64,000 nt of DNA, taken from NCBI GenBank assembly GCA_020161265.1, contig JAIUOC010000008.1:248001-312000 (forward strand), in the 5' to 3' direction. The translations under genes were made by a program, and so were the position numbers. The DNA is from Chloroflexota bacterium. Its GTDB lineage: Bacteria; Chloroflexota; Chloroflexia; Chloroflexales; Herpetosiphonaceae. How positions within the stretch are numbered: position 1 is the first letter of the stretch; every line of letters starts with the position of its first letter. The notes beneath the pieces were generated by a model. That model saw nothing but the letters and a program-made list of their open reading frames with translations, was not told where the DNA came from and made no database searches. Below are positions 1 through 64,000 of this stretch, one piece after another.

Positions 1-372
1 CGAGGCCTCGCCTTGAATTGCGGCACACCGCGCCCGAAAGCGATTGCTGCGAAAGATATCAAGTAAAGCCCGATCCAAGCTAAAAAAGGCTTGATTCAAG
101 GGTTGGTTCAAGCATTCGCGCAGTTGGGTTTCGGCTCCAACCAAGGTTTCTAAAATCAACAGGGCACTTTGGGCTGAATGATGAGCATCGATTACCACCG
201 CCAATTCCCATCCGCCAGCAGAATCGATGAAAATTGCCGCAGCATCTTCATTTTTCCGAGCGCCTTGGGCGACCACCCCGCCAAAACTGGCGAAGACCAT
301 CGCCCCAAGGTCTTGAACGAACAGTGTATCAAGATGTGGCTGGTCGTGGCCAAGCCAAGTGTAGGTTGTCAT
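1..372 (-). CDS. PP2C-like protein phosphatase, N-terminal part (runs off left edge)
   Basis: The reverse strand is open from an ATG at 372 to the window edge, giving 124 residues. The segment around residues 37-45 (GARKNEDAA) and the hydrophobic strand ending in VIDAHH at residues 59-64 resemble the start of PP2C-type phosphatases, where an R-x-x-NEDA motif is followed by a DGHGG-like metal site. Here the second motif is DAHH rather than DGHG, so metal binding may be altered. The ATG overlaps the TGA of the upstream GH57-like gene, so the two are probably translationally coupled. The catalytic C-terminal half lies outside the window. The family call is moderate and rests on these two motifs. 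Confidence 0.6.
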   Translation of the reverse strand, partial: MTTYTWLGHDQPHLDTLFVQDLGAMVFASFGGVVAQGARKNEDAAAIFIDSAGGWELAVVIDAHHSAQSALLILETLVGAETQLRECLNQPLNQAFFSLDRALLDIFRSNRFRARCAAIQGEAS

Positions 373-1805
373 CGTTCAAAATTTCCAAACAAACGATAAT
401 TCAGGGTTGGAAAAGGATTATCGCGCTCTTGCAAGGCGGCAAATTCACGGGCGGCAACTGGCAACAAGGTTTCATGCGGCAATAACTGCATCAGCCAATC
501 GAACTTTTGCAGGTGTTCGCTACGCCGAGCATTGGCATAATCTGCGCCAGGCGTACCAACCCAACGATCCCAATCGCCTGATTGCGCCAGCAAAAATTCG
601 CGGGCAGCTTGGTTGAGCACTTGTTCGCGGTCGCCATAGGCTTGGGGATACTGCGCCACTGCCGCCTGTAATTGGCGATGGGCGGCGCTCAATCGGCCAT
701 CGATAATTCCGGCAAAATGCTGTGGTGGCACAACCACGCTGGGTTTATGGCGTTTGAGCAGGGTGCTAGGCGTAACCAAGCGAAAATGGCTAGGCAATTC
801 TTCGAGCAAGGTGCGCAGCCACAAACCACCCTCAAACCAGCCGCTACCAAATAATTCCATATCGGCCACAATCACCAAGGGCTGACCGTTACTGGCGGTT
901 TCGCTGAGCACAGCAGTAAAGTGACGCGCATGCATTCGTGCCCGCGCATAGGCATAAAATGGATCATAGGCGCTACCATCGCGGCTCAGCATGCCATCAT
1001 CCATGGGAATTTCCATCGGTGCACGATACAATGGATCGCCGGGATAGCCCAAGCCAACCGAGCGAATATGCGTCAGCAAGCGCTGATCGGGCGTAATCAC
1101 AGCGGTTTGACGAGCTTCGGAAAGCCACGAAAGGGCTTGGCCGCGTAACTCAGGGTTGGCCGTGCCGACCAATGCCCGCATATCCAAAGGCTTGAGAATC
1201 TGCTCCCACTCTGGCGAAACTGGATCTTCGGCGCTCCACAAGACGCTTGGCGTTTGGCCGAGCAAGTGCATCAGGGCGATCGTGCCAATTTCGACTTGGG
1301 TGCGTAAGGTTGGGCGATCATACAAATGTGGTACTGGATAGGTTGCCGTATGACCCAGCACTTCTAGCGCCTCAGCCTCGACCAACTCGCGGGTCATGGC
1401 CACAATATTGCGGCTCCACTGCTTTTCAAAGACATGCAAGGTTCGTTGATGCAGTTGTAAATAAAATTGGGCTAGATAGGCTTCGTGCTCGTCGCCCTTG
1501 GTTGCTTCAAGCCGCCGCTCAGCCTGAACAATCGCCTCATCGAGATGATGCAGCATATGCTTTTGCACAACCGGATCATTCAATTGATGCAACAGAATTG
1601 GACTGATGGCCAAGCCCATTTTGACCGCTTTATTTTGCTCGATCAAGTCGGCGAGGCCACGCAAGAGCGGAATATAACAATCGGCCATCAGGCCATGCAA
1701 CTCTTCTTCGCCATGGCTGGATGGCCCAGGTTGGCGCACAAACGGCGCATGGGCATGCATAATGATGCAGAGATCGGTTGGTTGGTCAGTCGTGGGCTTT
1801 TCCAT
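369..1805 (-). CDS. GH57 / DUF1957-like glycoside hydrolase (branching-enzyme type)
   Basis: This 478-residue protein begins with the family-57 signature HAHAPFV at residues 17-23. GH57 enzymes act on alpha-glucans such as starch or glycogen. The segment WSAE at 190-193 sits where the family has its WLPE nucleophile loop, and DMELFG at 315-320 matches the DTELFGHWW acid/base region, although the following HWW reads SGW here. Both putative catalytic residues (E193, D315) appear to be kept, but the surrounding loops are divergent, so activity is uncertain. It overlaps the upstream DUF2270 gene by 20 bases and its stop overlaps the start of the PP2C-like gene, suggesting one transcript. Confidence 0.7.
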   Translation of the reverse strand: MEKPTTDQPTDLCIIMHAHAPFVRQPGPSSHGEEELHGLMADCYIPLLRGLADLIEQNKAVKMGLAISPILLHQLNDPVVQKHMLHHLDEAIVQAERRLEATKGDEHEAYLAQFYLQLHQRTLHVFEKQWSRNIVAMTRELVEAEALEVLGHTATYPVPHLYDRPTLRTQVEIGTIALMHLLGQTPSVLWSAEDPVSPEWEQILKPLDMRALVGTANPELRGQALSWLSEARQTAVITPDQRLLTHIRSVGLGYPGDPLYRAPMEIPMDDGMLSRDGSAYDPFYAYARARMHARHFTAVLSETASNGQPLVIVADMELFGSGWFEGGLWLRTLLEELPSHFRLVTPSTLLKRHKPSVVVPPQHFAGIIDGRLSAAHRQLQAAVAQYPQAYGDREQVLNQAAREFLLAQSGDWDRWVGTPGADYANARRSEHLQKFDWLMQLLPHETLLPVAAREFAALQERDNPFPTLNYRLFGNFER

Positions 1806-2562
1806 ATGATTTGCGTCGCCCTCCCCGTCGTTTGGCTTTCCCTACTGGCATGGCTTCTGGCAGCGCTAACTTCCGTAATACCCGTTCGTGGCTCACCATT
1901 TCGGTGCGAGCGCCCCAACGGGGAATCGTAATTAATGCCACGATGATCAAGAGCGCATAAAACCCTAAGACCGATAAAATCACAAATTTACCGTTGAATG
2001 GCCCTAAACTCGCATCGTAGATAAAGGTTTCGAGTGAAGGCCGATTGGTAATTTGCGGATGAATCATCAGCTTGAGCAGCCAAATAAACAGCAAAAACAG
2101 AAAAATCGCCATGTAATTGTGGCGTAACCGTCGCCCCAAGGCTTCTAAAGTTGTGATCTTAAAATGCGGCGTGTTCATATCGGTCAGCAGCAATTTATGC
2201 CAATATTGATCAACTGCGAGGGTATTTTGACCAAGCAATGGTACATAATAATCAGTTTCGAGGATGCGAACCCAAGTTGCCCATAAATCGTAATAGCGAT
2301 AGCGCCGTGCCTCGATAAACCAAAAGCCCATACAGAAGACAATTGTTAGCAGCACAACTGCATGATGATGATTGGCATCGCCCAGCACAAAACTCGAAAC
2401 AGTACCCGTAATTGCCACCGCCCAGTTGGTTGGCGTATCGATCCGCGAACGCCATGTCACTGCGCGATCCATCAAACCACGGTAGAGATGAACCATCGCT
2501 GCTGGGGGGGCTGCCTGTTGGGCCGAACGTGAAGGTCGCATATAGGCATTATACGAGGCCAT
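1786..2562 (-). CDS. DUF2270 family integral membrane protein
   Basis: This 258-residue protein has four likely transmembrane segments, near residues 47-63, 68-87, 152-171 and 197-218, with a long soluble loop between the second and third. The charged stretch around IEARRYRYYDLWATW, just after the second helix, is typical of DUF2270 membrane proteins, whose biochemical role is unknown. The C-terminus is basic (GRRKSYGK). Its 3' end overlaps the GH57-like gene, and it lies 57 bases downstream of the end-on glycosyltransferase gene. It may be part of the same minus-strand operon. The function is not known. Confidence 0.7.
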   Translation of the reverse strand: MASYNAYMRPSRSAQQAAPPAAMVHLYRGLMDRAVTWRSRIDTPTNWAVAITGTVSSFVLGDANHHHAVVLLTIVFCMGFWFIEARRYRYYDLWATWVRILETDYYVPLLGQNTLAVDQYWHKLLLTDMNTPHFKITTLEALGRRLRHNYMAIFLFLLFIWLLKLMIHPQITNRPSLETFIYDASLGPFNGKFVILSVLGFYALLIIVALITIPRWGARTEMVSHERVLRKLALPEAMPVGKAKRRGGRRKSYGKAHD

Positions 2563-2578
2563 GGGTAAATGTCAAAGC

Positions 2579-3505
2579 CTAGCCAAAATGGCGCAACACC
2601 TGCCAATAAATCTGCATGCGCTGCCAACGTAGCTCGCGTTTGTGCCCAAGCAGCCATTTGCAACTCTCAACTACTAGTTCATAAAGGTAGCTGCTGGCCA
2701 AGAAAAAGTGCAAACAGGTGGCAAATAGTGGCCCTTCGTACAGGGCGGCATAGCGCAATTTGGATTCTTGGAAGGCCCAATGTTTGCGTGCTGGGGCTTG
2801 TTCGCTGGATTTGCCTTCGTGGTGGACGATCACTGCTTGCGGCACATACCAAATTGGCCCAAAACGCCCCAAGCGGGCTTGCCAATCAACTTCCTCTGAA
2901 TACATCCAGAAGCGTCGATCCATCAAGCCGGCTTGCTCGATTGCCGATTTACGCACCAATAAGGCCGCGCCCATGAGCCATTCGACCTGTTGCGGCTGAT
3001 CATCGGGCTGATCGGCACAGCGATAGGCCAGCGCCCAAGGATTATTGGGCCACCAGCGTTCGAGGATGGTACTTTCAAAAAAATAACTAGCTTTGGTGGG
3101 TAGTCGTCTGCGCGACGATTGAATTGAGCCATCGGGGTAGCGCAGTTGCGGGCCAATTACGCTGGCAGCGGGCTGCTGTTGCGCCCAATCAAGCAACTGA
3201 GGAATTGCCTCGGCTTGCATCACGGTATCAGGGTTGAGCACCAAAACCCATTGGCCTTGGGCGGCATCGACCCCAATATTCACCCCGCCAGCATAGCCTA
3301 AATTGGCTCCCGTTTCGATGATTTGAACCTTGGGGAATGCTTGACGCACCATTATCACCGAATCGTCGTGCGAAGCATTATCGACCACAATCACTTCGTA
3401 GCTATAGTTGCTGCCTGCTAGCGATTGGCTGATCGAGGCCAAACATTGGCGCAACAAATCTGCCACATTCCATGAAATAATCACGACACTACAATCGAGC
3501 GCCAT
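2579..3505 (-). CDS. Family-2 glycosyltransferase (rhamnosyltransferase-like)
   Basis: This is a GT-A fold glycosyltransferase of 308 residues. It starts with SVVIISWN, carries VDNAS at 41-45, an NPD metal/sugar-nucleotide motif at 91-93 in place of DXD, and a later MYSEEVDW segment characteristic of WbbL-like rhamnosyltransferases. It probably transfers a sugar to a cell-surface glycan or glycolipid. I chose the ATG at 3505 because a GGAGG ribosome site lies 7 bases upstream; a longer open frame upstream has no comparable site. The start is one base past the stop of the DUF402 gene, so the two are almost certainly co-translated. The acceptor and donor cannot be told from sequence. Confidence 0.85.
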   Translation of the reverse strand: MALDCSVVIISWNVADLLRQCLASISQSLAGSNYSYEVIVVDNASHDDSVIMVRQAFPKVQIIETGANLGYAGGVNIGVDAAQGQWVLVLNPDTVMQAEAIPQLLDWAQQQPAASVIGPQLRYPDGSIQSSRRRLPTKASYFFESTILERWWPNNPWALAYRCADQPDDQPQQVEWLMGAALLVRKSAIEQAGLMDRRFWMYSEEVDWQARLGRFGPIWYVPQAVIVHHEGKSSEQAPARKHWAFQESKLRYAALYEGPLFATCLHFFLASSYLYELVVESCKWLLGHKRELRWQRMQIYWQVLRHFG

Positions 3506-3506
3506 G

Positions 3507-4142
3507 TTAATCCTCCGGCCAATAGCTTGCCCGCGATTGCCAGAAACCATCGTAATTACGCGCTTTGGGCAAAAATGTGCGATCAAATGGTGCGCCAGCG
3601 GCGGCTTCGAGCCAACTCAGCCATGTGCCATTGCGCAGCAAATTGCGCACTGTATCCAGTTCAGTTTCAATCATCACTCGTTGAGCTTGGCTGAGCAAAC
3701 CAACTTCCTCGGCCTCGATCACTTCATCTTCATCTTCAACGACGTGGGTTATGCCATTGGCGGCTACAAAACAATCGAGGTAGAGATCGGTTTGGTAAAA
3801 GCTGCCGCTAATATCCATGGCTTTGCTGGCAAAATCGATGCGCTGCACAATCAAATTGCCGCGTTCATCATACATGCTGGTGATGTTGAGTGGCCGTGAA
3901 CGCCACCACCAAGAACGCCCAAAGGCGCGGGACGCTCGTTGATCAAACAAACGCGTGCGCGGCGCGTCGCTGCCCCAACCCAGCGTATCGGTAATCCGTT
4001 GTGGCGTACCAAGCGACCAATCATAGACTAACAACTCAGCATCGTTGCGGACAACCCGCCCGAATCCATACGAATGGAACACATGATGGCGACCATCAAC
4101 AAAACGGCGGCGATAAAACGTATGTGGGAGCTTATCCATCAT
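3507..4142 (-). CDS. DUF402 domain protein
   Basis: This 211-residue protein carries the DUF402 signature in its second half: a DLYLDCFVA strand, then HVVEDEDE, then a helix with GLLSQAQR. The family includes nucleoside phosphate phosphohydrolases and FAU-1/RNase E-like RNA-binding proteins with a conserved acidic metal site. The start is placed at 4142, with AGGGA just upstream; a second ATG follows at once at 4139. An extended -10 element lies 37 bases upstream. It is the first gene of a minus-strand run that continues into a glycosyltransferase gene. Confidence 0.8.
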   Translation of the reverse strand: MMDKLPHTFYRRRFVDGRHHVFHSYGFGRVVRNDAELLVYDWSLGTPQRITDTLGWGSDAPRTRLFDQRASRAFGRSWWWRSRPLNITSMYDERGNLIVQRIDFASKAMDISGSFYQTDLYLDCFVAANGITHVVEDEDEVIEAEEVGLLSQAQRVMIETELDTVRNLLRNGTWLSWLEAAAGAPFDRTFLPKARNYDGFWQSRASYWPED

Positions 4143-4178
4143 GGTCTTCCCTAAATGCAGGTGGCTTTCTATCCCTAC

Positions 4179-4187
4179 AGTATAGCA
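4179..4187 (-). promoter_or_regulatory. Extended -10 promoter for the DUF402 operon
   Basis: The reverse strand reads TGCTATACT, a TGn extended -10 followed by a good -10 hexamer, 37 bases upstream of the DUF402 start. No convincing -35 is visible. The same motif recurs ahead of several other genes in this window. Confidence 0.5.
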
Positions 4188-4368
4188 GATGGCCGTAGTT
4201 CGGCGAAATCTGTTGTTCGGCATAATGATTATCGATGAATTTTGCATCCCAACGATAATTTCAGCTATTTGGTTGGTTCGATTGCAAGCTCAATTGGTCG
4301 CAACCAGTGGCTTAACATTGAATATTCCTGATCTGCGCGTTTTTGGCGGTTCCGAAAGGAGCATCGTT

Positions 4369-4395
4369 TTGACAAATTGCACAATCTTGTATACT
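4369..4395 (+). promoter_or_regulatory. Possible upstream promoter (TTGACA / TATACT)
   Basis: A perfect -35 TTGACA at 4369-4374 is followed by TATACT at 4390-4395. The 15-base spacer is shorter than ideal. It could drive a longer transcript through the structured leader. The rest of 4188-4459 shows no gene. Confidence 0.3.
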
Positions 4396-4459
4396 TTCCA
4401 CAACAATTGGGCCATGAGCTTATGGCAATCTGACCATAGTTAATTGTTTTAAACCACCC

Positions 4460-4465
4460 TATAAT
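4460..4465 (+). promoter_or_regulatory. -10 element for the structured leader
   Basis: TATAAT lies about 10 bases before the first stem of the leader RNA, which would place the transcription start near 4473-4475. No strong -35 stands 17 bases upstream. Confidence 0.45.
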
Positions 4466-4474
4466 CGAATTCAT

Positions 4475-4578
4475 AGACCAGAAGTGGTCTGGTGTGTCCG
4501 TGACTGGCGTGCGGCGGTGGGAGTCCCGGCCCTCCGCCCTGCCGAAATCAGCGTGACCACCCTGAGGTAGCCTAATTC
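4475..4578 (+). ncRNA. Structured 5' leader RNA, riboswitch candidate
   Basis: About 104 bases directly before the small membrane-protein gene can fold well. A hairpin (AGACCA, loop GAAG, TGGTCT) is followed by an extended rod at 4491-4561. The rod stems are GGTG-GTC with GAC-CACC, TGA with TCA, GGC with GCC, and GGCGG with CCGCC, separated by internal loops. The segment CGTGACTGGCG at 4499-4509 is identical to the conserved core of pfl/ZTP riboswitches as I remember it, and a downstream CCGCC could be its pseudoknot partner. The canonical GGGGAGCG joining segment is not present, so this may be a divergent member or a different element. The leader ends at a GAGG ribosome site. Confidence 0.45.
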
Positions 4579-4773
4579 ATGCAACAACCACCTGAACCCT
4601 CAAAACTCTTCGATTTACCGCCTCACGATGTTGGTTGGGAAGGAATGTTCTTTTTCAGTGCAGGCTATGTATTAGCAGCCTTGGTGCTGTTTATGCTTTT
4701 GGGCGTAACCCTGACTAGCACGTTGTTGGTTGGCGGCCTGCTCGGCTTCTTGGGAATTAATTTCTGGCATTAA
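4579..4773 (+). CDS. Small membrane protein behind structured leader
   Basis: This is a 64-residue protein with a soluble N-terminus of about 24 residues and one long or two short hydrophobic helices from residue 25 to the end (rich in L, V, G). GAGGTAG about 9 bases upstream is a fair ribosome site. I do not recognise a family. Its only striking context is the roughly 104-base structured leader immediately upstream and a strong terminator immediately downstream, which make it a compact single-gene unit that is probably regulated at the RNA level. It lacks the C-terminal histidines expected of the cobalt-transport subunit CbtB. Confidence 0.65.
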   Translation: MQQPPEPSKLFDLPPHDVGWEGMFFFSAGYVLAALVLFMLLGVTLTSTLLVGGLLGFLGINFWH

Positions 4774-4788
4774 CCCGATTAAATTCAA

Positions 4789-4821
4789 AGCCGCTGGATC
4801 AAGCTGATCCAGCGGCTTTTT
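4789..4821. terminator. Intrinsic terminator between convergent genes
   Basis: A perfect 12-base-pair stem (AGCCGCTGGATC with its complement) with a 5-base AAGCT loop is followed by TTTTT on the plus strand. It ends the small membrane-protein transcript and may also serve the convergent CHRD gene. Confidence 0.9.
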
Positions 4822-4826
4822 GATGT

Positions 4827-7382
4827 TTATTTCATGGTCAATGGCAGATAGATTCTAAAGGTTGGCGGCACAGTAGTAGTAGTCACTGTGGCCGTTGGGG
4901 TTGCTGTATGAGTTGGGGTATTGGTTACCGTAGGTGTTGGCGTAGCACATAATGCGGTTGCGCCATCCAGTTGGGCGCGAAGCTCGCCACCCGGGAAATT
5001 GTTGCTATGAATATTAATGTAGGTCTGGCCTGCTAAAATATTGGCTTCTTGATTTTCGGCGTAGCTGACCGAGCCAACTTTGCTTGCACCAAGCGGCAGG
5101 TTGAATAATACGCCAGCATTTGAGCCACGCGGCGCAAAACCATGAATATGGGCAGCAGTTTCGGCACTGCTCAAATCGTGGTAGCTGAGATTGTAGTTGA
5201 TCGTATTGGCAACCGTATTAATTTCAATGATGCCCATCACCATGCCATTGCTAATATTCGGTGGCACTTCTTGCGAACCACTGCCGCTTACCGTCATGGT
5301 GATACAGCTTGGTGGTGGAGTGATGATTGGGGTTAAGCTGGGCGTGGCCGTGCCTGTTGCCGTCGCAGTTGCCGTAGCGCTTGGCGTAACAGTTTCGGTC
5401 GGGGTTGCGGTTGGCGGTGGACAATTAATTGTCGCACCATCGATTTGACCGCGAATTTCGCCACCCGGGAAATTATCGGTATGAATATTAACGTAGGCTT
5501 GGCCGGCCAAAATGTTGGCTTCTTGGGCTTCGCTGTAGTTGAAAATGCCAACTTTGGGTGAGCCGGTGCTCAAACCAACTAAAACGCCAGCATTCCCGCC
5601 ACGTGGGGCAAAACCATGGATATGTGCAGCAGTTTCAGTGCCACTCAAGCCTTGATAGCTAAGGTTATAGCTCAAAATATTGTTGACAGTATCAACATCG
5701 ACCGTGCCGCCACCAGTTGCATTGCTGCCACTTGGTGGCACTTCCTGTGAGCCTTCCAAACTAACCATAAAGCGTAAACAGCTTGGGATTGGCGTAGCAG
5801 TCGCGGTTGGCGTGTTGCTTGGGGTTGCAGTTTCGGTTGGCGTAGCGGTTGGCGGTGGACAATTGATGGTTGCTCCGTCAATTTGGCCGCGAATTTCGCC
5901 ACCAGGAAAACTATTGGTATGAATATTAACGTAGGCTTGGCCGGCCAAAATGCTGGCTTCTTGAGCTTCGCTGTAGTTGAAGATGCCAACTTTGGGCGAG
6001 CCAGTGCTCAAGCCAACTAAAACGCCAGCATTGGCTCCGCGTGGCGCAAAACCGTGAATATGCGCAGCAGTTTCGGTACTGCTCAAGCCTTGATAGCTGA
6101 GGTTATAGCTCAAAATGTTGTTGACGGTATCAACATCGACTGTGCCACCACCAGTTGCATTGCTGCCGCTTGGTGGTACTTCCTGCGAGCCTTCCAAACT
6201 GACCATAAAGCGCAAACAGCTTGCCACGGCGGTTGGCGATGGGGTTTCGCTCGGCGTTACTGTCGCAGTTTCAGTCGGAGTTGGCGTAGCCTGAACTGGG
6301 CTGGGCACGACGATAATTCCACGAAACGCCGTGTTGGCCCCAACCGGAACAATTGGATTTAGGGCAGCAGCATTAATTGGTTGGTTATAAGCTGCAGTAT
6401 CGGTCAATTTGCTAAGGCTATTGGTGCCACGCGTCAGGTATAAATCAACACCGTTGGCTCCATTATCTTGGGCCGCAAGGTGAAACCCGGTGCTTGCAAT
6501 ACCCCAAACACCCTGCAATGTCCAGGTTGTGCCATCGAATGAGAATTTACGCAAGTTCGTGCCATCGTCGGCGACATATAACGTGTCAACGCCTGCCACA
6601 CTTGGTTCGCGATCTAAAAAGGCAAAGCCATAGGGCGAGGTGGCGCTGGCGATTGGCATAATCGTTTGACCAGCGCTGGTTGGCAAGCCAGTGCCAATTT
6701 GAAAAATACCGCGCGAGCCTGTTGATGATGATGAAAAATAGAGATTACCGCCGAAGGTCTGCACCACCCGCGTGTTGGTTGGGGTGATCAAGGTCGTGGT
6801 CGTGCCCATCCCATTCAGAAAACGTACTCCGCCCGGGTTGCCTGTGCCAGTTGCCCAAAGGTTATCGCCGTTACCTGTCGCGCCACGAATATTGTTAGCA
6901 CTATAGGAATCAGTAATCACGTTGGTCGTATCAATCAGGCCACTCAGGCTAACTTTGGCAACCACGCGGTTGAATGTACTACTTGAGGAAGCCGCGATTG
7001 CTCCAATCCCAACATCAGCATCATAGCCTGCCAGTAGCAGATGTTGGCCATCGCCTGAAAGGCTGAGCGAGCCTTCCGAGGTTGCCGTGCCCGACATGGT
7101 GAGGCGACGGTTATTGCCATTTAAGGCGGTTGGCATGGGCACAGTTTGCACAAAATCGCCGTTGGTGGTGTACTCATCGAGAAATACTGCTGTGGAAACG
7201 CTTGAAAGCGAACCGCTACCATTACCAACCCGTACTACCACCAAATTGCCTGGGGTAAAGCCACCGCCACCTTGAATGGTACGCGGGGCGGCTTGGGCCA
7301 AATTGAGGCCAACGACAAGGCTAAACAACGAGAGCAAGGTTAAGAGCGAGAACGTGCGAGGTGTTCGAAACCGATTCAACAC
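4827..7382 (-). CDS. Secreted protein with three CHRD domains
   Basis: This secreted protein of about 851 residues has a signal peptide (hydrophobic core LLTLLSLFSLVVGLNLAQA), then a region of about 350 residues that looks like a beta-propeller-type repeat. Three CHRD domains follow, each with EVPP near the start and AAHIHGFAPRG in the middle, separated by TPTPTET-type linkers. CHRD domains are found in chordin and in bacterial secreted proteins; their role here is unknown. A GTG start at 7382 is preferred because AAGGAG lies 7 bases upstream, inside the longer open frame beginning at 7406. The C-terminus IYLPLTMK resembles tails seen on other Chloroflexota secreted proteins and may be a sorting tail. 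CHRD domains 1 and 2 are almost identical. Confidence 0.88.
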   Translation of the reverse strand: MLNRFRTPRTFSLLTLLSLFSLVVGLNLAQAAPRTIQGGGGFTPGNLVVVRVGNGSGSLSSVSTAVFLDEYTTNGDFVQTVPMPTALNGNNRRLTMSGTATSEGSLSLSGDGQHLLLAGYDADVGIGAIAASSSSTFNRVVAKVSLSGLIDTTNVITDSYSANNIRGATGNGDNLWATGTGNPGGVRFLNGMGTTTTLITPTNTRVVQTFGGNLYFSSSSTGSRGIFQIGTGLPTSAGQTIMPIASATSPYGFAFLDREPSVAGVDTLYVADDGTNLRKFSFDGTTWTLQGVWGIASTGFHLAAQDNGANGVDLYLTRGTNSLSKLTDTAAYNQPINAAALNPIVPVGANTAFRGIIVVPSPVQATPTPTETATVTPSETPSPTAVASCLRFMVSLEGSQEVPPSGSNATGGGTVDVDTVNNILSYNLSYQGLSSTETAAHIHGFAPRGANAGVLVGLSTGSPKVGIFNYSEAQEASILAGQAYVNIHTNSFPGGEIRGQIDGATINCPPPTATPTETATPSNTPTATATPIPSCLRFMVSLEGSQEVPPSGSNATGGGTVDVDTVNNILSYNLSYQGLSGTETAAHIHGFAPRGGNAGVLVGLSTGSPKVGIFNYSEAQEANILAGQAYVNIHTDNFPGGEIRGQIDGATINCPPPTATPTETVTPSATATATATGTATPSLTPIITPPPSCITMTVSGSGSQEVPPNISNGMVMGIIEINTVANTINYNLSYHDLSSAETAAHIHGFAPRGSNAGVLFNLPLGASKVGSVSYAENQEANILAGQTYINIHSNNFPGGELRAQLDGATALCATPTPTVTNTPTHTATPTATVTTTTVPPTFRIYLPLTMK
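5413..5783. repeat. CHRD repeat unit, copy A (438-base period)
   Basis: This segment, coding the second CHRD domain with its flanking linker, is nearly identical at DNA level to 5851-6221, offset by 438 bases (146 codons). The third domain, around 4940-5310, is related but clearly diverged. Confidence 0.85.
5851..6221. repeat. CHRD repeat unit, copy B
   Basis: Partner of 5413-5783. Scattered, mostly synonymous differences separate the two copies, consistent with recent tandem duplication or gene conversion inside the secreted CHRD gene. Confidence 0.85.
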
Positions 7383-7529
7383 ACAGATACTCCTTCCGCA
7401 AAGCAAACTTCGGGTACTCTAGGCTTGTGACAACCATTGACACAGGCTTGAGTGATTCTTAAGCTGTATGATATGGGCAACTTGTGCAGATGCAAGAGCC
7501 AACTTTGTGTGAATATGAGGACAACAGCG

Positions 7530-8207
7530 ATGGCATTAACGATTCCGGCTTTGTGGCAACCAGTGCTCGCCGACGAAACCAGCAAGCCCTATTGGAATGA
7601 TCTCGAAGCATTTGTTGCCGCCGAACGGGCTGAACAACAGGTGTTTCCACCAGCAGATCAAGTTTTTTCGGCTTTAGAATTAACCTCGCCTGAACAAACT
7701 AAAGTGCTATTGTTGGGGCAAGATCCTTACCATGGCCCAGGCCAAGCCCATGGCCTATGCTTCTCGGTGCTACCTGGAATCAAAGCGCCACCATCGCTCA
7801 AAAATATGTTCAAGGAACTCAAAACTGATCTTGGTTGTGTTGTGCCGAATAATGGCTACCTACTGCCATGGGCCAAACAAGGTATGTTGATGATCAATGC
7901 GGTGATGACGGTGCGGGCGCATATCGCCAACTCGCATAAAAATCGCGGCTGGGAGAAATTCACCGATGCCGTGATTCGCCAAGTCAATGCCAAACCAGAA
8001 CATGTGGTATTTGTGTTGTGGGGAGCCTATGCCCAAAAGAAGGCCAGCTTAATCGACACGAGCCGCCACACGATTATTCAATCGGCGCATCCCTCGCCGC
8101 TTTCGGCTGATAATGGCTTTTTTGGTAGTCGTCCATTTTCTAAAATCAACATGGCACTTGAGGCTCATGGCCAAAGCCCAATCGATTGGCAAATTCCAAA
8201 TTTATAA
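7530..8207 (+). CDS. ung: Uracil-DNA glycosylase, family 1
   Basis: Ung cuts uracil out of DNA to start base-excision repair. The protein has the water-activating motif GQDPYHGPGQAHG, the uracil-binding FSV segment, PWAKQGMLMINAV, and the DNA-intercalation loop HPSPLSA near the C-terminus. I place the start at the ATG at 7530, with AGGA 9 bases upstream, which gives 225 residues, the usual family length. An ATG at 7515 and the longer frame from 7452 are less likely. It is transcribed divergently from the CHRD gene and shows no operon partner. Confidence 0.95.
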   Translation: MALTIPALWQPVLADETSKPYWNDLEAFVAAERAEQQVFPPADQVFSALELTSPEQTKVLLLGQDPYHGPGQAHGLCFSVLPGIKAPPSLKNMFKELKTDLGCVVPNNGYLLPWAKQGMLMINAVMTVRAHIANSHKNRGWEKFTDAVIRQVNAKPEHVVFVLWGAYAQKKASLIDTSRHTIIQSAHPSPLSADNGFFGSRPFSKINMALEAHGQSPIDWQIPNL

Positions 8208-8218
8208 CTTAAAACGTT

Positions 8219-8257
8219 GCCAAGGGCTGATTGTGATGATTGCAATCAGCCCTTGGC
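8219..8257. terminator. Hairpin between convergent genes
   Basis: A perfect 15-base-pair stem (GCCAAGGGCTGATTG and complement) with a 9-base loop sits between ung and the convergent small membrane gene. There is no T-run on the plus side, so it may act as a transcript-end barrier rather than a classical terminator. Confidence 0.6.
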
Positions 8258-8280
8258 CTTGAAACAACGCACTGGTTTGG

Positions 8281-8487
8281 CTAGCGATTGAGGCGGTTGT
8301 GTAAAAAGAGCAAAATAATCATAAACAACATCAACGCCGTCAAACCAACAAACATCGGGAAGGCGAGGGCAAAATTATTACTGTATAAGCCCGTCACTGC
8401 TACCACAAAAAAAATAACCATCACAATGCCCGTAATGTACATAAACCGCCGTGGCCATGGTGATGGTTTGGGAGAACGCCGAGACAT
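8281..8487 (-). CDS. Small two-helix membrane protein
   Basis: This 68-residue protein starts with a basic, proline-rich cytoplasmic tail (SRRSPKPSPWPRR). Two hydrophobic helices follow, at about residues 15-35 and 41-62, and the protein ends in HNRLNR. The start at 8487 has AAGGGG 7 bases upstream; a TTG 15 bases earlier is less likely. No family is recognised. It lies between ung and the large hybrid kinase, in the kinase's orientation and 36 bases downstream of it, so it could be the last gene of that transcript. Confidence 0.6.
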   Translation of the reverse strand: MSRRSPKPSPWPRRFMYITGIVMVIFFVVAVTGLYSNNFALAFPMFVGLTALMLFMIILLFLHNRLNR

Positions 8488-8523
8488 AACTGCCCCTTTC
8501 AAAAAATTGCCAACGCGGCATGG

Positions 8524-11445
8524 CTAGAGCCGTAATGCCGTGAGCTTATCGCGGATCTCCTCAATCATAAATGGTTTTGCTAGAAATTGGGTTGTACCAG
8601 TAGTACCAAATTGTTGGCTCACTTGTTGTTCATTATAGCCGCTCATAATTACCACGCGAATCTCGGGCTGAATCTGTTTGAGCACTGCTAGGGTGCTTTG
8701 GCCATCAAGATCGGGCATCGTCAGGTCGAGAAATACGCCCGCAATCTCGTGATGATGGTCGCGGAAGAGGCTAATGCCACGATTGCCACCCTCGGCTAGT
8801 AAGGTTTCGTAGCCCAAACGGCGTAAAATCCGATCAATCACGATTCGTACATCAGGCTCGTCGTCGATCACCAGAATTTTGCCTGGGCCAGAATCGACTA
8901 AGGCTGGTTGTTCGCTGGCTAGCTCGGTTTGTACTGCTGTCATAATTGGCAGATAAATTCCTATTGTCGTGCCCTGTTGAGGGCGACTCTTGACCGCAAT
9001 GCCACCACGATGGCCGCGCACAATCCCTAAAGTAACCGCTAAACCCAACCCGCGTCCAGTGAATTTGGTGGTAAAAAATGGGTCGAACATGCGCGAGATC
9101 GTCGCATGATCCATCCCTAAGCCTTGATCGCTAATTTCGATCGCGATATATTGGGCGGGCAAAAATGTACCAGTGGTGTAGGTGTGGCCCTCGGGTGCTC
9201 CTTGCAAATCGCGCAAGCTGGTGGTAACCGTAAGCGTTCCGCTGCTCGACGCTTCAAGTGCATTGATCAGCACATTACTGATCGCTTGGCGCAGATGTTG
9301 TTGATCACCCTCGATCAGCGGCAAGTTATCAGCTAAGTTGCTCTGAATATGACGTTGCTGGGTCAGGCTTGAGGGGAGCAAACGAATTGAGGTTTGAACT
9401 AATTCGTTGATCATCAGGCTACGCCGCACATCAAGATTTTGGCCGGTGTAGGCGACCATTTGCTTGGTGATTTGCGCTGCTCGTTTGGCCGATTGTTCGA
9501 TTTCGGCTAAAAGTGGACGCAGGTTGGCTTGCTCAGGCAGTTCGAGCATGGCTAAATGAGTATTACCAAGGATTGACATAAAAACATTGTTGAAGTCGTG
9601 GGCAATCCCGCCAGCAAACACGCCAAGGCTTTCTAATTTTTGAGTTTCTGAAAAGTGTTGTTCAATTTCTAGGCGTTTTTGCTCGGCCTGCTTGCGTTCG
9701 CTAATATCACGAATAATCACTTGGACTGAATTTCGATGCTCAAATAAAATTGCTGAGGTGGAACATTCGCCATAAATTGGCGTGCCATCGCGGCGCAAAA
9801 AGGTTGTTTCAATAAAACTGGTGGGAATAGTACTGGCATGGCGAATCAGCACATAAAAATCATCAGGATCTTGCGGGCGCAAGCCACTAAGTACCGATTG
9901 GCTTAATAATTCGCTGCTGGTGGTTTGGGTCAACGCCAGCCCAGCCTGATTGGCATAGACAATCCGATCATCCTGCACCACAAACAGCGGCAAAGGCAGC
10001 ATCTCAACAATATGGCGATATTCCTCGGAGATGTCAATCAGCGTGCCAACCATGCGCAAAGCTTGACCATTGGGATCACGCAGCACATGGCCGCGATCCT
10101 GTACAAAGCGATAATGTTGATGTTGATCGAGGAAGCGATATTCGGCTGAAAAAACATCGCTATGGCCAGCAAAAATATCGGCAGTTCGTTGGATGAACAG
10201 CTCGCGATCATCGGGGTGCAGATGTTCTTCCCACCAGGTTGGGCTGCTGGCAACCTCTTCACTGGTATAGCCAAACACCGTTGTAAAGCTCCGATTCACC
10301 ACCGTGGTCTGCTGAATCATATCCCAATCGTAGATGCCGCCATTCAGCACCGTTTGGGCCAATTCAAACCGCTCATTGAGCGAACGCAACTGCTGTTCGA
10401 CCCGCCGACGTTCGGCCAGTTCAGTTTGGGCTGCGGTGTAGAGCATATGCTTCTCCAGTGCAAGCGAGGCAAAGCGGGCAAATTGTTGCACCATTTCAAG
10501 CATCGTAATGCTAATTTGAATCTGACTTGGCTCATAGATAATCGCTAGTGCGCCAGCGACCGTTTGTTCACGGAATAATGGTAATACCAACAGGCCATTG
10601 CCAAAACCATCTTGCGGCGTAAATAAACGCTCACTCCAGGCAGTGTAATCATCAATAATTAATGGCTGACCGCTAAGGCCGACCTTGCCAACTGCACCTT
10701 GGCCTAATTCGATGCGCTGGATCACGTTGATTGCCCCGCGGCTCACGACAGATTCCATGGCTTGGTCATCGGCGCTGCGAATATACATCACACCATATTC
10801 GCTGCCGACCAAATCGCTTGCCTTCCACAAAATAATTTCGAGCAAATCGGGCAGCGCGGCCTGCTCGATCAACGCCAAGGTCACATCGTGAAGCGAGCCA
10901 AGGTAGGCATTTTGGCGCTGCATTTGGCGAATCGTCTGTTTATGGGCAGTTACGTCGTGAATTAAACAAAATAAGGCTGGTTGCTGTTGATATTCAAAGG
11001 GAGTGATATAAACTTCAACATCACAGACCATTCCTGAACGTAAACGATGGCGAAACTCATAGCGATTGCTACCACCAAGCTCACCATTACGAATTGCCAC
11101 CCGATGTTCTTTACTGGTCAATACATTTAAGTCGCGAACGTTGATGTTACTAAACTCAGCTTGACTATAGCCATAAAAACGGCAAGCAGCGGCATTGGCC
11201 GCTAAAACCCGCCAAGTATCTGGCTCAACAATTAACTCAATCGCTTGAGTTTGTTGAAAAAATTGCAGATTACGCTGTTCGCTGGCGAGCAAGGCCTGCT
11301 TGGTAGTAGCTAGCTCAGCCTCTAAACGAGCGATAGTTTGGGTTAATTCAGCGAGCGTTGGTTGCTCCATAGCTGGTTGGAAGGACGTAGCGCTAAAACT
11401 ATTCATAAACTCGGCCATGGTGGAAAAAAGCCATAATAGCTTCAT
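8524..11445 (-). CDS. PAS/GAF hybrid histidine kinase with receiver domain
   Basis: This is a 973-residue soluble sensor kinase. In order it has a coiled coil (31-65), a PAS domain (about 60-170), GAF (about 180-335), a second PAS (about 355-475) and a third PAS (about 480-590). A dimerisation helix with the phospho-acceptor H616 (GGIAHDFNN) and a HATPase domain with DQGLGM and GRGLGL boxes follow. The C-terminal receiver has IDDEPD and the acceptor aspartate in LDLTMPD. The architecture suggests intracellular sensing with phosphoryl transfer onto its own receiver, likely feeding an unlinked output protein. There are no transmembrane helices. The start is uncertain: ATGs at 11445, 11418 and 11406 are all possible and none has a strong ribosome site. 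Confidence 0.93.
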   Translation of the reverse strand: MKLLWLFSTMAEFMNSFSATSFQPAMEQPTLAELTQTIARLEAELATTKQALLASEQRNLQFFQQTQAIELIVEPDTWRVLAANAAACRFYGYSQAEFSNINVRDLNVLTSKEHRVAIRNGELGGSNRYEFRHRLRSGMVCDVEVYITPFEYQQQPALFCLIHDVTAHKQTIRQMQRQNAYLGSLHDVTLALIEQAALPDLLEIILWKASDLVGSEYGVMYIRSADDQAMESVVSRGAINVIQRIELGQGAVGKVGLSGQPLIIDDYTAWSERLFTPQDGFGNGLLVLPLFREQTVAGALAIIYEPSQIQISITMLEMVQQFARFASLALEKHMLYTAAQTELAERRRVEQQLRSLNERFELAQTVLNGGIYDWDMIQQTTVVNRSFTTVFGYTSEEVASSPTWWEEHLHPDDRELFIQRTADIFAGHSDVFSAEYRFLDQHQHYRFVQDRGHVLRDPNGQALRMVGTLIDISEEYRHIVEMLPLPLFVVQDDRIVYANQAGLALTQTTSSELLSQSVLSGLRPQDPDDFYVLIRHASTIPTSFIETTFLRRDGTPIYGECSTSAILFEHRNSVQVIIRDISERKQAEQKRLEIEQHFSETQKLESLGVFAGGIAHDFNNVFMSILGNTHLAMLELPEQANLRPLLAEIEQSAKRAAQITKQMVAYTGQNLDVRRSLMINELVQTSIRLLPSSLTQQRHIQSNLADNLPLIEGDQQHLRQAISNVLINALEASSSGTLTVTTSLRDLQGAPEGHTYTTGTFLPAQYIAIEISDQGLGMDHATISRMFDPFFTTKFTGRGLGLAVTLGIVRGHRGGIAVKSRPQQGTTIGIYLPIMTAVQTELASEQPALVDSGPGKILVIDDEPDVRIVIDRILRRLGYETLLAEGGNRGISLFRDHHHEIAGVFLDLTMPDLDGQSTLAVLKQIQPEIRVVIMSGYNEQQVSQQFGTTGTTQFLAKPFMIEEIRDKLTALRL

Positions 11446-11496
11446 TATACCGTGAAGCTCATAGCTTTTGATACCGCCCGCAATTCCTATTTGCTT

Positions 11497-11523
11497 TTGC
11501 TACCAACTCGACTGATGTATAAT
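11497..11523 (+). promoter_or_regulatory. Possible promoter for dprA
   Basis: TTGCTA at 11497-11502 and TATAAT at 11518-11523 are separated by 15 bases, with a TG directly before the -10. The dprA start is 31 bases downstream. Confidence 0.4.
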
Positions 11524-11553
11524 TAAAGCGTTACACATGTGTGGGAGTCTGCA

Positions 11554-12663
11554 ATGGATGAACGTCATGCCTACATTGCCTTTAATCTCACTCCTGGTAT
11601 AGGACCACAGCGCCTCCAAGCTTTGATTAAGCATTGTGGCTCGGCGGCGGCAGCTTGGTCGGCTAGGCTCGACGATTGGCGGGCGGCAGGTTTGGATCGC
11701 CGCAGCATTCAAGCCTTGCAGCATGCGCAGCAGCATTTAGACCTTGAGGCTGAGCTACGCACGATTGCTGAACAAAACATCACGGTTGTGTTGCAAACCG
11801 ATCCGGACTTTCCGCCGATGTTGCACACGATCGAGCCTGTGCCACCGTTGCTGTACATGCGTGGTTCGCTGATTGAAACTGATCGTTGGGCGGTGGCGAT
11901 CGTCGGAACACGTAACCCTACCCCCTACGGACGTGAGGTCACCTATAAGTTTGCTGGCGAGTTAGCCCGCGCAGGGTTGACGGTGGTTTCAGGGTTGGCC
12001 TTGGGCATCGATGCAATCGCCCATCGCACCGCTTTAGATAATAATGGTCGCACCTTGGCGGTGCTTGGCAGTGGACTCCAACAGATTTACCCTTCCCAAC
12101 ATCGCCAATTAGCAGCTGATGTGAGCCAACAGGGAGCCTTGCTTTCGGAATATGCCCCGACGACTGAGCCATTGAGTGGTAACTTCCCTGCTCGTAATCG
12201 CTTGATTAGCGGGCTAAGTTTGGCAACAATTGTGGTTGAAGCAGGCGAACGTAGCGGCGCATTAATTACTGCCCGCTTTGCGCTCGAACAAGGTCGTGAT
12301 GTGTTTGCGGTGCCTGGCTCGATTCTCAGCCATAGCAGCGACGGGCCAAATCAATTAATCGTCGATGGGGCAACACCCTTGCGTTCGGTCGAGCAATTGC
12401 TGGAGCAACTGAATCTGCATCAAGCTCAAGCCCAACAAACGGTCAGTACGATTGTGCCCGAAACTCCCGCTGAGGCTTTGCTCTTGCCCTATTTGAGTGG
12501 CCAGCCCACCCACATCGACGAATTAGGGCGCTCGTGTGGATTAGCGGCCCATGATCTGGCGGCAACCTTGGGCTTGATGGAACTCAAAGGCATGGTTCGC
12601 CATGTTGGTGGAATGCATTATGTGCTTGCTCGCGAAACGCCTGCACCCTATGATCTCTCATAA
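11554..12663 (+). CDS. dprA: DNA processing protein DprA (Smf)
   Basis: DprA binds incoming single-stranded DNA during natural transformation and loads RecA on it. The 369-residue protein has an N-terminal helix-hairpin-helix-like region (LTPGIGPQRL), then the Rossmann-like core with VAIVGTRNPTPYG, GLALGIDAIAH, GSGLQQIYP, NFPARNRLISGLS and EAGERSGALITA. A C-terminal winged-helix domain covers about residues 300-360. I use the ATG at 11554 because GGGAG lies 6 bases upstream; a GTG at 11539 is an alternative. A Fur-family gene follows 20 bases later. Presence of dprA does not by itself prove competence. Confidence 0.95.
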   Translation: MDERHAYIAFNLTPGIGPQRLQALIKHCGSAAAAWSARLDDWRAAGLDRRSIQALQHAQQHLDLEAELRTIAEQNITVVLQTDPDFPPMLHTIEPVPPLLYMRGSLIETDRWAVAIVGTRNPTPYGREVTYKFAGELARAGLTVVSGLALGIDAIAHRTALDNNGRTLAVLGSGLQQIYPSQHRQLAADVSQQGALLSEYAPTTEPLSGNFPARNRLISGLSLATIVVEAGERSGALITARFALEQGRDVFAVPGSILSHSSDGPNQLIVDGATPLRSVEQLLEQLNLHQAQAQQTVSTIVPETPAEALLLPYLSGQPTHIDELGRSCGLAAHDLAATLGLMELKGMVRHVGGMHYVLARETPAPYDLS

Positions 12664-12683
12664 CCTAGTAAGGAAATTTTTGT

Positions 12684-13127
12684 ATGGCTTGGGAACATGA
12701 TGTTTTACGCTCGCTGAACGAGCAAGGTTGTCGCATGACTGGCCCACGGCGCTTGATTGTTCGCACGATTGCCAGCCGTCGCGAGCCGTTTACTGCCGAA
12801 CAACTCGTGGCCGAATTGCCCGATGTTGGTCGTGCCACGATTTATCGTACCTTGGATATGCTGGCGGCAAGCCATTGGTTGGCTCGGATTCACCACGATG
12901 AAGGTGATCATGCCTATTTGCCAGCCCACCCCCATCAACATCAACTAGTTTGTACCCGTTGTGGCACTGCGGTTGCTTTTAATACCTGCGATCTCGATGG
13001 CATTTTGAATCAGCTTGGGAAATCGACTGGCTTTGTGATTCAAGGCCATGCCCTCGAAGCCTTTGGCCTGTGTGGTCAATGTCAACATAATCGCCCCGAA
13101 CTGCGGCTAAACCCACGGTTAGGCTAA
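12684..13127 (+). CDS. Fur-family metal-dependent transcription regulator
   Basis: This 147-residue protein has a Fur-type winged helix (RATIYRTLDMLAAS is the recognition region) and a C-terminal dimerisation domain. The metal-binding residues include the HPHQHQ stretch followed by CTRCG and a later CGQC pair, which form the structural Cys4 zinc site. Fur-family members sense iron, zinc, manganese or peroxide. The His-rich loop and Cys4 site would suit Fur or Zur, but I cannot separate them by sequence. It is preceded by AAGGA 11 bases upstream and may be co-transcribed with dprA. Confidence 0.92.
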   Translation: MAWEHDVLRSLNEQGCRMTGPRRLIVRTIASRREPFTAEQLVAELPDVGRATIYRTLDMLAASHWLARIHHDEGDHAYLPAHPHQHQLVCTRCGTAVAFNTCDLDGILNQLGKSTGFVIQGHALEAFGLCGQCQHNRPELRLNPRLG

Positions 13128-13156
13128 GTGTTTCGGGTCGATGGAAGGTAGCACAT

Positions 13157-14302
13157 ATGCCCAAAGAATTAACCGTGCGAGTCAGTGCCCGCACCGTCGG
13201 CTGGACACTACTGATTTTTTCAGGGGTCTGGATTACGATTCTGCTGAATCATGTGTTGGTGCTGTTTTTTGTGGCGGTGCTGCTGGCAGTGGCAATTTCG
13301 GGGGTCGTGCAACGCTTTGAACAATTGCGTATCGCCCGTCCAGTCACAATTTTGGTGATTTATACGATTATTATTGCGATGTTTATTAGTTTGGGCTTTG
13401 TGCTGGTGCCAATGGTTAGTCAACAGGTGCGACTTCTGGCTGAGCAATTCCCTAATTTGGTACGTCAGCCAACCCAACAAGCCAGTGCTTGGTTGGCTCA
13501 GCAATTTCCAACTTTGCGCGAAACCTTGCCAACTGGTGATTTGGCTGGTCAAGCGGCGCATTACGCTGGCACGGTGGTTGGCGGGTTTAGTGGCGCAGCC
13601 TTCACTTTTGGTCGCACCTTGATGGGCGTAATCATTAATTTTATTGTGGTCTTGGTTTTAGCCTTTTTCTTGGTTAGCCGCGCCAATGTTGCCAGCAATT
13701 TTATCAAGTTGATGATTCCGAACCGCTTTCAAGAACGCTTAATCAATGTGACCAATGTGATTGGCCGCCGCCTTGGGCGTTGGGTTTGGGCGCAACTGAC
13801 GGTTGCCACCTTCTACGCCGTCTGTTTTGGCATGGGATTGTGGATGCTAGGCGTGCCCTATCCGGTCGCCTTGGGCGTAATCGGCGGCATGCTTGAGCTA
13901 ATTCCCTATGTTGGCGGTTTCGTGGCCACCATTTTGACTATGCTGGTGGCCTTCACGGTGCAGCCGATGTTGGCGGTTTGGGTGCTGGTGTTGCATTTGA
14001 TTGTTGGTAATATTGAGGTGCATATCATTGCGCCAAAAGTTATGGGCCATGCAGTCGAAACCCATCCAGTGATCACGATTTTGGCCTTGTTTAGTGGGAT
14101 CGAGCTTTTGGGGATTATCGGCGGGGTGATTGCGATTCCTCTGGCAGTGGTTGGCCAAGCTTTAGTCGAGGAATTTTGGATCAAACGGATTCGCGAAGCT
14201 CAACCTGCTGTGGAACCCCTAGCCACGCAGTCTAAAGCTCCAGTCGTTCGGCGAACCCAACTACGTCGTCGCCCAGCTTTGCGCAAACGTCAAGGTATTT
14301 AG
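13157..14302 (+). CDS. AI-2E family transporter (PerM-like permease)
   Basis: This 381-residue polytopic membrane protein has about eight hydrophobic helices and the family's central hydrophilic region. The second half carries the conserved PYPVALGVIGGMLELIPYVG and the helix with EVHIIAPKVMG, both typical of the AI-2E/PerM family (Pfam AI-2E_transport). Members export varied small molecules or act in ion exchange; the substrate here is unknown. The C-terminus is an unusually basic tail of about 40 residues (RRTQLRRRPALRKRQG). AAGG lies about 10 bases before the ATG. It follows the Fur gene by 29 bases and may belong to the same transcript. Confidence 0.9.
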   Translation: MPKELTVRVSARTVGWTLLIFSGVWITILLNHVLVLFFVAVLLAVAISGVVQRFEQLRIARPVTILVIYTIIIAMFISLGFVLVPMVSQQVRLLAEQFPNLVRQPTQQASAWLAQQFPTLRETLPTGDLAGQAAHYAGTVVGGFSGAAFTFGRTLMGVIINFIVVLVLAFFLVSRANVASNFIKLMIPNRFQERLINVTNVIGRRLGRWVWAQLTVATFYAVCFGMGLWMLGVPYPVALGVIGGMLELIPYVGGFVATILTMLVAFTVQPMLAVWVLVLHLIVGNIEVHIIAPKVMGHAVETHPVITILALFSGIELLGIIGGVIAIPLAVVGQALVEEFWIKRIREAQPAVEPLATQSKAPVVRRTQLRRRPALRKRQGI

Positions 14303-14323
14303 CATCAATTTCCAAGTGGATGG

Positions 14324-14339
14324 CTAAATAGCTATTTAG
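14324..14339. promoter_or_regulatory. Perfect 16-base palindrome, possible operator
   Basis: CTAAATAGCTATTTAG is a perfect inverted repeat with no loop, located 11 bases upstream of the -35 element of the DUF4349 gene. Its position and symmetry suit a dimeric regulator site. No regulator is identified. Confidence 0.4.
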
Positions 14340-14350
14340 TCGGGAACAAA

Positions 14351-14379
14351 TTGAACATTCGTAACGTTGATGCTATAGA
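14351..14379 (+). promoter_or_regulatory. Promoter of the DUF4349 gene
   Basis: TTGAAC at 14351-14356 and TATAGA at 14374-14379 are spaced by exactly 17 bases, and TGC precedes the -10 (extended -10). The start codon is 50 bases further on. Confidence 0.6.
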
Positions 14380-14428
14380 AACGTCGCGACAATCCAAAAT
14401 TTGACCCATCCCGCGAAAGGAAATTGGT

Positions 14429-15520
14429 ATGTTAGCCCAAATTCGTTCACACAAACGTTTATTGGCGATTGGCGCTGCTGTCTTTGTGTTCTTTTGGATC
14501 GTATCAAAATTGTTGAATGGTTCTGGTAATGCTACAGAAAATAAAGTTTCAACTGTTGCTTATGCGCTAGACGGCGGCTCTGCCGATTCTGCTCCTGCTT
14601 CAGCTGACCTTAGCCGTCAAACAACTACCGATGGTTTAATGACTGAATCTGAGAATGCTGCTGCTCCGGCACTTGGTGGGGCTGCGCCAGCCGATGCAGA
14701 AAAATCACAAGAACCGAGTGCCGCCCCCAACCAAGCTGCTGATCGTTTGGTGATTAAAAATGCTGATGTTGAAGCGTTAATCGATTATAAGCAAATGCGT
14801 TTGGCCAGCACCCAAATTGAAAATATGGTGCTGCGTTTGGGTGGCTACATTGTTGCGACCGATGATGCCAGCAGCAATGACGAAGATCAAGCCTATATTT
14901 CGCTAGCCTTTCGGGTTCCGGCTACCCAATTTGAAAAAGCCCTAAATGCCTTTGAAGAAAATAAGCTTGAAGTTGTGCGCCGCGAAGTTTCTGGCCAAGA
15001 TGTAACCGAAGAATTTGTCGATAATCAATCACGCTTAGCCAACTTAGAAGCCACCGCCGCCCGTATTCGTGAATTGCTGGCCAAAGCCGAAACCATCGCC
15101 GATACAATTCAAATCAACGAAACATTAATGCAATACGAAAGCCAAATCGAAGTGATCAAAGGTCGCCAAAAATATCTGAGCGATAGCGCTTCGATGAGCA
15201 TGGTTACCTTGTTGATTCGGCCAAAAACTGCTGACTACAGCATGTTTGCTAAAATTGATATTGGCCAAAATATTCGCAATGCCTTGGCTAAAGCCGAACG
15301 TCCAGGCTGGACACCACTCGCCGCCGCAACTGGCGCTTGGGACGACGTGTTGGAAATTGGCAAAGATGTTGCCGAAACCTTGGTTGTCTGGGCGGTATGG
15401 ATTCCAATTTGGTTGCCGTTGGTCTTGGCCGCTTGGTTTGGCTGGCGCAAATGGCGTAAATATAGCCAAAGCCAAAATCTCCCAATCACCACCCAAAATC
15501 CTTCCATCAACCAACCCTAA
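14429..15520 (+). CDS. DUF4349 membrane-anchored protein
   Basis: This 363-residue protein has an N-terminal signal anchor (residues 10-29), an Ala/Ser-rich linker and a DUF4349 domain (about 110-285) containing NADVEAL and FRVPATQFEKAL. A coiled coil follows with QSRLANLEATAARIRELLAKA. A second transmembrane helix lies near residues 315-340 (VVWAVWIPIWLPLVLAAWFG), followed by a short basic cytoplasmic tail. DUF4349 proteins are envelope proteins of unknown role, often linked to stress or zinc-finger anti-sigma contexts; no anti-sigma module is seen here. GAAAGGA precedes the ATG by 8 bases. It is a single-gene unit with its own promoter and terminator. Confidence 0.85.
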   Translation: MLAQIRSHKRLLAIGAAVFVFFWIVSKLLNGSGNATENKVSTVAYALDGGSADSAPASADLSRQTTTDGLMTESENAAAPALGGAAPADAEKSQEPSAAPNQAADRLVIKNADVEALIDYKQMRLASTQIENMVLRLGGYIVATDDASSNDEDQAYISLAFRVPATQFEKALNAFEENKLEVVRREVSGQDVTEEFVDNQSRLANLEATAARIRELLAKAETIADTIQINETLMQYESQIEVIKGRQKYLSDSASMSMVTLLIRPKTADYSMFAKIDIGQNIRNALAKAERPGWTPLAAATGAWDDVLEIGKDVAETLVVWAVWIPIWLPLVLAAWFGWRKWRKYSQSQNLPITTQNPSINQP

Positions 15521-15550
15521 ATTGTGGTACCATTTTGGCAACGCCATCGC

Positions 15551-15582
15551 AGGGCTAAGAGCTAATGCTCTTGGCCCTTTGT
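15551..15582 (+). terminator. Terminator-like hairpin after the DUF4349 gene
   Basis: A 12-base-pair stem (AGGGCTAAGAGC with GCTCTTGGCCCT, one G-T pair) has a TAAT loop and is followed by a short T-run. It ends 15 bases before the PHP gene's start codon, so it may also affect expression of that gene. Confidence 0.7.
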
Positions 15583-15596
15583 GTTGGGAGGCTCAA

Positions 15597-16436
15597 ATGT
15601 TGCTCGATTTACATTGTCACACCATTGCGACACCTCATCATTCGTATTGGACACCCACCGGATTAATTGAAGCGGCTCAAGCGGCTGGCATTCAGGTTAT
15701 TGGCATCGCCGACCACAATACGACCAGCCAAGTGACGGCCTTTGCTGAGGCGGCGCAAGCAGCGGGCTTGGATTTTATTGGCGGCGTTGAATTCGATAGT
15801 GCCTTCAATGGTAAACTTTGGCATACCTTGGTGTATGGCGCAAACCCTAACGATCTTGGAATTTTGGGTTTGTGCGAGGCCGTGGTTCGTCGCAACCATG
15901 CCGATGCTCAACACCTGCTGGACCAGACGCGCAAGGCAGGCCATGATCTCCCAAGCCTAGCCCAGATTGCCGTCGATCGGCCTGCCAATTTGGCCGATGT
16001 GGCCCATGCCTTGGTGCGTGATGGCATCTGGCCCAGCCAAACTGGCGTTGATCCTGAATCGGCGGGCATGGCTTATTTACTAACCAACCAGCCTGAGGCC
16101 TATAATCCCTTGAGCGTAGCCGAGATTGTGCAAGTCGCGCATGCTGCTGGCGACGTGGCGATTTTAGCTCACCCTGGTCGCGAAAAAAGTGTTTATGCCA
16201 TTCCAGCAACTGCCGCTGATTTTGCGGCGTTGGCAGCGATTGGGCTTGATGGCATCGAAGTTTATTATCCAATGCACAGCCCTGAGCAAGTGGCATTTTT
16301 TGAGCAGCAGGCCGCGCTGCATGGCTTTTTGATCAGTGCTGGCGGCGATTCGCATGGCCCGCAAGATCCTTTCAGCCCACAGCCAGCCGCACGTTGTCGC
16401 GATCTTTTGGCTCGTTTTGGGATTGATGTGCTATGA
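15597..16436 (+). CDS. PHP-domain metal-dependent phosphoesterase
   Basis: This 279-residue PHP protein has all five metal-site motifs: LHCH near residues 5-8, GIADHN near 38-43, a GVEFD glutamate, HPGRE, and the C-terminal GGDSHG. Related proteins hydrolyse phosphate esters, for example 5'-nucleotide or 3',5'-bisphosphate substrates (TrpH/YciV, RNase AM). The ATG at 15597 has GGGAGG 6 bases upstream, so the open frame reaching back to 15246 is not used. Its last codons overlap the next gene by 4 bases (ATGA), making translational coupling with the phosphopentomutase-like protein likely. Confidence 0.9.
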   Translation: MLLDLHCHTIATPHHSYWTPTGLIEAAQAAGIQVIGIADHNTTSQVTAFAEAAQAAGLDFIGGVEFDSAFNGKLWHTLVYGANPNDLGILGLCEAVVRRNHADAQHLLDQTRKAGHDLPSLAQIAVDRPANLADVAHALVRDGIWPSQTGVDPESAGMAYLLTNQPEAYNPLSVAEIVQVAHAAGDVAILAHPGREKSVYAIPATAADFAALAAIGLDGIEVYYPMHSPEQVAFFEQQAALHGFLISAGGDSHGPQDPFSPQPAARCRDLLARFGIDVL

Positions 16437-17323
16437 GCGTGATTGTCTGTTTTATTGATGGCGTTGGTTTGTTGCCGCATGCTGCCGCACCCTGGACAAC
16501 CGCCCATCTGCCAATACTCACCAAATTACTGGGCGATTTGCCACACAGTAATTTGCAGATTGATCAGCCCAATCTCTATTTTCGGGCGATTGATGCCACT
16601 TTGGGGGTTGAGGGCTTGCCGCAAAGTGGCACGGGCCATACTAGTTTATGGACAGGCGTGAATGCTTCGGCCTTGTTGGGCAGGCATTATCCAGCCTATC
16701 CTGCGCCCTCGCAACGCCCGATGATCGCCGAACAAAGCTTGTTTGCCAAAGTCCAGCAACTTGGCCGTACTAGTTTGATCGCTACCGTCCATCGTGATCG
16801 CTATTGGGAATTAGTTGCCAAGCGTGAGCAACGGGCAACTGCCGCCGCGCTCGCCGCTCAAGTTGTCGATTTAGCCTTGCCTGCCACACCCGAATGGCTA
16901 GCTGGTCAAGCAGTGACTTGGGACATTACGGGTTATTATTTGCAACAATGGGGCGCATTGGCAGGCTTGCCCACGATTACTGCCCACGAAGCAGGCTTGA
17001 GGCTTGGGCGAGCGCTGCGTTTGGCCGATTTGGTGCATTACGAGTGCTATTTGCCCGATTTCGTTGGTCATCGCCGGATTGTCGAAACCCCCGAACATAC
17101 GCTTGAATTGATCGATACCATGCTTGGGTCGGTCATCAGCCAAATGCGACCCAGCGATAGCTTGATTTTGGTTAGCGATCATGGCAACCTTGAGATGATT
17201 GAGCACACCAGCCACAGCCGTAATCCAGTGCCGCTATTGGTAGTGGGAGCCAAGGCCCAAGCTGCCGCCAAGGTCGAAGATATTAGCCAAATCACGCCCT
17301 TAATTCTGGATCTATTAATCTAG
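16433..17323 (+). CDS. Alkaline-phosphatase-superfamily metalloenzyme (phosphopentomutase-like)
   Basis: This 296-residue protein opens with VIVCFIDGVG, the first metal-site aspartate of the alkaline phosphatase superfamily. It has SGTGHTSLWTG, where the catalytic Ser/Thr would sit, and SDHGNLEM near residues 243-250, the second metal site. Spacing and length suit the short metalloenzyme class related to phosphopentomutase and phosphoglycerate mutase rather than true alkaline phosphatase. The substrate is unknown. It overlaps the preceding PHP gene by ATGA, suggesting the two hydrolases act on related substrates. No signal peptide is present, so it is cytoplasmic. Confidence 0.8.
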   Translation: MSVIVCFIDGVGLLPHAAAPWTTAHLPILTKLLGDLPHSNLQIDQPNLYFRAIDATLGVEGLPQSGTGHTSLWTGVNASALLGRHYPAYPAPSQRPMIAEQSLFAKVQQLGRTSLIATVHRDRYWELVAKREQRATAAALAAQVVDLALPATPEWLAGQAVTWDITGYYLQQWGALAGLPTITAHEAGLRLGRALRLADLVHYECYLPDFVGHRRIVETPEHTLELIDTMLGSVISQMRPSDSLILVSDHGNLEMIEHTSHSRNPVPLLVVGAKAQAAAKVEDISQITPLILDLLI

Positions 17324-17326
17324 CGC

Positions 17327-17332
17327 TATAAT
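17327..17332 (+). promoter_or_regulatory. -10 element ahead of the DUF1349 gene
   Basis: TATAAT lies inside a small inverted repeat (CGCTATAATAGCG) 48 bases before the DUF1349 gene start. It would start a transcript just after the phosphopentomutase-like gene ends. Confidence 0.45.
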
Positions 17333-17379
17333 AGCGGTACTTGCTCAGATCCAGCTTATTTTTTGAAGGAGCAAACCTA

Positions 17380-17928
17380 ATGCAATGGTTAAACGAACCG
17401 CAACAATGGTCATTGAGTGATGATGTCCTGAGCGTTACGGCTGAAACAAAAAGCGATTTTTGGCGCACAACCCACTATGGTTTTATTTATGATTCTGGCC
17501 ATTTTTACTATCAGGTTGCCGAGAATAACTTTAACTGTAGTGTGCGAGTTAAGGCCAACTATCAGAATCAATATGATCAAGCTGGGCTGATGGTGCGGCT
17601 TGATGAATATAATTGGCTCAAATGTGGCATTGAATACCTCGATGGCGTTTACCATGTGAGTGCCGTATTGACGCTTGAACACTCGGATTGGTCGGTGGTA
17701 AAGTTGGCTGAAGCGCCGGAAGAACTTTGGCTAACGGTCACGCGCAACGGCGATACGCTCCAAGTGCTCTATGCGACTGAGGCTGATTCTACCCCAACGA
17801 TGGTGCGTTTAGGCTACTTTCCGCCCGCTTTGCCGGTGCAAGTTGGCCTGATGGCTGCCGCGCCCATCCAAAGCGGTTTTACTGCCGAATTTCGCGATTT
17901 TCAGCTCGAAGCACTAGCACAGGAATAG
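17380..17928 (+). CDS. DUF1349 (concanavalin-like) protein
   Basis: This cytoplasmic protein of 182 residues matches the DUF1349 pattern: an FWRTTHYGFI segment, then GLMVRLDEYNWLKCGIEY in the middle, and FRDFQLE near the end. The family folds as a jelly-roll lectin-like domain and includes yeast YlpA-type 'regulation of enolase' proteins; its bacterial role is not established. The ATG at 17380 has AAGGAG 9 bases upstream. No signal peptide is present. It follows its own -10 element and is followed by another promoter, so it is probably monocistronic. Confidence 0.85.
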   Translation: MQWLNEPQQWSLSDDVLSVTAETKSDFWRTTHYGFIYDSGHFYYQVAENNFNCSVRVKANYQNQYDQAGLMVRLDEYNWLKCGIEYLDGVYHVSAVLTLEHSDWSVVKLAEAPEELWLTVTRNGDTLQVLYATEADSTPTMVRLGYFPPALPVQVGLMAAAPIQSGFTAEFRDFQLEALAQE

Positions 17929-17944
17929 CATGTTTGTGTCAGTA

Positions 17945-17953
17945 TGGTATAGT
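17945..17953 (+). promoter_or_regulatory. Extended -10 for the DNA methyltransferase
   Basis: TGGTATAGT fits the extended -10 pattern and lies 30 bases upstream of the methyltransferase ATG. No clear -35 is seen. Confidence 0.4.
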
Positions 17954-17982
17954 TGGGCAAATTATCGACCAACAGGAAGCCT

Positions 17983-18777
17983 ATGCTGACCCAATCCCTA
18001 TCACAGCTCAATCCACCACTCAAATGGGCTGGTGGCAAACGCTGGCTAATTCCCCGCCTGAGCGATTTTTGGCATACCTATCAAGATTATACCTTGGTTG
18101 AGCCATTTGTTGGTGGTTTGGCGATTGCGTTGGGTTTGCAACCACAACAGGCACTTTTGAATGATATTAATCAGCATGTGATTAATTTTTATCATTGGTT
18201 GCAGCGCGGCTTGGTGATTGATTTTGAATTACGTAACGATCAAACATCGTATTATCGTTATCGCGACCAATTCAATCAATTAATTCGTGCTGGGGCTGAG
18301 CAAACTGCCCAAGCCGCTGGGTTATTTTATTATCTCAATCGCACGGGCTATAATGGCTTATGTCGCTTTAATCAGCGTGGCTTGTTTAATGTACCGTTTG
18401 GTCGCTACAAACGCATTCGTTATTGTTATGATTTTAGCCATTATGCCGAAACATTGGGCCAATGGCAGTTTCAGCAGGGCCATTTTATTGAAATGCAAAT
18501 CCCGGCTCAAGCCTTAATTTACGCCGACCCACCCTACGATGTGCCATTTCGCGCCTATAGCCAGCAAGGATTTAGCTGGGCTGAACAAGTGCAATTGGCT
18601 GAATGGCTAGCGCAACACCCTGGCCCTGTGCTGGCATCGAATCAAGCAACCCAACGTATTTTAGATTTATATCGTCATTTGGGCTTTGCAATCGAGATTT
18701 TGCCTGCACCACGGCGCATCGCCTGCAACGGCGACCGTCAACCAGCGCTCGAAATGCTGGCCTTCAAAGGAGCTTGA
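17983..18777 (+). CDS. D12-class N6-adenine DNA methyltransferase
   Basis: This 264-residue enzyme carries the D12-class (Dam-like) motifs: PLKWAGGKRWL near the N-terminus (AdoMet-binding start), EPFVGG (motif I), NRTGYNGLCRFN, and the catalytic ADPPYD (motif IV) near residue 182. It methylates adenine N6 in a short DNA site; the site cannot be read from sequence. No restriction endonuclease is encoded nearby, so it is an orphan methyltransferase. The ATG at 17983 follows AGGAAG by 4 bases. It is tightly followed by a nucleoside deoxyribosyltransferase-like gene. Confidence 0.92.
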   Translation: MLTQSLSQLNPPLKWAGGKRWLIPRLSDFWHTYQDYTLVEPFVGGLAIALGLQPQQALLNDINQHVINFYHWLQRGLVIDFELRNDQTSYYRYRDQFNQLIRAGAEQTAQAAGLFYYLNRTGYNGLCRFNQRGLFNVPFGRYKRIRYCYDFSHYAETLGQWQFQQGHFIEMQIPAQALIYADPPYDVPFRAYSQQGFSWAEQVQLAEWLAQHPGPVLASNQATQRILDLYRHLGFAIEILPAPRRIACNGDRQPALEMLAFKGA

Positions 18778-18778
18778 G

Positions 18779-19240
18779 ATGGCTGTTGTGCTCAAACCAC
18801 CAACTGCTTTGCCCGCCACCAAAACTATGCCCACGATTTTTCTGGCTGGCTCGATCGATATGGGCAGTGCGATCGATTGGCAAGCTGAAATCGAGCGTCA
18901 ATTGGCCAACGCCGATGTGTTGCTGCTCAACCCGCGCCGCGATGCTTGGGATAGCTCGTGGGCGCAGACGATCGAGAATCCTCTGTTTCGCGGCCAAGTT
19001 GAATGGGAGCTTGACGGCCTTGCCTGCGCTGATTTGATTGTGATTTATTTTGCGCCGCAAACTCAAGCTCCCATCAGCTTGCTCGAACTGGGCTTATTCG
19101 CGAGTAGCGGAAAAGTGGTGGTTTGCTGCCCCGAAGGTTTTTGGCGCAAGGGCAACGTCGATATTATCTGCGCTCGTTACCAAATTCCCCAAGTTGCTAG
19201 CCTCGATGAGCTAATTCAGGCTTGCAAACGCTTGGGATGA
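18779..19240 (+). CDS. Nucleoside 2-deoxyribosyltransferase-like protein
   Basis: This 153-residue protein begins with a strand and loop IFLAGSIDMG, then has LLNPRRDAW, ENPLFRGQVEWEL and FAPQTQAPISLLELG. This layout matches the Nuc_deoxyrib_tr family, where the glutamate in the LLELG helix is the usual catalytic nucleophile. Such enzymes exchange bases on deoxynucleosides; the small members are often encoded by phages or beside DNA-modification genes. The start at 18779 lies one base after the methyltransferase stop, with AAAGGAG just upstream. The pair may be a horizontally moving unit, but no integrase is present. Confidence 0.75.
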   Translation: MAVVLKPPTALPATKTMPTIFLAGSIDMGSAIDWQAEIERQLANADVLLLNPRRDAWDSSWAQTIENPLFRGQVEWELDGLACADLIVIYFAPQTQAPISLLELGLFASSGKVVVCCPEGFWRKGNVDIICARYQIPQVASLDELIQACKRLG

Positions 19241-19242
19241 TA

Positions 19243-19284
19243 TGCCCTCACCCCCGCCCCTCTCCCACGCTGCTGGCAAGCAGA
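19243..19284. repeat. REP-like C-rich repeat fragment
   Basis: A run of CCCTCACCCCCGCCCCTCTCCC is followed by a small hairpin (CTGCTGGCAAGCAG). This resembles half of a GC-rich repetitive extragenic element common in many bacteria. It lies directly before a truncated-looking propeller gene. Confidence 0.45.
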
Positions 19285-19341
19285 GGACGATGATGGAATG
19301 CTATAGGAAACATACCTTAGACCCAAAGAAAGATCAATGCT

Positions 19342-20325
19342 ATGTTAGCACTTACGGGATTCGGTGATTCTGACGACTCATCGATGTATATTGCTGTAAT
19401 TCCTGATTTCAAGCATGGTACCGTTCAGAGGATACCGACACTTCCAACAATAAAGCATTGGTTATCACCTTATTGGTCACCAACAGGCGATAGGCTATTA
19501 ATTACAGGGGTCGATCTACAAGGGCAATATCAACTTTATCAGATCGATTATCGAACCCTTACAACTACACCACTCATAGTTCCCCATTCATATTGTTATG
19601 GTTTAGGATGGTTTCCTGATGGGGAGCATATCGCATTTTTTGCGATGGATAATGATGATTGGACAATAAATCGCCTCAATTGCCAAACGGGGAAGAGCAC
19701 TCTTATAAGTTCGGTTCGCAATACCGCCTTTGCTTGGTCACCTGATTGGAAGCACCTCATTCGGGCATTGCCAAATACCAACGAATTGATTATTACTGAT
19801 GCACTAGGCATTCAACTTGAACACACCATCCCGATTCACGGTCAATTGACACAGATTGATTGTTCGCCTAATAATCAATCTATGGCTTGTAGCTTTAGTA
19901 GCGAAACAGGACGATCATTGGAGATATTCACCCTGAACGGGGAGCGTATCCATACAATTTCATCTATTGAATATGAAAGTCCGATAGCGTGGTCTCCATC
20001 GAGCAGTTTTGTAGCGTATCTCTCACGTCAAACAAATGGGGCATTTCTCAACATCCTCAATATTCAGACTGGCGATCAGCAGGCAATTTGTCCAATCGAT
20101 CCTGATGATTACAGTGGTGAAATGTTGCCTACTAAGCCAGTTTGGATGACTCCTGATGACACACTCCTCATCAGTAGTATTATTGGCGATGGACATCGAT
20201 TATTAATCTACTCTCCACTAACAAATAGCCTTAGCAATTGTACTCCACCTGGTGCGCCGCTCTGTATGGTTGATCTAGCTTGGTATCCAAGGCTCTTGGA
20301 CAGTGAGTCGAGTGTAGTGAGATGA
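19342..20325 (+). CDS. TolB/PD40-type beta-propeller protein, probably N-truncated
   Basis: This 327-residue protein contains repeated WSPTGDRLL, WFPDGEHIAFF and WSPDWKHLI blades. Such PD40/TolB-like blades form propellers. It has no signal peptide, no membrane helix and no strong ribosome site, and it sits just downstream of a repeat fragment. It could therefore be the C-terminal remnant of a larger secreted or kinase-linked protein. Codon use is more AT-rich than its neighbours. Two Ser/Thr kinases later in the window carry related propellers. I do not assign a function. Confidence 0.6.
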   Translation: MLALTGFGDSDDSSMYIAVIPDFKHGTVQRIPTLPTIKHWLSPYWSPTGDRLLITGVDLQGQYQLYQIDYRTLTTTPLIVPHSYCYGLGWFPDGEHIAFFAMDNDDWTINRLNCQTGKSTLISSVRNTAFAWSPDWKHLIRALPNTNELIITDALGIQLEHTIPIHGQLTQIDCSPNNQSMACSFSSETGRSLEIFTLNGERIHTISSIEYESPIAWSPSSSFVAYLSRQTNGAFLNILNIQTGDQQAICPIDPDDYSGEMLPTKPVWMTPDDTLLISSIIGDGHRLLIYSPLTNSLSNCTPPGAPLCMVDLAWYPRLLDSESSVVR

Positions 20326-20457
20326 AATACTCCGCCGGAGGGAAACGCAGGGTGGCGAACCATGATGATTTGTCGATTGAATGCAGAACCCAGCAATCCT
20401 ATAAATCAGCCTAAATACCCCTCGCTCAATTGTTCAGGATCATGTTAAAATGGTGCT

Positions 20458-23400
20458 ATGAGTATATCGTCTGCCTCAACCCCAATTGGCGACGTGTTGC
20501 AGCAAATTGCCCAACGTTTCGCCCAAAGCAGCCGCTCGCCTTTGTTGAGGAGTGGCGAATTAGCCTTGCCTGACGCTAGCACCCAACCGCTGCCCTTGGC
20601 TCCGGAGTTGGCGGTAGCTTGGCGGGCCTTGCTCGGCGAAACTGGTTGGCCTTGGCAAGCTGAGGCATTGGCGACCGTGCGACGTGGCTTGGGCTTGGCC
20701 TTGGTTGCACCCGCGCCACTTGGCCCAGCATGTTTATTGCTGTTGGCTGCCGAGCATGTGAGCGCCAATCAAGGTAGTTTGTTGCTGTTGGCTCCTGATG
20801 CTGCTAGCTTGCACGATTTGGCTCAAACTGCGAATAATATTGATGCGCTGCTTGGTGGCGGCTTTCCCCATTTGGTGGTTGAGCAAAGCACCCGCCCACC
20901 GCATAACCCACCGCGTTTGATTTTGACCACCCCTACAATCTTGCATCAACGCATGCTGCGTTCGCACCACCGTGGTTGGTCGAATATTTGGCCACACCTC
21001 AATGGAGTGGTATTGCCAGCCTTTGATCAAGCCAGCAGCACCATCTTTGGCCATTGCCGTTGGTTGATGCGCCGAATCGAACGCTTGCGCCCGCGTGCCC
21101 GACCATTGACGCTCTATGCCAGTTTAGCGCCCGTTGCCGAGATTGATGAATTACTGGCGCGAGTGTTCGACCACTTGCCACCGCTGGTTTATGCCAATAC
21201 CGCCCGCATTCCCTTAACGTGGGCTTTGTGGAATGGTGGCACGCAGCCAGTTGATGCAGCTTTGAAATTAGCCTTAGCCTTGCGCCAAGCAGGTTTAAGC
21301 GTGCAGCTTGATGCACCCGATAGTTTAGAACGGGCGATATTGGCTCAGCGTGGTGCAGCTCAAGGCTTGAGTTTGGTGCCACGGGCGGCGGCTCCAGCCC
21401 ATGTGTTGGTGATGGTGGGTGGCGTGAATGCTACCAGCCTGCCAAGTTTACTCGCCAGCGGACATCGCGCCGTGGTGTTGGTGACCGATCAATCGATTGC
21501 TGCCCAAACCGCCTTGGCTCAACCAGCCTTGCTCACCCCAACTGTGCCACCAGCCTTGCCCGTGGCCACCCAAAACAACTACATCAGCAGTAGTCATCTG
21601 CGTTGCGCCGCTGAAGAACGGCCCTTACAACAAAGCGAAATTAGCGCGTGGGAAGTGAGCGATCTAGTTGAGCGTTTGACCCAGCGCAATCAGCTAGCCC
21701 AGTTGCCCGATAGCCCAACCTGGCAACCAGTCGCCAATTTGCAGCAGCGCAGCGATATTTATGCCACGCTGCATCCAACCACAATTAGCGATGTGCCTGT
21801 GCAGATTGTCGATCACGAAGGCTCATTTTTGGCCGAGCTTGATTCGGTGACGGTTGAGCGGCGTTTATTTAGCGGCGCTAGTGTGCTCGGTGGGCGGGTG
21901 ATTGGCTGGAATGATGATGGTTCGTTGGGCTTGCGTTTGCAGGATGTTGCGCCAACCTTGGCTGAACATCGCTGTAGTGTTGCGGTGCGCGAGCAATTTG
22001 GTCAACGCCCGCTTGATGGCGCACGCGCCGAGATCGAATTAATGATTGGTCGTGTGGTGGCAACCGAGGAAATTGTGGCGCGGCGCAGCGTGGCTGATGA
22101 TGGCGGCATTCGGCGTGTGCCGTTTGAGCCGCCGATTCAGCTTCAGTGGAATGCGCCAGCGCTGTGGTTGGCTGCGCCAGAAGCTGGGGCTGGCTTGGGC
22201 GAAATCCTGCTAGGCGTGTTGCCATTATTGCTGCACTGCCAACCTGATGCGATGGTTGCCTGTGTCAGCGATCAACACTTGTATTTGGTCGAGGCTCAAC
22301 CTGGCGGGCGCGGCATCGTTGAGCAGTTGTATAGCCAATTTGAGGCTTGGCTGCATTTGGCTGGCTTGGCGGCTCGCACCCTAAGCAAAGACCCGTTGTA
22401 TGCTAGTTATGCACAGGCCGAATTGCGTTGGCTTGAAAAGATTTTGGTGCCACTCGCTGCCCCATTACGCGCCGATATGCCACCAGAGCCAGCCCAAGTT
22501 GCACCGCCACGAGTCGAGCGAGCGAGCCGTCAATCGATGGTGATTAGCACCAACGATTTGAATGCCCGCCGCCGTGGACGGGGCAATGTGTTTGCGCTGC
22601 CACGTTCACTACCCAAGCAAGGCGAGGCGATCAAGCGTAGTCCAACCAATCCTGTGCCAAACCAACCAGCTTTGCCTGCGCAGCCCATGCGTTTGGCCGC
22701 CCAACAACCGCCAGCCAACAAGCCGCTGACCAACCAACGCCCAGCGGTGCGCAACGAAGCTCCGCCAGCGCCGCCTAGCCCTGAAAAAGCTAAGGCCAAC
22801 CTGACCCGACCGTCACGGCGTAAGGCTAACGTTGGGCGCAATGAGGCGCAGCGCTCAACCCAGCCATTGGTACAACCCAAAACGCCAGCGCCAAGCAACC
22901 CCTTGCCGCCTGAACGCGGTTCAGTGGTTGTGCCTGTGGCCAACGAGCCGCCGCCCTACGAACGGCCACCGTTTCAACAGCGCAACCCACCAGAAAAACC
23001 AGCGGCCCAGCGCCCAAGCTCACGGCCTGCCCAACGCGAAAGCCAGCCGCAGCGGCCAGTTCAGCGTGAACAGCCAGCGCGACTATATCAGCGCAACGAT
23101 CAGCCGACCAAGCCGATGCCACGCGAAAATCAGCCGCCACAGCGTCCGCTTCAACCTGCGCAACAACCAGCGCGACCGTATCAGCGCAATGATCAGCCAA
23201 CCAAGCCGATGCCACGCGAAAATCAGCCGCCACAGCGTCCGCTTCAACCTGCGCAACGGCCAGTTCAGCCAAACTTGGCCGAGCCAGTGCGGCCATATCA
23301 ACGTAATGAGCAACCAGCCAAGCCCGTGGAAGCTGCTGCCGATCCACGCACAATGCTTGAAAAAGCGCGGCGTTTACGTGAGCAACGCGAAGCTGAAGCC

Positions 23401-23649
23401 CGTGTAGCGCAGCCAATCACGCGGCCAAGCCCCAATCAAGCCGCCGAGCCAAGCGAATCGCGTTTCAAACAAGGCGATCGGGTGCATTGCGTGCCCTATG
23501 GCGAGGGTGTGGTGCAAAAAACGCGCATCCGCGATGGCCGCGAGCTATTGCTGGTACAATTTCCAGAGCTAGGTGATCTACGGGTTGATCCAGCAGTCAA
23601 TGCTGTACGCATTCTACGCCCTGAGATTCAAGCCGAAGACGACGACTAA
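20458..23649 (+). CDS. Degenerate MrfA/DUF1998-helicase-like protein with disordered tail
   Basis: This 1063-residue protein follows the layout of MrfA-type SF2 helicases, but the catalytic motifs have decayed. PWQAEAL (65-71) matches the HQAEA motif. The Walker A position reads APAPLGPAC (84-92), with no lysine. The strand before motif II ends in PAFD (187-190) instead of DEAH/DEVH. The SAT position reads ASL. A region around 577-650 with YLVEAQPGGRGIVEQLY resembles the C-terminal DUF1998 of such helicases, but without the Cys zinc site. Residues 678-1000 are a Pro/Gln/Arg-rich disordered stretch with 31-residue repeats. The last 60 residues form a GDRVHCVPYGEGVV Tudor-like domain as in UvrD/PcrA C-termini. 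I infer a non-enzymatic DNA- or protein-binding descendant. Confidence 0.7.
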   Translation: MSISSASTPIGDVLQQIAQRFAQSSRSPLLRSGELALPDASTQPLPLAPELAVAWRALLGETGWPWQAEALATVRRGLGLALVAPAPLGPACLLLLAAEHVSANQGSLLLLAPDAASLHDLAQTANNIDALLGGGFPHLVVEQSTRPPHNPPRLILTTPTILHQRMLRSHHRGWSNIWPHLNGVVLPAFDQASSTIFGHCRWLMRRIERLRPRARPLTLYASLAPVAEIDELLARVFDHLPPLVYANTARIPLTWALWNGGTQPVDAALKLALALRQAGLSVQLDAPDSLERAILAQRGAAQGLSLVPRAAAPAHVLVMVGGVNATSLPSLLASGHRAVVLVTDQSIAAQTALAQPALLTPTVPPALPVATQNNYISSSHLRCAAEERPLQQSEISAWEVSDLVERLTQRNQLAQLPDSPTWQPVANLQQRSDIYATLHPTTISDVPVQIVDHEGSFLAELDSVTVERRLFSGASVLGGRVIGWNDDGSLGLRLQDVAPTLAEHRCSVAVREQFGQRPLDGARAEIELMIGRVVATEEIVARRSVADDGGIRRVPFEPPIQLQWNAPALWLAAPEAGAGLGEILLGVLPLLLHCQPDAMVACVSDQHLYLVEAQPGGRGIVEQLYSQFEAWLHLAGLAARTLSKDPLYASYAQAELRWLEKILVPLAAPLRADMPPEPAQVAPPRVERASRQSMVISTNDLNARRRGRGNVFALPRSLPKQGEAIKRSPTNPVPNQPALPAQPMRLAAQQPPANKPLTNQRPAVRNEAPPAPPSPEKAKANLTRPSRRKANVGRNEAQRSTQPLVQPKTPAPSNPLPPERGSVVVPVANEPPPYERPPFQQRNPPEKPAAQRPSSRPAQRESQPQRPVQREQPARLYQRNDQPTKPMPRENQPPQRPLQPAQQPARPYQRNDQPTKPMPRENQPPQRPLQPAQRPVQPNLAEPVRPYQRNEQPAKPVEAAADPRTMLEKARRLREQREAEARVAQPITRPSPNQAAEPSESRFKQGDRVHCVPYGEGVVQKTRIRDGRELLLVQFPELGDLRVDPAVNAVRILRPEIQAEDDD
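23071..23256. repeat. Tandem 93-base repeats in the disordered tail
   Basis: Two nearly identical 93-base units (23071-23163 and 23164-23256) encode 31 residues each, around YQRN-D/QPTKPMPREN; a decayed third unit follows. They expand the disordered Pro/Gln/Arg-rich region of the helicase-like protein. Confidence 0.85.
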
Positions 23650-23736
23650 TTCAATCTGTGACGACGAAGCCACTCACCGTGACCAGCATTGCGCTGATCG
23701 CGGTAGCTTTGTTGGTCGCAAATAAAGGATACAACA

Positions 23737-24528
23737 ATGCAATCATCCAACGAAGCCCAATTAATGGAAACTTGGGCACGCCAAGCTGGAGCCTATGCCC
23801 TTGATATTTTTCAAGATTACAATGCAGCCGCACCCCGCCGCAAAGCTGATAACTCGTGGGTAACCGAAGTTGATGAAACAATTGAACAGATGCTGCGCGA
23901 ACATATTGCTCAAGCCTTTCCCGATGATCTGATTATGGGCGAAGAGGGCGGCGGCCAAGCCAGCAACAGCGGGCGGATTTGGGTGCTTGATCCAATTGAT
24001 GGCACTGGTTCGTTTGTGAAGCGTTTGCCAGTGTGGTGCGTTTCAATTGGCTTATTGGTCGATGGCTATCCGGCGGCTGGCTGCGTCTATTTGCCAGTGC
24101 TCGATGAATGTTATTTGGCGGGATTGACTGGAGCCGCAACGCTCAATGGCCAAGTGATCAACGCCGAAAACCCTGATTTTCTCGATAGCCAATCGTGGAT
24201 GGCCGTGCCATCGAATGCCCATCGTCGCTACAAAATTACTTATCCAGGCAAAACGCGCTCGCTTGGCAGCACCGCCGCCAATGTTTGCTATGTGGCTAGC
24301 AGTCGAGCATGTGCGGCAATTTTGGGCAATGCTAGTTTGTGGGATATTGCCGGAGCATGGCCAATTTTAGAGCGGGCTGGTGGTAAGTTATCAACATTTT
24401 CGGGCGGGCCATTCGATTGGCAGCGGTTTTACCAAGGAGCATCGGCCAACGAGCCATTATTTGCTGCCAGCAATAACAATTATGCCAATATGCGGGCAAT
24501 GATCGACTTGGCTCAAGGCGCTATTTAA
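23737..24528 (+). CDS. Inositol-monophosphatase-family phosphatase, possible histidinol-phosphatase
   Basis: This 263-residue protein has the three metal-binding motifs of the lithium-sensitive phosphatase family: GEEGG near residue 68, WVLDPIDGTGSF near 87-98, and LWDIAGAWPIL near 205-215. The family dephosphorylates inositol phosphates, fructose-1,6-bisphosphate, PAP or histidinol phosphate. It lies 68 bases upstream of hisC, whose pathway needs a histidinol-phosphate phosphatase, so HisN is a fair guess. This is inference from context: no other his gene is present here, and inositol monophosphatase activity cannot be excluded. Confidence 0.85.
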   Translation: MQSSNEAQLMETWARQAGAYALDIFQDYNAAAPRRKADNSWVTEVDETIEQMLREHIAQAFPDDLIMGEEGGGQASNSGRIWVLDPIDGTGSFVKRLPVWCVSIGLLVDGYPAAGCVYLPVLDECYLAGLTGAATLNGQVINAENPDFLDSQSWMAVPSNAHRRYKITYPGKTRSLGSTAANVCYVASSRACAAILGNASLWDIAGAWPILERAGGKLSTFSGGPFDWQRFYQGASANEPLFAASNNNYANMRAMIDLAQGAI

Positions 24529-24549
24529 TCAGCAGCTTTGATCGCACCA

Positions 24550-24558
24550 TGGTATCAT
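24550..24558 (+). promoter_or_regulatory. Extended -10 upstream of hisC
   Basis: TGGTATCAT lies 38 bases before the hisC ATG, in the gap after the phosphatase gene. It may give hisC its own transcript. Confidence 0.35.
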
Positions 24559-24596
24559 AGGCCAGATTAAAGCCACCTCAGCGAAGGAACCAACTG

Positions 24597-25691
24597 ATGG
24601 CTGATGTAACCCAATTTGTGCGGCCTGATATTGCGGCGCTCGAAGCCTATACCCCGATTCAACCATTCGATGTGCTTAGCGAAAAATTGGGCATTCCGAT
24701 TGAGCAAATTATTAAACTTGATGCCAATGAAAATCCTTACGGGCCAGCGCCCAGCGTTGCCGAAGCCCTGCACAATTGCCCGTTTTATGCAATTTATCCC
24801 GACCCTGATCAAACTCGTTTGCGGCGAGCAATTAGCCCATTTATTGGCCAGCCGATTGAACGGATTTTGTGTGGCAATGGCTCAGATGAAATTATCGATC
24901 TGTTGATGCGGGTGTTGGTGCAACCCAACGATGTGGTGATTGCCTGCCCACCGACCTTTGGCATGTATAGCTTCAATACTGGCGTGGTTGGCGGGCGTTT
25001 TGTGGCAGTGCCACGCGATGCCAACTTCGATGTCGATATCGAGGCGCTGGCCGAGGCAGTGCTTGAGCATCAGGCCAAAATGGTGTTTTTGCCATCGCCC
25101 AACAATCCAACTGGCAACCTTTTAGCGCGTGAACACGTCCTACGGCTATTGGAATTGCCAACAATGCTCGTGTTGGACGAAGCCTACGCCGAGTTTAGTT
25201 CGGGGAGTGTCGCCGATTTGGTTGGGCAGTATCCCAATTTGGTCGTGTTACGCACCTTTTCCAAATGGGCTGGTTTAGCGGGGTTGCGCTTGGGCTATGG
25301 GCTAATTCCCGAGTGGTTGATTACCCACTTGTGGAAAATTAAGCAGCCCTACAATACCAATGTTGCAGCCGAAGTCGCGGTGTTGCAATCGTTGGCCGAA
25401 ACCGAGGCACTCAATGCCCGCGCCAAGATTATGGTTGCCGAACGAGAACGCCTATTTGCTGCCTTGCAAGCAATCGATGGCCTTACGCCATTTCCATCGC
25501 AGGCAAATTTTATTCTGTGTCGGGTTGAGCGTGGCGATGCTGCCCAACTCAAAGCCGACCTTGCCAAACGGGGAATTTTGCTGCGCTACTATCGCAATCC
25601 AGAGCTTGCCAATTGTATTCGGGTGAGTATTGGCCTACCAGAACATCATGATGCCTTGCTTGCAGCGTTAGCCGATTTGGGTTATCGCTAA
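24597..25691 (+). CDS. hisC: Histidinol-phosphate aminotransferase
   Basis: HisC is a PLP-dependent fold-I aminotransferase that converts imidazole acetol phosphate and glutamate to histidinol phosphate. The 364-residue protein has [11 protein letters not shown] near residues 40-50, [27 protein letters not shown] and the PLP-lysine motif [16 protein letters not shown] near 218-233. It ends with an [14 protein letters not shown] segment typical of the class. GAAGGA lies 9 bases upstream of the ATG. Some HisC-like enzymes also act on tyrosine or phenylalanine; the adjacent phosphatase favours histidine synthesis. Confidence 0.93.
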
Positions 25692-25763
25692 ATTGCATTG
25701 ACATCAAGGAACGCGGCGTGCTATCGTTGCCACAGAGTCTCATGATTGTGGAGTGATCGTTGT

Positions 25764-26660
25764 ATGATTGCTTGTCCTGTCTGTAATGCGACCAACCAAA
25801 CAGGTGCGTTATTTTGTGAAATGTGTGGCCATCGTTTGCCAACCGTGGCAGCGGCGGTCACCCCACCGCGTGCGGTTGCAGGTGGCGTTCAATGCCCAAC
25901 CTGTAAGCATATTGCTACGCCTGGCGAGGCTTTTTGTGATGAATGTGGCACGCCGTTGAATGTTGGAGTTGTCGCTGCTCCCGCTGTGCCAGTTGCGCCT
26001 GCGCCCGTTGCACCGAGTGTTCAGCCCGCGCCTCAGCCCAGTTATCCCGCACCGCAACCGATTGCCAATGCAGCACCAAGCTGCCCAAGCTGTCGCGCGG
26101 CGGTTATTCCTGGCGAGGCTTTTTGCGATAACTGTGGTGCTTCGTTGTTGGCGGGCGCACCTGCTGCTCCAGCCGCTCGACCAGTTGCTCCTGCACCTGT
26201 GCAGCCAAGCTATGCACCGCCAGTCCAAGCTGCTCCGGTTGTGCCAGCAGCGCCGGTTTACACGCCACCACCAGCGCCCGTTGTGCCAAAACCACCTGTG
26301 GCAGCGCCCGTTGTTCCGGCAGCGGTTGGCATTCAATCGTTGGCGGGGTTTGTGCTGGTAACAGCAGCGGGCACACGGATTAATTTGCCAGCCAAAGCCG
26401 AGATTGTGGTAGGCCGCGAAGATGCTGTCTCGAATAATTACCCTGATGTTGATTTAAACCCCCATAATGGCTTGGCCGATGGCGTTGGCCGTCGCCATGC
26501 CCGAATTTTTGTGCGGGCTGGCGTGGTGCAACTTGAAGATTTGGATAGCACCAATGGAACAACCGTGAATAAACAACGGCTCCAAGCTCGCCAAGTAGTT
26601 AATTTAAATGTTGGCGATGAAATTCGCCTTGGACGATGTGTGTTGCAATGGCAACGCTAG
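25764..26660 (+). CDS. Triple zinc-ribbon and FHA domain protein
   Basis: This 298-residue protein has three N-terminal zinc ribbons: CPVC-CEMC near residues 4-21, CPTC-CDEC near 43-60 and CPSC-CDNC near 107-124. A Pro/Ala/Val-rich linker follows, then a C-terminal FHA domain (about 213-298) with VGRE, RRHARIF and STNGTTVN. FHA domains bind phospho-threonine. Its gene sits directly before a pseudokinase and near two Ser/Thr kinases, so it may be a substrate or scaffold of those kinases. The start at 25764 has GGAG about 10 bases upstream; the longer frame from 25746 is less likely. It stops 15 bases before the next gene. Confidence 0.85.
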   Translation: MIACPVCNATNQTGALFCEMCGHRLPTVAAAVTPPRAVAGGVQCPTCKHIATPGEAFCDECGTPLNVGVVAAPAVPVAPAPVAPSVQPAPQPSYPAPQPIANAAPSCPSCRAAVIPGEAFCDNCGASLLAGAPAAPAARPVAPAPVQPSYAPPVQAAPVVPAAPVYTPPPAPVVPKPPVAAPVVPAAVGIQSLAGFVLVTAAGTRINLPAKAEIVVGREDAVSNNYPDVDLNPHNGLADGVGRRHARIFVRAGVVQLEDLDSTNGTTVNKQRLQARQVVNLNVGDEIRLGRCVLQWQR

Positions 26661-26675
26661 TGTGATGTAGCAGTT

Positions 26676-28808
26676 ATGAGTGGACAGGCCACGTTTCAAC
26701 AAGGACGCTACCAAGTACGCAATGAGCTGTTTCGCGATGAATGCGGCGTGATGTATTTGGCGGTCGATGGCAAGATGGCAGGCCGCGAGGTTGGCTTGCG
26801 CCAACTCAATGATGGTGTTTTAGATGCAACCTCGTTGCAACGCTTGGCGCAATTAAACCAAGCGGCCTTGCCCTCGGTCTATGATTTATTCGAGGAGCAT
26901 GGCCAGCGCTATTTGGTGTTGGAATATCCGCGTGGCCAAACCTTGGCCGATGTCGCGCTTGGGCCGCGTTTGCGCGAGGGCGTGGTGCTGGCGTGGGCCA
27001 AGCAAATTGCCGAAGGTTTGCGCTATTTGCATAGCCAAGGCTTTGTGCATGGCGATATTCAGCCGCAAAATATCGTGCTGCAAGATGGCCGCCGCATTAA
27101 ATTGCTTGGTGGTTTGCCCGCTGGCTGCCCCAAAAACGCTGGTTCGCGCTATGCAGCACCCGAAATTTGGAGCGGCGCGACGGCCACGCCAGCCTCAGAT
27201 ATTTATGCTTTGGGCGCAACGCTGCACCACTTGCTGACTGGCACTGACCCCAATACCCAGCCGCTAATGGCTTTTGCTCCGCCTGATGTGCGACGGCCCG
27301 ATCTTTCGCCAGCGGTTTCGCATGCGATTGTCAAAGCTCTGAGCCAACAACCGCAACAACGTTTTGCCAATATCGAGCAATTTGTGGTGGCTTTGAGCCA
27401 AACCAGCAGTACCCATGAATCGGCGGGCGATTTGCCAGTAATTGGCTTTACGCCTTCGATTTTGCCTAGCACACCAGCCGATGGCCCAACTCAACGCTAT
27501 GTGCCCTCGGAAAGCTCGCCAATTCCGGTGCCGCCTGGCCGTGGTTCTACCGCTCAATACGATCAGGCGATGCTTGAGCAATTGCTCATTCCTGATCGCG
27601 ATCTTGGGCCAGCGCCTTCGATTTTGCCCAAACGCCCAGCTCAACAAAATAGTCGGGCTGGGTTGATTGTGCTAGGGGTGTTTATTGGCTTGGCCTTATT
27701 AGCGGGCGCATGGCTATTATTCAAGCCTAAGGGCAATGCCTTTGTTAATGCCACGCAGGTTGCCAACAATGGCTTGCCGACCGTTACCCGTGATGAAGGG
27801 ATTTTGCTAAGTGATAGCGCCAAAACCGCCACCGCTTTGGCCGCAATTCCGCCTGCAACTCAAATTCCAACCCTCGATGTGCCACGGGCGACCGCTGATG
27901 CGATTCAAACATTTACCGTTGCAACCCAATTAGCCTTTGATGATGCGCTTGATGCCCGCTATCAGCGTGGTATGGCCTACGAAGAAACTGGTCAATATGG
28001 CTTGGCATTAAGCGAATATGACGAAATTTTGCGCCAAGACCCGACCTATAAAGATACTCAGGCACGCCGCGACCGAATTAAGATTTTTGTTGATGCCACG
28101 GCAACGGCTGGCCCTCAACAAACCACGATTGCTGGCGGCACGGCCACCGCTGTCGCTCAACCAAGCCCAACTGCTTTGCCAGCTACCCCAACTGCCACGC
28201 CAATTGGCCAAATCGTTGGCGATAGCTTCAATGGCAGCACACTTGAGCCGCGTTTGTGGGCTGGCGAAACTCGCGATGGCACAATTCAATTAACTAATGG
28301 CGAATTGCAACTCGCGGCAACCAGTGCCACCTGCTATCCAGTTGTGCGCACGATTACCGATACGCTGTTTCCGGTCAACAACTTTACCTTGAGCGTAACC
28401 TTCCGCTACTCCGATGTCACGGCCTTGGGCACGGGCTTTATGCTGGCTGATGCAATGGCTACGCCCTGTGGCGAAACCGATCGGGCTGGGACAAGTTGGG
28501 GCGGCATTTGGCAAGACGAAACACAAGGGCTAATCGTCGAATTCCATCGCGATCAAACGGCTGATAACGAATTAAAAGATATTCGCTTGCCCTATACCAA
28601 CGGCCAAATTGATACCGCCGAACATACCTTGATCATTCAACAGCGGAATGGTCAGCAAACCTTCATTCTTGATGGCAATGTGCTATTCACTGAACAAGCT
28701 GGTGCACAACCGCAAGTACTTTGGTTTGGCAACCCAAGCCGCACCGCGATTGCCTCGCCCTGGACAGTGCTGAATATTCTGAGTGTTGATCTGCGCGAAG
28801 AACTATAA
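26676..28808 (+). CDS. Ser/Thr pseudokinase with membrane anchor and lectin-like domain
   Basis: This 710-residue protein has an STK-like domain at 10-265 that looks catalytically dead. The VAIK lysine position reads VGLRQ. The catalytic loop is HGDIQPQN, so the aspartate is kept but the HRD arginine is lost. The DFG motif is replaced by LLGGLP. A membrane helix lies at about 327-349. The extracytoplasmic part has a TPR-like segment (about 420-475, with YQRGMAYEETGQYGLALSEYD) and then a concanavalin-like domain (about 512-710). A dead kinase with a sensor-like exterior suggests allosteric control of a partner kinase rather than phosphoryl transfer. It is 15 bases after the FHA gene and is followed by a strong terminator. 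Confidence 0.85.
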   Translation: MSGQATFQQGRYQVRNELFRDECGVMYLAVDGKMAGREVGLRQLNDGVLDATSLQRLAQLNQAALPSVYDLFEEHGQRYLVLEYPRGQTLADVALGPRLREGVVLAWAKQIAEGLRYLHSQGFVHGDIQPQNIVLQDGRRIKLLGGLPAGCPKNAGSRYAAPEIWSGATATPASDIYALGATLHHLLTGTDPNTQPLMAFAPPDVRRPDLSPAVSHAIVKALSQQPQQRFANIEQFVVALSQTSSTHESAGDLPVIGFTPSILPSTPADGPTQRYVPSESSPIPVPPGRGSTAQYDQAMLEQLLIPDRDLGPAPSILPKRPAQQNSRAGLIVLGVFIGLALLAGAWLLFKPKGNAFVNATQVANNGLPTVTRDEGILLSDSAKTATALAAIPPATQIPTLDVPRATADAIQTFTVATQLAFDDALDARYQRGMAYEETGQYGLALSEYDEILRQDPTYKDTQARRDRIKIFVDATATAGPQQTTIAGGTATAVAQPSPTALPATPTATPIGQIVGDSFNGSTLEPRLWAGETRDGTIQLTNGELQLAATSATCYPVVRTITDTLFPVNNFTLSVTFRYSDVTALGTGFMLADAMATPCGETDRAGTSWGGIWQDETQGLIVEFHRDQTADNELKDIRLPYTNGQIDTAEHTLIIQQRNGQQTFILDGNVLFTEQAGAQPQVLWFGNPSRTAIASPWTVLNILSVDLREEL

Positions 28809-28823
28809 CCACGTTTAAGTGTT

Positions 28824-28860
28824 AGCCCCTTGCTTGTAAATCAGGCAGGGGGCTTTTTTT
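28824..28860 (+). terminator. Intrinsic terminator after the pseudokinase
   Basis: AGCCCCTTGCTT pairs with AGGCAGGGGGCT (two G-T pairs) and is followed by a T-run of about 8. It ends the FHA-pseudokinase transcript. Confidence 0.85.
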
Positions 28861-28978
28861 GATCGATACGGCGGCACATAGCTAAAAAATTGCTTTTCAG
28901 CCAATTACAACGCTGAATTAATCTGCAGAAATTTGGGCTAGCCTGACCATTTAAACTATATTTTGATGATTGAATCGA

Positions 28979-28984
28979 CTATAA
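28979..28984 (+). promoter_or_regulatory. -10 element of kinase gene
   Basis: TATAAT lies about 45 bases upstream of the kinase start at 29028, in an AT-rich region following the terminator. A good -35 is not obvious. Confidence 0.4.
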
Positions 28985-29027
28985 TAGCAATGTTATGGTT
29001 AAGTAGCTCTGTGGTGAGGCAATTGGC

Positions 29028-30956
29028 ATGTTGAAAAGTGGCACAATTATTCAGGATCGCTACACGATTGTGCGGCCCTTAGGCAGCGGCGGCTTTGGGG
29101 CGGTCTTTTTGGCCACCGATGGTCGCTTGGGCCAGCGCAATGTGGCGATTAAATATTTTGCTACTGCTCATATGCGCCCCGATGAACTCGATTCGTTGGC
29201 GCATTTGTTTCAGCAAGAAGCTCACACGTTGGCCAGTTTGAGCCACCCCAATCTCGCTCCAGTGCTTGATTATTTTGCGGTTGATGATGGTTGGATGTTG
29301 GTGATGGGCTATGTGCCAGGCGAGTCGTTATCGGCCTTGCAAAAACGGCTCAACGGCCCCTTCGGCGAGCAACAGGTAATCGATTGGGCAATTGAGTTGT
29401 GCCATGTGTTGGAATATTTGCATAACCAACGCCCACCACTAATTTTCCGCGATCTCAAGCCTGCCAACATTATGCGCACTCCCGAAGGCAAAGTTATTTT
29501 GATCGATTTTGGGATTGTGCGGCGCTTCAAAGAGGGTCAGCACCAAGATACGATTCAAATTGGCACGCCTGGCTATGCGCCACCAGAGCAATATGGCGGC
29601 CAAACCGAGCCACGCTCCGATTTATATAGCCTTGGCTCGACGATGTATGTGTTGTTGACCAACGAGCGCGTGACCAGTGGCTTGCGTTTGCCGCCAGTTA
29701 GTCAAAGTGTTGAGTGGGTTTCGCCTGCACTTGATGATTTGATTACCCAATTAACCTCGCTGCATATTAATCAACGGCCTGCTTCGGCTGCGGCTGTGCG
29801 TGCCGAATTGGAGCGAATTCGCGATACGCCAATGGTGCCAATCGCCGATCCTTTTGCGATTGTGCCGCAAGCCGCGCCCTACCGCAATGCCGAAGCGCCA
29901 ACGCGGGTCAATCCACAGATACAACAACAGCAAAGCTATGGGCATGCCAGCGTTACGCCCCAGTCAATTCAGGCAACTCCCCAGCCTGTAATCAATCAGC
30001 GCCAAGCTCAGATTTGGCCTTGGCTACTGCTGTTTGTTCTATTGTTTGGTGGTGGCGGGGCGGGCTGGTGGTATCTCAATCGTTCGAATCAAACGGATCA
30101 ACCGCTCGTTGTGCCAACTCAGCCCAGTGCTTTGCCCGATAGTGCCGAGGGCGATTTAATTATATCCTCGCGTGACGGCAACAGTGGCGCATACACCTTG
30201 CTCAGTTTGGATATCCCGACGGGCACGGTGAGCGAAGTTGTGCCGCATCACGATGATAATGCCATTGCTTCACGGCGACGGAGCGATGGCCGTGTAGCCT
30301 ACTCGCATGGGGTTGATGGGCTTGAGCAGATTTTTACGATTAGCGCTAATGGCAGTGATGAGCGGCAATTGACCAGCGCCCCAGGCGAAAGCCGTGCCCC
30401 ACGTTGGTCGCCTGATGGGAGCAAAATTGCCTTCGAAAGCGACCGTGATCGCAGCAATAACAATAGTTTTGATATTTATATTATGGATGCTGATGGCTCG
30501 AATGTGCAGCGGGTGACGGCGGAAGGCGGCTGGCAAGGTGGCCCCGCCTGGTCGCCCGATGGCACAAAGCTGGCGTTTCACAGTCAAACCAGCGGCCTCT
30601 ATGAAATTGTGGTGCTTGATTTGACCGCCAACAAGCAATATTTGTTGGCCAGCGTCGATGATAGTGCTTTTTGGGCCGATTGGTCGCCCGATGGTCAAAC
30701 GATTGCCTTTATGACTGGCGATAACGATAGCCGCACCAAAATTTACACCGTACCAACTAGCGGCGGCGAACCACGCGAGCTAACTAACCTTGGCACTGGC
30801 AAAAATCGTTGGCCGCGTTGGTCGCCGGATGGGCGCTATTTGGCGTTTGAAAGCTATCGCAACGATCATTGGGGCATTTATCTGCAAAATCTGGCAACTG
30901 GCAAGGTTGAAGCACTCTCCGATGGCACGCGCCACGATCGCTGGCCATCATGGTAA
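29028..30956 (+). CDS. Membrane Ser/Thr protein kinase with PD40 propeller
   Basis: This 642-residue transmembrane kinase of the PknB/Hanks type has a glycine loop LGSGGFGAVF, VAIKYF with the lysine near residue 40, FRDLKPAN near 140-147 and DFGIVR near 158-163, so it appears active. The HRD histidine is Phe here, a common tolerated change. After a linker, one membrane helix (about 327-349) leads to an extracytoplasmic PD40-type beta-propeller (about 375-642) with repeated RWSPDG blades. Such a propeller likely senses or binds a ligand in the envelope. GAGG lies about 9 bases before the ATG. It follows the pseudokinase with its own promoter. Confidence 0.93.
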   Translation: MLKSGTIIQDRYTIVRPLGSGGFGAVFLATDGRLGQRNVAIKYFATAHMRPDELDSLAHLFQQEAHTLASLSHPNLAPVLDYFAVDDGWMLVMGYVPGESLSALQKRLNGPFGEQQVIDWAIELCHVLEYLHNQRPPLIFRDLKPANIMRTPEGKVILIDFGIVRRFKEGQHQDTIQIGTPGYAPPEQYGGQTEPRSDLYSLGSTMYVLLTNERVTSGLRLPPVSQSVEWVSPALDDLITQLTSLHINQRPASAAAVRAELERIRDTPMVPIADPFAIVPQAAPYRNAEAPTRVNPQIQQQQSYGHASVTPQSIQATPQPVINQRQAQIWPWLLLFVLLFGGGGAGWWYLNRSNQTDQPLVVPTQPSALPDSAEGDLIISSRDGNSGAYTLLSLDIPTGTVSEVVPHHDDNAIASRRRSDGRVAYSHGVDGLEQIFTISANGSDERQLTSAPGESRAPRWSPDGSKIAFESDRDRSNNNSFDIYIMDADGSNVQRVTAEGGWQGGPAWSPDGTKLAFHSQTSGLYEIVVLDLTANKQYLLASVDDSAFWADWSPDGQTIAFMTGDNDSRTKIYTVPTSGGEPRELTNLGTGKNRWPRWSPDGRYLAFESYRNDHWGIYLQNLATGKVEALSDGTRHDRWPSW

Positions 30957-30968
30957 TGCGTTTATAAT

Positions 30969-31172
30969 GGGGGCCAGGGATCAGGGATCAGGGGTCAGAG
31001 CTTAGGCTTGTACCTGCTTGTGTACTTCGTTTCCTTCGCAGATCAAGATTTTAACATAGAGGCGGAGAGATGTGAGGCGCTAGGCTTTTGGCTATCGGAA
31101 TGATTAAAAGGTTTGGCAAGGGCAGTGGATTGGCACGGGAGACTGATCCCCAGCCCCCAATAACCGACCCCT
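30969..31172. repeat. MITE-like intergenic element with imperfect terminal inverted repeats
   Basis: The left end carries AGGGATCAGGGATCAGGGG and the right end the inverted form (CTGATCCCCAGCCCCC). Between them is a module with TTAACATAGAGGCGGAGAG and GAGGCGCTAGGC. The same ends and module recur near 50738-50878 and, in parts, at 35759, 44291, 45216 and 60714. No transposase is encoded. Confidence 0.55.
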
Positions 31173-31181
31173 AAACAGATT

Positions 31182-33122
31182 ATGCGCGAACGATATCGGT
31201 TTGTCGAACAACTTGGAAAAGGTGGTTTTGCCACTGTTTGGCTTGCCTACGATCAACAGATCGGTGGGCTATGTGCGGTTAAACAAAGTATTGCCGCCGA
31301 ACCCGAAGTTGTCGAGATGCTCGAAGCCGAAGCCACTATTTTGGCGGGTCTTGCCCATCCGTCGTTGCCGCGCATTCGCGATCATTTTGTGCACGAAGGC
31401 CGTGCCTGTGTCGTAATGGATTATATCGAGGGCGTTGACCTAAGTGTGTTGCTGGCAACCGAGCACGATGGGATTGCGCCCAAACGGGTGGTTGAATGGG
31501 CACAGCAATTGTGTACTGCGGTGCAATATATTCACACCCTGCCGCAACCTGTGCTGCACCGCGATATTAAGCCATCGAATATCAAGCTCACGCCTGATGG
31601 TCGCTTAGTCTTGATTGATTTTGGGATTGCGCGTGATCTCAAGGTTTCGAGTTTGGGTTTGCGGCGGGCGGTGACTGCTGGTTATTCGCCGCCAGAGCAA
31701 TATCGCGGCCAAACTGATGCGCGTTCGGATATTTATGCCCTAGCAGCGACGATTTATGCCTTATTGACTGGGCGTGCACCGCTGGCAGCTCCTGCGCGGT
31801 TGATTGGCGAAAGCTTGCCTGCACCCTCAGCCTTGCGCCCCAGTTTGCCAAGTGCTTTAGATCAGCCGTTGTTACGTGGGTTGGCCTTGGAGCCAGCAGC
31901 ACGTCAGCAATCGGCGGGCCAGTTGGCTTTAGAATTGATGACTGCTTGGCGTTCGGTGCAGCCAGCTAGCCCCAAGTTGCCCAACATTCGCACCAAACCG
32001 TTGATTCAAACCCGCACTTGGCGACATTGGTTGGGGTTAGGTTTGGTTGGCAGCCTTAGTTTGGGTGGCTTTAGTGCAACGATTTGGAGCTTGCTCAATC
32101 AACAAAATGCGGCTGAGGCCTCGCCCAATTGGCAAACCTATTTTCCAGCATTGTTGAATAATAGTGCGACTTCGGCTCCGTTGTTCACGCCAACGCCCGC
32201 GCCAACCAGCACACCCGCGCCGACTGCTACGCCCGCGCCAACCTCGACGATCCAGCCATTGATTGCCGGATTAACTGGCTATTTCTTTGTGGGCATGCGC
32301 GAAGATGATGGCGATTATCAAATTTATCGAATTCCAGCGATGGGCGGCGAACCGCAGCAATTGACGACGCTTGGCTCAAATTATGGTGGAGTGGTGTCGC
32401 CCGATGGTCGGCAAATCGCCTTTACCTCCGAGCGCGATGGCCGCGAACAAGTCTATGTGATGAAGGTTGATGGCAGCGATCAGCGGCGCGTGACCAATGA
32501 CCCTGGGCGTTGTGAATACCCAAGTTGGTCGCCTGATGGCAAACAATTGGCCTATGCCCATCGGCGGCTTGATGATCTGAAGGAAAATAGTTCAACGATT
32601 TATATTCAAGCGCTTGATCAAACCGAGGGCCAGCAATTAACCAAAATGTGGGGCACAATGCCAACTTGGGGCCAGCAAGGAATTGTGTTCACCAGCCGCG
32701 ATATTGTTGAGAATATCGAGCAACTAGGTTTGGCTATTATTCAGCCCGATGGTAGCGGCTTGAAAATTATTAACCCAACCCGCGACCGCGACGAACATTA
32801 TGCCGAATGGTCGCCTGATGGCAAATCTATCGCCTATGTGGCTGGCGATAGTCAGCGCACAATTACCCGCCAAATTTGGGTGATGAACGCCGATGGTTCC
32901 AATCCGCATCCGCTGACCAAGGGGCTTGGTGGGGTAACTCAGCCGCGTTGGTCGCCCGATGGCAAATGGATTGTCTTTTTGGCGAAGTGGGGCATGCCCG
33001 ACGATTTGCAAAATAATCGCCCGCGCTTCAATGTGTGGGTTGTCTCAACCGAGGGCGGGCCAGCCAAGCCCTTTACCATCTCCGAGGCCAACAAATTTGG
33101 GCTAGGTTGGGGGCCACGCTAG
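31182..33122 (+). CDS. Membrane Ser/Thr protein kinase with PD40 propeller (second)
   Basis: This 646-residue kinase has LGKGGFATVWL, CAVKQS with the catalytic lysine near residue 31, HRDIKPSN near 125-132 and DFGIAR near 145-150, so it looks active. Then come a membrane helix (about 284-303), a Thr/Pro/Ala linker (TPAPTSTPAPTATPAP) and a PD40 propeller (about 363-646) with repeated WSPDGK blades. It shares architecture with the kinase just upstream, consistent with duplication. It lacks a strong ribosome site; the ATG at 31182 lies 9 bases after the repeat element. Its last four bases overlap the convergent histidine kinase gene. Confidence 0.92.
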   Translation: MRERYRFVEQLGKGGFATVWLAYDQQIGGLCAVKQSIAAEPEVVEMLEAEATILAGLAHPSLPRIRDHFVHEGRACVVMDYIEGVDLSVLLATEHDGIAPKRVVEWAQQLCTAVQYIHTLPQPVLHRDIKPSNIKLTPDGRLVLIDFGIARDLKVSSLGLRRAVTAGYSPPEQYRGQTDARSDIYALAATIYALLTGRAPLAAPARLIGESLPAPSALRPSLPSALDQPLLRGLALEPAARQQSAGQLALELMTAWRSVQPASPKLPNIRTKPLIQTRTWRHWLGLGLVGSLSLGGFSATIWSLLNQQNAAEASPNWQTYFPALLNNSATSAPLFTPTPAPTSTPAPTATPAPTSTIQPLIAGLTGYFFVGMREDDGDYQIYRIPAMGGEPQQLTTLGSNYGGVVSPDGRQIAFTSERDGREQVYVMKVDGSDQRRVTNDPGRCEYPSWSPDGKQLAYAHRRLDDLKENSSTIYIQALDQTEGQQLTKMWGTMPTWGQQGIVFTSRDIVENIEQLGLAIIQPDGSGLKIINPTRDRDEHYAEWSPDGKSIAYVAGDSQRTITRQIWVMNADGSNPHPLTKGLGGVTQPRWSPDGKWIVFLAKWGMPDDLQNNRPRFNVWVVSTEGGPAKPFTISEANKFGLGWGPR

Positions 33123-34597
33123 GCTGCATCGGCTAGGGCGGCTGGATTGTAGGGCAATGGTTCACATACCAAGGCCAAGGGAAATGCCACATAAAAGGTT
33201 GTGCCTTCTTCCTCGATGCTTTCAAAATAGATCGAACCATGATTCATTTCTACGAGGGCTTTAGCGATCGATAAGCCTAAGCCTGTGCCACCTGCGGCGC
33301 GTGAAAGTGGATTATCGTTGCGAAAAAAACGCCCAAAAATGCGCGGCTGTTCGCGTAGCGAAATACCAATCCCTGTATCGCGCACGACTACCAACACATC
33401 ATCGATCCGTTGTTGCACTTCAAGCTGAATCTGGCCATGTTCAGGCGTATATTTGATCGCATTGCTAATTAGATGATGGCTAATTTGGCGAATATGCAGC
33501 GGGTCGAGGCTCAAAAGCGGTAATTCATTCGGCAATAAACAATCTAGTTGCAATTTTTTGCGCTCAGCGCGGGGCCGAAATTCATCAAGCACTGCGCTCA
33601 ACACCTGGCGTAAATCGACAGGCTGCGGCGTATGCTCATTGCGTTGAGTTTCCAGCCGCGCCAAATCAACCACATCGTTCATCAACTCGGTCAGGCGTTG
33701 GATGTTGCGCCCGATGCCTTCGATATAGCTAATTTCCTCGGCGCTAAAATGCTCGGGGTTACTCCACAATAGCATATCAGCAAAGCCACGAATGCTGGTC
33801 AACGGCGAACGTAATTCATGGGCTGCCAAAGCCATAAAATCGCTGCGCAAGCGTTCGCTCTCAACCCGGGCGCTAATATCTTGCAAAATTGCCACCGCCC
33901 CAATCCGTCGATCGTCGATCCAAATTGGGTTGGCACTGAGGCGATAGGTGCGACCAGCAAAACAAACTCGTTCGGCGGGCTTGATATGCGGGCGACCAAG
34001 TGCTTGATCCAAGGCTGGTTGCACAGCTTCGAGCGCAGCATAAAAGCGCAAACTCAAATTGGGCTGTTCGTGGTTGGTTTGTAGGCGTTCAGCTTCGGCC
34101 ATGGCAATAATGTTGTAGGCGGCAGTATTGAGCAAAATAATCTGACCAAGCTGATCGCAAACGATCACGCCATCGTCGATTGCCGCCAAAATTGCCCGTT
34201 CGCGCTGGGTTTCGCGGCGCTGGGTATCGAGCAAATTGGTAAAATGCTCGGCGGCCAAGTTAATCGATTGAGCTAATTCGCCCAATTCGTCAGTGCCTAA
34301 ATTGGGTGCTCGTACACTTAAATCGGCGGTTGCTAGCACATCGACGACAGCAGTTAATTGCTGAATTGCGCGGCGTTTACGTTGCAGCATCACGATTAAA
34401 CCAATGTGGAGCAACAGCCATAATGCCCCAAGGCTGATTAAAAACCAATGCCACCAATCGAAACGCGCCAGCCAAAGGCCATAGCCAATTAAACCAAGCC
34501 CCAAAACCCCAACGGCAATTGCCATCAGATAGACCAACCGAATTAGCTGATTGAGCGCCAACCCACCGCGTGCGTGCAACTGCATAGCCATTCTCAT
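33119..34597 (-). CDS. Membrane sensor histidine kinase (HAMP-PAS)
   Basis: This 492-residue protein has two transmembrane helices (about 20-42 and 50-70) with only a short loop between them. A HAMP linker (about 70-125), a PAS domain (about 130-245) and HisKA with the phospho-acceptor H260 (ALAAHELRSPLTS) follow. The HATPase domain has an N box with HLISNAIKYTPE, a G1 DTGIGI and a G2 GTGLGLS. With almost no external domain it probably senses through the membrane or through PAS. No response regulator is adjacent. It is convergent with, and overlaps by 4 bases, the kinase upstream. Confidence 0.93.
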   Translation of the reverse strand: MRMAMQLHARGGLALNQLIRLVYLMAIAVGVLGLGLIGYGLWLARFDWWHWFLISLGALWLLLHIGLIVMLQRKRRAIQQLTAVVDVLATADLSVRAPNLGTDELGELAQSINLAAEHFTNLLDTQRRETQRERAILAAIDDGVIVCDQLGQIILLNTAAYNIIAMAEAERLQTNHEQPNLSLRFYAALEAVQPALDQALGRPHIKPAERVCFAGRTYRLSANPIWIDDRRIGAVAILQDISARVESERLRSDFMALAAHELRSPLTSIRGFADMLLWSNPEHFSAEEISYIEGIGRNIQRLTELMNDVVDLARLETQRNEHTPQPVDLRQVLSAVLDEFRPRAERKKLQLDCLLPNELPLLSLDPLHIRQISHHLISNAIKYTPEHGQIQLEVQQRIDDVLVVVRDTGIGISLREQPRIFGRFFRNDNPLSRAAGGTGLGLSIAKALVEMNHGSIYFESIEEEGTTFYVAFPLALVCEPLPYNPAALADAA

Positions 34598-34681
34598 TAC
34601 TCAAATTGCCCAATGCTAGCAGCCCAAAGTTAAGCCTTGATTATGGTCGTGTTTAAGCTATATTTTACATTTTGGGCAATA

Positions 34682-34709
34682 TTGAGTATTGGCTAGATTC
34701 GAGTATTAT
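34682..34709 (+). promoter_or_regulatory. Promoter of coiled-coil membrane gene
   Basis: TTGAGT at 34682-34687 and TATTAT at 34704-34709 are separated by 16 bases, and the next gene starts about 46 bases downstream. Confidence 0.45.
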
Positions 34710-34755
34710 TTAAGCCAAATGCAGCCATCTATTGATGGTATGGAGAGCCAAATCG

Positions 34756-35328
34756 ATGAGCGAACAAAGCGATGCTCCCAAACCAATTGTGATTAAACAA
34801 AAACGGGGATGTTTGGCCACCCTTGTGGGTTCGGCCTTGACGATTATCGTTAGTGCTGGACTGGGGGCGGCATTGGCGCTCTTGGTGATGTGGTATGGCC
34901 CGCGTAATTTTGGGGTTAGCTTTCCCGATAGCACTGGGCGGATCGCTGCGCTTGAACAAGCCCAACAAACCGCAATCATCCAACAGACTGATCAGGCAGC
35001 GACCTTGCGGGGCTTAGCCGATTTGCGTGGCTCGGTCGATGGCTTGCGCGAGCGCGTGCAAACGATTGAGAGCAAACTCAATACCCGCGAAACCGACCTT
35101 GATAGCCTGCAAAAACAAATCGACTCGAATCTTGATGGCTTATTGGCGATTCAATCACGCCTAAATGAGCTTGAATCGATTCCTGCCAATGCGGCCTTGA
35201 CCAATCGGCTTGATAGCGTTGAACAAGATTTAGCCAGCATTGGCAGTACTTTGGAGCGGCTACGAATCGCTTTAGGGGCGACTGCGCCAACCGCTAGCCC
35301 ACAACCAACCGCCACCCCAACTCGTTAA
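34756..35328 (+). CDS. Single-pass coiled-coil membrane protein
   Basis: This 190-residue protein has a short basic cytoplasmic N-terminus and one transmembrane helix (about 24-46, rich in A, L, G, V). An extracytoplasmic coiled coil with regular heptads (about 60-175) and a short PTASPQPTATPT tail follow. Function is not recognised; such proteins often organise or tether envelope complexes. The ATG at 34756 has GGAGAG about 11 bases upstream, whereas the longer frame begins with MMVWRAKS and is unlikely. It stops 10 bases before an Asp23-like gene, with which it is probably co-transcribed. Confidence 0.7.
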   Translation: MSEQSDAPKPIVIKQKRGCLATLVGSALTIIVSAGLGAALALLVMWYGPRNFGVSFPDSTGRIAALEQAQQTAIIQQTDQAATLRGLADLRGSVDGLRERVQTIESKLNTRETDLDSLQKQIDSNLDGLLAIQSRLNELESIPANAALTNRLDSVEQDLASIGSTLERLRIALGATAPTASPQPTATPTR

Positions 35329-35338
35329 GGAGCCAACT

Positions 35339-35716
35339 ATGCCTCAACAACAATCGATTGTTCGCTCGGTGCGCAGTAATCGCCATACAACCACGATCGA
35401 TATCGGTGTGATCGGTCAAATTGTTCAGTCGGTCAGCGGTTCGATCGAAGGCATCTATGAAACCCAACTTGAAAGCGCCGAGCTTGTCGCTGAAGGTCGG
35501 GCTGAAAACGAGCCAAAATCGAACGAGGAGCCGCAAACCCGCTTTGATGAGCGAGCGAGCATTGTCTTGCATCTCAAATTAATTCCGTTTATCAACGAAT
35601 CGTTGCCACCAATTGTCAATGCGCTGCGCAAACGGGTGATCGAAAGCATTCAGCAATATACCGAGCTGAATGTTCACGCTGTGCATATCCATATTGCTGG
35701 TTTGTGGTATCGGTAA
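35339..35716 (+). CDS. Asp23/Gls24 (DUF322)-like protein
   Basis: This 125-residue protein resembles the Asp23 family: an N-terminal IDIGVIGQIVQSVSGSIEGIYE segment, a variable acidic loop, then a strand with IVLHLKLIPFINESLP and a final helix-strand ending NVHAVHIHIAGLWY. Asp23/Gls24 proteins are small, abundant proteins that attach to the membrane through a partner and respond to cell-envelope stress. Its upstream neighbour, a single-pass membrane protein, could be that partner (AmaP-like role), but this is only inferred. AAGGAG lies 7 bases before the ATG. Confidence 0.65.
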   Translation: MPQQQSIVRSVRSNRHTTTIDIGVIGQIVQSVSGSIEGIYETQLESAELVAEGRAENEPKSNEEPQTRFDERASIVLHLKLIPFINESLPPIVNALRKRVIESIQQYTELNVHAVHIHIAGLWYR

Positions 35717-35721
35717 AAGAG

Positions 35722-35752
35722 CATAGAACATAGAACATAGAGCATAGAACAT
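35722..35752. repeat. Heptanucleotide tandem repeat (CATAGAA x4)
   Basis: CATAGAA occurs four times in tandem (the third copy reads CATAGAG) followed by CAT, six bases after the Asp23-like stop codon. It could vary in copy number between strains. Confidence 0.8.
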
Positions 35753-35758
35753 CGCAAT

Positions 35759-35864
35759 TGGGGATCAGGGACTGGGCATCGGGGGGCGGGAAGCTGGATA
35801 TTCGATCGTCGGGTGCTGCGCGGTTTTAGCCCTTGGTGAACCTTCGTGTCCTTCGTGGATCGGA
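35759..35864. repeat. Dispersed intergenic repeat, partial copy
   Basis: It carries GGGGATCAGGG at the left and CTTCGTGTCCTTCGTGGATC at the right, both modules of the repeat family also seen at 30969, 44291, 45083 and 50738. It lies directly before the methyltransferase gene. Confidence 0.5.
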
Positions 35865-35877
35865 TACAATACCAACC

Positions 35878-36657
35878 ATGTACAACGATTATGCAACAAT
35901 TTACCGTCAAGCTGGCCAGAGTTGGCTGAGCTTGCACATGCTCAATTGGCTTTTGACGTGGCTTGAGCAGCAGGCTTGGCGTGGCAGTTCGGTGCTCGAT
36001 CTTGGCTGTGGCACAGGTGATGCAGCGGTGGCTTTGGCCTTACAAGGCTATCAGGTCACAGCGATTGATCGCTCTGAAGCGATGTTGGCCCAAGCCCGAT
36101 TGCATAGTGAGTTGCATCACGCCACAGTCAATTGGCAACAGGCTGATTTAACTACATGGCAGGCTGGCCTAGGCTACGATTTAATTATCAGCCTGTTTGA
36201 TACATTGAATTATGTGCTTGAGCCAACCCAACTCGGCGCTTTGTTTCAGCAAATTGCTCGCTCGCTCAACCCACAGGGCTGGTTGGTATTCGATCTGAAT
36301 ACGCCTTTGTTGTATGCCACATGGCCGGAACGTAACCAAGTAATCGTTGATCGCGACGATTTATATATTTACAATGTGCTCGATTTTGATGAGGAGGCGC
36401 AGATTGGCATCGGAAGAATTGTCTGGTTTCAGCGCCAAGCTGAGGCTTGGCAACGTGGCAGCGAAACCCATTTGCAGGCAGCCTATAGTGATCAGCAGAT
36501 TGTTGAATTATTGGCGGATGCTGGTTTAAGCGTGGTTGCTCGCTTGGATCGTGATGGGAATGAGGTTGATTTGGCGCAAGCGCTGCGGGTAGTGTATTTA
36601 GTGCGAGCAAGTGATGTGCATAACCACAGCGCTGCAATACCCCCGATTCTGGATTAG
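35878..36657 (+). CDS. Class I SAM-dependent methyltransferase
   Basis: This 259-residue cytoplasmic protein has a Rossmann-type AdoMet site with VLDLGCGTGDAAVAL near residues 38-53 (motif I), then VTAIDRSEAML (motif II) and a later DLIISLFDTLNYVL (motif IV region). The closest general class is the methyltransferase type 11/25 family. The substrate is unknown. The ATG at 35878 gives a normal N-terminus; the frame runs back to 35833 but that extension is in repeat DNA. It has no close partner gene and is convergent with rnpB. Confidence 0.88.
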   Translation: MYNDYATIYRQAGQSWLSLHMLNWLLTWLEQQAWRGSSVLDLGCGTGDAAVALALQGYQVTAIDRSEAMLAQARLHSELHHATVNWQQADLTTWQAGLGYDLIISLFDTLNYVLEPTQLGALFQQIARSLNPQGWLVFDLNTPLLYATWPERNQVIVDRDDLYIYNVLDFDEEAQIGIGRIVWFQRQAEAWQRGSETHLQAAYSDQQIVELLADAGLSVVARLDRDGNEVDLAQALRVVYLVRASDVHNHSAAIPPILD

Positions 36658-36699
36658 CCGCCATCTATCTCCGCAGTTGCGGGCGATCCCTAGTCGATT

Positions 36700-37072
36700 G
36701 GGTGTCACCCAACGTTCCGGTTTCGCTGCGATGTGAACGAACGCCGTGATTCAAACGAGTTGCCTCTCTCACAAGTTTAGCCCGTCCCACACACCTTGCC
36801 CTTCAAGGGTCAGCGCAGTCACCTAGCCACGCTCATTGCTGAGGCATGCTGGTGGTCTCTTACACCACCGTTTCAGCCCTTACCACCAGCCAAATGGCCG
36901 ATGGCGGGAATATTTGCTGTTGTCGGCTTGCGTCACGAGCCAGTTACCTAAACTCGCGCCCCTGTTTACGGTTTCACAGGGTAACTTGTCCACCACGCGG
37001 GTGGTCGGAAGGGTCGGGAAGTTGCCTCTAGCTTGCGCCAGCGACGGCTACATTGCTGCGATTATGCACAGT
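36700..37072 (-). ncRNA. rnpB: RNase P RNA
   Basis: RNase P RNA is the ribozyme that trims tRNA 5' ends. Read on the minus strand the region carries several type-A landmarks. P3 is CUGGC-GCAA-GCUAG. The core has an AACAGCAAAUAUUCCCGCC segment followed by GGCC..GGCU and GGUAAGGGCUGAAACGGUG. A further GUAAGAGACCACC element is followed by CAGCAAUGAGCGUGGC, as in E. coli RNase P. P1 can form between CAAUGU (37050-37055) and ACGUUG (36710-36715), and P2 from GCCGU and ACGGC. The ends are estimated from these pairings and from the promoter, so the last bases may be off by some tens. Confidence 0.88.
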
Positions 37073-37077
37073 CGTTG

Positions 37078-37106
37078 ATCATAATCGGCTTTTAGGCACT
37101 TGTCAA
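37078..37106 (-). promoter_or_regulatory. Promoter of rnpB
   Basis: The minus strand has a perfect -35 TTGACA (37101-37106) and -10 TATGAT (37078-37083) spaced by 17 bases. Transcription would begin near 37072. It is the strongest promoter match in the window. Confidence 0.8.
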
Positions 37107-37135
37107 TTGTGGTTATGCGCAAATTAGCATAGAAT
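37107..37135 (+). promoter_or_regulatory. Promoter of the M42 peptidase gene
   Basis: TTGTGG at 37107-37112 and TAGAAT at 37130-37135 are separated by 17 bases. It abuts the rnpB promoter, which points the other way, so the two are back to back. Confidence 0.6.
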
Positions 37136-37173
37136 GCTACTAGCAACCGCTTAACTGCAAAGGAAGCATCACT

Positions 37174-38256
37174 GTGGATGAACGTTTAGCACTCATGAAG
37201 GCTTTGACCGATGCATCGGGCGTACCAGGCAACGAAGGCCCAGTTCGCGCTGTTATGGCCGAGGCTTTGGCTCCCTATGGCGAGTTAATTAATGATCAGC
37301 TTGGCAGTGTCGCTGCCCGTAAAGCTGGCCCCGAAGGCAGCCCAACGATTCTGTTGGCTGGTCACCTCGATGAAGTTGGCTTTATGGTGACGCGGATCAC
37401 CGACGATGGTTTTATTAAATTCCAAGCGCTTGGCGGCTGGTGGGAATTGGTGATGCTGGCGCAACGGGTGCAAATTGAAACCCGTAATGGGCCAATTGCT
37501 GGCTTAATTGGCTCAAAGCCGCCGCATGTGCTCTCGCCTGAAGCGCGTAAAAAATTGGTCGAAAAGAAAGATATGTTTATTGATATTGGGGCGAGTTCAG
37601 CTGCTGAGGCCCGTGAATGGGGCGTGCGACCAGGCGATTCAATTCTGCCAGTCTGCCCTTTTACACCTTTGCACAACCCCAAAATTGTTATGGCCAAGGC
37701 TTGGGATAATCGCTTTGGTTGTGCGGCAGCGGTTGAGGTCTTGCATGAATTGGCCAATCAAAGCTTGCCCAACACGGTTGTAGCCGGTGCAACCGTTCAA
37801 GAAGAAGTTGGCTTGCGTGGTGCAGCAACCCTTGCCAATGTTGTCAAACCTGATATCGCGTTTGCGATCGATGTGTGTATTGCAGGCGATACCCCAGGCA
37901 TTAGCAAAGATGAAGCTCAAGCCAAAATGGGCGCTGGCCCAGTCTTGTTATTGATGGATAGTAGCGTTATTCCAAACCCGCGGCTGCGCGATTTGGTGGT
38001 TGATACTGCCGAAGAATTGGGCATTCCCTATCAATTTGATACGATGCCTGGTGGTGGTACAGATGCAGGCCGCTTCCATTTGAATAATGCTGGTGTGCCA
38101 TCGTTGGCGTTGGGCGTGGCAACCCGCTACATCCATACTCACGCTTCATTGTTGCATCGCGACGATTTTGATCAAGTAGTAACCTTGCTGGCCGCCGTGG
38201 TGCGCAAGCTCGATCAAGCAACTGTCGATTACATCAAAACTGGACAATCGGCCTAA
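37174..38256 (+). CDS. M42 family metallo-aminopeptidase
   Basis: This 360-residue protein resembles the M42 family (tetrahedral dodecameric aminopeptidases and glutamyl aminopeptidases). It has [12 protein letters not shown] near residues 56-67, with the first metal-binding histidine and aspartate, AWDNRFG near 172-178, [11 protein letters not shown] near 207-217 and a late [11 protein letters not shown]. The final [11 protein letters not shown] carries the terminal histidine. These enzymes clip N-terminal residues from peptides produced by the proteasome or other proteases. The start is GTG at 37174 with AAAGGA 9 bases upstream. A hairpin terminator follows 34 bases after the stop. Confidence 0.93.
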
Positions 38257-38290
38257 ATCTATTCTAAGTTATAGCTTGCCATATAAAGAT

Positions 38291-38340
38291 GCAGGTTTCA
38301 CCATGGAAGTGCTTACTTTCCATCGTGGAACCTGCGTTTT
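38291..38340 (+). terminator. Terminator after the M42 peptidase gene
   Basis: GCAGGTTTCACCATGGAA pairs with TTCCATCGTGGAACCTGC (two mismatches) across a short loop and is followed by GTTTT. It is 34 bases after the stop codon. Confidence 0.75.
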
Positions 38341-38353
38341 ACAATTCAAATGC

Positions 38354-38402
38354 TTGAACCAGGGCTTCCGGTCAACGAATGTGCTAAGCTTGGTTAGCCG
38401 GC
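38354..38402. repeat. Short dispersed repeat, copy 1
   Basis: A stretch containing AGGGCTTCCGGTCAACGAA, then GTGCTAAGCTTGGTTAG, resembles 40290-40336 over about 45 bases. Copy 1 is in a gene-free region; copy 2 overlaps the 3' end of the MBL gene. Confidence 0.5.
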
Positions 38403-38455
38403 TGCTGCTCTATGCCCTTATCAGTACCAAATTGGATCTTGATAACGTATGCTTA

Positions 38456-38959
38456 TTAGGTATTAAAGACTTGCAGGTAAATTGTTAGCAGTTCGGCATC
38501 GGGCGATAATTGCACCACCAATATTTGATAGCTTTTGCCATTAACGAATTGATAGACATAGCGATATTGTTCAGGTTGAAGATTTAAACTATCAAGTTGC
38601 CACCAAGCTTTGGCCTCACGGTAAGGGGCAGGCAGTGAAGCAAAGGAGTCAGGGGTTGTTTGGAGTGATTCACTAATCGGTAGAGTCGTTAGCCAAGCAT
38701 CGAGCGCAGCAGCAGGCAAATCGAATCGCACAATCACCATTGTATCCAAAGCTGATTCACCGTGGCTATGCACATTGGTAGCCTGGCTAGGAATCTCAAA
38801 GCCCATAAAGCGTTCAATCTCTGCCCGGTTCAAGGGACTACTGAGATCACGCAAAGCAGCCTCAACCGTAGCATCGTGATTGGTTTGGTTATTCACGTGA
38901 TTATTCTCCTCGCAACTAGATAATAGTAGTATGCTTAGTATGAAAAAAATATATTTCAT
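38456..38959 (-). CDS. Small lipoprotein beside the WXG100 protein
   Basis: This 167-residue protein has a lipoprotein signal peptide: a hydrophobic core FFILSILLLSSC with lipobox LSSC at the cleavage point. The mature part has no recognised family. Its gene follows the WXG100 protein gene by 31 bases in the same direction, the usual order of a toxin and its immunity gene. As a surface lipoprotein it could protect the cell against a toxin acting at the envelope. This pairing is inference from position only. AGGAT lies 8 bases before the ATG. Its AT content is higher than its neighbours. Confidence 0.7.
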   Translation of the reverse strand: MKYIFFILSILLLSSCEENNHVNNQTNHDATVEAALRDLSSPLNRAEIERFMGFEIPSQATNVHSHGESALDTMVIVRFDLPAAALDAWLTTLPISESLQTTPDSFASLPAPYREAKAWWQLDSLNLQPEQYRYVYQFVNGKSYQILVVQLSPDAELLTIYLQVFNT

Positions 38960-38990
38960 CGATGTATCCTATCGTAAGTCAATTAGAAAT

Positions 38991-40121
38991 TTATTTTAGA
39001 CCAATAAATGAATCATAGGTATAAAAATGCTTCTGACCACTCGATGTCCCTGTTAGATCGTATTCTTGTGCGATCCCAGTCCCATGAAGCCTTCCCATTT
39101 CTTCATCTGTAATATGATCATTTGCAATTGTACTATTATCAATCCATTCAATTCCTGAAGATGGAATGGTAACCGATTTCCCTTGATCCCAGTTATATCG
39201 ATCAAACATATGTACTTGAGAAATAACTTCGACATTTGGAGTTCCATCTAGAGCTGGAGTTACTCGAACATAAGCAGTTTGGGCATAACTAAATCCTCCT
39301 ACTGCGTAATACCAATTTTTATTCTCACTTCGATCAGGATAAAAATTGGATTTCCAAGGAATTGTTACATGAAATTCTAATGGTTCGCCATGATAATCAG
39401 ATCGAAGTTTTTGATTAATTTGGGGAATAATTTCATTTTCATACCTAAATTCAACCTTACTTTTAAATACAGGCATATCATCAAGCATATCATCGACGGA
39501 AACAGTGAGTGGCTCTCCAGAATTATTCAGGAAATGTTGCATATGATAGCCGGTTTCTGAAAAAACTCCGGATAATCGCGCAAGAGTTGCAGCCCTACTC
39601 ATTTTAGAATGATTGGCTTTATCCTGCTCAGTTGGTTGTCCCATTGCACCATGTTTCCCACTTCCGTCGCCCGTATTAGGTTGAGTCGGCGGTGGCGGTG
39701 GCGATGGCATTGTGATGAGTTCAGGCTTTAAAGTTTTACTGCCATCTAAAGGTTCTGTATGCGGTAAATCTGGGAGTTCTAATGGGTCTACCATTAGTCG
39801 ATTTTTAGATGAGCTGGCATTTATAGAAAAGAGAGCCGCTGCTTCGGCTTCAGCCGCTTCCATTAATTTGGCAATCTCAAGGGTTACTTGGGCACTAGTG
39901 TCAAATACATTAATCAAGCGCTGATAGGTTGGCACAATTACGCTCTCGAACTCCTGAAAACAGCGTTGGGCAGCTTGGCCTTGCCATTCGCCAGCGATCA
40001 GCGGTTGCATGCTGTGCTGAAGTGTTTGAAGTAGTTGTTGCATAGCATCGCGTTTGGTATTCAAGCGGCTGGCAATTGACCCAAGTTGGTCGTAGTGCAC
40101 CGCAATAATTGGGGCAGGCAT
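38991..40121 (-). CDS. WXG100-type polymorphic-toxin-like protein
   Basis: This 376-residue protein starts with a WXG100-like helical hairpin (residues 1-100) carrying WQG at 46-48, the type that targets proteins to ESX/T7-like secretion systems. A Pro-rich linker (PSPPPPPTQP) follows, then a C-terminal region (about 190-376) with a segment MFDRYNWDQGKSVTI, an EEMGRLHGTGIAQEYDL segment and GTSSGQKHF. I recall similar C-termini on putative secreted toxins from Actinobacteria and Chloroflexota, but I cannot name the activity. The start at 40121 has TAGGAG 7 bases upstream; the longer frame lacks a site. A lipoprotein gene follows directly and may encode immunity. Confidence 0.65.
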   Translation of the reverse strand: MPAPIIAVHYDQLGSIASRLNTKRDAMQQLLQTLQHSMQPLIAGEWQGQAAQRCFQEFESVIVPTYQRLINVFDTSAQVTLEIAKLMEAAEAEAAALFSINASSSKNRLMVDPLELPDLPHTEPLDGSKTLKPELITMPSPPPPPTQPNTGDGSGKHGAMGQPTEQDKANHSKMSRAATLARLSGVFSETGYHMQHFLNNSGEPLTVSVDDMLDDMPVFKSKVEFRYENEIIPQINQKLRSDYHGEPLEFHVTIPWKSNFYPDRSENKNWYYAVGGFSYAQTAYVRVTPALDGTPNVEVISQVHMFDRYNWDQGKSVTIPSSGIEWIDNSTIANDHITDEEMGRLHGTGIAQEYDLTGTSSGQKHFYTYDSFIGLK

Positions 40122-40268
40122 AGTGCTCCTAAAAATAACTGATCGTGGTGATAGGGGGAATCTAAGCGAGGACTTCACCACTCAAATTTCTCAGGCAGCA
40201 CTATAACAAGCTAGTTTGTTCGTCGTCAAGGGTGATTTAGTGCTAGGCTATTCTAGCACTTCACTATA

Positions 40269-40303
40269 CCAAAAGCCCTGCTTCAGGACTTGAAACAGGG
40301 CTT
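40269..40303 (-). terminator. Terminator after MBL-fold gene
   Basis: On the minus strand AAGCCCTGTTTC pairs with GAAGCAGGGCTT across a short loop and is followed by TTTT. It follows the MBL gene's stop codon. Confidence 0.8.
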
Positions 40304-40336
40304 CGGTAAATGATTGTGCTAAGTTTTGTTAGACGG
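40290..40336. repeat. Short dispersed repeat, copy 2
   Basis: Similar to 38354-38402 over about 45 bases, with CAGGGCTTCGG and GTGCTAAGTTTTGTTAG. It overlaps the stop codon of the MBL gene and part of its terminator. Confidence 0.5.
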
Positions 40337-41009
40337 CAACTGCGCTTGGATTGAGAATCACAATCTTGGTTTCTTCGTCTTCGCGCGGCAAAGTCGAGGG
40401 TGTAAACACGACTTTATCAAGGGTTTCGTATTCCTTGAGGCCCATCTGGTGCACAAACACGCTCAATGGCTCCAAATCGAGCGCTTCGAGCCGTTGTTGT
40501 TGATTATCGTTATACAATGGCACAACCACTTTGGGGGCAATTTCGCTGATAATTTCGACCATGCCATCAGGCTTGATCACATGATTGCCATTGCCAACTG
40601 GCACAAATAACACATCGACTGAGCCAATTTCATCGAGTTGGCTGGCAGTCAGGCCATGGCCCAAATCGCCCAAATGGCAAAAGGCCACATCATCAATATA
40701 CATCACATAAATTGTGTTATGGCCATGCTTTTTGCCCTCGCCATCGGTATGCGCGGTACGAATGCCACGAATTAAGATATTGCTCACTTCGTATTCGCCT
40801 GGCCCATCGGCCACAAACAGCGTATCGCGCAATGGCTTGACCGCTTCGACATTATTGTGATCAGCCTTGTGATGGCTGATGGTAACAATTTGGGCAGTTG
40901 GCTTGCCAATATCAAAGCCCACCGATTGATCGCAGGGATCAAGCACCACAATGCCTTCACGACCGCGAATCCGCACGCTGGCATGCCCTAAATACAGTAT
41001 TTCTGCCAT
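40329..41009 (-). CDS. MBL-fold metallo-hydrolase-like protein
   Basis: This 226-residue protein belongs to the lactamase_B_3 / UlaG-like branch of the metallo-beta-lactamase fold, with GHASVRI near residues 8-14 and a GDLGHGLT segment further on. The usual HxHxDH metal motif reads SHHKADH (45-51), so the first metal-binding histidine is replaced by serine, with D50 and H51 kept. Related members cleave lactones or cyclic nucleotides, but the divergent site makes activity uncertain. The protein is cytoplasmic. It has its own terminator and no obvious operon partner. Confidence 0.85.
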   Translation of the reverse strand: MAEILYLGHASVRIRGREGIVVLDPCDQSVGFDIGKPTAQIVTISHHKADHNNVEAVKPLRDTLFVADGPGEYEVSNILIRGIRTAHTDGEGKKHGHNTIYVMYIDDVAFCHLGDLGHGLTASQLDEIGSVDVLFVPVGNGNHVIKPDGMVEIISEIAPKVVVPLYNDNQQQRLEALDLEPLSVFVHQMGLKEYETLDKVVFTPSTLPREDEETKIVILNPSAVAV

Positions 41010-41121
41010 GATTTCCTTCCTAGATAGCCCGTTCGTTAATGACGCTTCGCCAGTGCTAAAGCGCTCTATGCTAGCACATATTTTCGTTAATAATTATACC
41101 ACGCCACAGGCCGAAACCCAC

Positions 41122-41158
41122 AAAAAATGCGTTGATAGAGCGCAAACTCTACCAACGC
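41122..41158 (-). terminator. Terminator after nucleoside phosphorylase
   Basis: On the minus strand GCGTTGGTAGAG pairs with CTCTATCAACGC across a TTTGCG loop, followed by ATTTTTTG. It lies 22 bases after the stop codon. Confidence 0.85.
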
Positions 41159-41179
41159 AACCATGCTCACAACGCGTAG

Positions 41180-42484
41180 CTAGGCAACGCTTTCGAAAAC
41201 CAAGGGCAAGGCTTCAACCGGCGTAGCACTGATTGTAATTGCCGATTTGAGTGCGGCCAAAGCAACCTCTGCCCGTTGTTGATCGGCGGTATGCACCGTC
41301 AACAAGGCCTCGCCCGTTTGAACTGGCTCGCCAACTTTACGCTGAAGCACCAAGCCCACCGCCGGATCGATTGCATCTTCTTTGCGGGCACGACCTGCTC
41401 CAAGCTCGGTCGCCACAATCCCACAGGTTTCAGCATCGATGCGTTGGACAAAACCGCTGCTCTCGGCCAGCAAACTGATTTGAATTGGCGCGATTGGCAG
41501 GGTTTCTGGTTGGTCAATCACCGTGAGATCGCCGCCTTGCTGGGCAACAAACTCACGGAATTTAGCCCAAGCTTGGCCGTTATCCAAGCTTGCTTGCAAC
41601 TGTTGGCGAGCATCATCAAGGTTTTGGGCCTTGCCAGCCAAGACCAACAGATGTGAGCCAAGAGTCAAACAAACTTCAACCAAATCGCTGGGGCCGCGAC
41701 CTTGGAGCGTTTCAATCGCTTCGCGCACTTCCAGCGCATTACCGATTGTCAAGCCCAACGGTTGCTCCATCGACGAAAGAATCGCCGCGACATTACGACC
41801 AGCCAATTGGCCAATCCGCACCATTGTTCGAGCCAAATCGCGGGCTTGATCGAGGGTTTTCATAAACGCCCCCGCCCCAACCTTGACATCGAGCACGATG
41901 CTTTTGGCTCCTGCTGCCAGCTTTTTGCTCATGATGCTGGCAGCAATCAGTGGGATACATTCGACAGTGCCAGTAACATCGCGCAGTGCATACAGCTTTT
42001 TGTCGGCAGGTGCGAGATCGGCGGTTTGGCCCATAATCACCATGCCAATCTCACACATGGCATGGCGAAACTCATCTTCGCTGAGGTCGATGCGCATGTT
42101 GGGGATGGCTTCAAGTTTATCGAGCGTACCGCCCGAAAAGCCCAAGCCACGCCCCGACATTTTGGCAACTTGCAAGCCAACGGCTGCCAACATTGGCCCC
42201 AATACAAGGCTGGTTTTATCGCCAACTCCGCCAGTTGAGTGTTTATCAACGGCATCGGGTGCAAAATCACGCAAATCAAGCTGATCGCCCGAAGCAGCCA
42301 TGGCTAAGGTTAAATCGGTGGTTTCGCGATCGTCCATGCCTTTGAGCACAACCGCCATGGCCCACGCCGCCATCTGATAATCGGGCACACTGCCGTTGGT
42401 ATAGCCCTGAATCAGCCATTGAATTTCTTCGGTTGAGAGCTGTGCTCCATTGCGTTTTTTAATAATCAGATCAACCGCACGCAT
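41180..42484 (-). CDS. Pyrimidine-nucleoside/thymidine phosphorylase
   Basis: This enzyme splits pyrimidine nucleosides with phosphate to give free base and ribose- or deoxyribose-1-phosphate. The 434-residue protein has the family signature KHSTGGVGDKTSLVL near residues 81-95 (phosphate binding), then KMSGRGLGFSGGTLDKLEA and KLYALRDVTGTV. The C-terminal domain has the AGRARKEDAIDPAVGLV segment. Both the bacterial pdp and deoA forms fit; the sequence alone does not decide. The ATG at 42484 shares one base with the stop of the upstream NAD(P)HX repair gene (TAATG), so the two are likely co-translated. AAGGCGGA lies 8 bases upstream. Confidence 0.93.
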   Translation of the reverse strand: MRAVDLIIKKRNGAQLSTEEIQWLIQGYTNGSVPDYQMAAWAMAVVLKGMDDRETTDLTLAMAASGDQLDLRDFAPDAVDKHSTGGVGDKTSLVLGPMLAAVGLQVAKMSGRGLGFSGGTLDKLEAIPNMRIDLSEDEFRHAMCEIGMVIMGQTADLAPADKKLYALRDVTGTVECIPLIAASIMSKKLAAGAKSIVLDVKVGAGAFMKTLDQARDLARTMVRIGQLAGRNVAAILSSMEQPLGLTIGNALEVREAIETLQGRGPSDLVEVCLTLGSHLLVLAGKAQNLDDARQQLQASLDNGQAWAKFREFVAQQGGDLTVIDQPETLPIAPIQISLLAESSGFVQRIDAETCGIVATELGAGRARKEDAIDPAVGLVLQRKVGEPVQTGEALLTVHTADQQRAEVALAALKSAITISATPVEALPLVFESVA

Positions 42485-44187
42485 TATTTTAATCCGCCTT
42501 CTGTAAGTTTTCGCCATGCCAAGGGCAGGCGATTAAGAATATCGCTAGCAATGGTGCCGCGTTCGCCGAGTTCTTCACGAACCAGAGCGCCTGCAACGCC
42601 ATGCACGCCAACGGCCAGCTGGGCGGCTTCAAATGGGGCTAACCCTTGCGCCAACAAGCCAGCAGTTAGTCCTGCAAGGATATCACCAGATCCGGCGGTT
42701 GCCAATGCTGGGTTGGCCAAACCATGCAACGCCAAGCGGCCATCGGGGCTAGCAATAATCGTATGGGCCGATTTCAGCACCACGGTCACGCCCCAGCGGG
42801 CCGCCGCTTCGAGTGCAATTTGTGGGTGATCTTCACCGATTTTTTCCTCGCCCAACAAGCGGGCCATCTCGCCGATATGTGGGGTAAGTATGACAGGCTG
42901 ATCGCGTAATTTTTCTTCCCAATGTTCAATTGTGGCCAAAATATTCAAGCCATCGGCATCGATTACCAGCGGCGGCAGCACGACTGGGCCTTCTTCTTCA
43001 GCTTTGGCTTCTTCTTTGGGCCGAGCAGCTAGGCCGAAACCAACCCCGCCTTTGCGTTTGGTTGGCAACTCAAGCTCGCTTGAGCCAAGAAAACCTACGC
43101 CTAATCGACGTTTGCTTGAAGCCAAGCCAATCAGTGCCCGCAGAAAATCGCCAGTGCCTGTTTCGGTGCCAAGGCCTGGACCAACCAGTAAGGCTTTATA
43201 TTTGGCTAATTTTTCATGCACCAACTTAGCCGCAGCTTCGGTCAACTCGCCTGGCTCGACTTCAGGCAATGGCAAATAGGTTACTTCGTGTAGATGGGCG
43301 GCGGTGCTGCCATAAATTGAGCGTGGGCAAGCCAAGGTTACCACCCCAGCGCCCGAACGAGCCGCCGCCGTGGCCGCAAGCCAAGCCGCGCCAGGATAGA
43401 GATACGAGCCAGCCACAACCATCACGCGCCCGAAAGTATCTTTATGGCCATCAACCGGACGGGCCGGCACCAGCGAACGGATTGTCGCAAGATTCAGTTC
43501 AGTTGTAGTCATCGGCTCCTCCATAGAATCTGGTAGGGTAAAGGGGGCGATTGCCAATTTGCCAACATAGGCCGCACCTGGGTACAAATGATGGCCGCGT
43601 TTGGTTAGGCCAGCCGCCACAGTGTAGGCTGCATTGATGATTGTGCCCCAAATCTTGCCATTATCAGCGTCAAGGCCCGAAGGCACATCGACCGCCAAAA
43701 CTGGCAATTTGCTGGCATTGACCAAATCGATAATTTGGGCTACCTCAGCCGCCAATGAACGACTCAGGCCGATACCAAATAAACCATCAATGATAAAAGA
43801 GGTTGTTTGCAAAAGCTGCTGGAGTTGCTGGTTTTGTGGATCATCAGCAGCGAAGATCATCGGAATGGCTTCGGCTTGGGCGGCAGCAAACGGCCAATCA
43901 TCAGCGTGCGGCTTGCGTTTATACAAATAGCAGGTAACGGGAAAACCAGCCTCTTTGATATGGCGTGCAATCACCAAGGCATCGCCGCCATTATTGCCAG
44001 AACCAACCAGCACCAACACGCTGGGGTTGGTTTGCTTGGCGATCACGGTTAATCCAACATCGGCCATGCCGCGTGAAGCCTCAGCCATCAAGCCAGCCCA
44101 CGTCGCCCCTTCGTCAACAGCGCGTTGCTCGATTGCCCGAATTTGGGCAGCGGTTGTAATGTGATACCCAGGCACAATTTTTGGCAT
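42484..44187 (-). CDS. nnr: Bifunctional NAD(P)HX epimerase/dehydratase
   Basis: This enzyme repairs hydrated NAD(P)H. The 567-residue protein fuses the N-terminal YjeF_N epimerase domain (about 1-215, with GSGNNGGDALVIARH and VDVPSGLDAD) to a carbohydrate-kinase-like dehydratase domain (about 220-567) with GSYLYPGAAWLAA, VIDADGLNIL, TPHIGEMARLLG and AGSGDILAG. Residues about 354-403 are an unusual insertion rich in Lys, Glu and Gly just before VIDADG, which I do not recall in family members. The start at 44187 has GTGAGG 9 bases upstream; the longer frame is not supported. Confidence 0.9.
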   Translation of the reverse strand: MPKIVPGYHITTAAQIRAIEQRAVDEGATWAGLMAEASRGMADVGLTVIAKQTNPSVLVLVGSGNNGGDALVIARHIKEAGFPVTCYLYKRKPHADDWPFAAAQAEAIPMIFAADDPQNQQLQQLLQTTSFIIDGLFGIGLSRSLAAEVAQIIDLVNASKLPVLAVDVPSGLDADNGKIWGTIINAAYTVAAGLTKRGHHLYPGAAYVGKLAIAPFTLPDSMEEPMTTTELNLATIRSLVPARPVDGHKDTFGRVMVVAGSYLYPGAAWLAATAAARSGAGVVTLACPRSIYGSTAAHLHEVTYLPLPEVEPGELTEAAAKLVHEKLAKYKALLVGPGLGTETGTGDFLRALIGLASSKRRLGVGFLGSSELELPTKRKGGVGFGLAARPKEEAKAEEEGPVVLPPLVIDADGLNILATIEHWEEKLRDQPVILTPHIGEMARLLGEEKIGEDHPQIALEAAARWGVTVVLKSAHTIIASPDGRLALHGLANPALATAGSGDILAGLTAGLLAQGLAPFEAAQLAVGVHGVAGALVREELGERGTIASDILNRLPLAWRKLTEGGLK

Positions 44188-44290
44188 CGTTGCCTCACCA
44201 CACTTAATACTATCGAAAATTATACACCACAGGCTTAGCCAATCCATGGGCGATTTAGCAAGGATTAACGAAACACTAGCAGAACGAGCG

Positions 44291-44330
44291 CGGGATCAGT
44301 TGTCAGGGGCTAGGGATCAGTTGGGCTGAA
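44291..44330. repeat. GGGATCAG-type repeat, left edge
   Basis: GCGGGATCAG and CAGGGGCTAGGGATCAG here resemble the inverted form CTAGCCCCTGATCCCTG at 45214-45240. They bracket the block holding a membrane gene. Confidence 0.4.
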
Positions 44331-44466
44331 CCACGAAGAACGCGAAGGGCTGCAACCACGAAGAACGCGAAGAACACGAAGGTCTCTTATCCCAAAGCTA
44401 ATAGTTTAGTGCCACACTATTCATCCTTCATCCCTCATCTCTATCTCTGCGCCTCTGCGTTAAAAT
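44331..44466. repeat. Intergenic direct repeat, copy A
   Basis: About 136 bases made of CCACGAAGAA-type units, then CTCTTATC, ATTCATCCTTCATCCCTCATC and CTCTGCGCCTCTGCGTTAA. It is nearly identical to copy B at 45083-45210. The gap 44188-44620 holds no gene that I see beyond this repeat. Confidence 0.8.
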
Positions 44467-44620
44467 TTCGATCCACAAGGCGATTTAGGCTTGTTATTAA
44501 ATTTATACGGCGATATTTTGGTTTGTTACCCATTTGTTACATAAATACTAATTTAAGTTTTCAATCAGGATTTATAATGATTTGGCATAACTTGAAAATA
44601 AATTAAATCAGGATGAATGA

Positions 44621-45073
44621 ATGTATACAGTACCAATTAATAACAGGCCCAAAAAACCACCATTTTCCAGTCATTCACTGCTCACACTGCTCTGCAAGTC
44701 AAGTGGGATAATTTCGATTTTCTGTGCTATCAGTTTGACTGTATGGCTTATGAGCGTTAATAATGATCTGAATTATCGGAATATGTTTGTATTGCTGATC
44801 TTCTGTTGGCGAATTGTTTGGAAAACCCTGCTTTTTACGTTGCTTTCATGGGGTATTATAGCGCTTGGGGTATCGCGAAATCCCCACATATTGCTTAAAA
44901 AAACCGCCTTTGGCATGTATGGGTTAATCTTGTTAATAGGAATCGGGTTTAGTGCAGGCTTTTTCATCCTTGACAACGATCCTCCCCGATATATTGGCAC
45001 TGTATTGCTTCCAATGGCTCTCCAGCTACTTATGCTGATTATTGCACCATATCGGTATTTTGATGTGCGTTAA
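44621..45073 (+). CDS. Unknown four-helix membrane protein in repeat block
   Basis: This 150-residue protein has four likely transmembrane helices, near residues 20-45, 53-83, 96-117 and 127-147, and no conserved motif I can identify. Its codon use and GC content are lower than the surrounding genes. AGGA lies 7 bases before the ATG. The gene is bracketed by near-identical direct repeats about 615 bases apart and by outer inverted-type repeats. This suggests it arrived or has been shuffled with those repeats. The function is unknown. Confidence 0.55.
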   Translation: MYTVPINNRPKKPPFSSHSLLTLLCKSSGIISIFCAISLTVWLMSVNNDLNYRNMFVLLIFCWRIVWKTLLFTLLSWGIIALGVSRNPHILLKKTAFGMYGLILLIGIGFSAGFFILDNDPPRYIGTVLLPMALQLLMLIIAPYRYFDVR

Positions 45074-45082
45074 AATTCCGAT

Positions 45083-45210
45083 CCACGAAGAACACGAAGG
45101 GCTGCAACCACGAAGAACACGAAGAACACGAAGGTCTCTTATCTCAAAGCTTTTAGTGCCACACTATTCATCCTTCATCCCTCATCTCTATCTCTGCGCC
45201 TCTGCGTTAA
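45083..45210. repeat. Intergenic direct repeat, copy B
   Basis: Near copy of 44331-44466 (about 128 bases, same order of modules). It follows the small membrane gene by 9 bases. Confidence 0.8.
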
Positions 45211-45306
45211 CATCTAGCCCCTGATCCCTGAATCCTGACCCCTCTTTTCCTCTGTGCTTTTGCCTTCTGACTTTTGACTTTTGATTTCTGCCTAAACCAT
45301 TGCCTG

Positions 45307-45315
45307 TGCTATCAT
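45307..45315 (+). promoter_or_regulatory. Extended -10 of lipoamide dehydrogenase gene
   Basis: TGCTATCAT lies 44 bases upstream of the lpdA start and follows the repeat block. No clear -35 is seen. Confidence 0.4.
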
Positions 45316-45359
45316 AGACAATGGACAAAACGTCTACCATACGGAGGATTGATATTTCA

Positions 45360-46757
45360 ATGGCTCAATATGATGTTGTGATTATTGGTTCAGGGCCAGG
45401 CGGTGAAGTTGCTGCCTTGCGAGCTGTCCAATTGGGCTTAAAAGTCGCTGTCGTCGAAAAAGAACAAGTCGGCGGTGTCTGTTTAAATATTGGCTGTATT
45501 CCTACCAAATCGCTGTTGCACTGCGCCGACTTGCTGGAAGAAACCAAAGAAGGCAAGAAGTTTGGCGTAATCACGGGCGAAGTTTCGTTCGACCTCAAAG
45601 GCGCAATGGGCCACAAAGAAAAAGTGGTCAAAACCATGCGCACCGGCCTTGAAGGCTTGTTCAAAAAGAAGAAAATCGATCTCTATCGCGGCTTTGGCCG
45701 TTTGGCTGGCACCAATAAAGTCGCCGTCAAAGGTAACGATGGCGCTGAAACGATCATCGAAACCAAGAATGTGATTTTGGCAGTTGGCTCGACTCCTCGC
45801 GCTTTGCCATTCGCGCCATTCGACGAGCAACGGATCGTTTCGAGCACCGGAGCCTTGAGCTTGCCCGAAGTGCCCAAGCATTTGGTGGTAATTGGCGGCG
45901 GGATCATCGGCTGTGAATTTGCTTCGATGTATCGCACTTTCGGCTCGCAAGTGAGTATCATCGAAATGTTGCCACGGATTGTTGCCACTGAGGATGAAGA
46001 AATTTCGGCTGAATTGGCCAAAGCCTTCACCAAGCGCGGCATCAAACTCTACACTGGCTCGAAAACCAAGGCCGTCAACAAACGCGCCGATGGTGCTAGT
46101 GTGGTTTTTGAGGGTCCAGATGGCAAAGAGCAAACTTTAGAAGCCGATTATGTGTTGATTGGCACGGGTCGCGCTCCTTTGACCAAAAATATTGGCCTCG
46201 AAGAAGTCGGCGTAACCATCGACGAACGCGGCTATATTCCGGTCAATGCCACCATGCAAACCAATATTGCCAATATTTATGCAATTGGCGATGTTGTGCC
46301 AACGCCATGGCTGGCTCATGTTGCCTCAGCCGAAGGCGTGATTGCGGTTGAACATATCGCAGGCCATCACACCAACCCAATCAACTACGATATTATTCCA
46401 AGTTGTGTCTATTGTTCGCCTGAAGTTGCGCACGTTGGCTTGACCGAAGCTCAGGCCAAAGAACGTGGCTACAATGTCAAAGTTGGCAAGTTTCCATTTG
46501 CTGCGGTTGGCAAAGCTACAGCCATTGGCAATCGCGATGGTTTTGTAAAAATCGTTGCCGACGCTGAATATGGCGAGATCCTTGGTTTCCATATGATTGG
46601 GCCTCGGGTGACCGAGTTGGTTGCCGAAGGCGGCTTGGCTTTGAGCCACGAAGCCACGGTCGAATCGCTGTTAGCAACGATTCACGCTCACCCAACCTTG
46701 TACGAAGCTATGCACGAAGCTGGTCATGCCTTGCTTGATGGCACACTCCACCTCTAA
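45360..46757 (+). CDS. lpdA: Dihydrolipoyl dehydrogenase
   Basis: This FAD flavoprotein reoxidises dihydrolipoamide in the 2-oxo acid dehydrogenase or glycine-cleavage complexes, using NAD. The 465-residue protein has the FAD dinucleotide fold VIIGSGPGGEVAAL near residues 7-20, the redox-active disulfide CLNIGC at 41-46, a second Rossmann NAD site VVIGGGIIGCEFASM, and the terminal HAHPTLYEAMHEA with the catalytic His-Glu. I use the ATG at 45360; GGAGG lies 13 bases upstream. It stands alone, so its partner E1/E2 subunits are elsewhere. Confidence 0.95.
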   Translation: MAQYDVVIIGSGPGGEVAALRAVQLGLKVAVVEKEQVGGVCLNIGCIPTKSLLHCADLLEETKEGKKFGVITGEVSFDLKGAMGHKEKVVKTMRTGLEGLFKKKKIDLYRGFGRLAGTNKVAVKGNDGAETIIETKNVILAVGSTPRALPFAPFDEQRIVSSTGALSLPEVPKHLVVIGGGIIGCEFASMYRTFGSQVSIIEMLPRIVATEDEEISAELAKAFTKRGIKLYTGSKTKAVNKRADGASVVFEGPDGKEQTLEADYVLIGTGRAPLTKNIGLEEVGVTIDERGYIPVNATMQTNIANIYAIGDVVPTPWLAHVASAEGVIAVEHIAGHHTNPINYDIIPSCVYCSPEVAHVGLTEAQAKERGYNVKVGKFPFAAVGKATAIGNRDGFVKIVADAEYGEILGFHMIGPRVTELVAEGGLALSHEATVESLLATIHAHPTLYEAMHEAGHALLDGTLHL

Positions 46758-46780
46758 ATTGAATTTCGCTGAATCAGCTG

Positions 46781-46824
46781 ACGAAGGACACAAAGCGCCA
46801 ATTCTGGTACTTTGCGTCCTTCGT
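46781..46824. repeat. Inverted repeat from the CACGAAGGA family
   Basis: ACGAAGGACACAAAG and CTTTGCGTCCTTCGT form an almost perfect 15-base-pair inverted repeat between lpdA and the glycosyltransferase. It could fold as a hairpin after lpdA, though it lacks a T-run. Confidence 0.6.
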
Positions 46825-46846
46825 GATTATTGAAGCCTTGGTTGCC

Positions 46847-47947
46847 ATGAAAATTTTGATTATTTCGAAAGCCCTGACCGCCGCCACCTATCACCGCAAG
46901 CTTGAATTGATTGCGGCTGAGCCAGATGTTGAATTGACTGCGATTGTGCCACCGATGTGGTTTGAGCCTGGCGTTGGTGAGTATCCGCTGGAAGTTCAAA
47001 CGCCGCGCAATTATCGAATGCATGTTGTGCCACTTGGTCACAATGGCCATCATCATACGTTTTGGTGGCAGGGTTTGGGCAAATTAATCGCCGCTGAGCA
47101 ACCAGATATTCTGCATGCCGATGAAGAAGCCTTTAATTTGGCAACATTTCAGGCGTTTTGGCATGCTCGTAAAACCAAAGCCAAACTCTGTTTTTATAAT
47201 TGGGCTGATGTAGCGCGACGTTATCCACCGCCATTTAGTTTCTTCGAACGCTACAGTTATCGCCATGCAGCCCATGCAATTGCTGGTAACCATTTGGCCA
47301 AGCAACTCATTCGCGATCACGGCTATACTGGCCCGATCAGCGTCATTCCGCAATTTGGGGTTGATGAGACGATTTTTAGGCCTGCGCCTGAGCCATTGCC
47401 CGCCAAGCCGTTTGTCGTAGGCTTTTTTGGGCGCTTGATGCGCTCGAAAGGTGTGCTCGATTTGTTGGCAGCCCTTGAACGCTTGCCCAGCGATATTCAT
47501 TGTCGCCTGATTGGCAAAGGCGATTTGAGCAGCGAAGTTGAACAACGCATCGCCAAAGCGCCGCTGGCTGGGCGGGTTACGCTTGAGCCGTTGATTCCCT
47601 CCAGCGCCATGCCCGAAGCGATGCGCAGCGTTCATGCCTATGTGCTGCCCTCGCGCACCACCCCCAATTGGAAAGAGCAATTTGGGCGGGTTTTGATTGA
47701 GGCCATGGCCTGCGGCGTGCCCGTGATTGGCTCTGATTCGGGTGAAATTCCCCATGTGATCGATACCGCAGGCTTGGTATTTCCTGAGGGTGATGTTGCA
47801 GCGCTGGCCGAGGCAATTCACAAACTGTATCTGGATGAAAAGTATCGCCAAACTATTGCCGAAGCTGGTCGCCAACGAGCCTTGAGCCATTACACCCAAG
47901 CCAGCATTGCCCAGCAGCATTTAGCAGTTTATCGCTCGATGCGCTAA
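46847..47947 (+). CDS. Family-4 glycosyltransferase
   Basis: This 366-residue GT-B protein has an N-terminal KILIISKALT strand, and a C-terminal nucleotide-sugar half with GFFGRLMRSKGVLDLL near residues 193-208 and the family E-x7-E segment QFGRVLIEAMACGVPVIGSD near 278-297. It probably transfers a sugar from a nucleotide donor to a glycolipid or exopolysaccharide. The donor cannot be told. The ATG at 46847 begins at MKILI; the earlier GTG frame starts inside the inverted repeat. A GNAT acetyltransferase follows 23 bases downstream. Confidence 0.88.
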   Translation: MKILIISKALTAATYHRKLELIAAEPDVELTAIVPPMWFEPGVGEYPLEVQTPRNYRMHVVPLGHNGHHHTFWWQGLGKLIAAEQPDILHADEEAFNLATFQAFWHARKTKAKLCFYNWADVARRYPPPFSFFERYSYRHAAHAIAGNHLAKQLIRDHGYTGPISVIPQFGVDETIFRPAPEPLPAKPFVVGFFGRLMRSKGVLDLLAALERLPSDIHCRLIGKGDLSSEVEQRIAKAPLAGRVTLEPLIPSSAMPEAMRSVHAYVLPSRTTPNWKEQFGRVLIEAMACGVPVIGSDSGEIPHVIDTAGLVFPEGDVAALAEAIHKLYLDEKYRQTIAEAGRQRALSHYTQASIAQQHLAVYRSMR

Positions 47948-47970
47948 CCAAGCACGAAAGAGAGAGCACC

Positions 47971-48471
47971 ATGCAAACAATTCACACCGCCCGTTTAGTG
48001 ATTCGGCGATTTAGGTTGGCCGATGGCGCATTTATTGTGCAACTAGTCAATCAACCCTCATGGCTGCAATGGATTGGCAACCGCAATGTGCATACCCTTA
48101 ATGATGCCGAAACCTACCTCAGCAGCGGCCCGCTGAGCATGTACGAGCGCTATGGAGTGGGCTTGTGTGGCGTAGAATTAGCTGGCACATTAATTGGCAT
48201 GGCGGGCTTGATCAAACGTTCGCCCGAAGCCGAAATTGACCTTGGCTACGCTTTTTTGCCCGAATATTGGGGCCAAGGTTATGCCACCGAAGTAGCTCAA
48301 GCCTTGCTCAATTATGCAATTAATACACTCAAACTGCCACGAATTATCGCCACAACCCAGCTTGAAAATCAACAATCAATTAAAGTGCTTGAACGGATCG
48401 GCATGCAATTCGAGGGCATTATTCACGAAGGCGAAAAATCGTTACGTTTATTTGGCTATGGTAAACGCTGA
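47971..48471 (+). CDS. GNAT-family acetyltransferase (RimJ/RimL-like)
   Basis: This 166-residue protein has an N-terminal TARLVIRRFRLAD and a C-terminal LGYAFLPEYWGQGYATEVAQ, where the WGQGYA segment is the acetyl-CoA pyrophosphate loop of the RimJ/RimL branch. Such enzymes acetylate ribosomal-protein N-termini or amino-acid or drug amines. The substrate is not predictable. It lies 23 bases after the glycosyltransferase, so co-transcription is likely. GAGAGAG precedes the ATG. Confidence 0.88.
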   Translation: MQTIHTARLVIRRFRLADGAFIVQLVNQPSWLQWIGNRNVHTLNDAETYLSSGPLSMYERYGVGLCGVELAGTLIGMAGLIKRSPEAEIDLGYAFLPEYWGQGYATEVAQALLNYAINTLKLPRIIATTQLENQQSIKVLERIGMQFEGIIHEGEKSLRLFGYGKR

Positions 48472-48491
48472 ATGAGAGTTTAGCGGAACGA

Positions 48492-48522
48492 AACCACGAA
48501 GCACACGAAGAGCACGAAGGAG
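48492..48522. repeat. CACGAAG-type repeat fragment
   Basis: Three CACGAAG units in about 31 bases, part of the dispersed intergenic repeat family also at 44331 and 45083. Confidence 0.5.
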
Positions 48523-48571
48523 AGTTCTACAGGAAGAATCAACCAATAAATCAGTCTTAGAGCCGATAACG

Positions 48572-48699
48572 ATACCGCACAACTAGCGGTATGCTTATTG
48601 CTGGAAAACAGATGCTGCCTACTTTGGTGCTGGAGACATGAAGGTAGGTCTGAGTGGTTGCGGAGAGCCGCTCGGGCGGCGGGCTGGGTTAGCCCGCCG
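48572..48699 (+). other. Intergenic stretch with three hairpins
   Basis: The region 48472-48786 has no gene. It contains stems ATACCGC/GCGGTAT (48572-48592), CCTACTTT/AAGGTAGG (48618-48648) and CGGCGGGCT/AGCCCGCCG (48677-48699). These may be an RNA element or fossil repeats; I could not match them to 6S, tmRNA or SRP RNA. Confidence 0.3.
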
Positions 48700-48786
48700 A
48701 GTTGTTTAACCGATTGGCACGGGTTGTGTTGGTTGTAATCGCAGTATCTCAAGCTAACCTTGCGAACGAATTAACGAAACAACGTG

Positions 48787-48795
48787 TGGTACAAT
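48787..48795 (+). promoter_or_regulatory. Extended -10 of typA
   Basis: TGGTACAAT fits the extended -10 pattern about 60 bases before the typA start and just upstream of the leader hairpin. Confidence 0.45.
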
Positions 48796-48820
48796 AGCCA
48801 TGCTGACGTTTGAATGAGCT

Positions 48821-48847
48821 ACCTCGGCCCCTGTGGTCGAGGTTTTT
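48821..48847 (+). terminator. Terminator-like hairpin in typA leader
   Basis: ACCTCGGCC pairs with GGTCGAGGT (one G-T pair) across CCTGT, followed by TTTTT, 9 bases before the typA ATG. The GAGG of the probable ribosome site is inside the 3' arm, so the hairpin could hide it. This may control typA by attenuation or by blocking translation. Confidence 0.6.
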
Positions 48848-48855
48848 GGTGTGTT

Positions 48856-50679
48856 ATGCAACGAACTGATTTACGCAATATCGCAATTATTGCCCACGTT
48901 GACCACGGCAAGACGACCTTGGTTGATGCCATGTTGAAGCAAAGTCGGATTTTCCGTGAGAACCAACAAGTCGCTGAACGGGTGATGGACTCCAACGCCA
49001 TCGAACGCGAACGTGGGATCACGATTATGGCCAAAAATACCGCTGTTGAATATAACGGCGTGCGGATTAATATTGTCGATACGCCAGGCCACGCCGATTT
49101 CGGTGGCGAGGTTGAGCGGGTTTTGAACATGGTCGATGGCGTGTTGCTGTTGGTCGATGCGGTTGAAGGCCCAATGCCCCAAACCAAGTTCGTGCTGCGC
49201 AAAGCTCTCGAACAAGGCCATCGCGCAATTGTTGTCGTCAATAAGGTCGATCGCCCTAGCGCTCGCCCCAATTATGCCGTCAACGAAACCTTCGATTTGT
49301 TTATCGATTTGGGCGCAACCGAAGAACAAGCCGAATTCCCGATTGTTTATGCCAGCGGGATTGCCGGCACGGCTGGTCACGATCCCCACGCGATGCAAGA
49401 TTCGCTGACTCCACTATTTGAAACGATTTTGCAATATGTGCCCGCTCCTGATGTTGATGTCGATGGCCCGCCGCAATTGCTGGTCACTTCAACCATGTAC
49501 GATGATTACAAAGGCAAAATCATCATTGGTCGCTTGAATAGCGGAACCATCCGCAAAGGCCAATCAGTTGCTCACATCGCCGCAGGCAAAGATCCCAAGC
49601 CCGCCAAAGTGGTGCAAGTATTCACCCACTATGGCATGGAACGGGTCGAAGTCGAGGAAATCACGGCTGGCGATATTGTCGCCATGACTGGGATTAACGA
49701 TGCTGGGATTGGCGATACGATTGCCGATAAAGACAATCCAGTCGCCTTACCACCAATCAAGGTCGAAGAACCAACCGTTCAGATGACTTTCGGGGTCAAT
49801 ACCAGCCCCTTCAGCGGCCGCGAAGGCAAATTGGTCACCTCACGCAAAATTCGCGAACGCTTGTATGGCGAAACCGAGCGCGACGTGGCCTTGAAGGTCG
49901 AAGATACCGACAACGCCGATACCTTCCGCGTTAGTGGTCGCGGTGAGTTGCACTTGGCCATTTTGATCGAAAATATGCGGCGCGAAGGCTATGAGTTCCA
50001 AGTTTCTAAAGCCGAAGTGATTTATAAAGAGATTGATGGCACGCGCCACGAGCCATATGAATTGGTCGAAATCGAAGTTGATTCCGATTATCAAGGCTCA
50101 GTGGTCGAATTGATGGGCTTGCGCCGTGGCACCATGCGCGACATGAGTGTTAGCGATTCAGGTTCGGTGCAATTCGTCTATCACGTGCCAACCCGTGGTT
50201 TGTTGGGCTTCCGCCAACAATTGCTGACCGCAACTCGGGGCACAGGCATTATGAACAGCTTGTTTGCTGGCTATCAACCCTACGCTGGCGACGTGCAAAC
50301 CCGCCAATTTGGCTCGTTGATTGCTTGGGAACAAGGTGTAACCAGCAGCTATGGCTTGTCGAGCGCCCAAGAACGCGGCCAATTATTTGTTGGCTCAGGG
50401 GTTGATGTGTACGAAGGCATGATCATTGGTCAACACATTCGTGATGAAGACCTTGAAGTCAATGCCTGTAAGAAAAAGCAACTGACCAATATGCGTTCAT
50501 CAGGTGCCGACGATGCCTTGCGCCTCGACGTACCGCGCAACATGTCGCTCGACGATTGTATTGAATACCTTGCCGACGATGAATTGCTCGAAGTAACTCC
50601 GCTGCATTTCCGACTTCGCAAGCGTATCCTCAACACCGACGAACGCCGCCGCGATCGCAAATGGGCCAAAAATCGCTAA
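48856..50679 (+). CDS. typA: Translational GTPase TypA/BipA
   Basis: TypA/BipA is a ribosome-binding GTPase that helps growth at low temperature and under stress. The 607-residue protein has G1 [11 protein letters not shown]2 RGITI, G3 DTPGHADF and G4 NKVD near its N-terminus, then elongation-factor-like domains and a C-terminal BipA-specific domain with [14 protein letters not shown] and [18 protein letters not shown]. The start is the ATG at 48856; an in-frame upstream ATG at 48814 would have to be translated through the leader hairpin. A strong terminator follows. Confidence 0.95.
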
Positions 50680-50694
50680 ACTTCATTAGCATTC

Positions 50695-50737
50695 AACTCC
50701 TTTGCTCAGTTCTTTGGGCAAGGGAGTTGTTTTTTTA
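50695..50737 (+). terminator. Terminator after typA
   Basis: AACTCCTTTGC pairs with GCAAGGGAGTT (one G-T pair) and is followed by GTTTTTTT. It begins 15 bases after the stop codon. Confidence 0.88.
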
Positions 50738-50878
50738 TCGGGGATTGGTTGTTGGGGATCGGGGATCGGAATTTAACGCAGAGGTGTGAGGCTATCGGCT
50801 GAAGGCTATTGGCTGAAGGCGATGGGTTGGAATAACTAAAACCTAATCTGATCCCTAGCCCCTGATCCCCGATCCCCC
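50738..50878. repeat. MITE-like element (second copy)
   Basis: About 141 bases with inverted ends (GGGGATCGGGGATCGG left, CCTGATCCCCGATCCCC right) and a central AATTTAACGCAGAGGTGTGA module shared with 30969-31172. No open frame for a transposase is seen. Confidence 0.55.
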
Positions 50879-50895
50879 GTTCTATATTCTTGGTT

Positions 50896-50901
50896 TATAA
50901 T
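50896..50901 (+). promoter_or_regulatory. -10 element upstream of secG
   Basis: TATAAT lies 51 bases before the secG start, just after the repeat element. A separate TTGACA sits at 50911-50916 without a matching -10. Confidence 0.4.
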
Positions 50902-50952
50902 AGCGATCTATTGACAATTAACTAGACACAGCCAACTGTGGAGGTTTACCAG

Positions 50953-51180
50953 GTGCAAACGTATTTGTTTTCGGCAGAAGTTGTTTTGGGGATTGCTTTG
51001 ATTACTTTGGTGCTTTTACAAGCCAAAGGCAATAGCGCGAGCGTTTTGGGTGGCCGCAACACCTCAGCCACCTATCGCACCCGCCGCGGCGTTGAAAAAA
51101 CCCTCTTTAATGTAACGATTGTGATCGCCAGCGTGTTAATTATTTTAGCACTCGTGCATCCCTTCTTATTAACAGTATAA
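50953..51180 (+). CDS. secG: Preprotein translocase subunit SecG
   Basis: SecG is a small part of the SecYEG channel that aids protein export. The 75-residue protein has two membrane helices (about 10-28 and 53-72) separated by a loop with the characteristic LLQAKGNSASVLGG and a following TRRGVEKTLFN. A GTG at 50953 fits as start because GGAGG lies 8 bases upstream, inside the longer open frame beginning at 50938. It ends four bases before the next gene, so the two are co-transcribed. Confidence 0.9.
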   Translation: MQTYLFSAEVVLGIALITLVLLQAKGNSASVLGGRNTSATYRTRRGVEKTLFNVTIVIASVLIILALVHPFLLTV

Positions 51181-51184
51181 GCGT

Positions 51185-52879
51185 ATGGTTCGACGTATTC
51201 GTTGGCAAATTGGAGCCACGTTGGTTTGTGCTAGTCTGGTTTTGTTGTTGTTGGCGCATCTCGCGCTAGCAACAACAGCAGGCGGCGAAGCAGGCGTTGG
51301 CGGGGTCTATCGCGAGGCTTTGGTCGGCGAGGTCAATGATCTCAACCCATTGCGCGGTAGTGCCCAAACTCGCGCCGAGGCCGACTTAAGTGCACTGTTG
51401 TTTGAAGGCTTGACCCGCGTCGAGGCAACGGGCGTGGTCGTGCCCGATCTCGCCGAAAATTGGCAGGTCAGCAGCAATAATTTGGTCTATACCATGACTT
51501 TGCGCACCGATGTGCGCTGGCACGATGCCACACCTTTTTCTGCAAACGATGTGATCTGGACGATCGACTGGATCAAAAGCCCGCAATTTAATGGCGACCC
51601 CAGCCTTAAGTTGGCTTGGCAAAATATCGCTGTCACCGCGCTGAATCCGCAAACTGTGCGTTTCAATTTGCCAGTGGCTTTTGCGCCCTTCCTCAACCAA
51701 CTAACTGTGCCAATTCTGCCCGCGCATCTGTTGCGCAATGCCACGCCCGACCAATGGCAAGCTTGGAATCAGCAACCAGTTGGTACTGGCAGTTTTCGCT
51801 TTGGCAAACGCGATAGCAATTTAATCGAGCTATTGGCCAACACCGATTATCGCCCGAATATTCCCAATAGTCGCCCCAATTTGGAGCGGCTGGAGTTTCG
51901 GCTTTACTCAACTATGGAAGCTGCACACGAAGCGCTGCGCCGTGATTTGGTCGATGCTTTCGCCTATGATGTGACTGAGCAAGGTGAATTACCCTTGCCA
52001 ATCGGCTATCGCCAAGTGCGTGCGCCCTTGGCTGATTATGTGGTCTTGACGATTAATTTGCGTCGTCCGCCGCTTGATGATTTACGGGTGCGCCAAGCCA
52101 TCGATTATGCAGTTGACCCAACCACGCTGATTACTGAAGTCTTGCAAAATCGCGCGTTGCCTTTGAATTCGCCAATTTTGCCTTCGTCGTGGGCGGTTGC
52201 TGAGGGTCTGACAGGCTACATTGATGACGCTGAGCAGAGTCGCGCCAATGGGTTGCTTGATCAAGCTGGTTGGCAGCGTGATGCTGAAGGGTGGCGACGT
52301 AAGGCTGGCCAATTGTTACGCTTCGATTTGGTTAGTGCCAATAGCCCCGAACGCAGCGCCATCGCCGAACGTATTCAAGCCCAACTAGCTACGGTCGGCA
52401 TTTCAAGCAGTTTGCAATTGGTTCCGAGCAGCAATTTGCAAGATACACTGAGCCAACATACCTTCGATTTGGCAATTCATGGTTGGTCGAATTTAGGCAG
52501 CGACCCCGATGTTTACGAGTTATGGCATTCGTCGCAGGTCAACGCCGCCAACTTTGCTGGTCTCGAAGATCCAGCAATCGATGATTTGTTGGTGCGTGCT
52601 CGTCAAACCACCAGCCAAGAAACCCGCCGCGAATTGTATGCTGAGTTTCAGGCCAAATGGTTGGCCCTCGCGCCCTCGGTGATGCTCTATCAGCCGTTGT
52701 TGGAGCAGCAGGTTGGCCCATCGATCGAAGTGCTCGGTCTGGCTCCAATCAACCAACAAGCCGAAGTACTCTATCGGCATAGCGATCGCTTCCGACGGAT
52801 CGCCAATTGGTACCAAGTATCTACCCGTCAAGTCTTGCCCAACTTCCGAAATGAACCACAAAACGAACGCCCACGCTAA
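51185..52879 (+). CDS. Peptide/nickel-type ABC transporter substrate-binding protein
   Basis: This 564-residue extracytoplasmic binding protein of the SBP_bac_5 family has an N-terminal signal sequence (hydrophobic run ATLVCASLVLLLLAHLALA) without an obvious lipobox cysteine. Family motifs include YREALVGEVNDLNPL, LSALLFEGLTRVEATG, DLAENWQVS and PVGTGSFRFG. Members bind oligopeptides, dipeptides or nickel. No permease or ATPase genes are adjacent; it follows secG by four bases. Its partners must be elsewhere. A terminator overlaps the stop. Confidence 0.88.
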   Translation: MVRRIRWQIGATLVCASLVLLLLAHLALATTAGGEAGVGGVYREALVGEVNDLNPLRGSAQTRAEADLSALLFEGLTRVEATGVVVPDLAENWQVSSNNLVYTMTLRTDVRWHDATPFSANDVIWTIDWIKSPQFNGDPSLKLAWQNIAVTALNPQTVRFNLPVAFAPFLNQLTVPILPAHLLRNATPDQWQAWNQQPVGTGSFRFGKRDSNLIELLANTDYRPNIPNSRPNLERLEFRLYSTMEAAHEALRRDLVDAFAYDVTEQGELPLPIGYRQVRAPLADYVVLTINLRRPPLDDLRVRQAIDYAVDPTTLITEVLQNRALPLNSPILPSSWAVAEGLTGYIDDAEQSRANGLLDQAGWQRDAEGWRRKAGQLLRFDLVSANSPERSAIAERIQAQLATVGISSSLQLVPSSNLQDTLSQHTFDLAIHGWSNLGSDPDVYELWHSSQVNAANFAGLEDPAIDDLLVRARQTTSQETRRELYAEFQAKWLALAPSVMLYQPLLEQQVGPSIEVLGLAPINQQAEVLYRHSDRFRRIANWYQVSTRQVLPNFRNEPQNERPR

Positions 52880-52902
52880 CCAGCGGGGCGTTGCGGCTTT
52901 TT
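52866..52902 (+). terminator. Terminator overlapping the binding-protein stop codon
   Basis: AACGCCC pairs with GGGCGTT with an inner CGCT/AGCG stem (one bulge), followed by GCGGCTTTTT. It spans the stop codon at 52877-52879. Confidence 0.75.
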
Positions 52903-52931
52903 AGGGTTGTTGATGAGAAAGGATCAGCCAA

Positions 52932-54752
52932 ATGACTACCCAAACTCTCCCACACTGGGATCTTTCAGTTGTCTACCCCAGCCTCGACTCGCCTGAATTT
53001 GCCGAAGGCTTTCAACGGATCAAGCAACAAGTGAGCGATCTCAAAAGCCTGTTTGATCAAGCTGCTATCCAACGTAGTGAAAACCAAGTGCTTGATTCGG
53101 CCACGATCGCGACCTTTGAAAGCGTAACTACTGCCTTCAATAAAACCCAAGATGCGATGATGACCAATTTTAGCTATGTGATGGGCTTTGTCGCCACCGA
53201 CACCCGTGATACGCTAGCCCAAGCTCGGTTTAGCGAAATGCAGCAATTAGGCATGCAATTGCAACAATTGGGTTTGCGCTGGGTCGCTTGGATTGGTGGC
53301 TTGGATATTGATCAATTGATTGCTCAATCAAGTTTGGCCGCTGAGCATGCTTTTATTTTGCATAAAACCAAACAAGAAGCATTGCACCTGATGTCGCCTG
53401 CTGAAGAAGTCTTGGCAGTCGAACTCAATTTGAGCGGTGGTAGCGCTTGGAGCAAATTGCATACGGTGGTTAGCTCGCAGCTTAACGTGCCTGTCACCCA
53501 GGCTGGCGAAACCAAGCATATGCCAATGAGCATGGTGCGCAACTTGGCGTTTGATCCAAATCGTGAAGTTCGGCGCAGCGCTTACGAGGCCGAATTGGCT
53601 GGCTGGAAAGTGGTCGAAACGCCCATGGCAGCGGCAATCAACAGCATCAAAGGCCAAGTTAACACGTTGGCTGGCCATCGTGGTTGGGCTACAGCGTTGG
53701 ATGAGGCACTGGCGGATAACAATATTGATCGCCAAACCCTCGATGCAATGTTAACCGCCGCCCGCGAAACCTTTCCAGATTTCCGACGCTACTTGCGGGC
53801 CAAAGCGCGGTTGGTGGGCAGCGAACGGTTGGCATGGTTCGATCTCTTTGCACCGATTGGCAACGATGTCAGCACTTGGGAATACGCTGAATCGGAAGCC
53901 TTTATTTTGGAGCATTTCGGCAGCTATTCACAACGCTTGCGTGATTATGCCGCCCGCGCCTTCGACGAAAACTGGATCGATGCTGAGCCACGGGCTGGCA
54001 AACGTGATGGAGCATTCTGTATGCGTTTGGTTGGCGATCAATCACGCATCCTGAGCAACTATAAGCCCTCGTTTGCTGGAATGCGCACCCTTGCACATGA
54101 GTTGGGTCACGGCTATCATAACCTTAACTTAGCCGAAACCACCCCATTGCAGCGCCAAATTCCGATGACCTTGGCTGAAACTGCCAGCATTTTCTGTGAA
54201 ACGATTGTGCGCAACGCCGCCTTGGCTAAGGCTGATGCTGCCACCCAATTAGCGATCATCGAATCGTCATTGCAAAATAGCTGTCAGTTGGTCGTCGATA
54301 TCAGCAGCCGCTTTATTTTCGAGCAAAGCCTGTTCGAAGCCCGTCAAGCGCGAGAGCTAAGCGTGCAGGAAATTAACGACCTGATGCTCAAGGCCCAAGC
54401 TGAAACCTATGGCGATGGCCTTGACGAACAGTATTATCATCCGTATATGTGGGCGGTCAAAGGTCATTACTACAGCCCTGAACGCTCATTTTACAATTAT
54501 CCGTATATGTTTGGCTTGCTGTTTGGTTTGGGTTTATATGCCCAGTATGTGGCAACACCCGACGAGTTTCGGGCCAAATACGATGACTTATTGGCGGCTT
54601 CGGGCAAGCATGACGCAGCAACCTTGGCCGAACGCTTTGGGATTGATATTCGGACCCCCGATTTTTGGCGGGCAAGTTTGGCCACCATCAAGGCCGATAT
54701 TGACCGTTTCGTTGAGCTAAGCGAGCAGTTGTTGGATACCACTGCCCACTAA
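52932..54752 (+). CDS. pepF: Oligoendopeptidase F family M3 metallopeptidase
   Basis: This 606-residue cytoplasmic zinc peptidase cleaves short peptides. It has the HExxH zinc motif HELGH near residues 388-392, followed by GYHN and an ETASIFCET helix that supplies the third zinc ligand. Upstream, KTKQEALHLMSPAEEVLAVE fits the pepF family N-terminal domain. The ATG at 52932 has AAAGGA 10 bases upstream. It is separated from the binding-protein gene by that gene's terminator, and lies 39 bases before the next gene. Confidence 0.93.
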   Translation: MTTQTLPHWDLSVVYPSLDSPEFAEGFQRIKQQVSDLKSLFDQAAIQRSENQVLDSATIATFESVTTAFNKTQDAMMTNFSYVMGFVATDTRDTLAQARFSEMQQLGMQLQQLGLRWVAWIGGLDIDQLIAQSSLAAEHAFILHKTKQEALHLMSPAEEVLAVELNLSGGSAWSKLHTVVSSQLNVPVTQAGETKHMPMSMVRNLAFDPNREVRRSAYEAELAGWKVVETPMAAAINSIKGQVNTLAGHRGWATALDEALADNNIDRQTLDAMLTAARETFPDFRRYLRAKARLVGSERLAWFDLFAPIGNDVSTWEYAESEAFILEHFGSYSQRLRDYAARAFDENWIDAEPRAGKRDGAFCMRLVGDQSRILSNYKPSFAGMRTLAHELGHGYHNLNLAETTPLQRQIPMTLAETASIFCETIVRNAALAKADAATQLAIIESSLQNSCQLVVDISSRFIFEQSLFEARQARELSVQEINDLMLKAQAETYGDGLDEQYYHPYMWAVKGHYYSPERSFYNYPYMFGLLFGLGLYAQYVATPDEFRAKYDDLLAASGKHDAATLAERFGIDIRTPDFWRASLATIKADIDRFVELSEQLLDTTAH

Positions 54753-54791
54753 ACGAAGCCAGCGTCCGCCAATGCACAAGGAGTTTTAGCT

Positions 54792-55868
54792 ATGCGACGC
54801 AGGTTTGTGCTATTGGTACTTTTACTGGTGCTGGTTGGATGTGGTGGTGCAGATGCGCCCAAGGCCAAAATTATTGCGCTGTTGTTGCCAGAGCAAACCA
54901 CCAAACGCTATGAAACTGTGGATCGGCCATGGTTCGAGCGCGAGATGAATTTGCTCTGCAACGATTGTCAGGTGTTGTACTACAACGCCCAAAATAATCC
55001 AACCTTGCAACAACAGCAAGCCGAAGAGGCGATCAAGGCTGGGGCACGAGTTTTGGTGCTTGATCCAGTTGATTCGGTCGATGCTCGCACGATTGCCGAT
55101 CATGCTGCTGAGCAATCGATTCCGGTTGTGGCCTATGATCGACTGATTCTTAATTCGCCTGGCGTTACTGCCTATATCTCGTTTGATAACCAAAAAATCG
55201 GCGAATTACAAGCCGAAAGCTTGATTGCCGGCCTTGCAGCGCGAGGCTTGAGTAATCCCAAAATTCTGCTGCTTCACGGCTCGCTCAGTGATAACAATGC
55301 CAGCGAGTACAAGCGTGGAGCCAAAAAGGTTTTTGATCCATTAGTGGCTGCTGGCAAATTGACGATTATTGGCGAGTTTGATACGCCCGATTGGAAGCCC
55401 GCCGAAGCCCAGCAATATGTTGAACGCATGTTGGCAGCTGGCGATCAGATCGACGGAATTTATGCGGCCAATGATGGGACTGCTGGCGGCGCACTAGTTG
55501 CTGTCCAAGCAGCCAAGCTTGAGCCATTGCCCTTGATTACTGGCCAAGATGCTGAACTCACCGCCGTGCAGCGGATCATCACTGGCGAGCAACATATGAC
55601 GGTGTATAAGGCGATTCGGCCTCAAGCCGAGGCTGCTGCCAAAATCGCTCATGCCTTGATGGTTGGTCAGCCAATTCCAACCAACTTGGTCAATAATCGC
55701 ACGGTGGCGAACGGAATTATGAATGTTCCGGCGATTTTGCTCAATCCAGTGGTGGTTACCAAAGCCACGGTCAAAGATACAATCGTGAGCGACAATTTTT
55801 GGTCGCCGCAACAGCTTTGTCCGGTCAAATTAGTACCCGCTTGTGAAGCAGTAGGCATCAAGCCCTAA
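54792..55868 (+). CDS. Xylose-type ABC substrate-binding lipoprotein
   Basis: This 358-residue protein is a type-I periplasmic-binding-fold protein with a lipoprotein signal (LVLVGC lipobox with C17). The mature protein has VLVLDPVDSVDARTIADHAAE and VVAYDRLIL, then YAANDGTAGGA and ITGQDAEL, all typical of the XylF/RbsB sugar-binding family. D-xylose is the closest guess. No sugar permease or ATPase is adjacent, so it is an orphan binding protein or works with distant partners. A strong terminator follows 23 bases after the stop. Confidence 0.85.
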   Translation: MRRRFVLLVLLLVLVGCGGADAPKAKIIALLLPEQTTKRYETVDRPWFEREMNLLCNDCQVLYYNAQNNPTLQQQQAEEAIKAGARVLVLDPVDSVDARTIADHAAEQSIPVVAYDRLILNSPGVTAYISFDNQKIGELQAESLIAGLAARGLSNPKILLLHGSLSDNNASEYKRGAKKVFDPLVAAGKLTIIGEFDTPDWKPAEAQQYVERMLAAGDQIDGIYAANDGTAGGALVAVQAAKLEPLPLITGQDAELTAVQRIITGEQHMTVYKAIRPQAEAAAKIAHALMVGQPIPTNLVNNRTVANGIMNVPAILLNPVVVTKATVKDTIVSDNFWSPQQLCPVKLVPACEAVGIKP

Positions 55869-55891
55869 ACGACAATCAGCATCACACTACA

Positions 55892-55924
55892 ACACCCGAT
55901 CTGCCTGTGCGGTCGGGTGTTTTT
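55892..55924 (+). terminator. Terminator after sugar-binding lipoprotein gene
   Basis: ACACCCGA pairs with TCGGGTGT across a 13-base loop and is followed by TTTT. It ends just before the RNase gene. Confidence 0.85.
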
Positions 55925-55938
55925 GCGAGGAAATAGCA

Positions 55939-56550
55939 ATGTCAACCCGTTTACGTCGCGGTTTGGAGTTTGGCCTTGGCCTGATTATCTTAATCGGCTT
56001 GATTTGGTTCAACAATCTGCCCAGCAGCGATCAATCAACGCCCAGCCCAACCCTGACTGCAACCATCGAAATCAGTTCGCGGGGCTTGCCATCGAGCACG
56101 CCACAACAAGCGACCACGCGACCACGCCAAACGGCTGTGGCAACCGCCAAACCAACCACACGGCCACGCCAGACGGCCATACCGACCGCCAAATCAACCA
56201 CGCGACCACGGCCAAGCCCGACCGTTGCGCCAACCGCCCGCGCTACGCGCACGCCTGAGCGCGATTCGGCTGGTTTGCGCTATGTGGCGTTTGGCGATTT
56301 GCCAATTCAAGCTCAAGAAACAATCGAATTAATCGAGCAGGGCGGGCCGTTTCCCTATAGCAAAGATGGGGCAGTTTTCAACAATCGTGAGCAAATTTTG
56401 CCGAGCAAACCACGCGGCTACTATCGCGAATATACGGTCGAAACGCCTGGCTCAGCCGATCGTGGGGCACGCCGCATTGTGGCTGGCGATAATGGCGAGT
56501 TGTATTACACCGATGATCATTATGCAAGTTTTCGGAGAGTACGCCAATGA
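55939..56550 (+). CDS. Membrane-anchored guanyl-specific RNase (N1/T1/Sa-type)
   Basis: This 203-residue protein has an N-terminal membrane anchor (about 11-26), a Thr/Pro/Arg-rich linker (about 34-110) and a C-terminal microbial ribonuclease domain (about 110-203). That domain has GGPFPY, DGAVFNNRE, GYYREYTV, RGARRIV and YYTDDHYASF. The catalytic Glu (EYTV), Arg (RRIV) and His (DHY) of the RNase Sa/T1 type are all in place, so it is likely active. The anchor would hold the domain outside the cell; RNase of this class is normally secreted. It overlaps a barstar gene by ATGA. Confidence 0.92.
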   Translation: MSTRLRRGLEFGLGLIILIGLIWFNNLPSSDQSTPSPTLTATIEISSRGLPSSTPQQATTRPRQTAVATAKPTTRPRQTAIPTAKSTTRPRPSPTVAPTARATRTPERDSAGLRYVAFGDLPIQAQETIELIEQGGPFPYSKDGAVFNNREQILPSKPRGYYREYTVETPGSADRGARRIVAGDNGELYYTDDHYASFRRVRQ

Positions 56551-57011
56551 AATTGAATAATCTAGCTCGTGATCCCGCTCAATCGGGTTTGTATCGGGTG
56601 CAAGCCTCGCATATTGCCCGTTTGTTGATGGGAGTGCAACACCATCAACTCCAAATTATTGAGCTTGATGGCCGCGAAATTAGCAGCAAGGCTGATTTGC
56701 TGCATGCTTGTGGTCAGGCCTTGCAGTTCCCCAGCTATGTTAGCCACAATTGGGATGCGCTCGAAGAAGCGTTAAACGATTTAAGTTGGTTGGAAACAAC
56801 AGGTCTGATTATTATTTTCTATGAGGCCGATCAATTGTGCCGCCATGATCACGGCGCTTGGCAAATTTTCTGTGAAATCGCCCAAAGTTGTGTTGAGCAA
56901 TGGCGTAGTCAAGGCCAAGTGTGGAGCATTTGGTTTAGCGGCTTGGAATATAGCCAGCCAGAATTGCTCGATTTGGCCGAGGTTTTGGATGAACCTAATC
57001 TTCAAGCATAG
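56547..57011 (+). CDS. Barstar-family RNase inhibitor
   Basis: Barstar binds and blocks guanyl RNases in the cytoplasm. The 154-residue protein contains IIELDGREISSKADLL, then PSYVSHNWDALEEALNDLSWL, where NWDAL matches the family's inhibitory acidic helix, and a later helix-strand with IIIFYEAD. It carries about 30 extra residues before the barstar core. The start overlaps the RNase stop by ATGA, so the inhibitor is translated with it. This layout is expected for a cell protecting itself against its own RNase before export. Confidence 0.92.
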   Translation: MKLNNLARDPAQSGLYRVQASHIARLLMGVQHHQLQIIELDGREISSKADLLHACGQALQFPSYVSHNWDALEEALNDLSWLETTGLIIIFYEADQLCRHDHGAWQIFCEIAQSCVEQWRSQGQVWSIWFSGLEYSQPELLDLAEVLDEPNLQA

Positions 57012-57037
57012 CGCGTTGGATAGTTGCCCAACGCGCT
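57010..57037. terminator. Hairpin between convergent barstar and repeat-protein genes
   Basis: AGCGCGTTGG and CCAACGCGCT form a perfect 10-base-pair stem with an 8-base loop. It lacks a strong T-run. Confidence 0.55.
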
Positions 57038-57051
57038 CAATATCACAAAAC

Positions 57052-58068
57052 TTATTTGATGACAAAGCTGGTTGTAGCAGTTTGGCCTGTGCTGAAGCTG
57101 GCCCGCACATCATTGCGTCGCCCGCTTGATTGACTGCCAACTTTGAACTGAATCGTGGCAATGCCGCTACTATCGGTCAAGCCAATCAGCGATTGGGTTC
57201 CGCTGGCCAAATCGATTTCAACGGTGGCAGTTGCTCCGCTCTTAGGCTTGGCACTAATCGTCAGGCGCACGCAGACCGTTTGGGTTGCATTGCTAGCAAT
57301 TTCGGGATAAACCACCCAAGCCTGTGCGCCTTCAGTGACCGTTGGCGCGTTCATAGTGCAGTTGGCGGTCGTTGGCGGTGAAGTGGTTGGCGGTGTGGTT
57401 GGTGGGGTTGTTCCGCGCACCTCTTTGCCGAGCAAGCCCAACAACACCTTAAAATTATTGGGATTATTGGGATGCCACTCGAAGCGAGCACGCTCAAACC
57501 ATTGGGTTTCGACTAAATCGCCACTGCTGTTACGCTCCATTTTTGGCTCAGTCAAGGGCAACCCAAACAACTGTAACGAACGAGCGTAGGCATCTAATCC
57601 ATCGATTTTCAAGCCATTTGCTTGCCAATAGCTTTTGAAGCCAATGCCATTGCCTTGATCACAAACATTGTGCCCAGTTTCTTTGAACCACAAACAGCCA
57701 GCCTTTGGCCCAGATTCTGCTGAATCAGGTTGGCGGCCCAGTTGAGCCAAGCGATCTTTACCTAATAAGCCCAGCAAAACCTCGTAGGGTGTACCCGTAT
57801 TTTCTGGATGCAACTCAAAGCGATTGCGTTCCATCCATTGGGTGCGATAAACTTTACCAGTTTCACGATTTTGTTCGCGGTTGACCGTGGTGATTGGGAA
57901 GCCAAAAACGGGCAGGCCGCCGTTGGCTTCCCAATAATCGCTAAATGGGTCGCTCAAACAATGCGGGCTTTGATCTTCGGGGAAGCAGACTTCATGAGCT
58001 GAGGCTGCTTTGGGCCAAAGGGTTAACCCCAGCAATAACCCTAAAATCAGCATGACACGTTTTGGCAT
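57052..58068 (-). CDS. Secreted LGFP-like repeat protein
   Basis: This 338-residue protein has a signal peptide (about 1-24, core LILGLLLGLTLWPKAASA), then two repeats of a pattern with YWEANGGLPVFGFPIT, a QWMERNRFELHP segment and LLGLLGKD. The second copy carries YWQANGLKIDG, QWFERARFEWHP and LLGLLGKE. This YW-G-FG-P pattern is common in Chloroflexota and actinobacterial surface proteins (LGFP-like) that may bind the cell wall. A Thr/Pro linker and a C-terminal Ig-like domain follow. The start at 58068 has GGAAGGTG about 7 bases upstream. Confidence 0.78.
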   Translation of the reverse strand: MPKRVMLILGLLLGLTLWPKAASAHEVCFPEDQSPHCLSDPFSDYWEANGGLPVFGFPITTVNREQNRETGKVYRTQWMERNRFELHPENTGTPYEVLLGLLGKDRLAQLGRQPDSAESGPKAGCLWFKETGHNVCDQGNGIGFKSYWQANGLKIDGLDAYARSLQLFGLPLTEPKMERNSSGDLVETQWFERARFEWHPNNPNNFKVLLGLLGKEVRGTTPPTTPPTTSPPTTANCTMNAPTVTEGAQAWVVYPEIASNATQTVCVRLTISAKPKSGATATVEIDLASGTQSLIGLTDSSGIATIQFKVGSQSSGRRNDVRASFSTGQTATTSFVIK

Positions 58069-58232
58069 ATCAATCACCTTCCTATCGTACAATTGCATGG
58101 TAAGCATTTGAAAATGATATAGATTAAGCAAGTTTAGCTGGCCACCGTAACAGCAGCCAGCCTTACTGGAAACCAAGCGCAGGGCAAATCAAAGAGCGCA
58201 GTGGCTCAACGATCGCAGGCAACCGTTACATA

Positions 58233-58952
58233 CTAGAAGACTTGAGTGAATGGTGGGACTTTGAGGGCCATGTCTTTGCCAAGCAACATGCGCACAGCAT
58301 CAGCACCTGGGTAATCGACTGGACCGATGAAGCCTGCGCCGCCTTGCAAGAAAGGCCCAAGCGTTGGCACTGCATCGGAAACGTTGTAGTAGATTGGGGC
58401 GGGCAAGGTATTTGGATTTGGCAAATAGCCACCAAGCTCACGGGTGATCGCCAAGTGTTCGGCTTCGGTTGCGGCATGCTGGGCGGTCGTTGCGGCGATA
58501 CGTGGTTCGCCAAGCTCAGCAAAACGCCGAGTTGCGGCCAGATATGCTCCAGTAAAGGCCGTTTCTGCTGCCATAAAGGTGTTGGTGTTGACCCCAAAAT
58601 CGCTCAAGAACTTGGCGGGAACATAGAACTTATCGGTCAGTGCTTTACCGCCAAAGCTTTCGACAACCTCAAGGTGATGCAATTCTGAGCTAAGCGCATA
58701 CTTCAAATACAATAATTCTGCTTCGGATAGCCCGAATGGATTGCCCTTGATCGTGTTGTAATACGAGGTGATTGCCAGACGTTCAGCAGTAGCGGCTAAC
58801 GACACAATCGTCAGTGGCGTATCTTTGGCATCATGGGCTTGAGCGTTGTAATCGGCTGCTGAAACATCATGCAGACCGAACATTGATGCAAAACTTGCGA
58901 CCGCAATTCCACCGCCGACACCTTTCAAGAATCCGCGTCGTGACACATTCAT
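58233..58952 (-). CDS. Tat-exported ferritin-like domain protein
   Basis: This 239-residue protein begins with the twin-arginine signal SRRGFLKG near residues 4-11 followed by a hydrophobic stretch, so it is probably exported folded by the Tat system. The mature part is a ferritin-like four-helix domain (DUF4439/Ferritin_2 type): AATAERLAITSYYN, ELHHLEVVESFGG and TEAEHLAITRELGG supply the E-x-x-H pairs of a two-metal centre. It may bind or oxidise iron outside the cell. The actual role is not known. A G-rich ribosome site lies just upstream. Confidence 0.83.
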   Translation of the reverse strand: MNVSRRGFLKGVGGGIAVASFASMFGLHDVSAADYNAQAHDAKDTPLTIVSLAATAERLAITSYYNTIKGNPFGLSEAELLYLKYALSSELHHLEVVESFGGKALTDKFYVPAKFLSDFGVNTNTFMAAETAFTGAYLAATRRFAELGEPRIAATTAQHAATEAEHLAITRELGGYLPNPNTLPAPIYYNVSDAVPTLGPFLQGGAGFIGPVDYPGADAVRMLLGKDMALKVPPFTQVF

Positions 58953-59101
58953 ACGTTGCCCCCCCTAACAAGAAATATATTCAAACATCAATGATGTGTA
59001 TGATGTTCTTGTGTAGATATTCGCAACATATCCCATTATGGATGTATCAATCATCTCACCCTTTGGGGTGATATTTTGCTCTATGCTCAAATCAAGCCCC
59101 A

Positions 59102-59110
59102 TGCTATACT
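59102..59110 (+). promoter_or_regulatory. Extended -10 of the CYTH-CHAD gene
   Basis: TGCTATACT, identical to the motif upstream of the DUF402 gene and the esterase gene, lies 33 bases before the start codon. Confidence 0.5.
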
Positions 59111-59143
59111 GACCGCTGGATGATGTTGTCACGGAGATGATCC

Positions 59144-60709
59144 ATGGAACAAGAAGCCAAATACCGCGCAACGCAACCGATTCGCCCCAAACAACTTGAA
59201 GCCATTAATATCGCGCCGTTTAACCTTGGCGAGCGGGTAACCGTCGAAATTCGCGATAGCATTTTGGATACCGCCAGCCGCCAACTCGATCAGCAGCGCT
59301 ATACCCTACGCATCCGTCGGATTGATCAACAATTATGGCTAACCTTGAAACTGCCGGGTAAAGTTAAAGGTGCTGTCCATCAACGCCAAGAATTTGAGCA
59401 CGAAATTACGCCGAATGTGCGCGATCATCCTGAATTGTGGCCCAGCGAGATTCGCGAGCCGCTGCAGGCAGTAATCGGTGACGAGCCATTATTGCCAATG
59501 CTGACCGTGCGCAATCGACGACGGCTCTGGCGGATCGAGCGCGATGGCCAAGAGATTGCCGAATTGGCGCTTGATCGTGGCTCGTTGGTCAGTGGTGAGC
59601 GTTCGTTGCCATTCCATGAGATCGAAATTGAACTCAAAGGCGTGGGCACTGCTGCCGATCTAGCGGTGTTGGCTTCGATTTACACCACGCAACTGCCGCT
59701 GGAGCCAGAAACTCGCTCCAAGAGCCAGCGCGGAATGCTGCTCTTGAACCATGCCGAGCATCTCGAACAACTCAAACAAGCCGTTGATCGCACCCCGATG
59801 GAGTCAACCAACAATTTGGCCGAGGCAGGTCGCTCAATTTTGGCCAAACATGTGCTGAAATTACATAAAGCTTGGCCGATCGCGGTAGTTGGTGATGATT
59901 CCGAGGGTGTGCATCAGATGCGCGTGGCAACTCGGCGCTTGCGCACAATTTTGGCAATTTTGGGCGAAACCCTCTACGAACCAGAAATTGTGGCCAAATT
60001 GCGGCGGGGTTTGCGCCAATGGGCTAGCGTTTTGGGCGCGGTGCGCGATGCCGATGTGTTTTTGGGTAAACTCGACGATCATCGCGCCGACTTGCCTGAG
60101 GAAGAACAAGCAGGCTATACACCCTTGATCGAGTCGATCAGCCAGCAGCGTGATGCAGCACGGGTTGAATTATTGAGCTTTTTGGAAAGCCGCAAAGCCA
60201 GCAAATTTGCCCAGCGTTTGACCGATTTTGTGCTGACTGCGGGCGCTGGAGTGCGCGAAGCCGATACCAGCGAGGGCCGAGTCGAGCGTAGTTTGGTGCG
60301 CCATTGGGTTGGCAGCACGGTTTGGAGCCACTACGAGCGTATTCGCGCCTACGATGTGATCTTAAATGATGCACCAGTGGAGAGTTTGCACCGCCTGCGA
60401 ATTGAAATTAAGCATCTGCGCTATACGCTTGAGCTATTTAGTGCAGCTTTGGCCGAAGAACATGAGTCGCTGCTTGAGCAATTAGTCACCGCTCAAGATT
60501 ATCTGGGCGATTTGCAGGATGCCGAGGTAGCGTTGGCGGTAGTTGAACAAAGTTTAGCCGAAAACCCTGAAAACAGTGCACTCTTGGCCTATCAAGCTGC
60601 CAAGCAGCAAGAGCATGATCAGCTTCAGTTGAATGCGCCTAAAGTGCTGCGCTCGTTGTTTGATCTGCCCTTTCGGCGACGTTTGGCCTCGATTCTTTCA
60701 AAATTGTAG
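59144..60709 (+). CDS. CYTH-CHAD domain protein
   Basis: This 521-residue protein has an N-terminal CYTH domain (about 1-210) with EQEAKYRA (the ExExK motif), RYTLRIRR and HQRQEFEHEI. A C-terminal CHAD domain (about 225-515) follows, with VHQMRVATRRLRTIL and LRIEIKHLRYTLELF. CYTH domains hydrolyse triphosphates or bind polyphosphate; CHAD domains bind polyphosphate. This combination is often encoded near polyphosphate genes, but none is present here. It has its own promoter and ends before a hairpin shared with the next, convergent gene. Confidence 0.92.
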   Translation: MEQEAKYRATQPIRPKQLEAINIAPFNLGERVTVEIRDSILDTASRQLDQQRYTLRIRRIDQQLWLTLKLPGKVKGAVHQRQEFEHEITPNVRDHPELWPSEIREPLQAVIGDEPLLPMLTVRNRRRLWRIERDGQEIAELALDRGSLVSGERSLPFHEIEIELKGVGTAADLAVLASIYTTQLPLEPETRSKSQRGMLLLNHAEHLEQLKQAVDRTPMESTNNLAEAGRSILAKHVLKLHKAWPIAVVGDDSEGVHQMRVATRRLRTILAILGETLYEPEIVAKLRRGLRQWASVLGAVRDADVFLGKLDDHRADLPEEEQAGYTPLIESISQQRDAARVELLSFLESRKASKFAQRLTDFVLTAGAGVREADTSEGRVERSLVRHWVGSTVWSHYERIRAYDVILNDAPVESLHRLRIEIKHLRYTLELFSAALAEEHESLLEQLVTAQDYLGDLQDAEVALAVVEQSLAENPENSALLAYQAAKQQEHDQLQLNAPKVLRSLFDLPFRRRLASILSKL

Positions 60710-60713
60710 TCTT

Positions 60714-60765
60714 TGGGGATCGGTTGTTGGGGGCTGGGGATCAGGTTTTGGCCTGATCCCTGATT
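60714..60765. repeat. GGGATCAG repeat hairpin
   Basis: GGGATCAGG and CCTGATCCC form a perfect 9-base-pair stem with a 6-base loop, part of the same repeat family as 30969 and 50738. It sits between two convergent genes and may act as a weak terminator. Confidence 0.5.
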
Positions 60766-60766
60766 G

Positions 60767-61573
60767 CTAGCTTACTCGCTGATAGCCACGCACATAATCA
60801 ATTTCGAATTGCTGCGGATACTGAGCGGTGCTTGGTTGGCGCTGCGGCAAATCGTAGATACCCAGCATAAATTGCATTGGATAGTTGGGCGATTGCTGAA
60901 TTGTGCGCAATTTACGCTTATCAAGATAAATATCGATGTGGCTGGGTGTCCATTCGGCGGCATAAATATGATAATCGCTCACCTTGATCGCCACTTCATC
61001 CTCAAAAAACTCGTCAGTTAGCTGCGAATCGCCCCAAGGATGTATTCCATAACCTAATTTCAAGCCCTCAGCGCCAATATTCCAGCCTTTAATCTCCATA
61101 ATTGCCAGCTCACCGGAATATTCGGGCTGATCTTCAAAGCCAATCATCCACAAGGCGACGACATTATTTGGGCCAATTGTGGCTTTGGCTCGCATTTCAA
61201 AATAGCCATACTGCGGAGTATAGGTGCGAACTGAATCTTGCAATTCGCGCACCACACAAGCTCGGTTAAAACGATGTTGCCCATCTGGGCTGCCCAATGC
61301 TCCGCTAAATACTCCCGTTTGCACCGAAGAGCAGCGAGTTTGTCCATCGAATTCGGGACACCACGGCGCTTGATCAGCTTGAATTTCGAGCATCAGGCGC
61401 TGGTTGGCAAGCTGATAACGGGGAGTTGAGCGTTCACGCGAACTCCATTGCGGCAGATAATAGGGCAGCCACTTGGCTTGATCAAGCTGCTCGTTAGCAA
61501 ATTCATCCTGAAAATCTAGGCGGTAGCCAGGTTTTTCGAGCGGGTTGGCGGGCATTGCAGCAGTGAAATCCAT
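60767..61573 (-). CDS. GH16-like glycoside hydrolase with altered catalytic motif
   Basis: This 268-residue beta-jelly-roll protein of the GH16 laminarinase/endoglucanase type has YRLDFQDEF near residues 17-25, YGYFEMRAKA, then WMIGF and the catalytic region. The family ExDxxE motif (EIDIME) here reads ELAIME, so the two glutamates remain but the middle aspartate is alanine, which may impair catalysis. WTPSHIDIYLDKRKLR follows, as usual. There is no signal peptide, which is unusual for GH16. The start at 61573 has AAGGATGG about 10 bases upstream. Confidence 0.85.
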   Translation of the reverse strand: MDFTAAMPANPLEKPGYRLDFQDEFANEQLDQAKWLPYYLPQWSSRERSTPRYQLANQRLMLEIQADQAPWCPEFDGQTRCSSVQTGVFSGALGSPDGQHRFNRACVVRELQDSVRTYTPQYGYFEMRAKATIGPNNVVALWMIGFEDQPEYSGELAIMEIKGWNIGAEGLKLGYGIHPWGDSQLTDEFFEDEVAIKVSDYHIYAAEWTPSHIDIYLDKRKLRTIQQSPNYPMQFMLGIYDLPQRQPSTAQYPQQFEIDYVRGYQRVS

Positions 61574-61592
61574 GGTCAAAAGCCATCCTTAG

Positions 61593-61601
61593 CCTATAGC
61601 A
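61593..61601 (-). promoter_or_regulatory. Extended -10 of the GH16-like gene
   Basis: The minus strand reads TGCTATAGG 20 bases upstream of the start. Confidence 0.4.
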
Positions 61602-61658
61602 TATTTGTGCTATTGTAGCCTGCTTTGGCAATTTTGTTAAGCTGCAAGCGGTGGTTCA

Positions 61659-61667
61659 TGCTATACT
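61659..61667 (+). promoter_or_regulatory. Extended -10 of the esterase gene
   Basis: TGCTATACT lies 32 bases before the esterase start codon. Confidence 0.5.
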
Positions 61668-61699
61668 CGCAGTGATGGTTCTCAGTGTGAGGAACGCCG

Positions 61700-62419
61700 A
61701 TGCATCGTTCATATCATCGTTGGCATAGTTCAGCGCTTGGCCGCGACATGGAGTTGTTGTTATTTGGACACCATGGCGCACCAGTTTTGGTCTTCCCCAC
61801 CTCAATGGGGCGTTTTTTCGAGTTTGAAGATCGCAATATGACTGGCATTTTGGCCGAGCACCTTGAGCGTGGTTGGCTACAACTAATTTGCGTCGATAGC
61901 GTTGATGCCGAAAGTTGGTATTGCAAATGGGCGCATCCCAGCGGACGAATTGGCCGCCATCTGCAATATGAACAATATTTAATTGGCGAAGTTGTGCCTT
62001 GGCTACGCAATTTCAACCAAAATCAATTTTTGATGAGCCTTGGCTGTTCGTTCGGAGCGTTTCATGCGGTTAATATTGCCTTGCGCCACCCCCAACTGTT
62101 TCGGCGTTGTTTGGGCTTGAGTGGTCGCTACAACATGCGCTCATTTATGGATGGCTACAGCGATGAGCAGGTTTATTTCAATACACCGACCGAGTACACT
62201 GCCAATTTACACGATGCGGCACAACTCGCCCATTTGCGCCAACTCGATATTATTTTGGCGATTGGCCGCGACGACCCCAGCTACCAGAGCAACGAAGTGC
62301 TCTCTAGCAATTTATGGAATCATGGCGTAGGCAATGCGCTGCGGGTTTGGGATGGCTGGGCTCACGATTGGCCATATTGGGAGCAAATGCTGCCCAAATA
62401 TATTCAAGGCCACGATTAA
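61700..62419 (+). CDS. Alpha/beta-hydrolase, putative esterase (esterase D/PHB-depolymerase type)
   Basis: This 239-residue protein has the serine-hydrolase nucleophile elbow GCSFGAFHA near residues 114-122 (G-x-S-x-G), a later aspartate in AIGRDDPSYQ, and a C-terminal histidine in GWAHDWPYWEQML, so the triad looks complete. It resembles the putative-esterase family (PF00756), which acts on small or polyester substrates. There is no signal peptide. The stop overlaps the convergent glycosyltransferase by 4 bases. The substrate is unknown. Confidence 0.83.
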   Translation: MHRSYHRWHSSALGRDMELLLFGHHGAPVLVFPTSMGRFFEFEDRNMTGILAEHLERGWLQLICVDSVDAESWYCKWAHPSGRIGRHLQYEQYLIGEVVPWLRNFNQNQFLMSLGCSFGAFHAVNIALRHPQLFRRCLGLSGRYNMRSFMDGYSDEQVYFNTPTEYTANLHDAAQLAHLRQLDIILAIGRDDPSYQSNEVLSSNLWNHGVGNALRVWDGWAHDWPYWEQMLPKYIQGHD

Positions 62420-63612
62420 GTTGAGGCTTGGCTCTGAATTGATTCGGGCACAGTCAACCCATGGGCTTGTAATTGCTTGGCATAGGTCAACAGCACTCGA
62501 TCAAATACCCGTTGTTGATCAAACTCGCGCTGAGCAACCCGCCGGGTTAGCCGCGCAAAGGCCTCACGTAACACCCGATCGTCGATCATGCGGCCAAGGC
62601 TATGCGCTAAGGCCGCTGCATCGCGCACTGGCACCAACATGCCGTTAAGGCTATGGATAACCGTTTCGCGGCAACCGCGTATATCGCTGGCAACCACTGG
62701 CACACCCATTGCGGTCGCTTCCATTGGCGCACGCGGAAAGCCCTCGCGATACGAAGGATGGGCCAAAACATCCATCAACCGATATAGCACTGGCATATCG
62801 CGGCGCAGGCCTGCAAAATGGGTGCGCTCAGCAATACCATAGTTGGCGGCGGTTGCGGCGGTCAGGCCATCGGCTTTATGTGGTTCTTCGGGGCCAACCA
62901 CCAGCAAATGTAAATTGGGGCGGGTTGCCATCAGTTGTTGGCAAGCCTGAAACAACTCGTGATAGCCCTTTTCGGCAACCAAACGTCCAACTGCTCCAAT
63001 CACTTGGGCCTCAGCGGGAATACCCAGTTCTTGGCGGGCGGCTTGCATTTCGGCTTGGCTCACGGCCCGCCGATCAAACATTTGTAAATTGATACCATTG
63101 CCCAAAAAGCTAATTTGCTCTGGCCGCGCAATCTTGAGTGCGAGGGCTGCATTCAGATCTTCGCGGTTTTGCGAAAGAATCGCATGTGAACAACGAGCAG
63201 CAATTTTCTCCATGGCAATGTAGAAGCGCCGCTGATTGGGGCTCGAATGCTCATGAAAATAAAATCCATGAATGGTGTTGATAATAATTGGCACGCCAGC
63301 AATTCGCGCCGCTAGCTGACCAAGCAAACCAGGTTTAGGATTATGGGTATGCACAATCGTTGGTTTGAGTTCACGAAATAAGCGCACGAGCTGGGTTAAC
63401 GCCAACAAATCGCGGTTTGGGGTAACTGCGCGGGGCATTTTAATCACATCGACCGGAATTCCAGCGGCCTCAACCTCGGCGCGATAAGGGCCATCGCTGG
63501 CAACTCCGCGCACCTGATAGCCTGCATGTTGAATTGCCTGCATCTGTTCAAGCAGTAAAAAGCGCAAGCCCATATCGGCAGTTGCAATATGCAGCACTAA
63601 AGGTTGATTCAT
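62416..63612 (-). CDS. Family-4 glycosyltransferase (polysaccharide-type)
   Basis: This 398-residue GT-B glycosyltransferase has an N-terminal HIATADMGLRFLLL and a C-terminal donor half with GAVGRLVAEKGYHELF near residues 200-215 and SYREGFPRAPMEATAMGVPVV near 280-300, where the E-x7-E motif lies. It resembles capsule and lipopolysaccharide sugar transferases. Its ATG overlaps the stop of the asparagine synthetase gene by 4 bases (ATGA), so the two are co-translated, perhaps as part of a surface-polymer cluster that continues to the right. Confidence 0.9.
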   Translation of the reverse strand: MNQPLVLHIATADMGLRFLLLEQMQAIQHAGYQVRGVASDGPYRAEVEAAGIPVDVIKMPRAVTPNRDLLALTQLVRLFRELKPTIVHTHNPKPGLLGQLAARIAGVPIIINTIHGFYFHEHSSPNQRRFYIAMEKIAARCSHAILSQNREDLNAALALKIARPEQISFLGNGINLQMFDRRAVSQAEMQAARQELGIPAEAQVIGAVGRLVAEKGYHELFQACQQLMATRPNLHLLVVGPEEPHKADGLTAATAANYGIAERTHFAGLRRDMPVLYRLMDVLAHPSYREGFPRAPMEATAMGVPVVASDIRGCRETVIHSLNGMLVPVRDAAALAHSLGRMIDDRVLREAFARLTRRVAQREFDQQRVFDRVLLTYAKQLQAHGLTVPESIQSQAST

Positions 63613-64000
63613 AGCCGTTCCTCGCGATCAAGATAGATCCGTTGCCAAAGTTCGATGTTCAGTAGTAACCATAATACGGTATCTGCGGTTTCTTTGCCAT
63701 CGCGATGGGCTTGATAGATGCGTTGGACTTCGTGCGGATTGAACAAACCACGGCTGAGCGTGCGTTGATCAAACAAAATTTCGGCTGTCCAGTTGCTCAA
63801 TGCTCCACGAAACCATGGATCAGTTGGTACTGCAAAGCCATGTTTAGGCTTGCGCAAAGTTCGTTCCGGCAACATTTCGCCAAAAGCTTGGCGTAGCAAC
63901 CACTTGGTTTTTGTGCCACGCAGTTTAAGTGTTGGCGGCAAATTCATCGTCCATTCAACCAAGGTATGGTCAAGAAATGGCACCCGCGCCTCGATACTGG
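63609..64000 (-). CDS. asnB: Asparagine synthetase (glutamine-hydrolysing), C-terminal part
   Basis: The visible 130 residues are the C-terminal end of an AsnB-type asparagine synthetase domain. The window edge shows SIEARVPFLDHTLVEW, then KWLLRQAFGEMLPERTLRKPKHGFAVPTDPWF, all typical of the synthetase domain. The gene begins outside the window. AsnB-like proteins often lie inside polysaccharide clusters, and a glycosyltransferase gene overlaps its stop. Whether it makes asparagine or has an amidotransferase role in a surface pathway cannot be told. Confidence 0.9.
   Translation of the reverse strand, partial: SIEARVPFLDHTLVEWTMNLPPTLKLRGTKTKWLLRQAFGEMLPERTLRKPKHGFAVPTDPWFRGALSNWTAEILFDQRTLSRGLFNPHEVQRIYQAHRDGKETADTVLWLLLNIELWQRIYLDREERL

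Follow-up and report, generated by a model that had tools for sequence, protein, structure and literature searches.

A conserved pseudohelicase of the MrfA lineage with a PcrA/UvrD-type Tudor domain as a putative scaffold protein of Chloroflexales

The window, a stretch of 64,000 nucleotides from a genome of the genus Herpetosiphon, contains an intact open reading frame of 1063 residues without internal stop (20458-23649, + strand), which encodes a catalytically dead helicase core of the MrfA lineage, a long Pro-rich tail and a C-terminal Tudor domain of the PcrA/UvrD type. Its conserved intact frame, the absence of catalytic residues and the purifying selection acting on it mark the protein, as read from the alignments, as a pseudoenzyme (pseudohelicase). 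Motor activity, i.e., ATP-driven 3'-5' unwinding, is predicted from the motif loss to be absent, and the protein probably serves as a scaffold, not as an enzyme. The reading we prefer, an order-specific scaffold in which a PcrA-type docking domain tethers the pseudohelicase, is judged to have an even chance of being correct. A scan for promoters and terminators gave no signal exceeding that of shuffled sequences. The gene is composed as follows (protein residues in brackets):

20458-23649, + strand: whole gene, 1063 aa, MrfA-lineage pseudohelicase with predicted disordered tail and PcrA-type Tudor; open reading frame and homologue searches
20584-21207, + strand: RecA1-like domain (~43-250), motifs I, II and III lost, motif Ib TPxxLH (158-163) kept; AlphaFold model, MrfA match and motif tally
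20707-20733, + strand: degenerate Walker A position, APAPLGPAC (84-92), no Lys; motif tally
21016-21027, + strand: degenerate motif II position, PAFD (187-190); motif tally
21118-21132, + strand: degenerate motif III position, ASLAP (221-225); motif tally
21208-21567, + strand: shortened RecA2-like domain (251-370), ~50 residues shorter than in MrfA, motif V lost, motif VI QxxGRxGR deleted; profile match and motif tally
21568-21777, + strand: HRQ1/MrfA winged-helix domain (371-440), the best-kept part, CAAEExP; Pfam PF22982 in 30/30 members, model
21778-22197, + strand: beta-rich OB/connector-like region (441-580); secondary structure of the model and MrfA alignment, domain names by analogy with PMC12458937
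22198-22455, + strand: DUF1998/MZB remnant (581-666), PGGRG kept, Cys4 zinc site deleted; Pfam PF09369 in 30/30 members, tally
22456-23328, + strand: Pro/Gln/Arg-rich low-complexity tail (667-957), predicted disordered by composition, net positive here; composition
23069-23161, + strand: 93-nt (31-residue) repeat, copy 1; repeat search
23162-23254, + strand: 93-nt (31-residue) repeat, copy 2, 95% identical; repeat search
23344-23406, + strand: short conserved charged helix ahead of the Tudor (~963-983, within DPRTMLEKARRLREQREAEAR); alignment, helix at modest pLDDT
23461-23622, + strand: C-terminal Tudor domain (~1002-1055), PcrA/UvrD type; alignment, model, structure and profile matches

A first-pass annotation, made from the sequence alone, had taken the first part of the protein for an SF2/DUF1998 helicase of the MrfA type and proposed a structural comparison with MrfA. 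AlphaFold2 prediction of residues 1-672 (pLDDT 87.8, pTM 0.89) returned this fold with MrfA as the best match, the region of residues ~8-665 being predicted at high confidence (pLDDT 88). In a Foldseek search with the core model, MrfA structures were the first four matches (6znp, E 2.8e-34), and VIA-align gave a Z of 26.2 against MrfA across 585 residues at 17% identity, with Lhr as the next family (Z 21.4). A profile of 30 core sequences had one convincing solved match, MrfA/YprA 6znp (E 6e-44), which came in two stretches, one covering RecA1 and one running from the end of RecA2 to DUF1998. From the profile, Foldseek and VIA-align results we conclude that, despite the low identity, the modelled core has the MrfA/YprA-type fold, comprising SF2, winged helix, OB/connector and DUF1998 canopy; the profile E value and the rank of MrfA among the model matches further imply that the motif pattern is not due to chance. 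In single-sequence Pfam scans, WHD_HRQ1 (residues 370-407, 23.7 bits vs a cut-off of 27) and MZB, the MrfA zinc-binding domain (582-635, 17.7 bits vs 24.2), stayed below threshold, and both were matched in 30/30 members of the dead family (E up to 1).

With MrfA/YprA (Hrq1-like; 6znp/6znq/6zns), the protein thus has in common the domain order, the predicted fold over ~585 residues, motif Ib, the winged helix and the DUF1998 PGGxG, whereas motifs I, II, III, V and VI and Cys4 are missing, RecA2 is ~50 residues shorter, and a disordered tail and a Tudor are added. No exonuclease (MrfB) gene was recognised beside it in the window.

The motif losses described in the first-pass annotation were confirmed in the open reading frame: residues 84-92 read APAPLGPAC without the Walker A lysine, PAFD stands at residues 187-190 instead of DExH, the SAT position is altered to ASLAP (221-225), and the DUF1998-like block has PGGRGIVE (615-622) and no Cys4. 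These losses are not peculiar to one protein. Among the 30 aligned Chloroflexales homologues that formed the dead set of the motif tally, Walker A Lys, DExH or SAT was retained in none (0/30), and the motif VI and Cys4 regions were deleted in all (30/30). The comparison set comprised 35 other MrfA-like homologues from inside and outside Chloroflexales, 34 of them aligned, and all 35 carry the motifs covered by their fragments (TxTASGKT-type Walker A, DExH, SAT and QQxGRxGR). By alignment, the ATPase motifs were present in 33-34/34 active relatives; Cys4 was found in many by a simple pattern, and its four cysteine columns in 32-34/34 by alignment. An active relative with unusual motifs was ruled out by this order-wide tally, and the earlier claim of a catalytically dead MrfA-lineage core is upheld by the tally and the fold match together.

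Conservation in both the dead and the active group was seen for 36 alignment columns, including motif Ib (P159, L162, H163), H199, R206, R209, the winged-helix CAAxExP and the DUF1998 GGxG. Motif Ia, the GDTP loop and motif V are among the columns conserved in the active group only, so the loss extends beyond the ATP motifs to nucleic-acid motifs. The dead cores are acidic (pI 5.4-6.3 in the members; pI ~6 and net charge ~-10 for the window protein). Based on the lost nucleic-acid motifs and the acidic core, the core may be viewed as a protein platform rather than a DNA clamp.

The tail was compared in a full-length alignment of 19 members. It is Pro-rich and hydrophobic-poor in 19/19, from which composition disorder is predicted, in agreement with the long disordered tail proposed previously, and its sequence differs between members, as do its length (80 to 791 residues) and its charge (-17 to +32). 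The architecture of Pro-rich tail and C-terminal Tudor is conserved across the family.

In the window species the tail is strongly basic (net +28), a feature which would suit a non-motor DNA-binding factor, namely a passive clamp or loader acting on ssDNA or forks via motif Ib, the winged helix and the basic tail. Such a factor would also fit the conservation of motif Ib TPxxLH and of the H199/R206/R209 helix, which are largely common to active helicases, and would have a precedent in Deinococcus PriA, which is described as a pseudohelicase (PMC4504706). However, an acidic core and the loss of motifs Ia, GDTP and V are common to 30/30 members, and the charge of the tail varies among species. 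The lost motifs and the acidic core speak against a simple clamp on DNA, and we consider a DNA-binding factor of this kind unlikely.

Loss of all catalytic motifs could also indicate a decaying pseudogene or an annotation artefact. Against this, an uninterrupted frame is found in six Herpetosiphon species and throughout Chloroflexales. In comparisons between Herpetosiphon species, dN/dS (Nei-Gojobori; approximate where dS exceeds 1, as it does in some cases) was 0.03-0.05 in the core, 0.06-0.10 in the tail and 0.08-0.17 in the helix-Tudor region. For the pair of the window and H. aurantiacus, the core value of 0.030 compares with 0.042, 0.082, 0.037 and 0.050 for four neighbouring genes. Core values as low as those of neighbouring housekeeping genes imply that the gene is no pseudogene, and the substitution pattern indicates strong purifying selection. 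The frames of related Herpetosiphon genomes, proposed earlier as a check, are accordingly intact and selected rather than decaying; a recent pseudogene is refuted, and decay or artefact of any kind is barely conceivable. The combination of intact frames and low dN/dS with missing catalytic motifs supports the retained non-enzymatic role that had been suggested for the protein.

One homologue per genome was found across Chloroflexales. Near-identical homologues occur in H. aurantiacus, H. giganteus, H. geysericola and H. llansteffanensis, and the core is 94-98% identical within the genus, 42-56% within the family and ~30% when other families are compared. According to the match tables, the dead family is present, whole or as a fragment, in 79/82 Chloroflexales genomes, the three genomes without it being 60-76% complete; it was found in 56/56 genomes of at least 90% completeness and at most 5% contamination. 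Searches of the class (158 genomes) and of a sample of the phylum (301 genomes), with scoring limited to the first two to five candidates of each genome, revealed no full-length match of the dead family outside Chloroflexales, and matches outside the order were to helicase-core regions at no more than 145 bits. Two candidates from FCPU426/Chthonomonadaceae were rejected as further members: L173 carries all active motifs, and L175 is a weak helicase-core match.

In a maximum-likelihood tree of 62 sequences (root arbitrary), all 29 dead sequences lay on one side of a single branch (SH-aLRT 100), Herpetosiphonaceae formed a supported subgroup, and the other families were grouped as under vertical descent. 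The dead lineage forms one clade, and its presence across Chloroflexales is consistent with vertical inheritance. As the same motifs are missing in 30/30 Chloroflexales homologues, the loss is old, ancestral to the whole order and not peculiar to the genome of the window.

A canonical active MrfA paralogue, recognised by a strong MZB match, was present in only 18/82 Chloroflexales genomes, so that the dead protein is kept more consistently across the order than the active enzyme (79/82 vs 18/82). These counts bear on a regulatory role in which the dead protein would be paired with an active MrfA paralogue. Some Chloroflexales genomes, from families f2 and f3 plus one from f1, do have both genes, but the paralogue is missing from most genomes with the dead gene, including that of the window, where the sole other MZB protein is a Druantia-type DruE helicase. 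Co-occurrence largely refutes a partner of active MrfA, which we regard as highly improbable.

The Tudor-like end noted in the first-pass annotation, which had quoted the C-terminal sequence GDRVHCVPYGEGVV (found at residues 1006-1019), was modelled as a confident five-strand barrel (pLDDT ~92) and could be refined to the PcrA/UvrD type by profile homology. The six closest structures were PcrA/UvrD C-terminal Tudors, with 5dma, 7egs, 9dqs and 6yi2 as the top PDB matches; 7egs is a complex with the RNA polymerase lobe, the lower-ranked 7egt is a complex with UvrB, and CarD came next. VIA-align placed 5dma first (Z 8.6) and 7egs second (Z 8.3), and unrelated Tudors reached up to 7.8, so the fold alone is weak evidence for the PcrA/UvrD type. 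Beyond its own family, a Tudor profile run on 201 phylum genomes recovered mostly frames of ~735-890 residues (best E 8e-11). Near their ends, the two best have UvrD-type motifs and then stretches such as VEPRFHPTDRVRHPVWGEGIVMESRIQDGDE, which are the PcrA Tudor. From the genome of the window, the profile picked out the same PcrA as PF21196. It is the sequence that decides here, indicating homology to the PcrA/UvrD C-terminal Tudor. A single-sequence Pfam scan of the window Tudor domain gave no match, nor did a plasmid search with the Tudor, and the CarD_TRCF_RID profile matched 4/24 members (best E 0.03). CarD and the Mfd RNAP-interaction domain have the same Tudor-like barrel, CarD with ~33% identity over ~60 columns, but the fold match of CarD is weaker than that of PcrA/UvrD, and the phylum-wide profile search recovers PcrA C-termini.

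PcrA/UvrD Tudors (5dma, 7egs, 7egt, 9dqs; PF21196) thus have the same fold as the domain described here, with clear sequence homology in the PcrA C-termini of the phylum, and likewise sit on a long flexible linker C-terminal of the helicase body. Whereas the Tudor of PcrA/UvrD belongs to an SF1 motor, the one described here is joined to a dead SF2 core, and the four residues that PcrA needs for RNAP binding are C, Y, R and D. What the PcrA Tudor recognises in RNAP beta and in UvrB is a beta-hairpin with TGE at its tip (PMC8318588), and binding of PcrA to RNAP is severely impaired when H681, W684, K712 or L714 is mutated (PMC5397179). In a gapless alignment, with a register certain to about one residue, these positions correspond to C1011, Y1014, R1042 and D1044, of which C1011 and D1044 are invariant or nearly so across Chloroflexales; the PcrA of the same genome has H, F, K and L. 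The UvrB of this genome contains a perfect TGE hairpin motif (VDPLTGEIL), and its RpoB a near-match without the Asp (HLSTGELI). The domain is therefore of PcrA ancestry with a binding face that was changed and then fixed. With all four contact residues changed, canonical PcrA-type binding may be lost and the surface bound on the partner probably differs from the canonical helicase interaction motif; the best inference is either a partner specific to the lineage or a similar motif read in a lineage-specific way.

The comparisons show that an ancestral MrfA/YprA-type SF2 helicase has lost motifs I, II, III, VI, Ia, GDTP and V and the zinc site and has kept the domain frame of RecA1, shortened RecA2, winged helix and DUF1998 canopy; its C-terminal part is now a long Pro-rich tether, apparently disordered, that leads to a Tudor of the PcrA/UvrD type. 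In the tethered scaffold that we prefer, the dead core could act as a rigid protein-interaction platform, which the Tudor, on a flexible line as in PcrA/UvrD, would dock to a fixed partner. This partner may be RNA polymerase beta or UvrB, or else some protein whose beta-hairpin motif resembles theirs. Once docked, the core might recruit, hold or block other factors, ATP-free, at the transcription or excision-repair machinery. The lost motifs together with the kept parts support the scaffold role, and the ancestry of both parts, MrfA and PcrA Tudor, suggests the transcription/repair pathway; the previously proposed DNA-repair scaffolding is one of several possibilities. A bolder version, which we hold to be rather doubtful, is a Chloroflexales-specific general transcription or transcription-coupled-repair factor, in which the dead MrfA lineage captured a PcrA-type Tudor and rides RNA polymerase or UvrAB as an ATP-independent scaffold that is (near-)essential order-wide.

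A scaffold or structural protein unconnected with transcription or repair is a tentative but serious possibility. Core and Tudor would then have been recruited elsewhere, e.g., for the filamentous, gliding cell type, with the Tudor reading a different ligand. This would agree with the replacement of the PcrA contact residues by order-conserved ones (C1011, D1044), with the loss of the DNA-contact motifs Ia, GDTP and V, and with the neighbour comparison, in which no conserved neighbourhood pointing to transcription or repair was found. However, the functions of both ancestors lie in DNA repair and transcription, and the Tudors most similar in fold and sequence read RNAP and UvrB. Neighbours common to several families were not found either; gene order was shared within the genus, and beyond it the only neighbour retained was the inositol monophosphatase, in a single further member of the family. 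The nearest neighbours in the window are a beta-propeller protein, an inositol monophosphatase and, as judged by eye, HisC, without functional hint.

The YprA helicases of defence systems (DISARM DrmA/B, Druantia DruE, ARMADA, Dpd) have the same YprA-family ancestry, but are motors encoded in defence operons and carry additional zinc-binding or nuclease parts (PMC12458937), whereas the pseudohelicase is without defence neighbours and was matched by no PADLOC model. With housekeeping neighbours and a distribution and tree that fit vertical descent, a defence gene was rejected.

Dead helicases with other jobs have been described in Deinococcus radiodurans PriA (PMC4504706) and yeast Utp25 (PMC9539457). 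Both kept the helicase fold without helicase activity, as here, and belong to different helicase families. Neither is known to bear a Tudor at the end of a long tail. A description of the Chloroflexales family was not found in openly searchable papers. MrfA/YprA helicases have so far been studied as motors in repair and phage defence; a motor-less lineage kept by a whole order implies that the DUF1998 helicase frame can probably act as a scaffold, and its PcrA-type Tudor offers a direct, testable route to the partner. In Chloroflexales, filamentous phototrophs and predators whose transcription and repair systems are little studied, the pseudohelicase is a near-universal, order-restricted component.

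The 31-residue repeats mentioned in the first-pass annotation could be traced to the 93-nt direct repeat, present in two copies at 95% identity, and a third, degenerate copy is discernible at the protein level. These repeats were seen in Herpetosiphon and differ between its species.

Scoring against the dead-core profile, which was built from Chloroflexales members, revealed two active MrfA-like helicases from phylum relatives (L183 and L184; families f65 and f69) at 207-208 bits, among the top scores of the motor-intact relatives. These two helicases may lie near the ancestor, a placement left undecided by the tree.

In the genome from which the window comes, the only protein with an MrfA zinc-binding (DUF1998) domain found besides the pseudohelicase was a DruE-like protein. 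This 1695-residue helicase, resembling DruE of Druantia type III (PADLOC, E = 3e-95), is encoded on contig C7 at 198030-203117 (locus L238:3531-8618), where none of the three other surrounding ORFs longer than 250 aa matched a PADLOC model.

Two gene groups of the window are shared with H. aurantiacus:

17953-19240, D12-class adenine methyltransferase gene, then a nucleoside 2-deoxyribosyltransferase-like gene (Pfam)
25746-33122, zinc-ribbon/FHA protein gene, then three consecutive protein-kinase-like ORFs (kinases assigned by eye)

Both genes of the former group are retained in H. aurantiacus, as are the zinc-ribbon/FHA gene and all three kinase-like ORFs of the latter.

An active MrfA-like helicase of candidate division FCPU426 (L173:5464-8499), with all motifs and Cys4 intact, appears to carry at its C-terminus a sequence resembling the exonuclease MrfB (VVFDIETQ...IGFNSQRFDYGVL). 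Read by eye, helicase and MrfB-like sequence appear to be fused in one protein.
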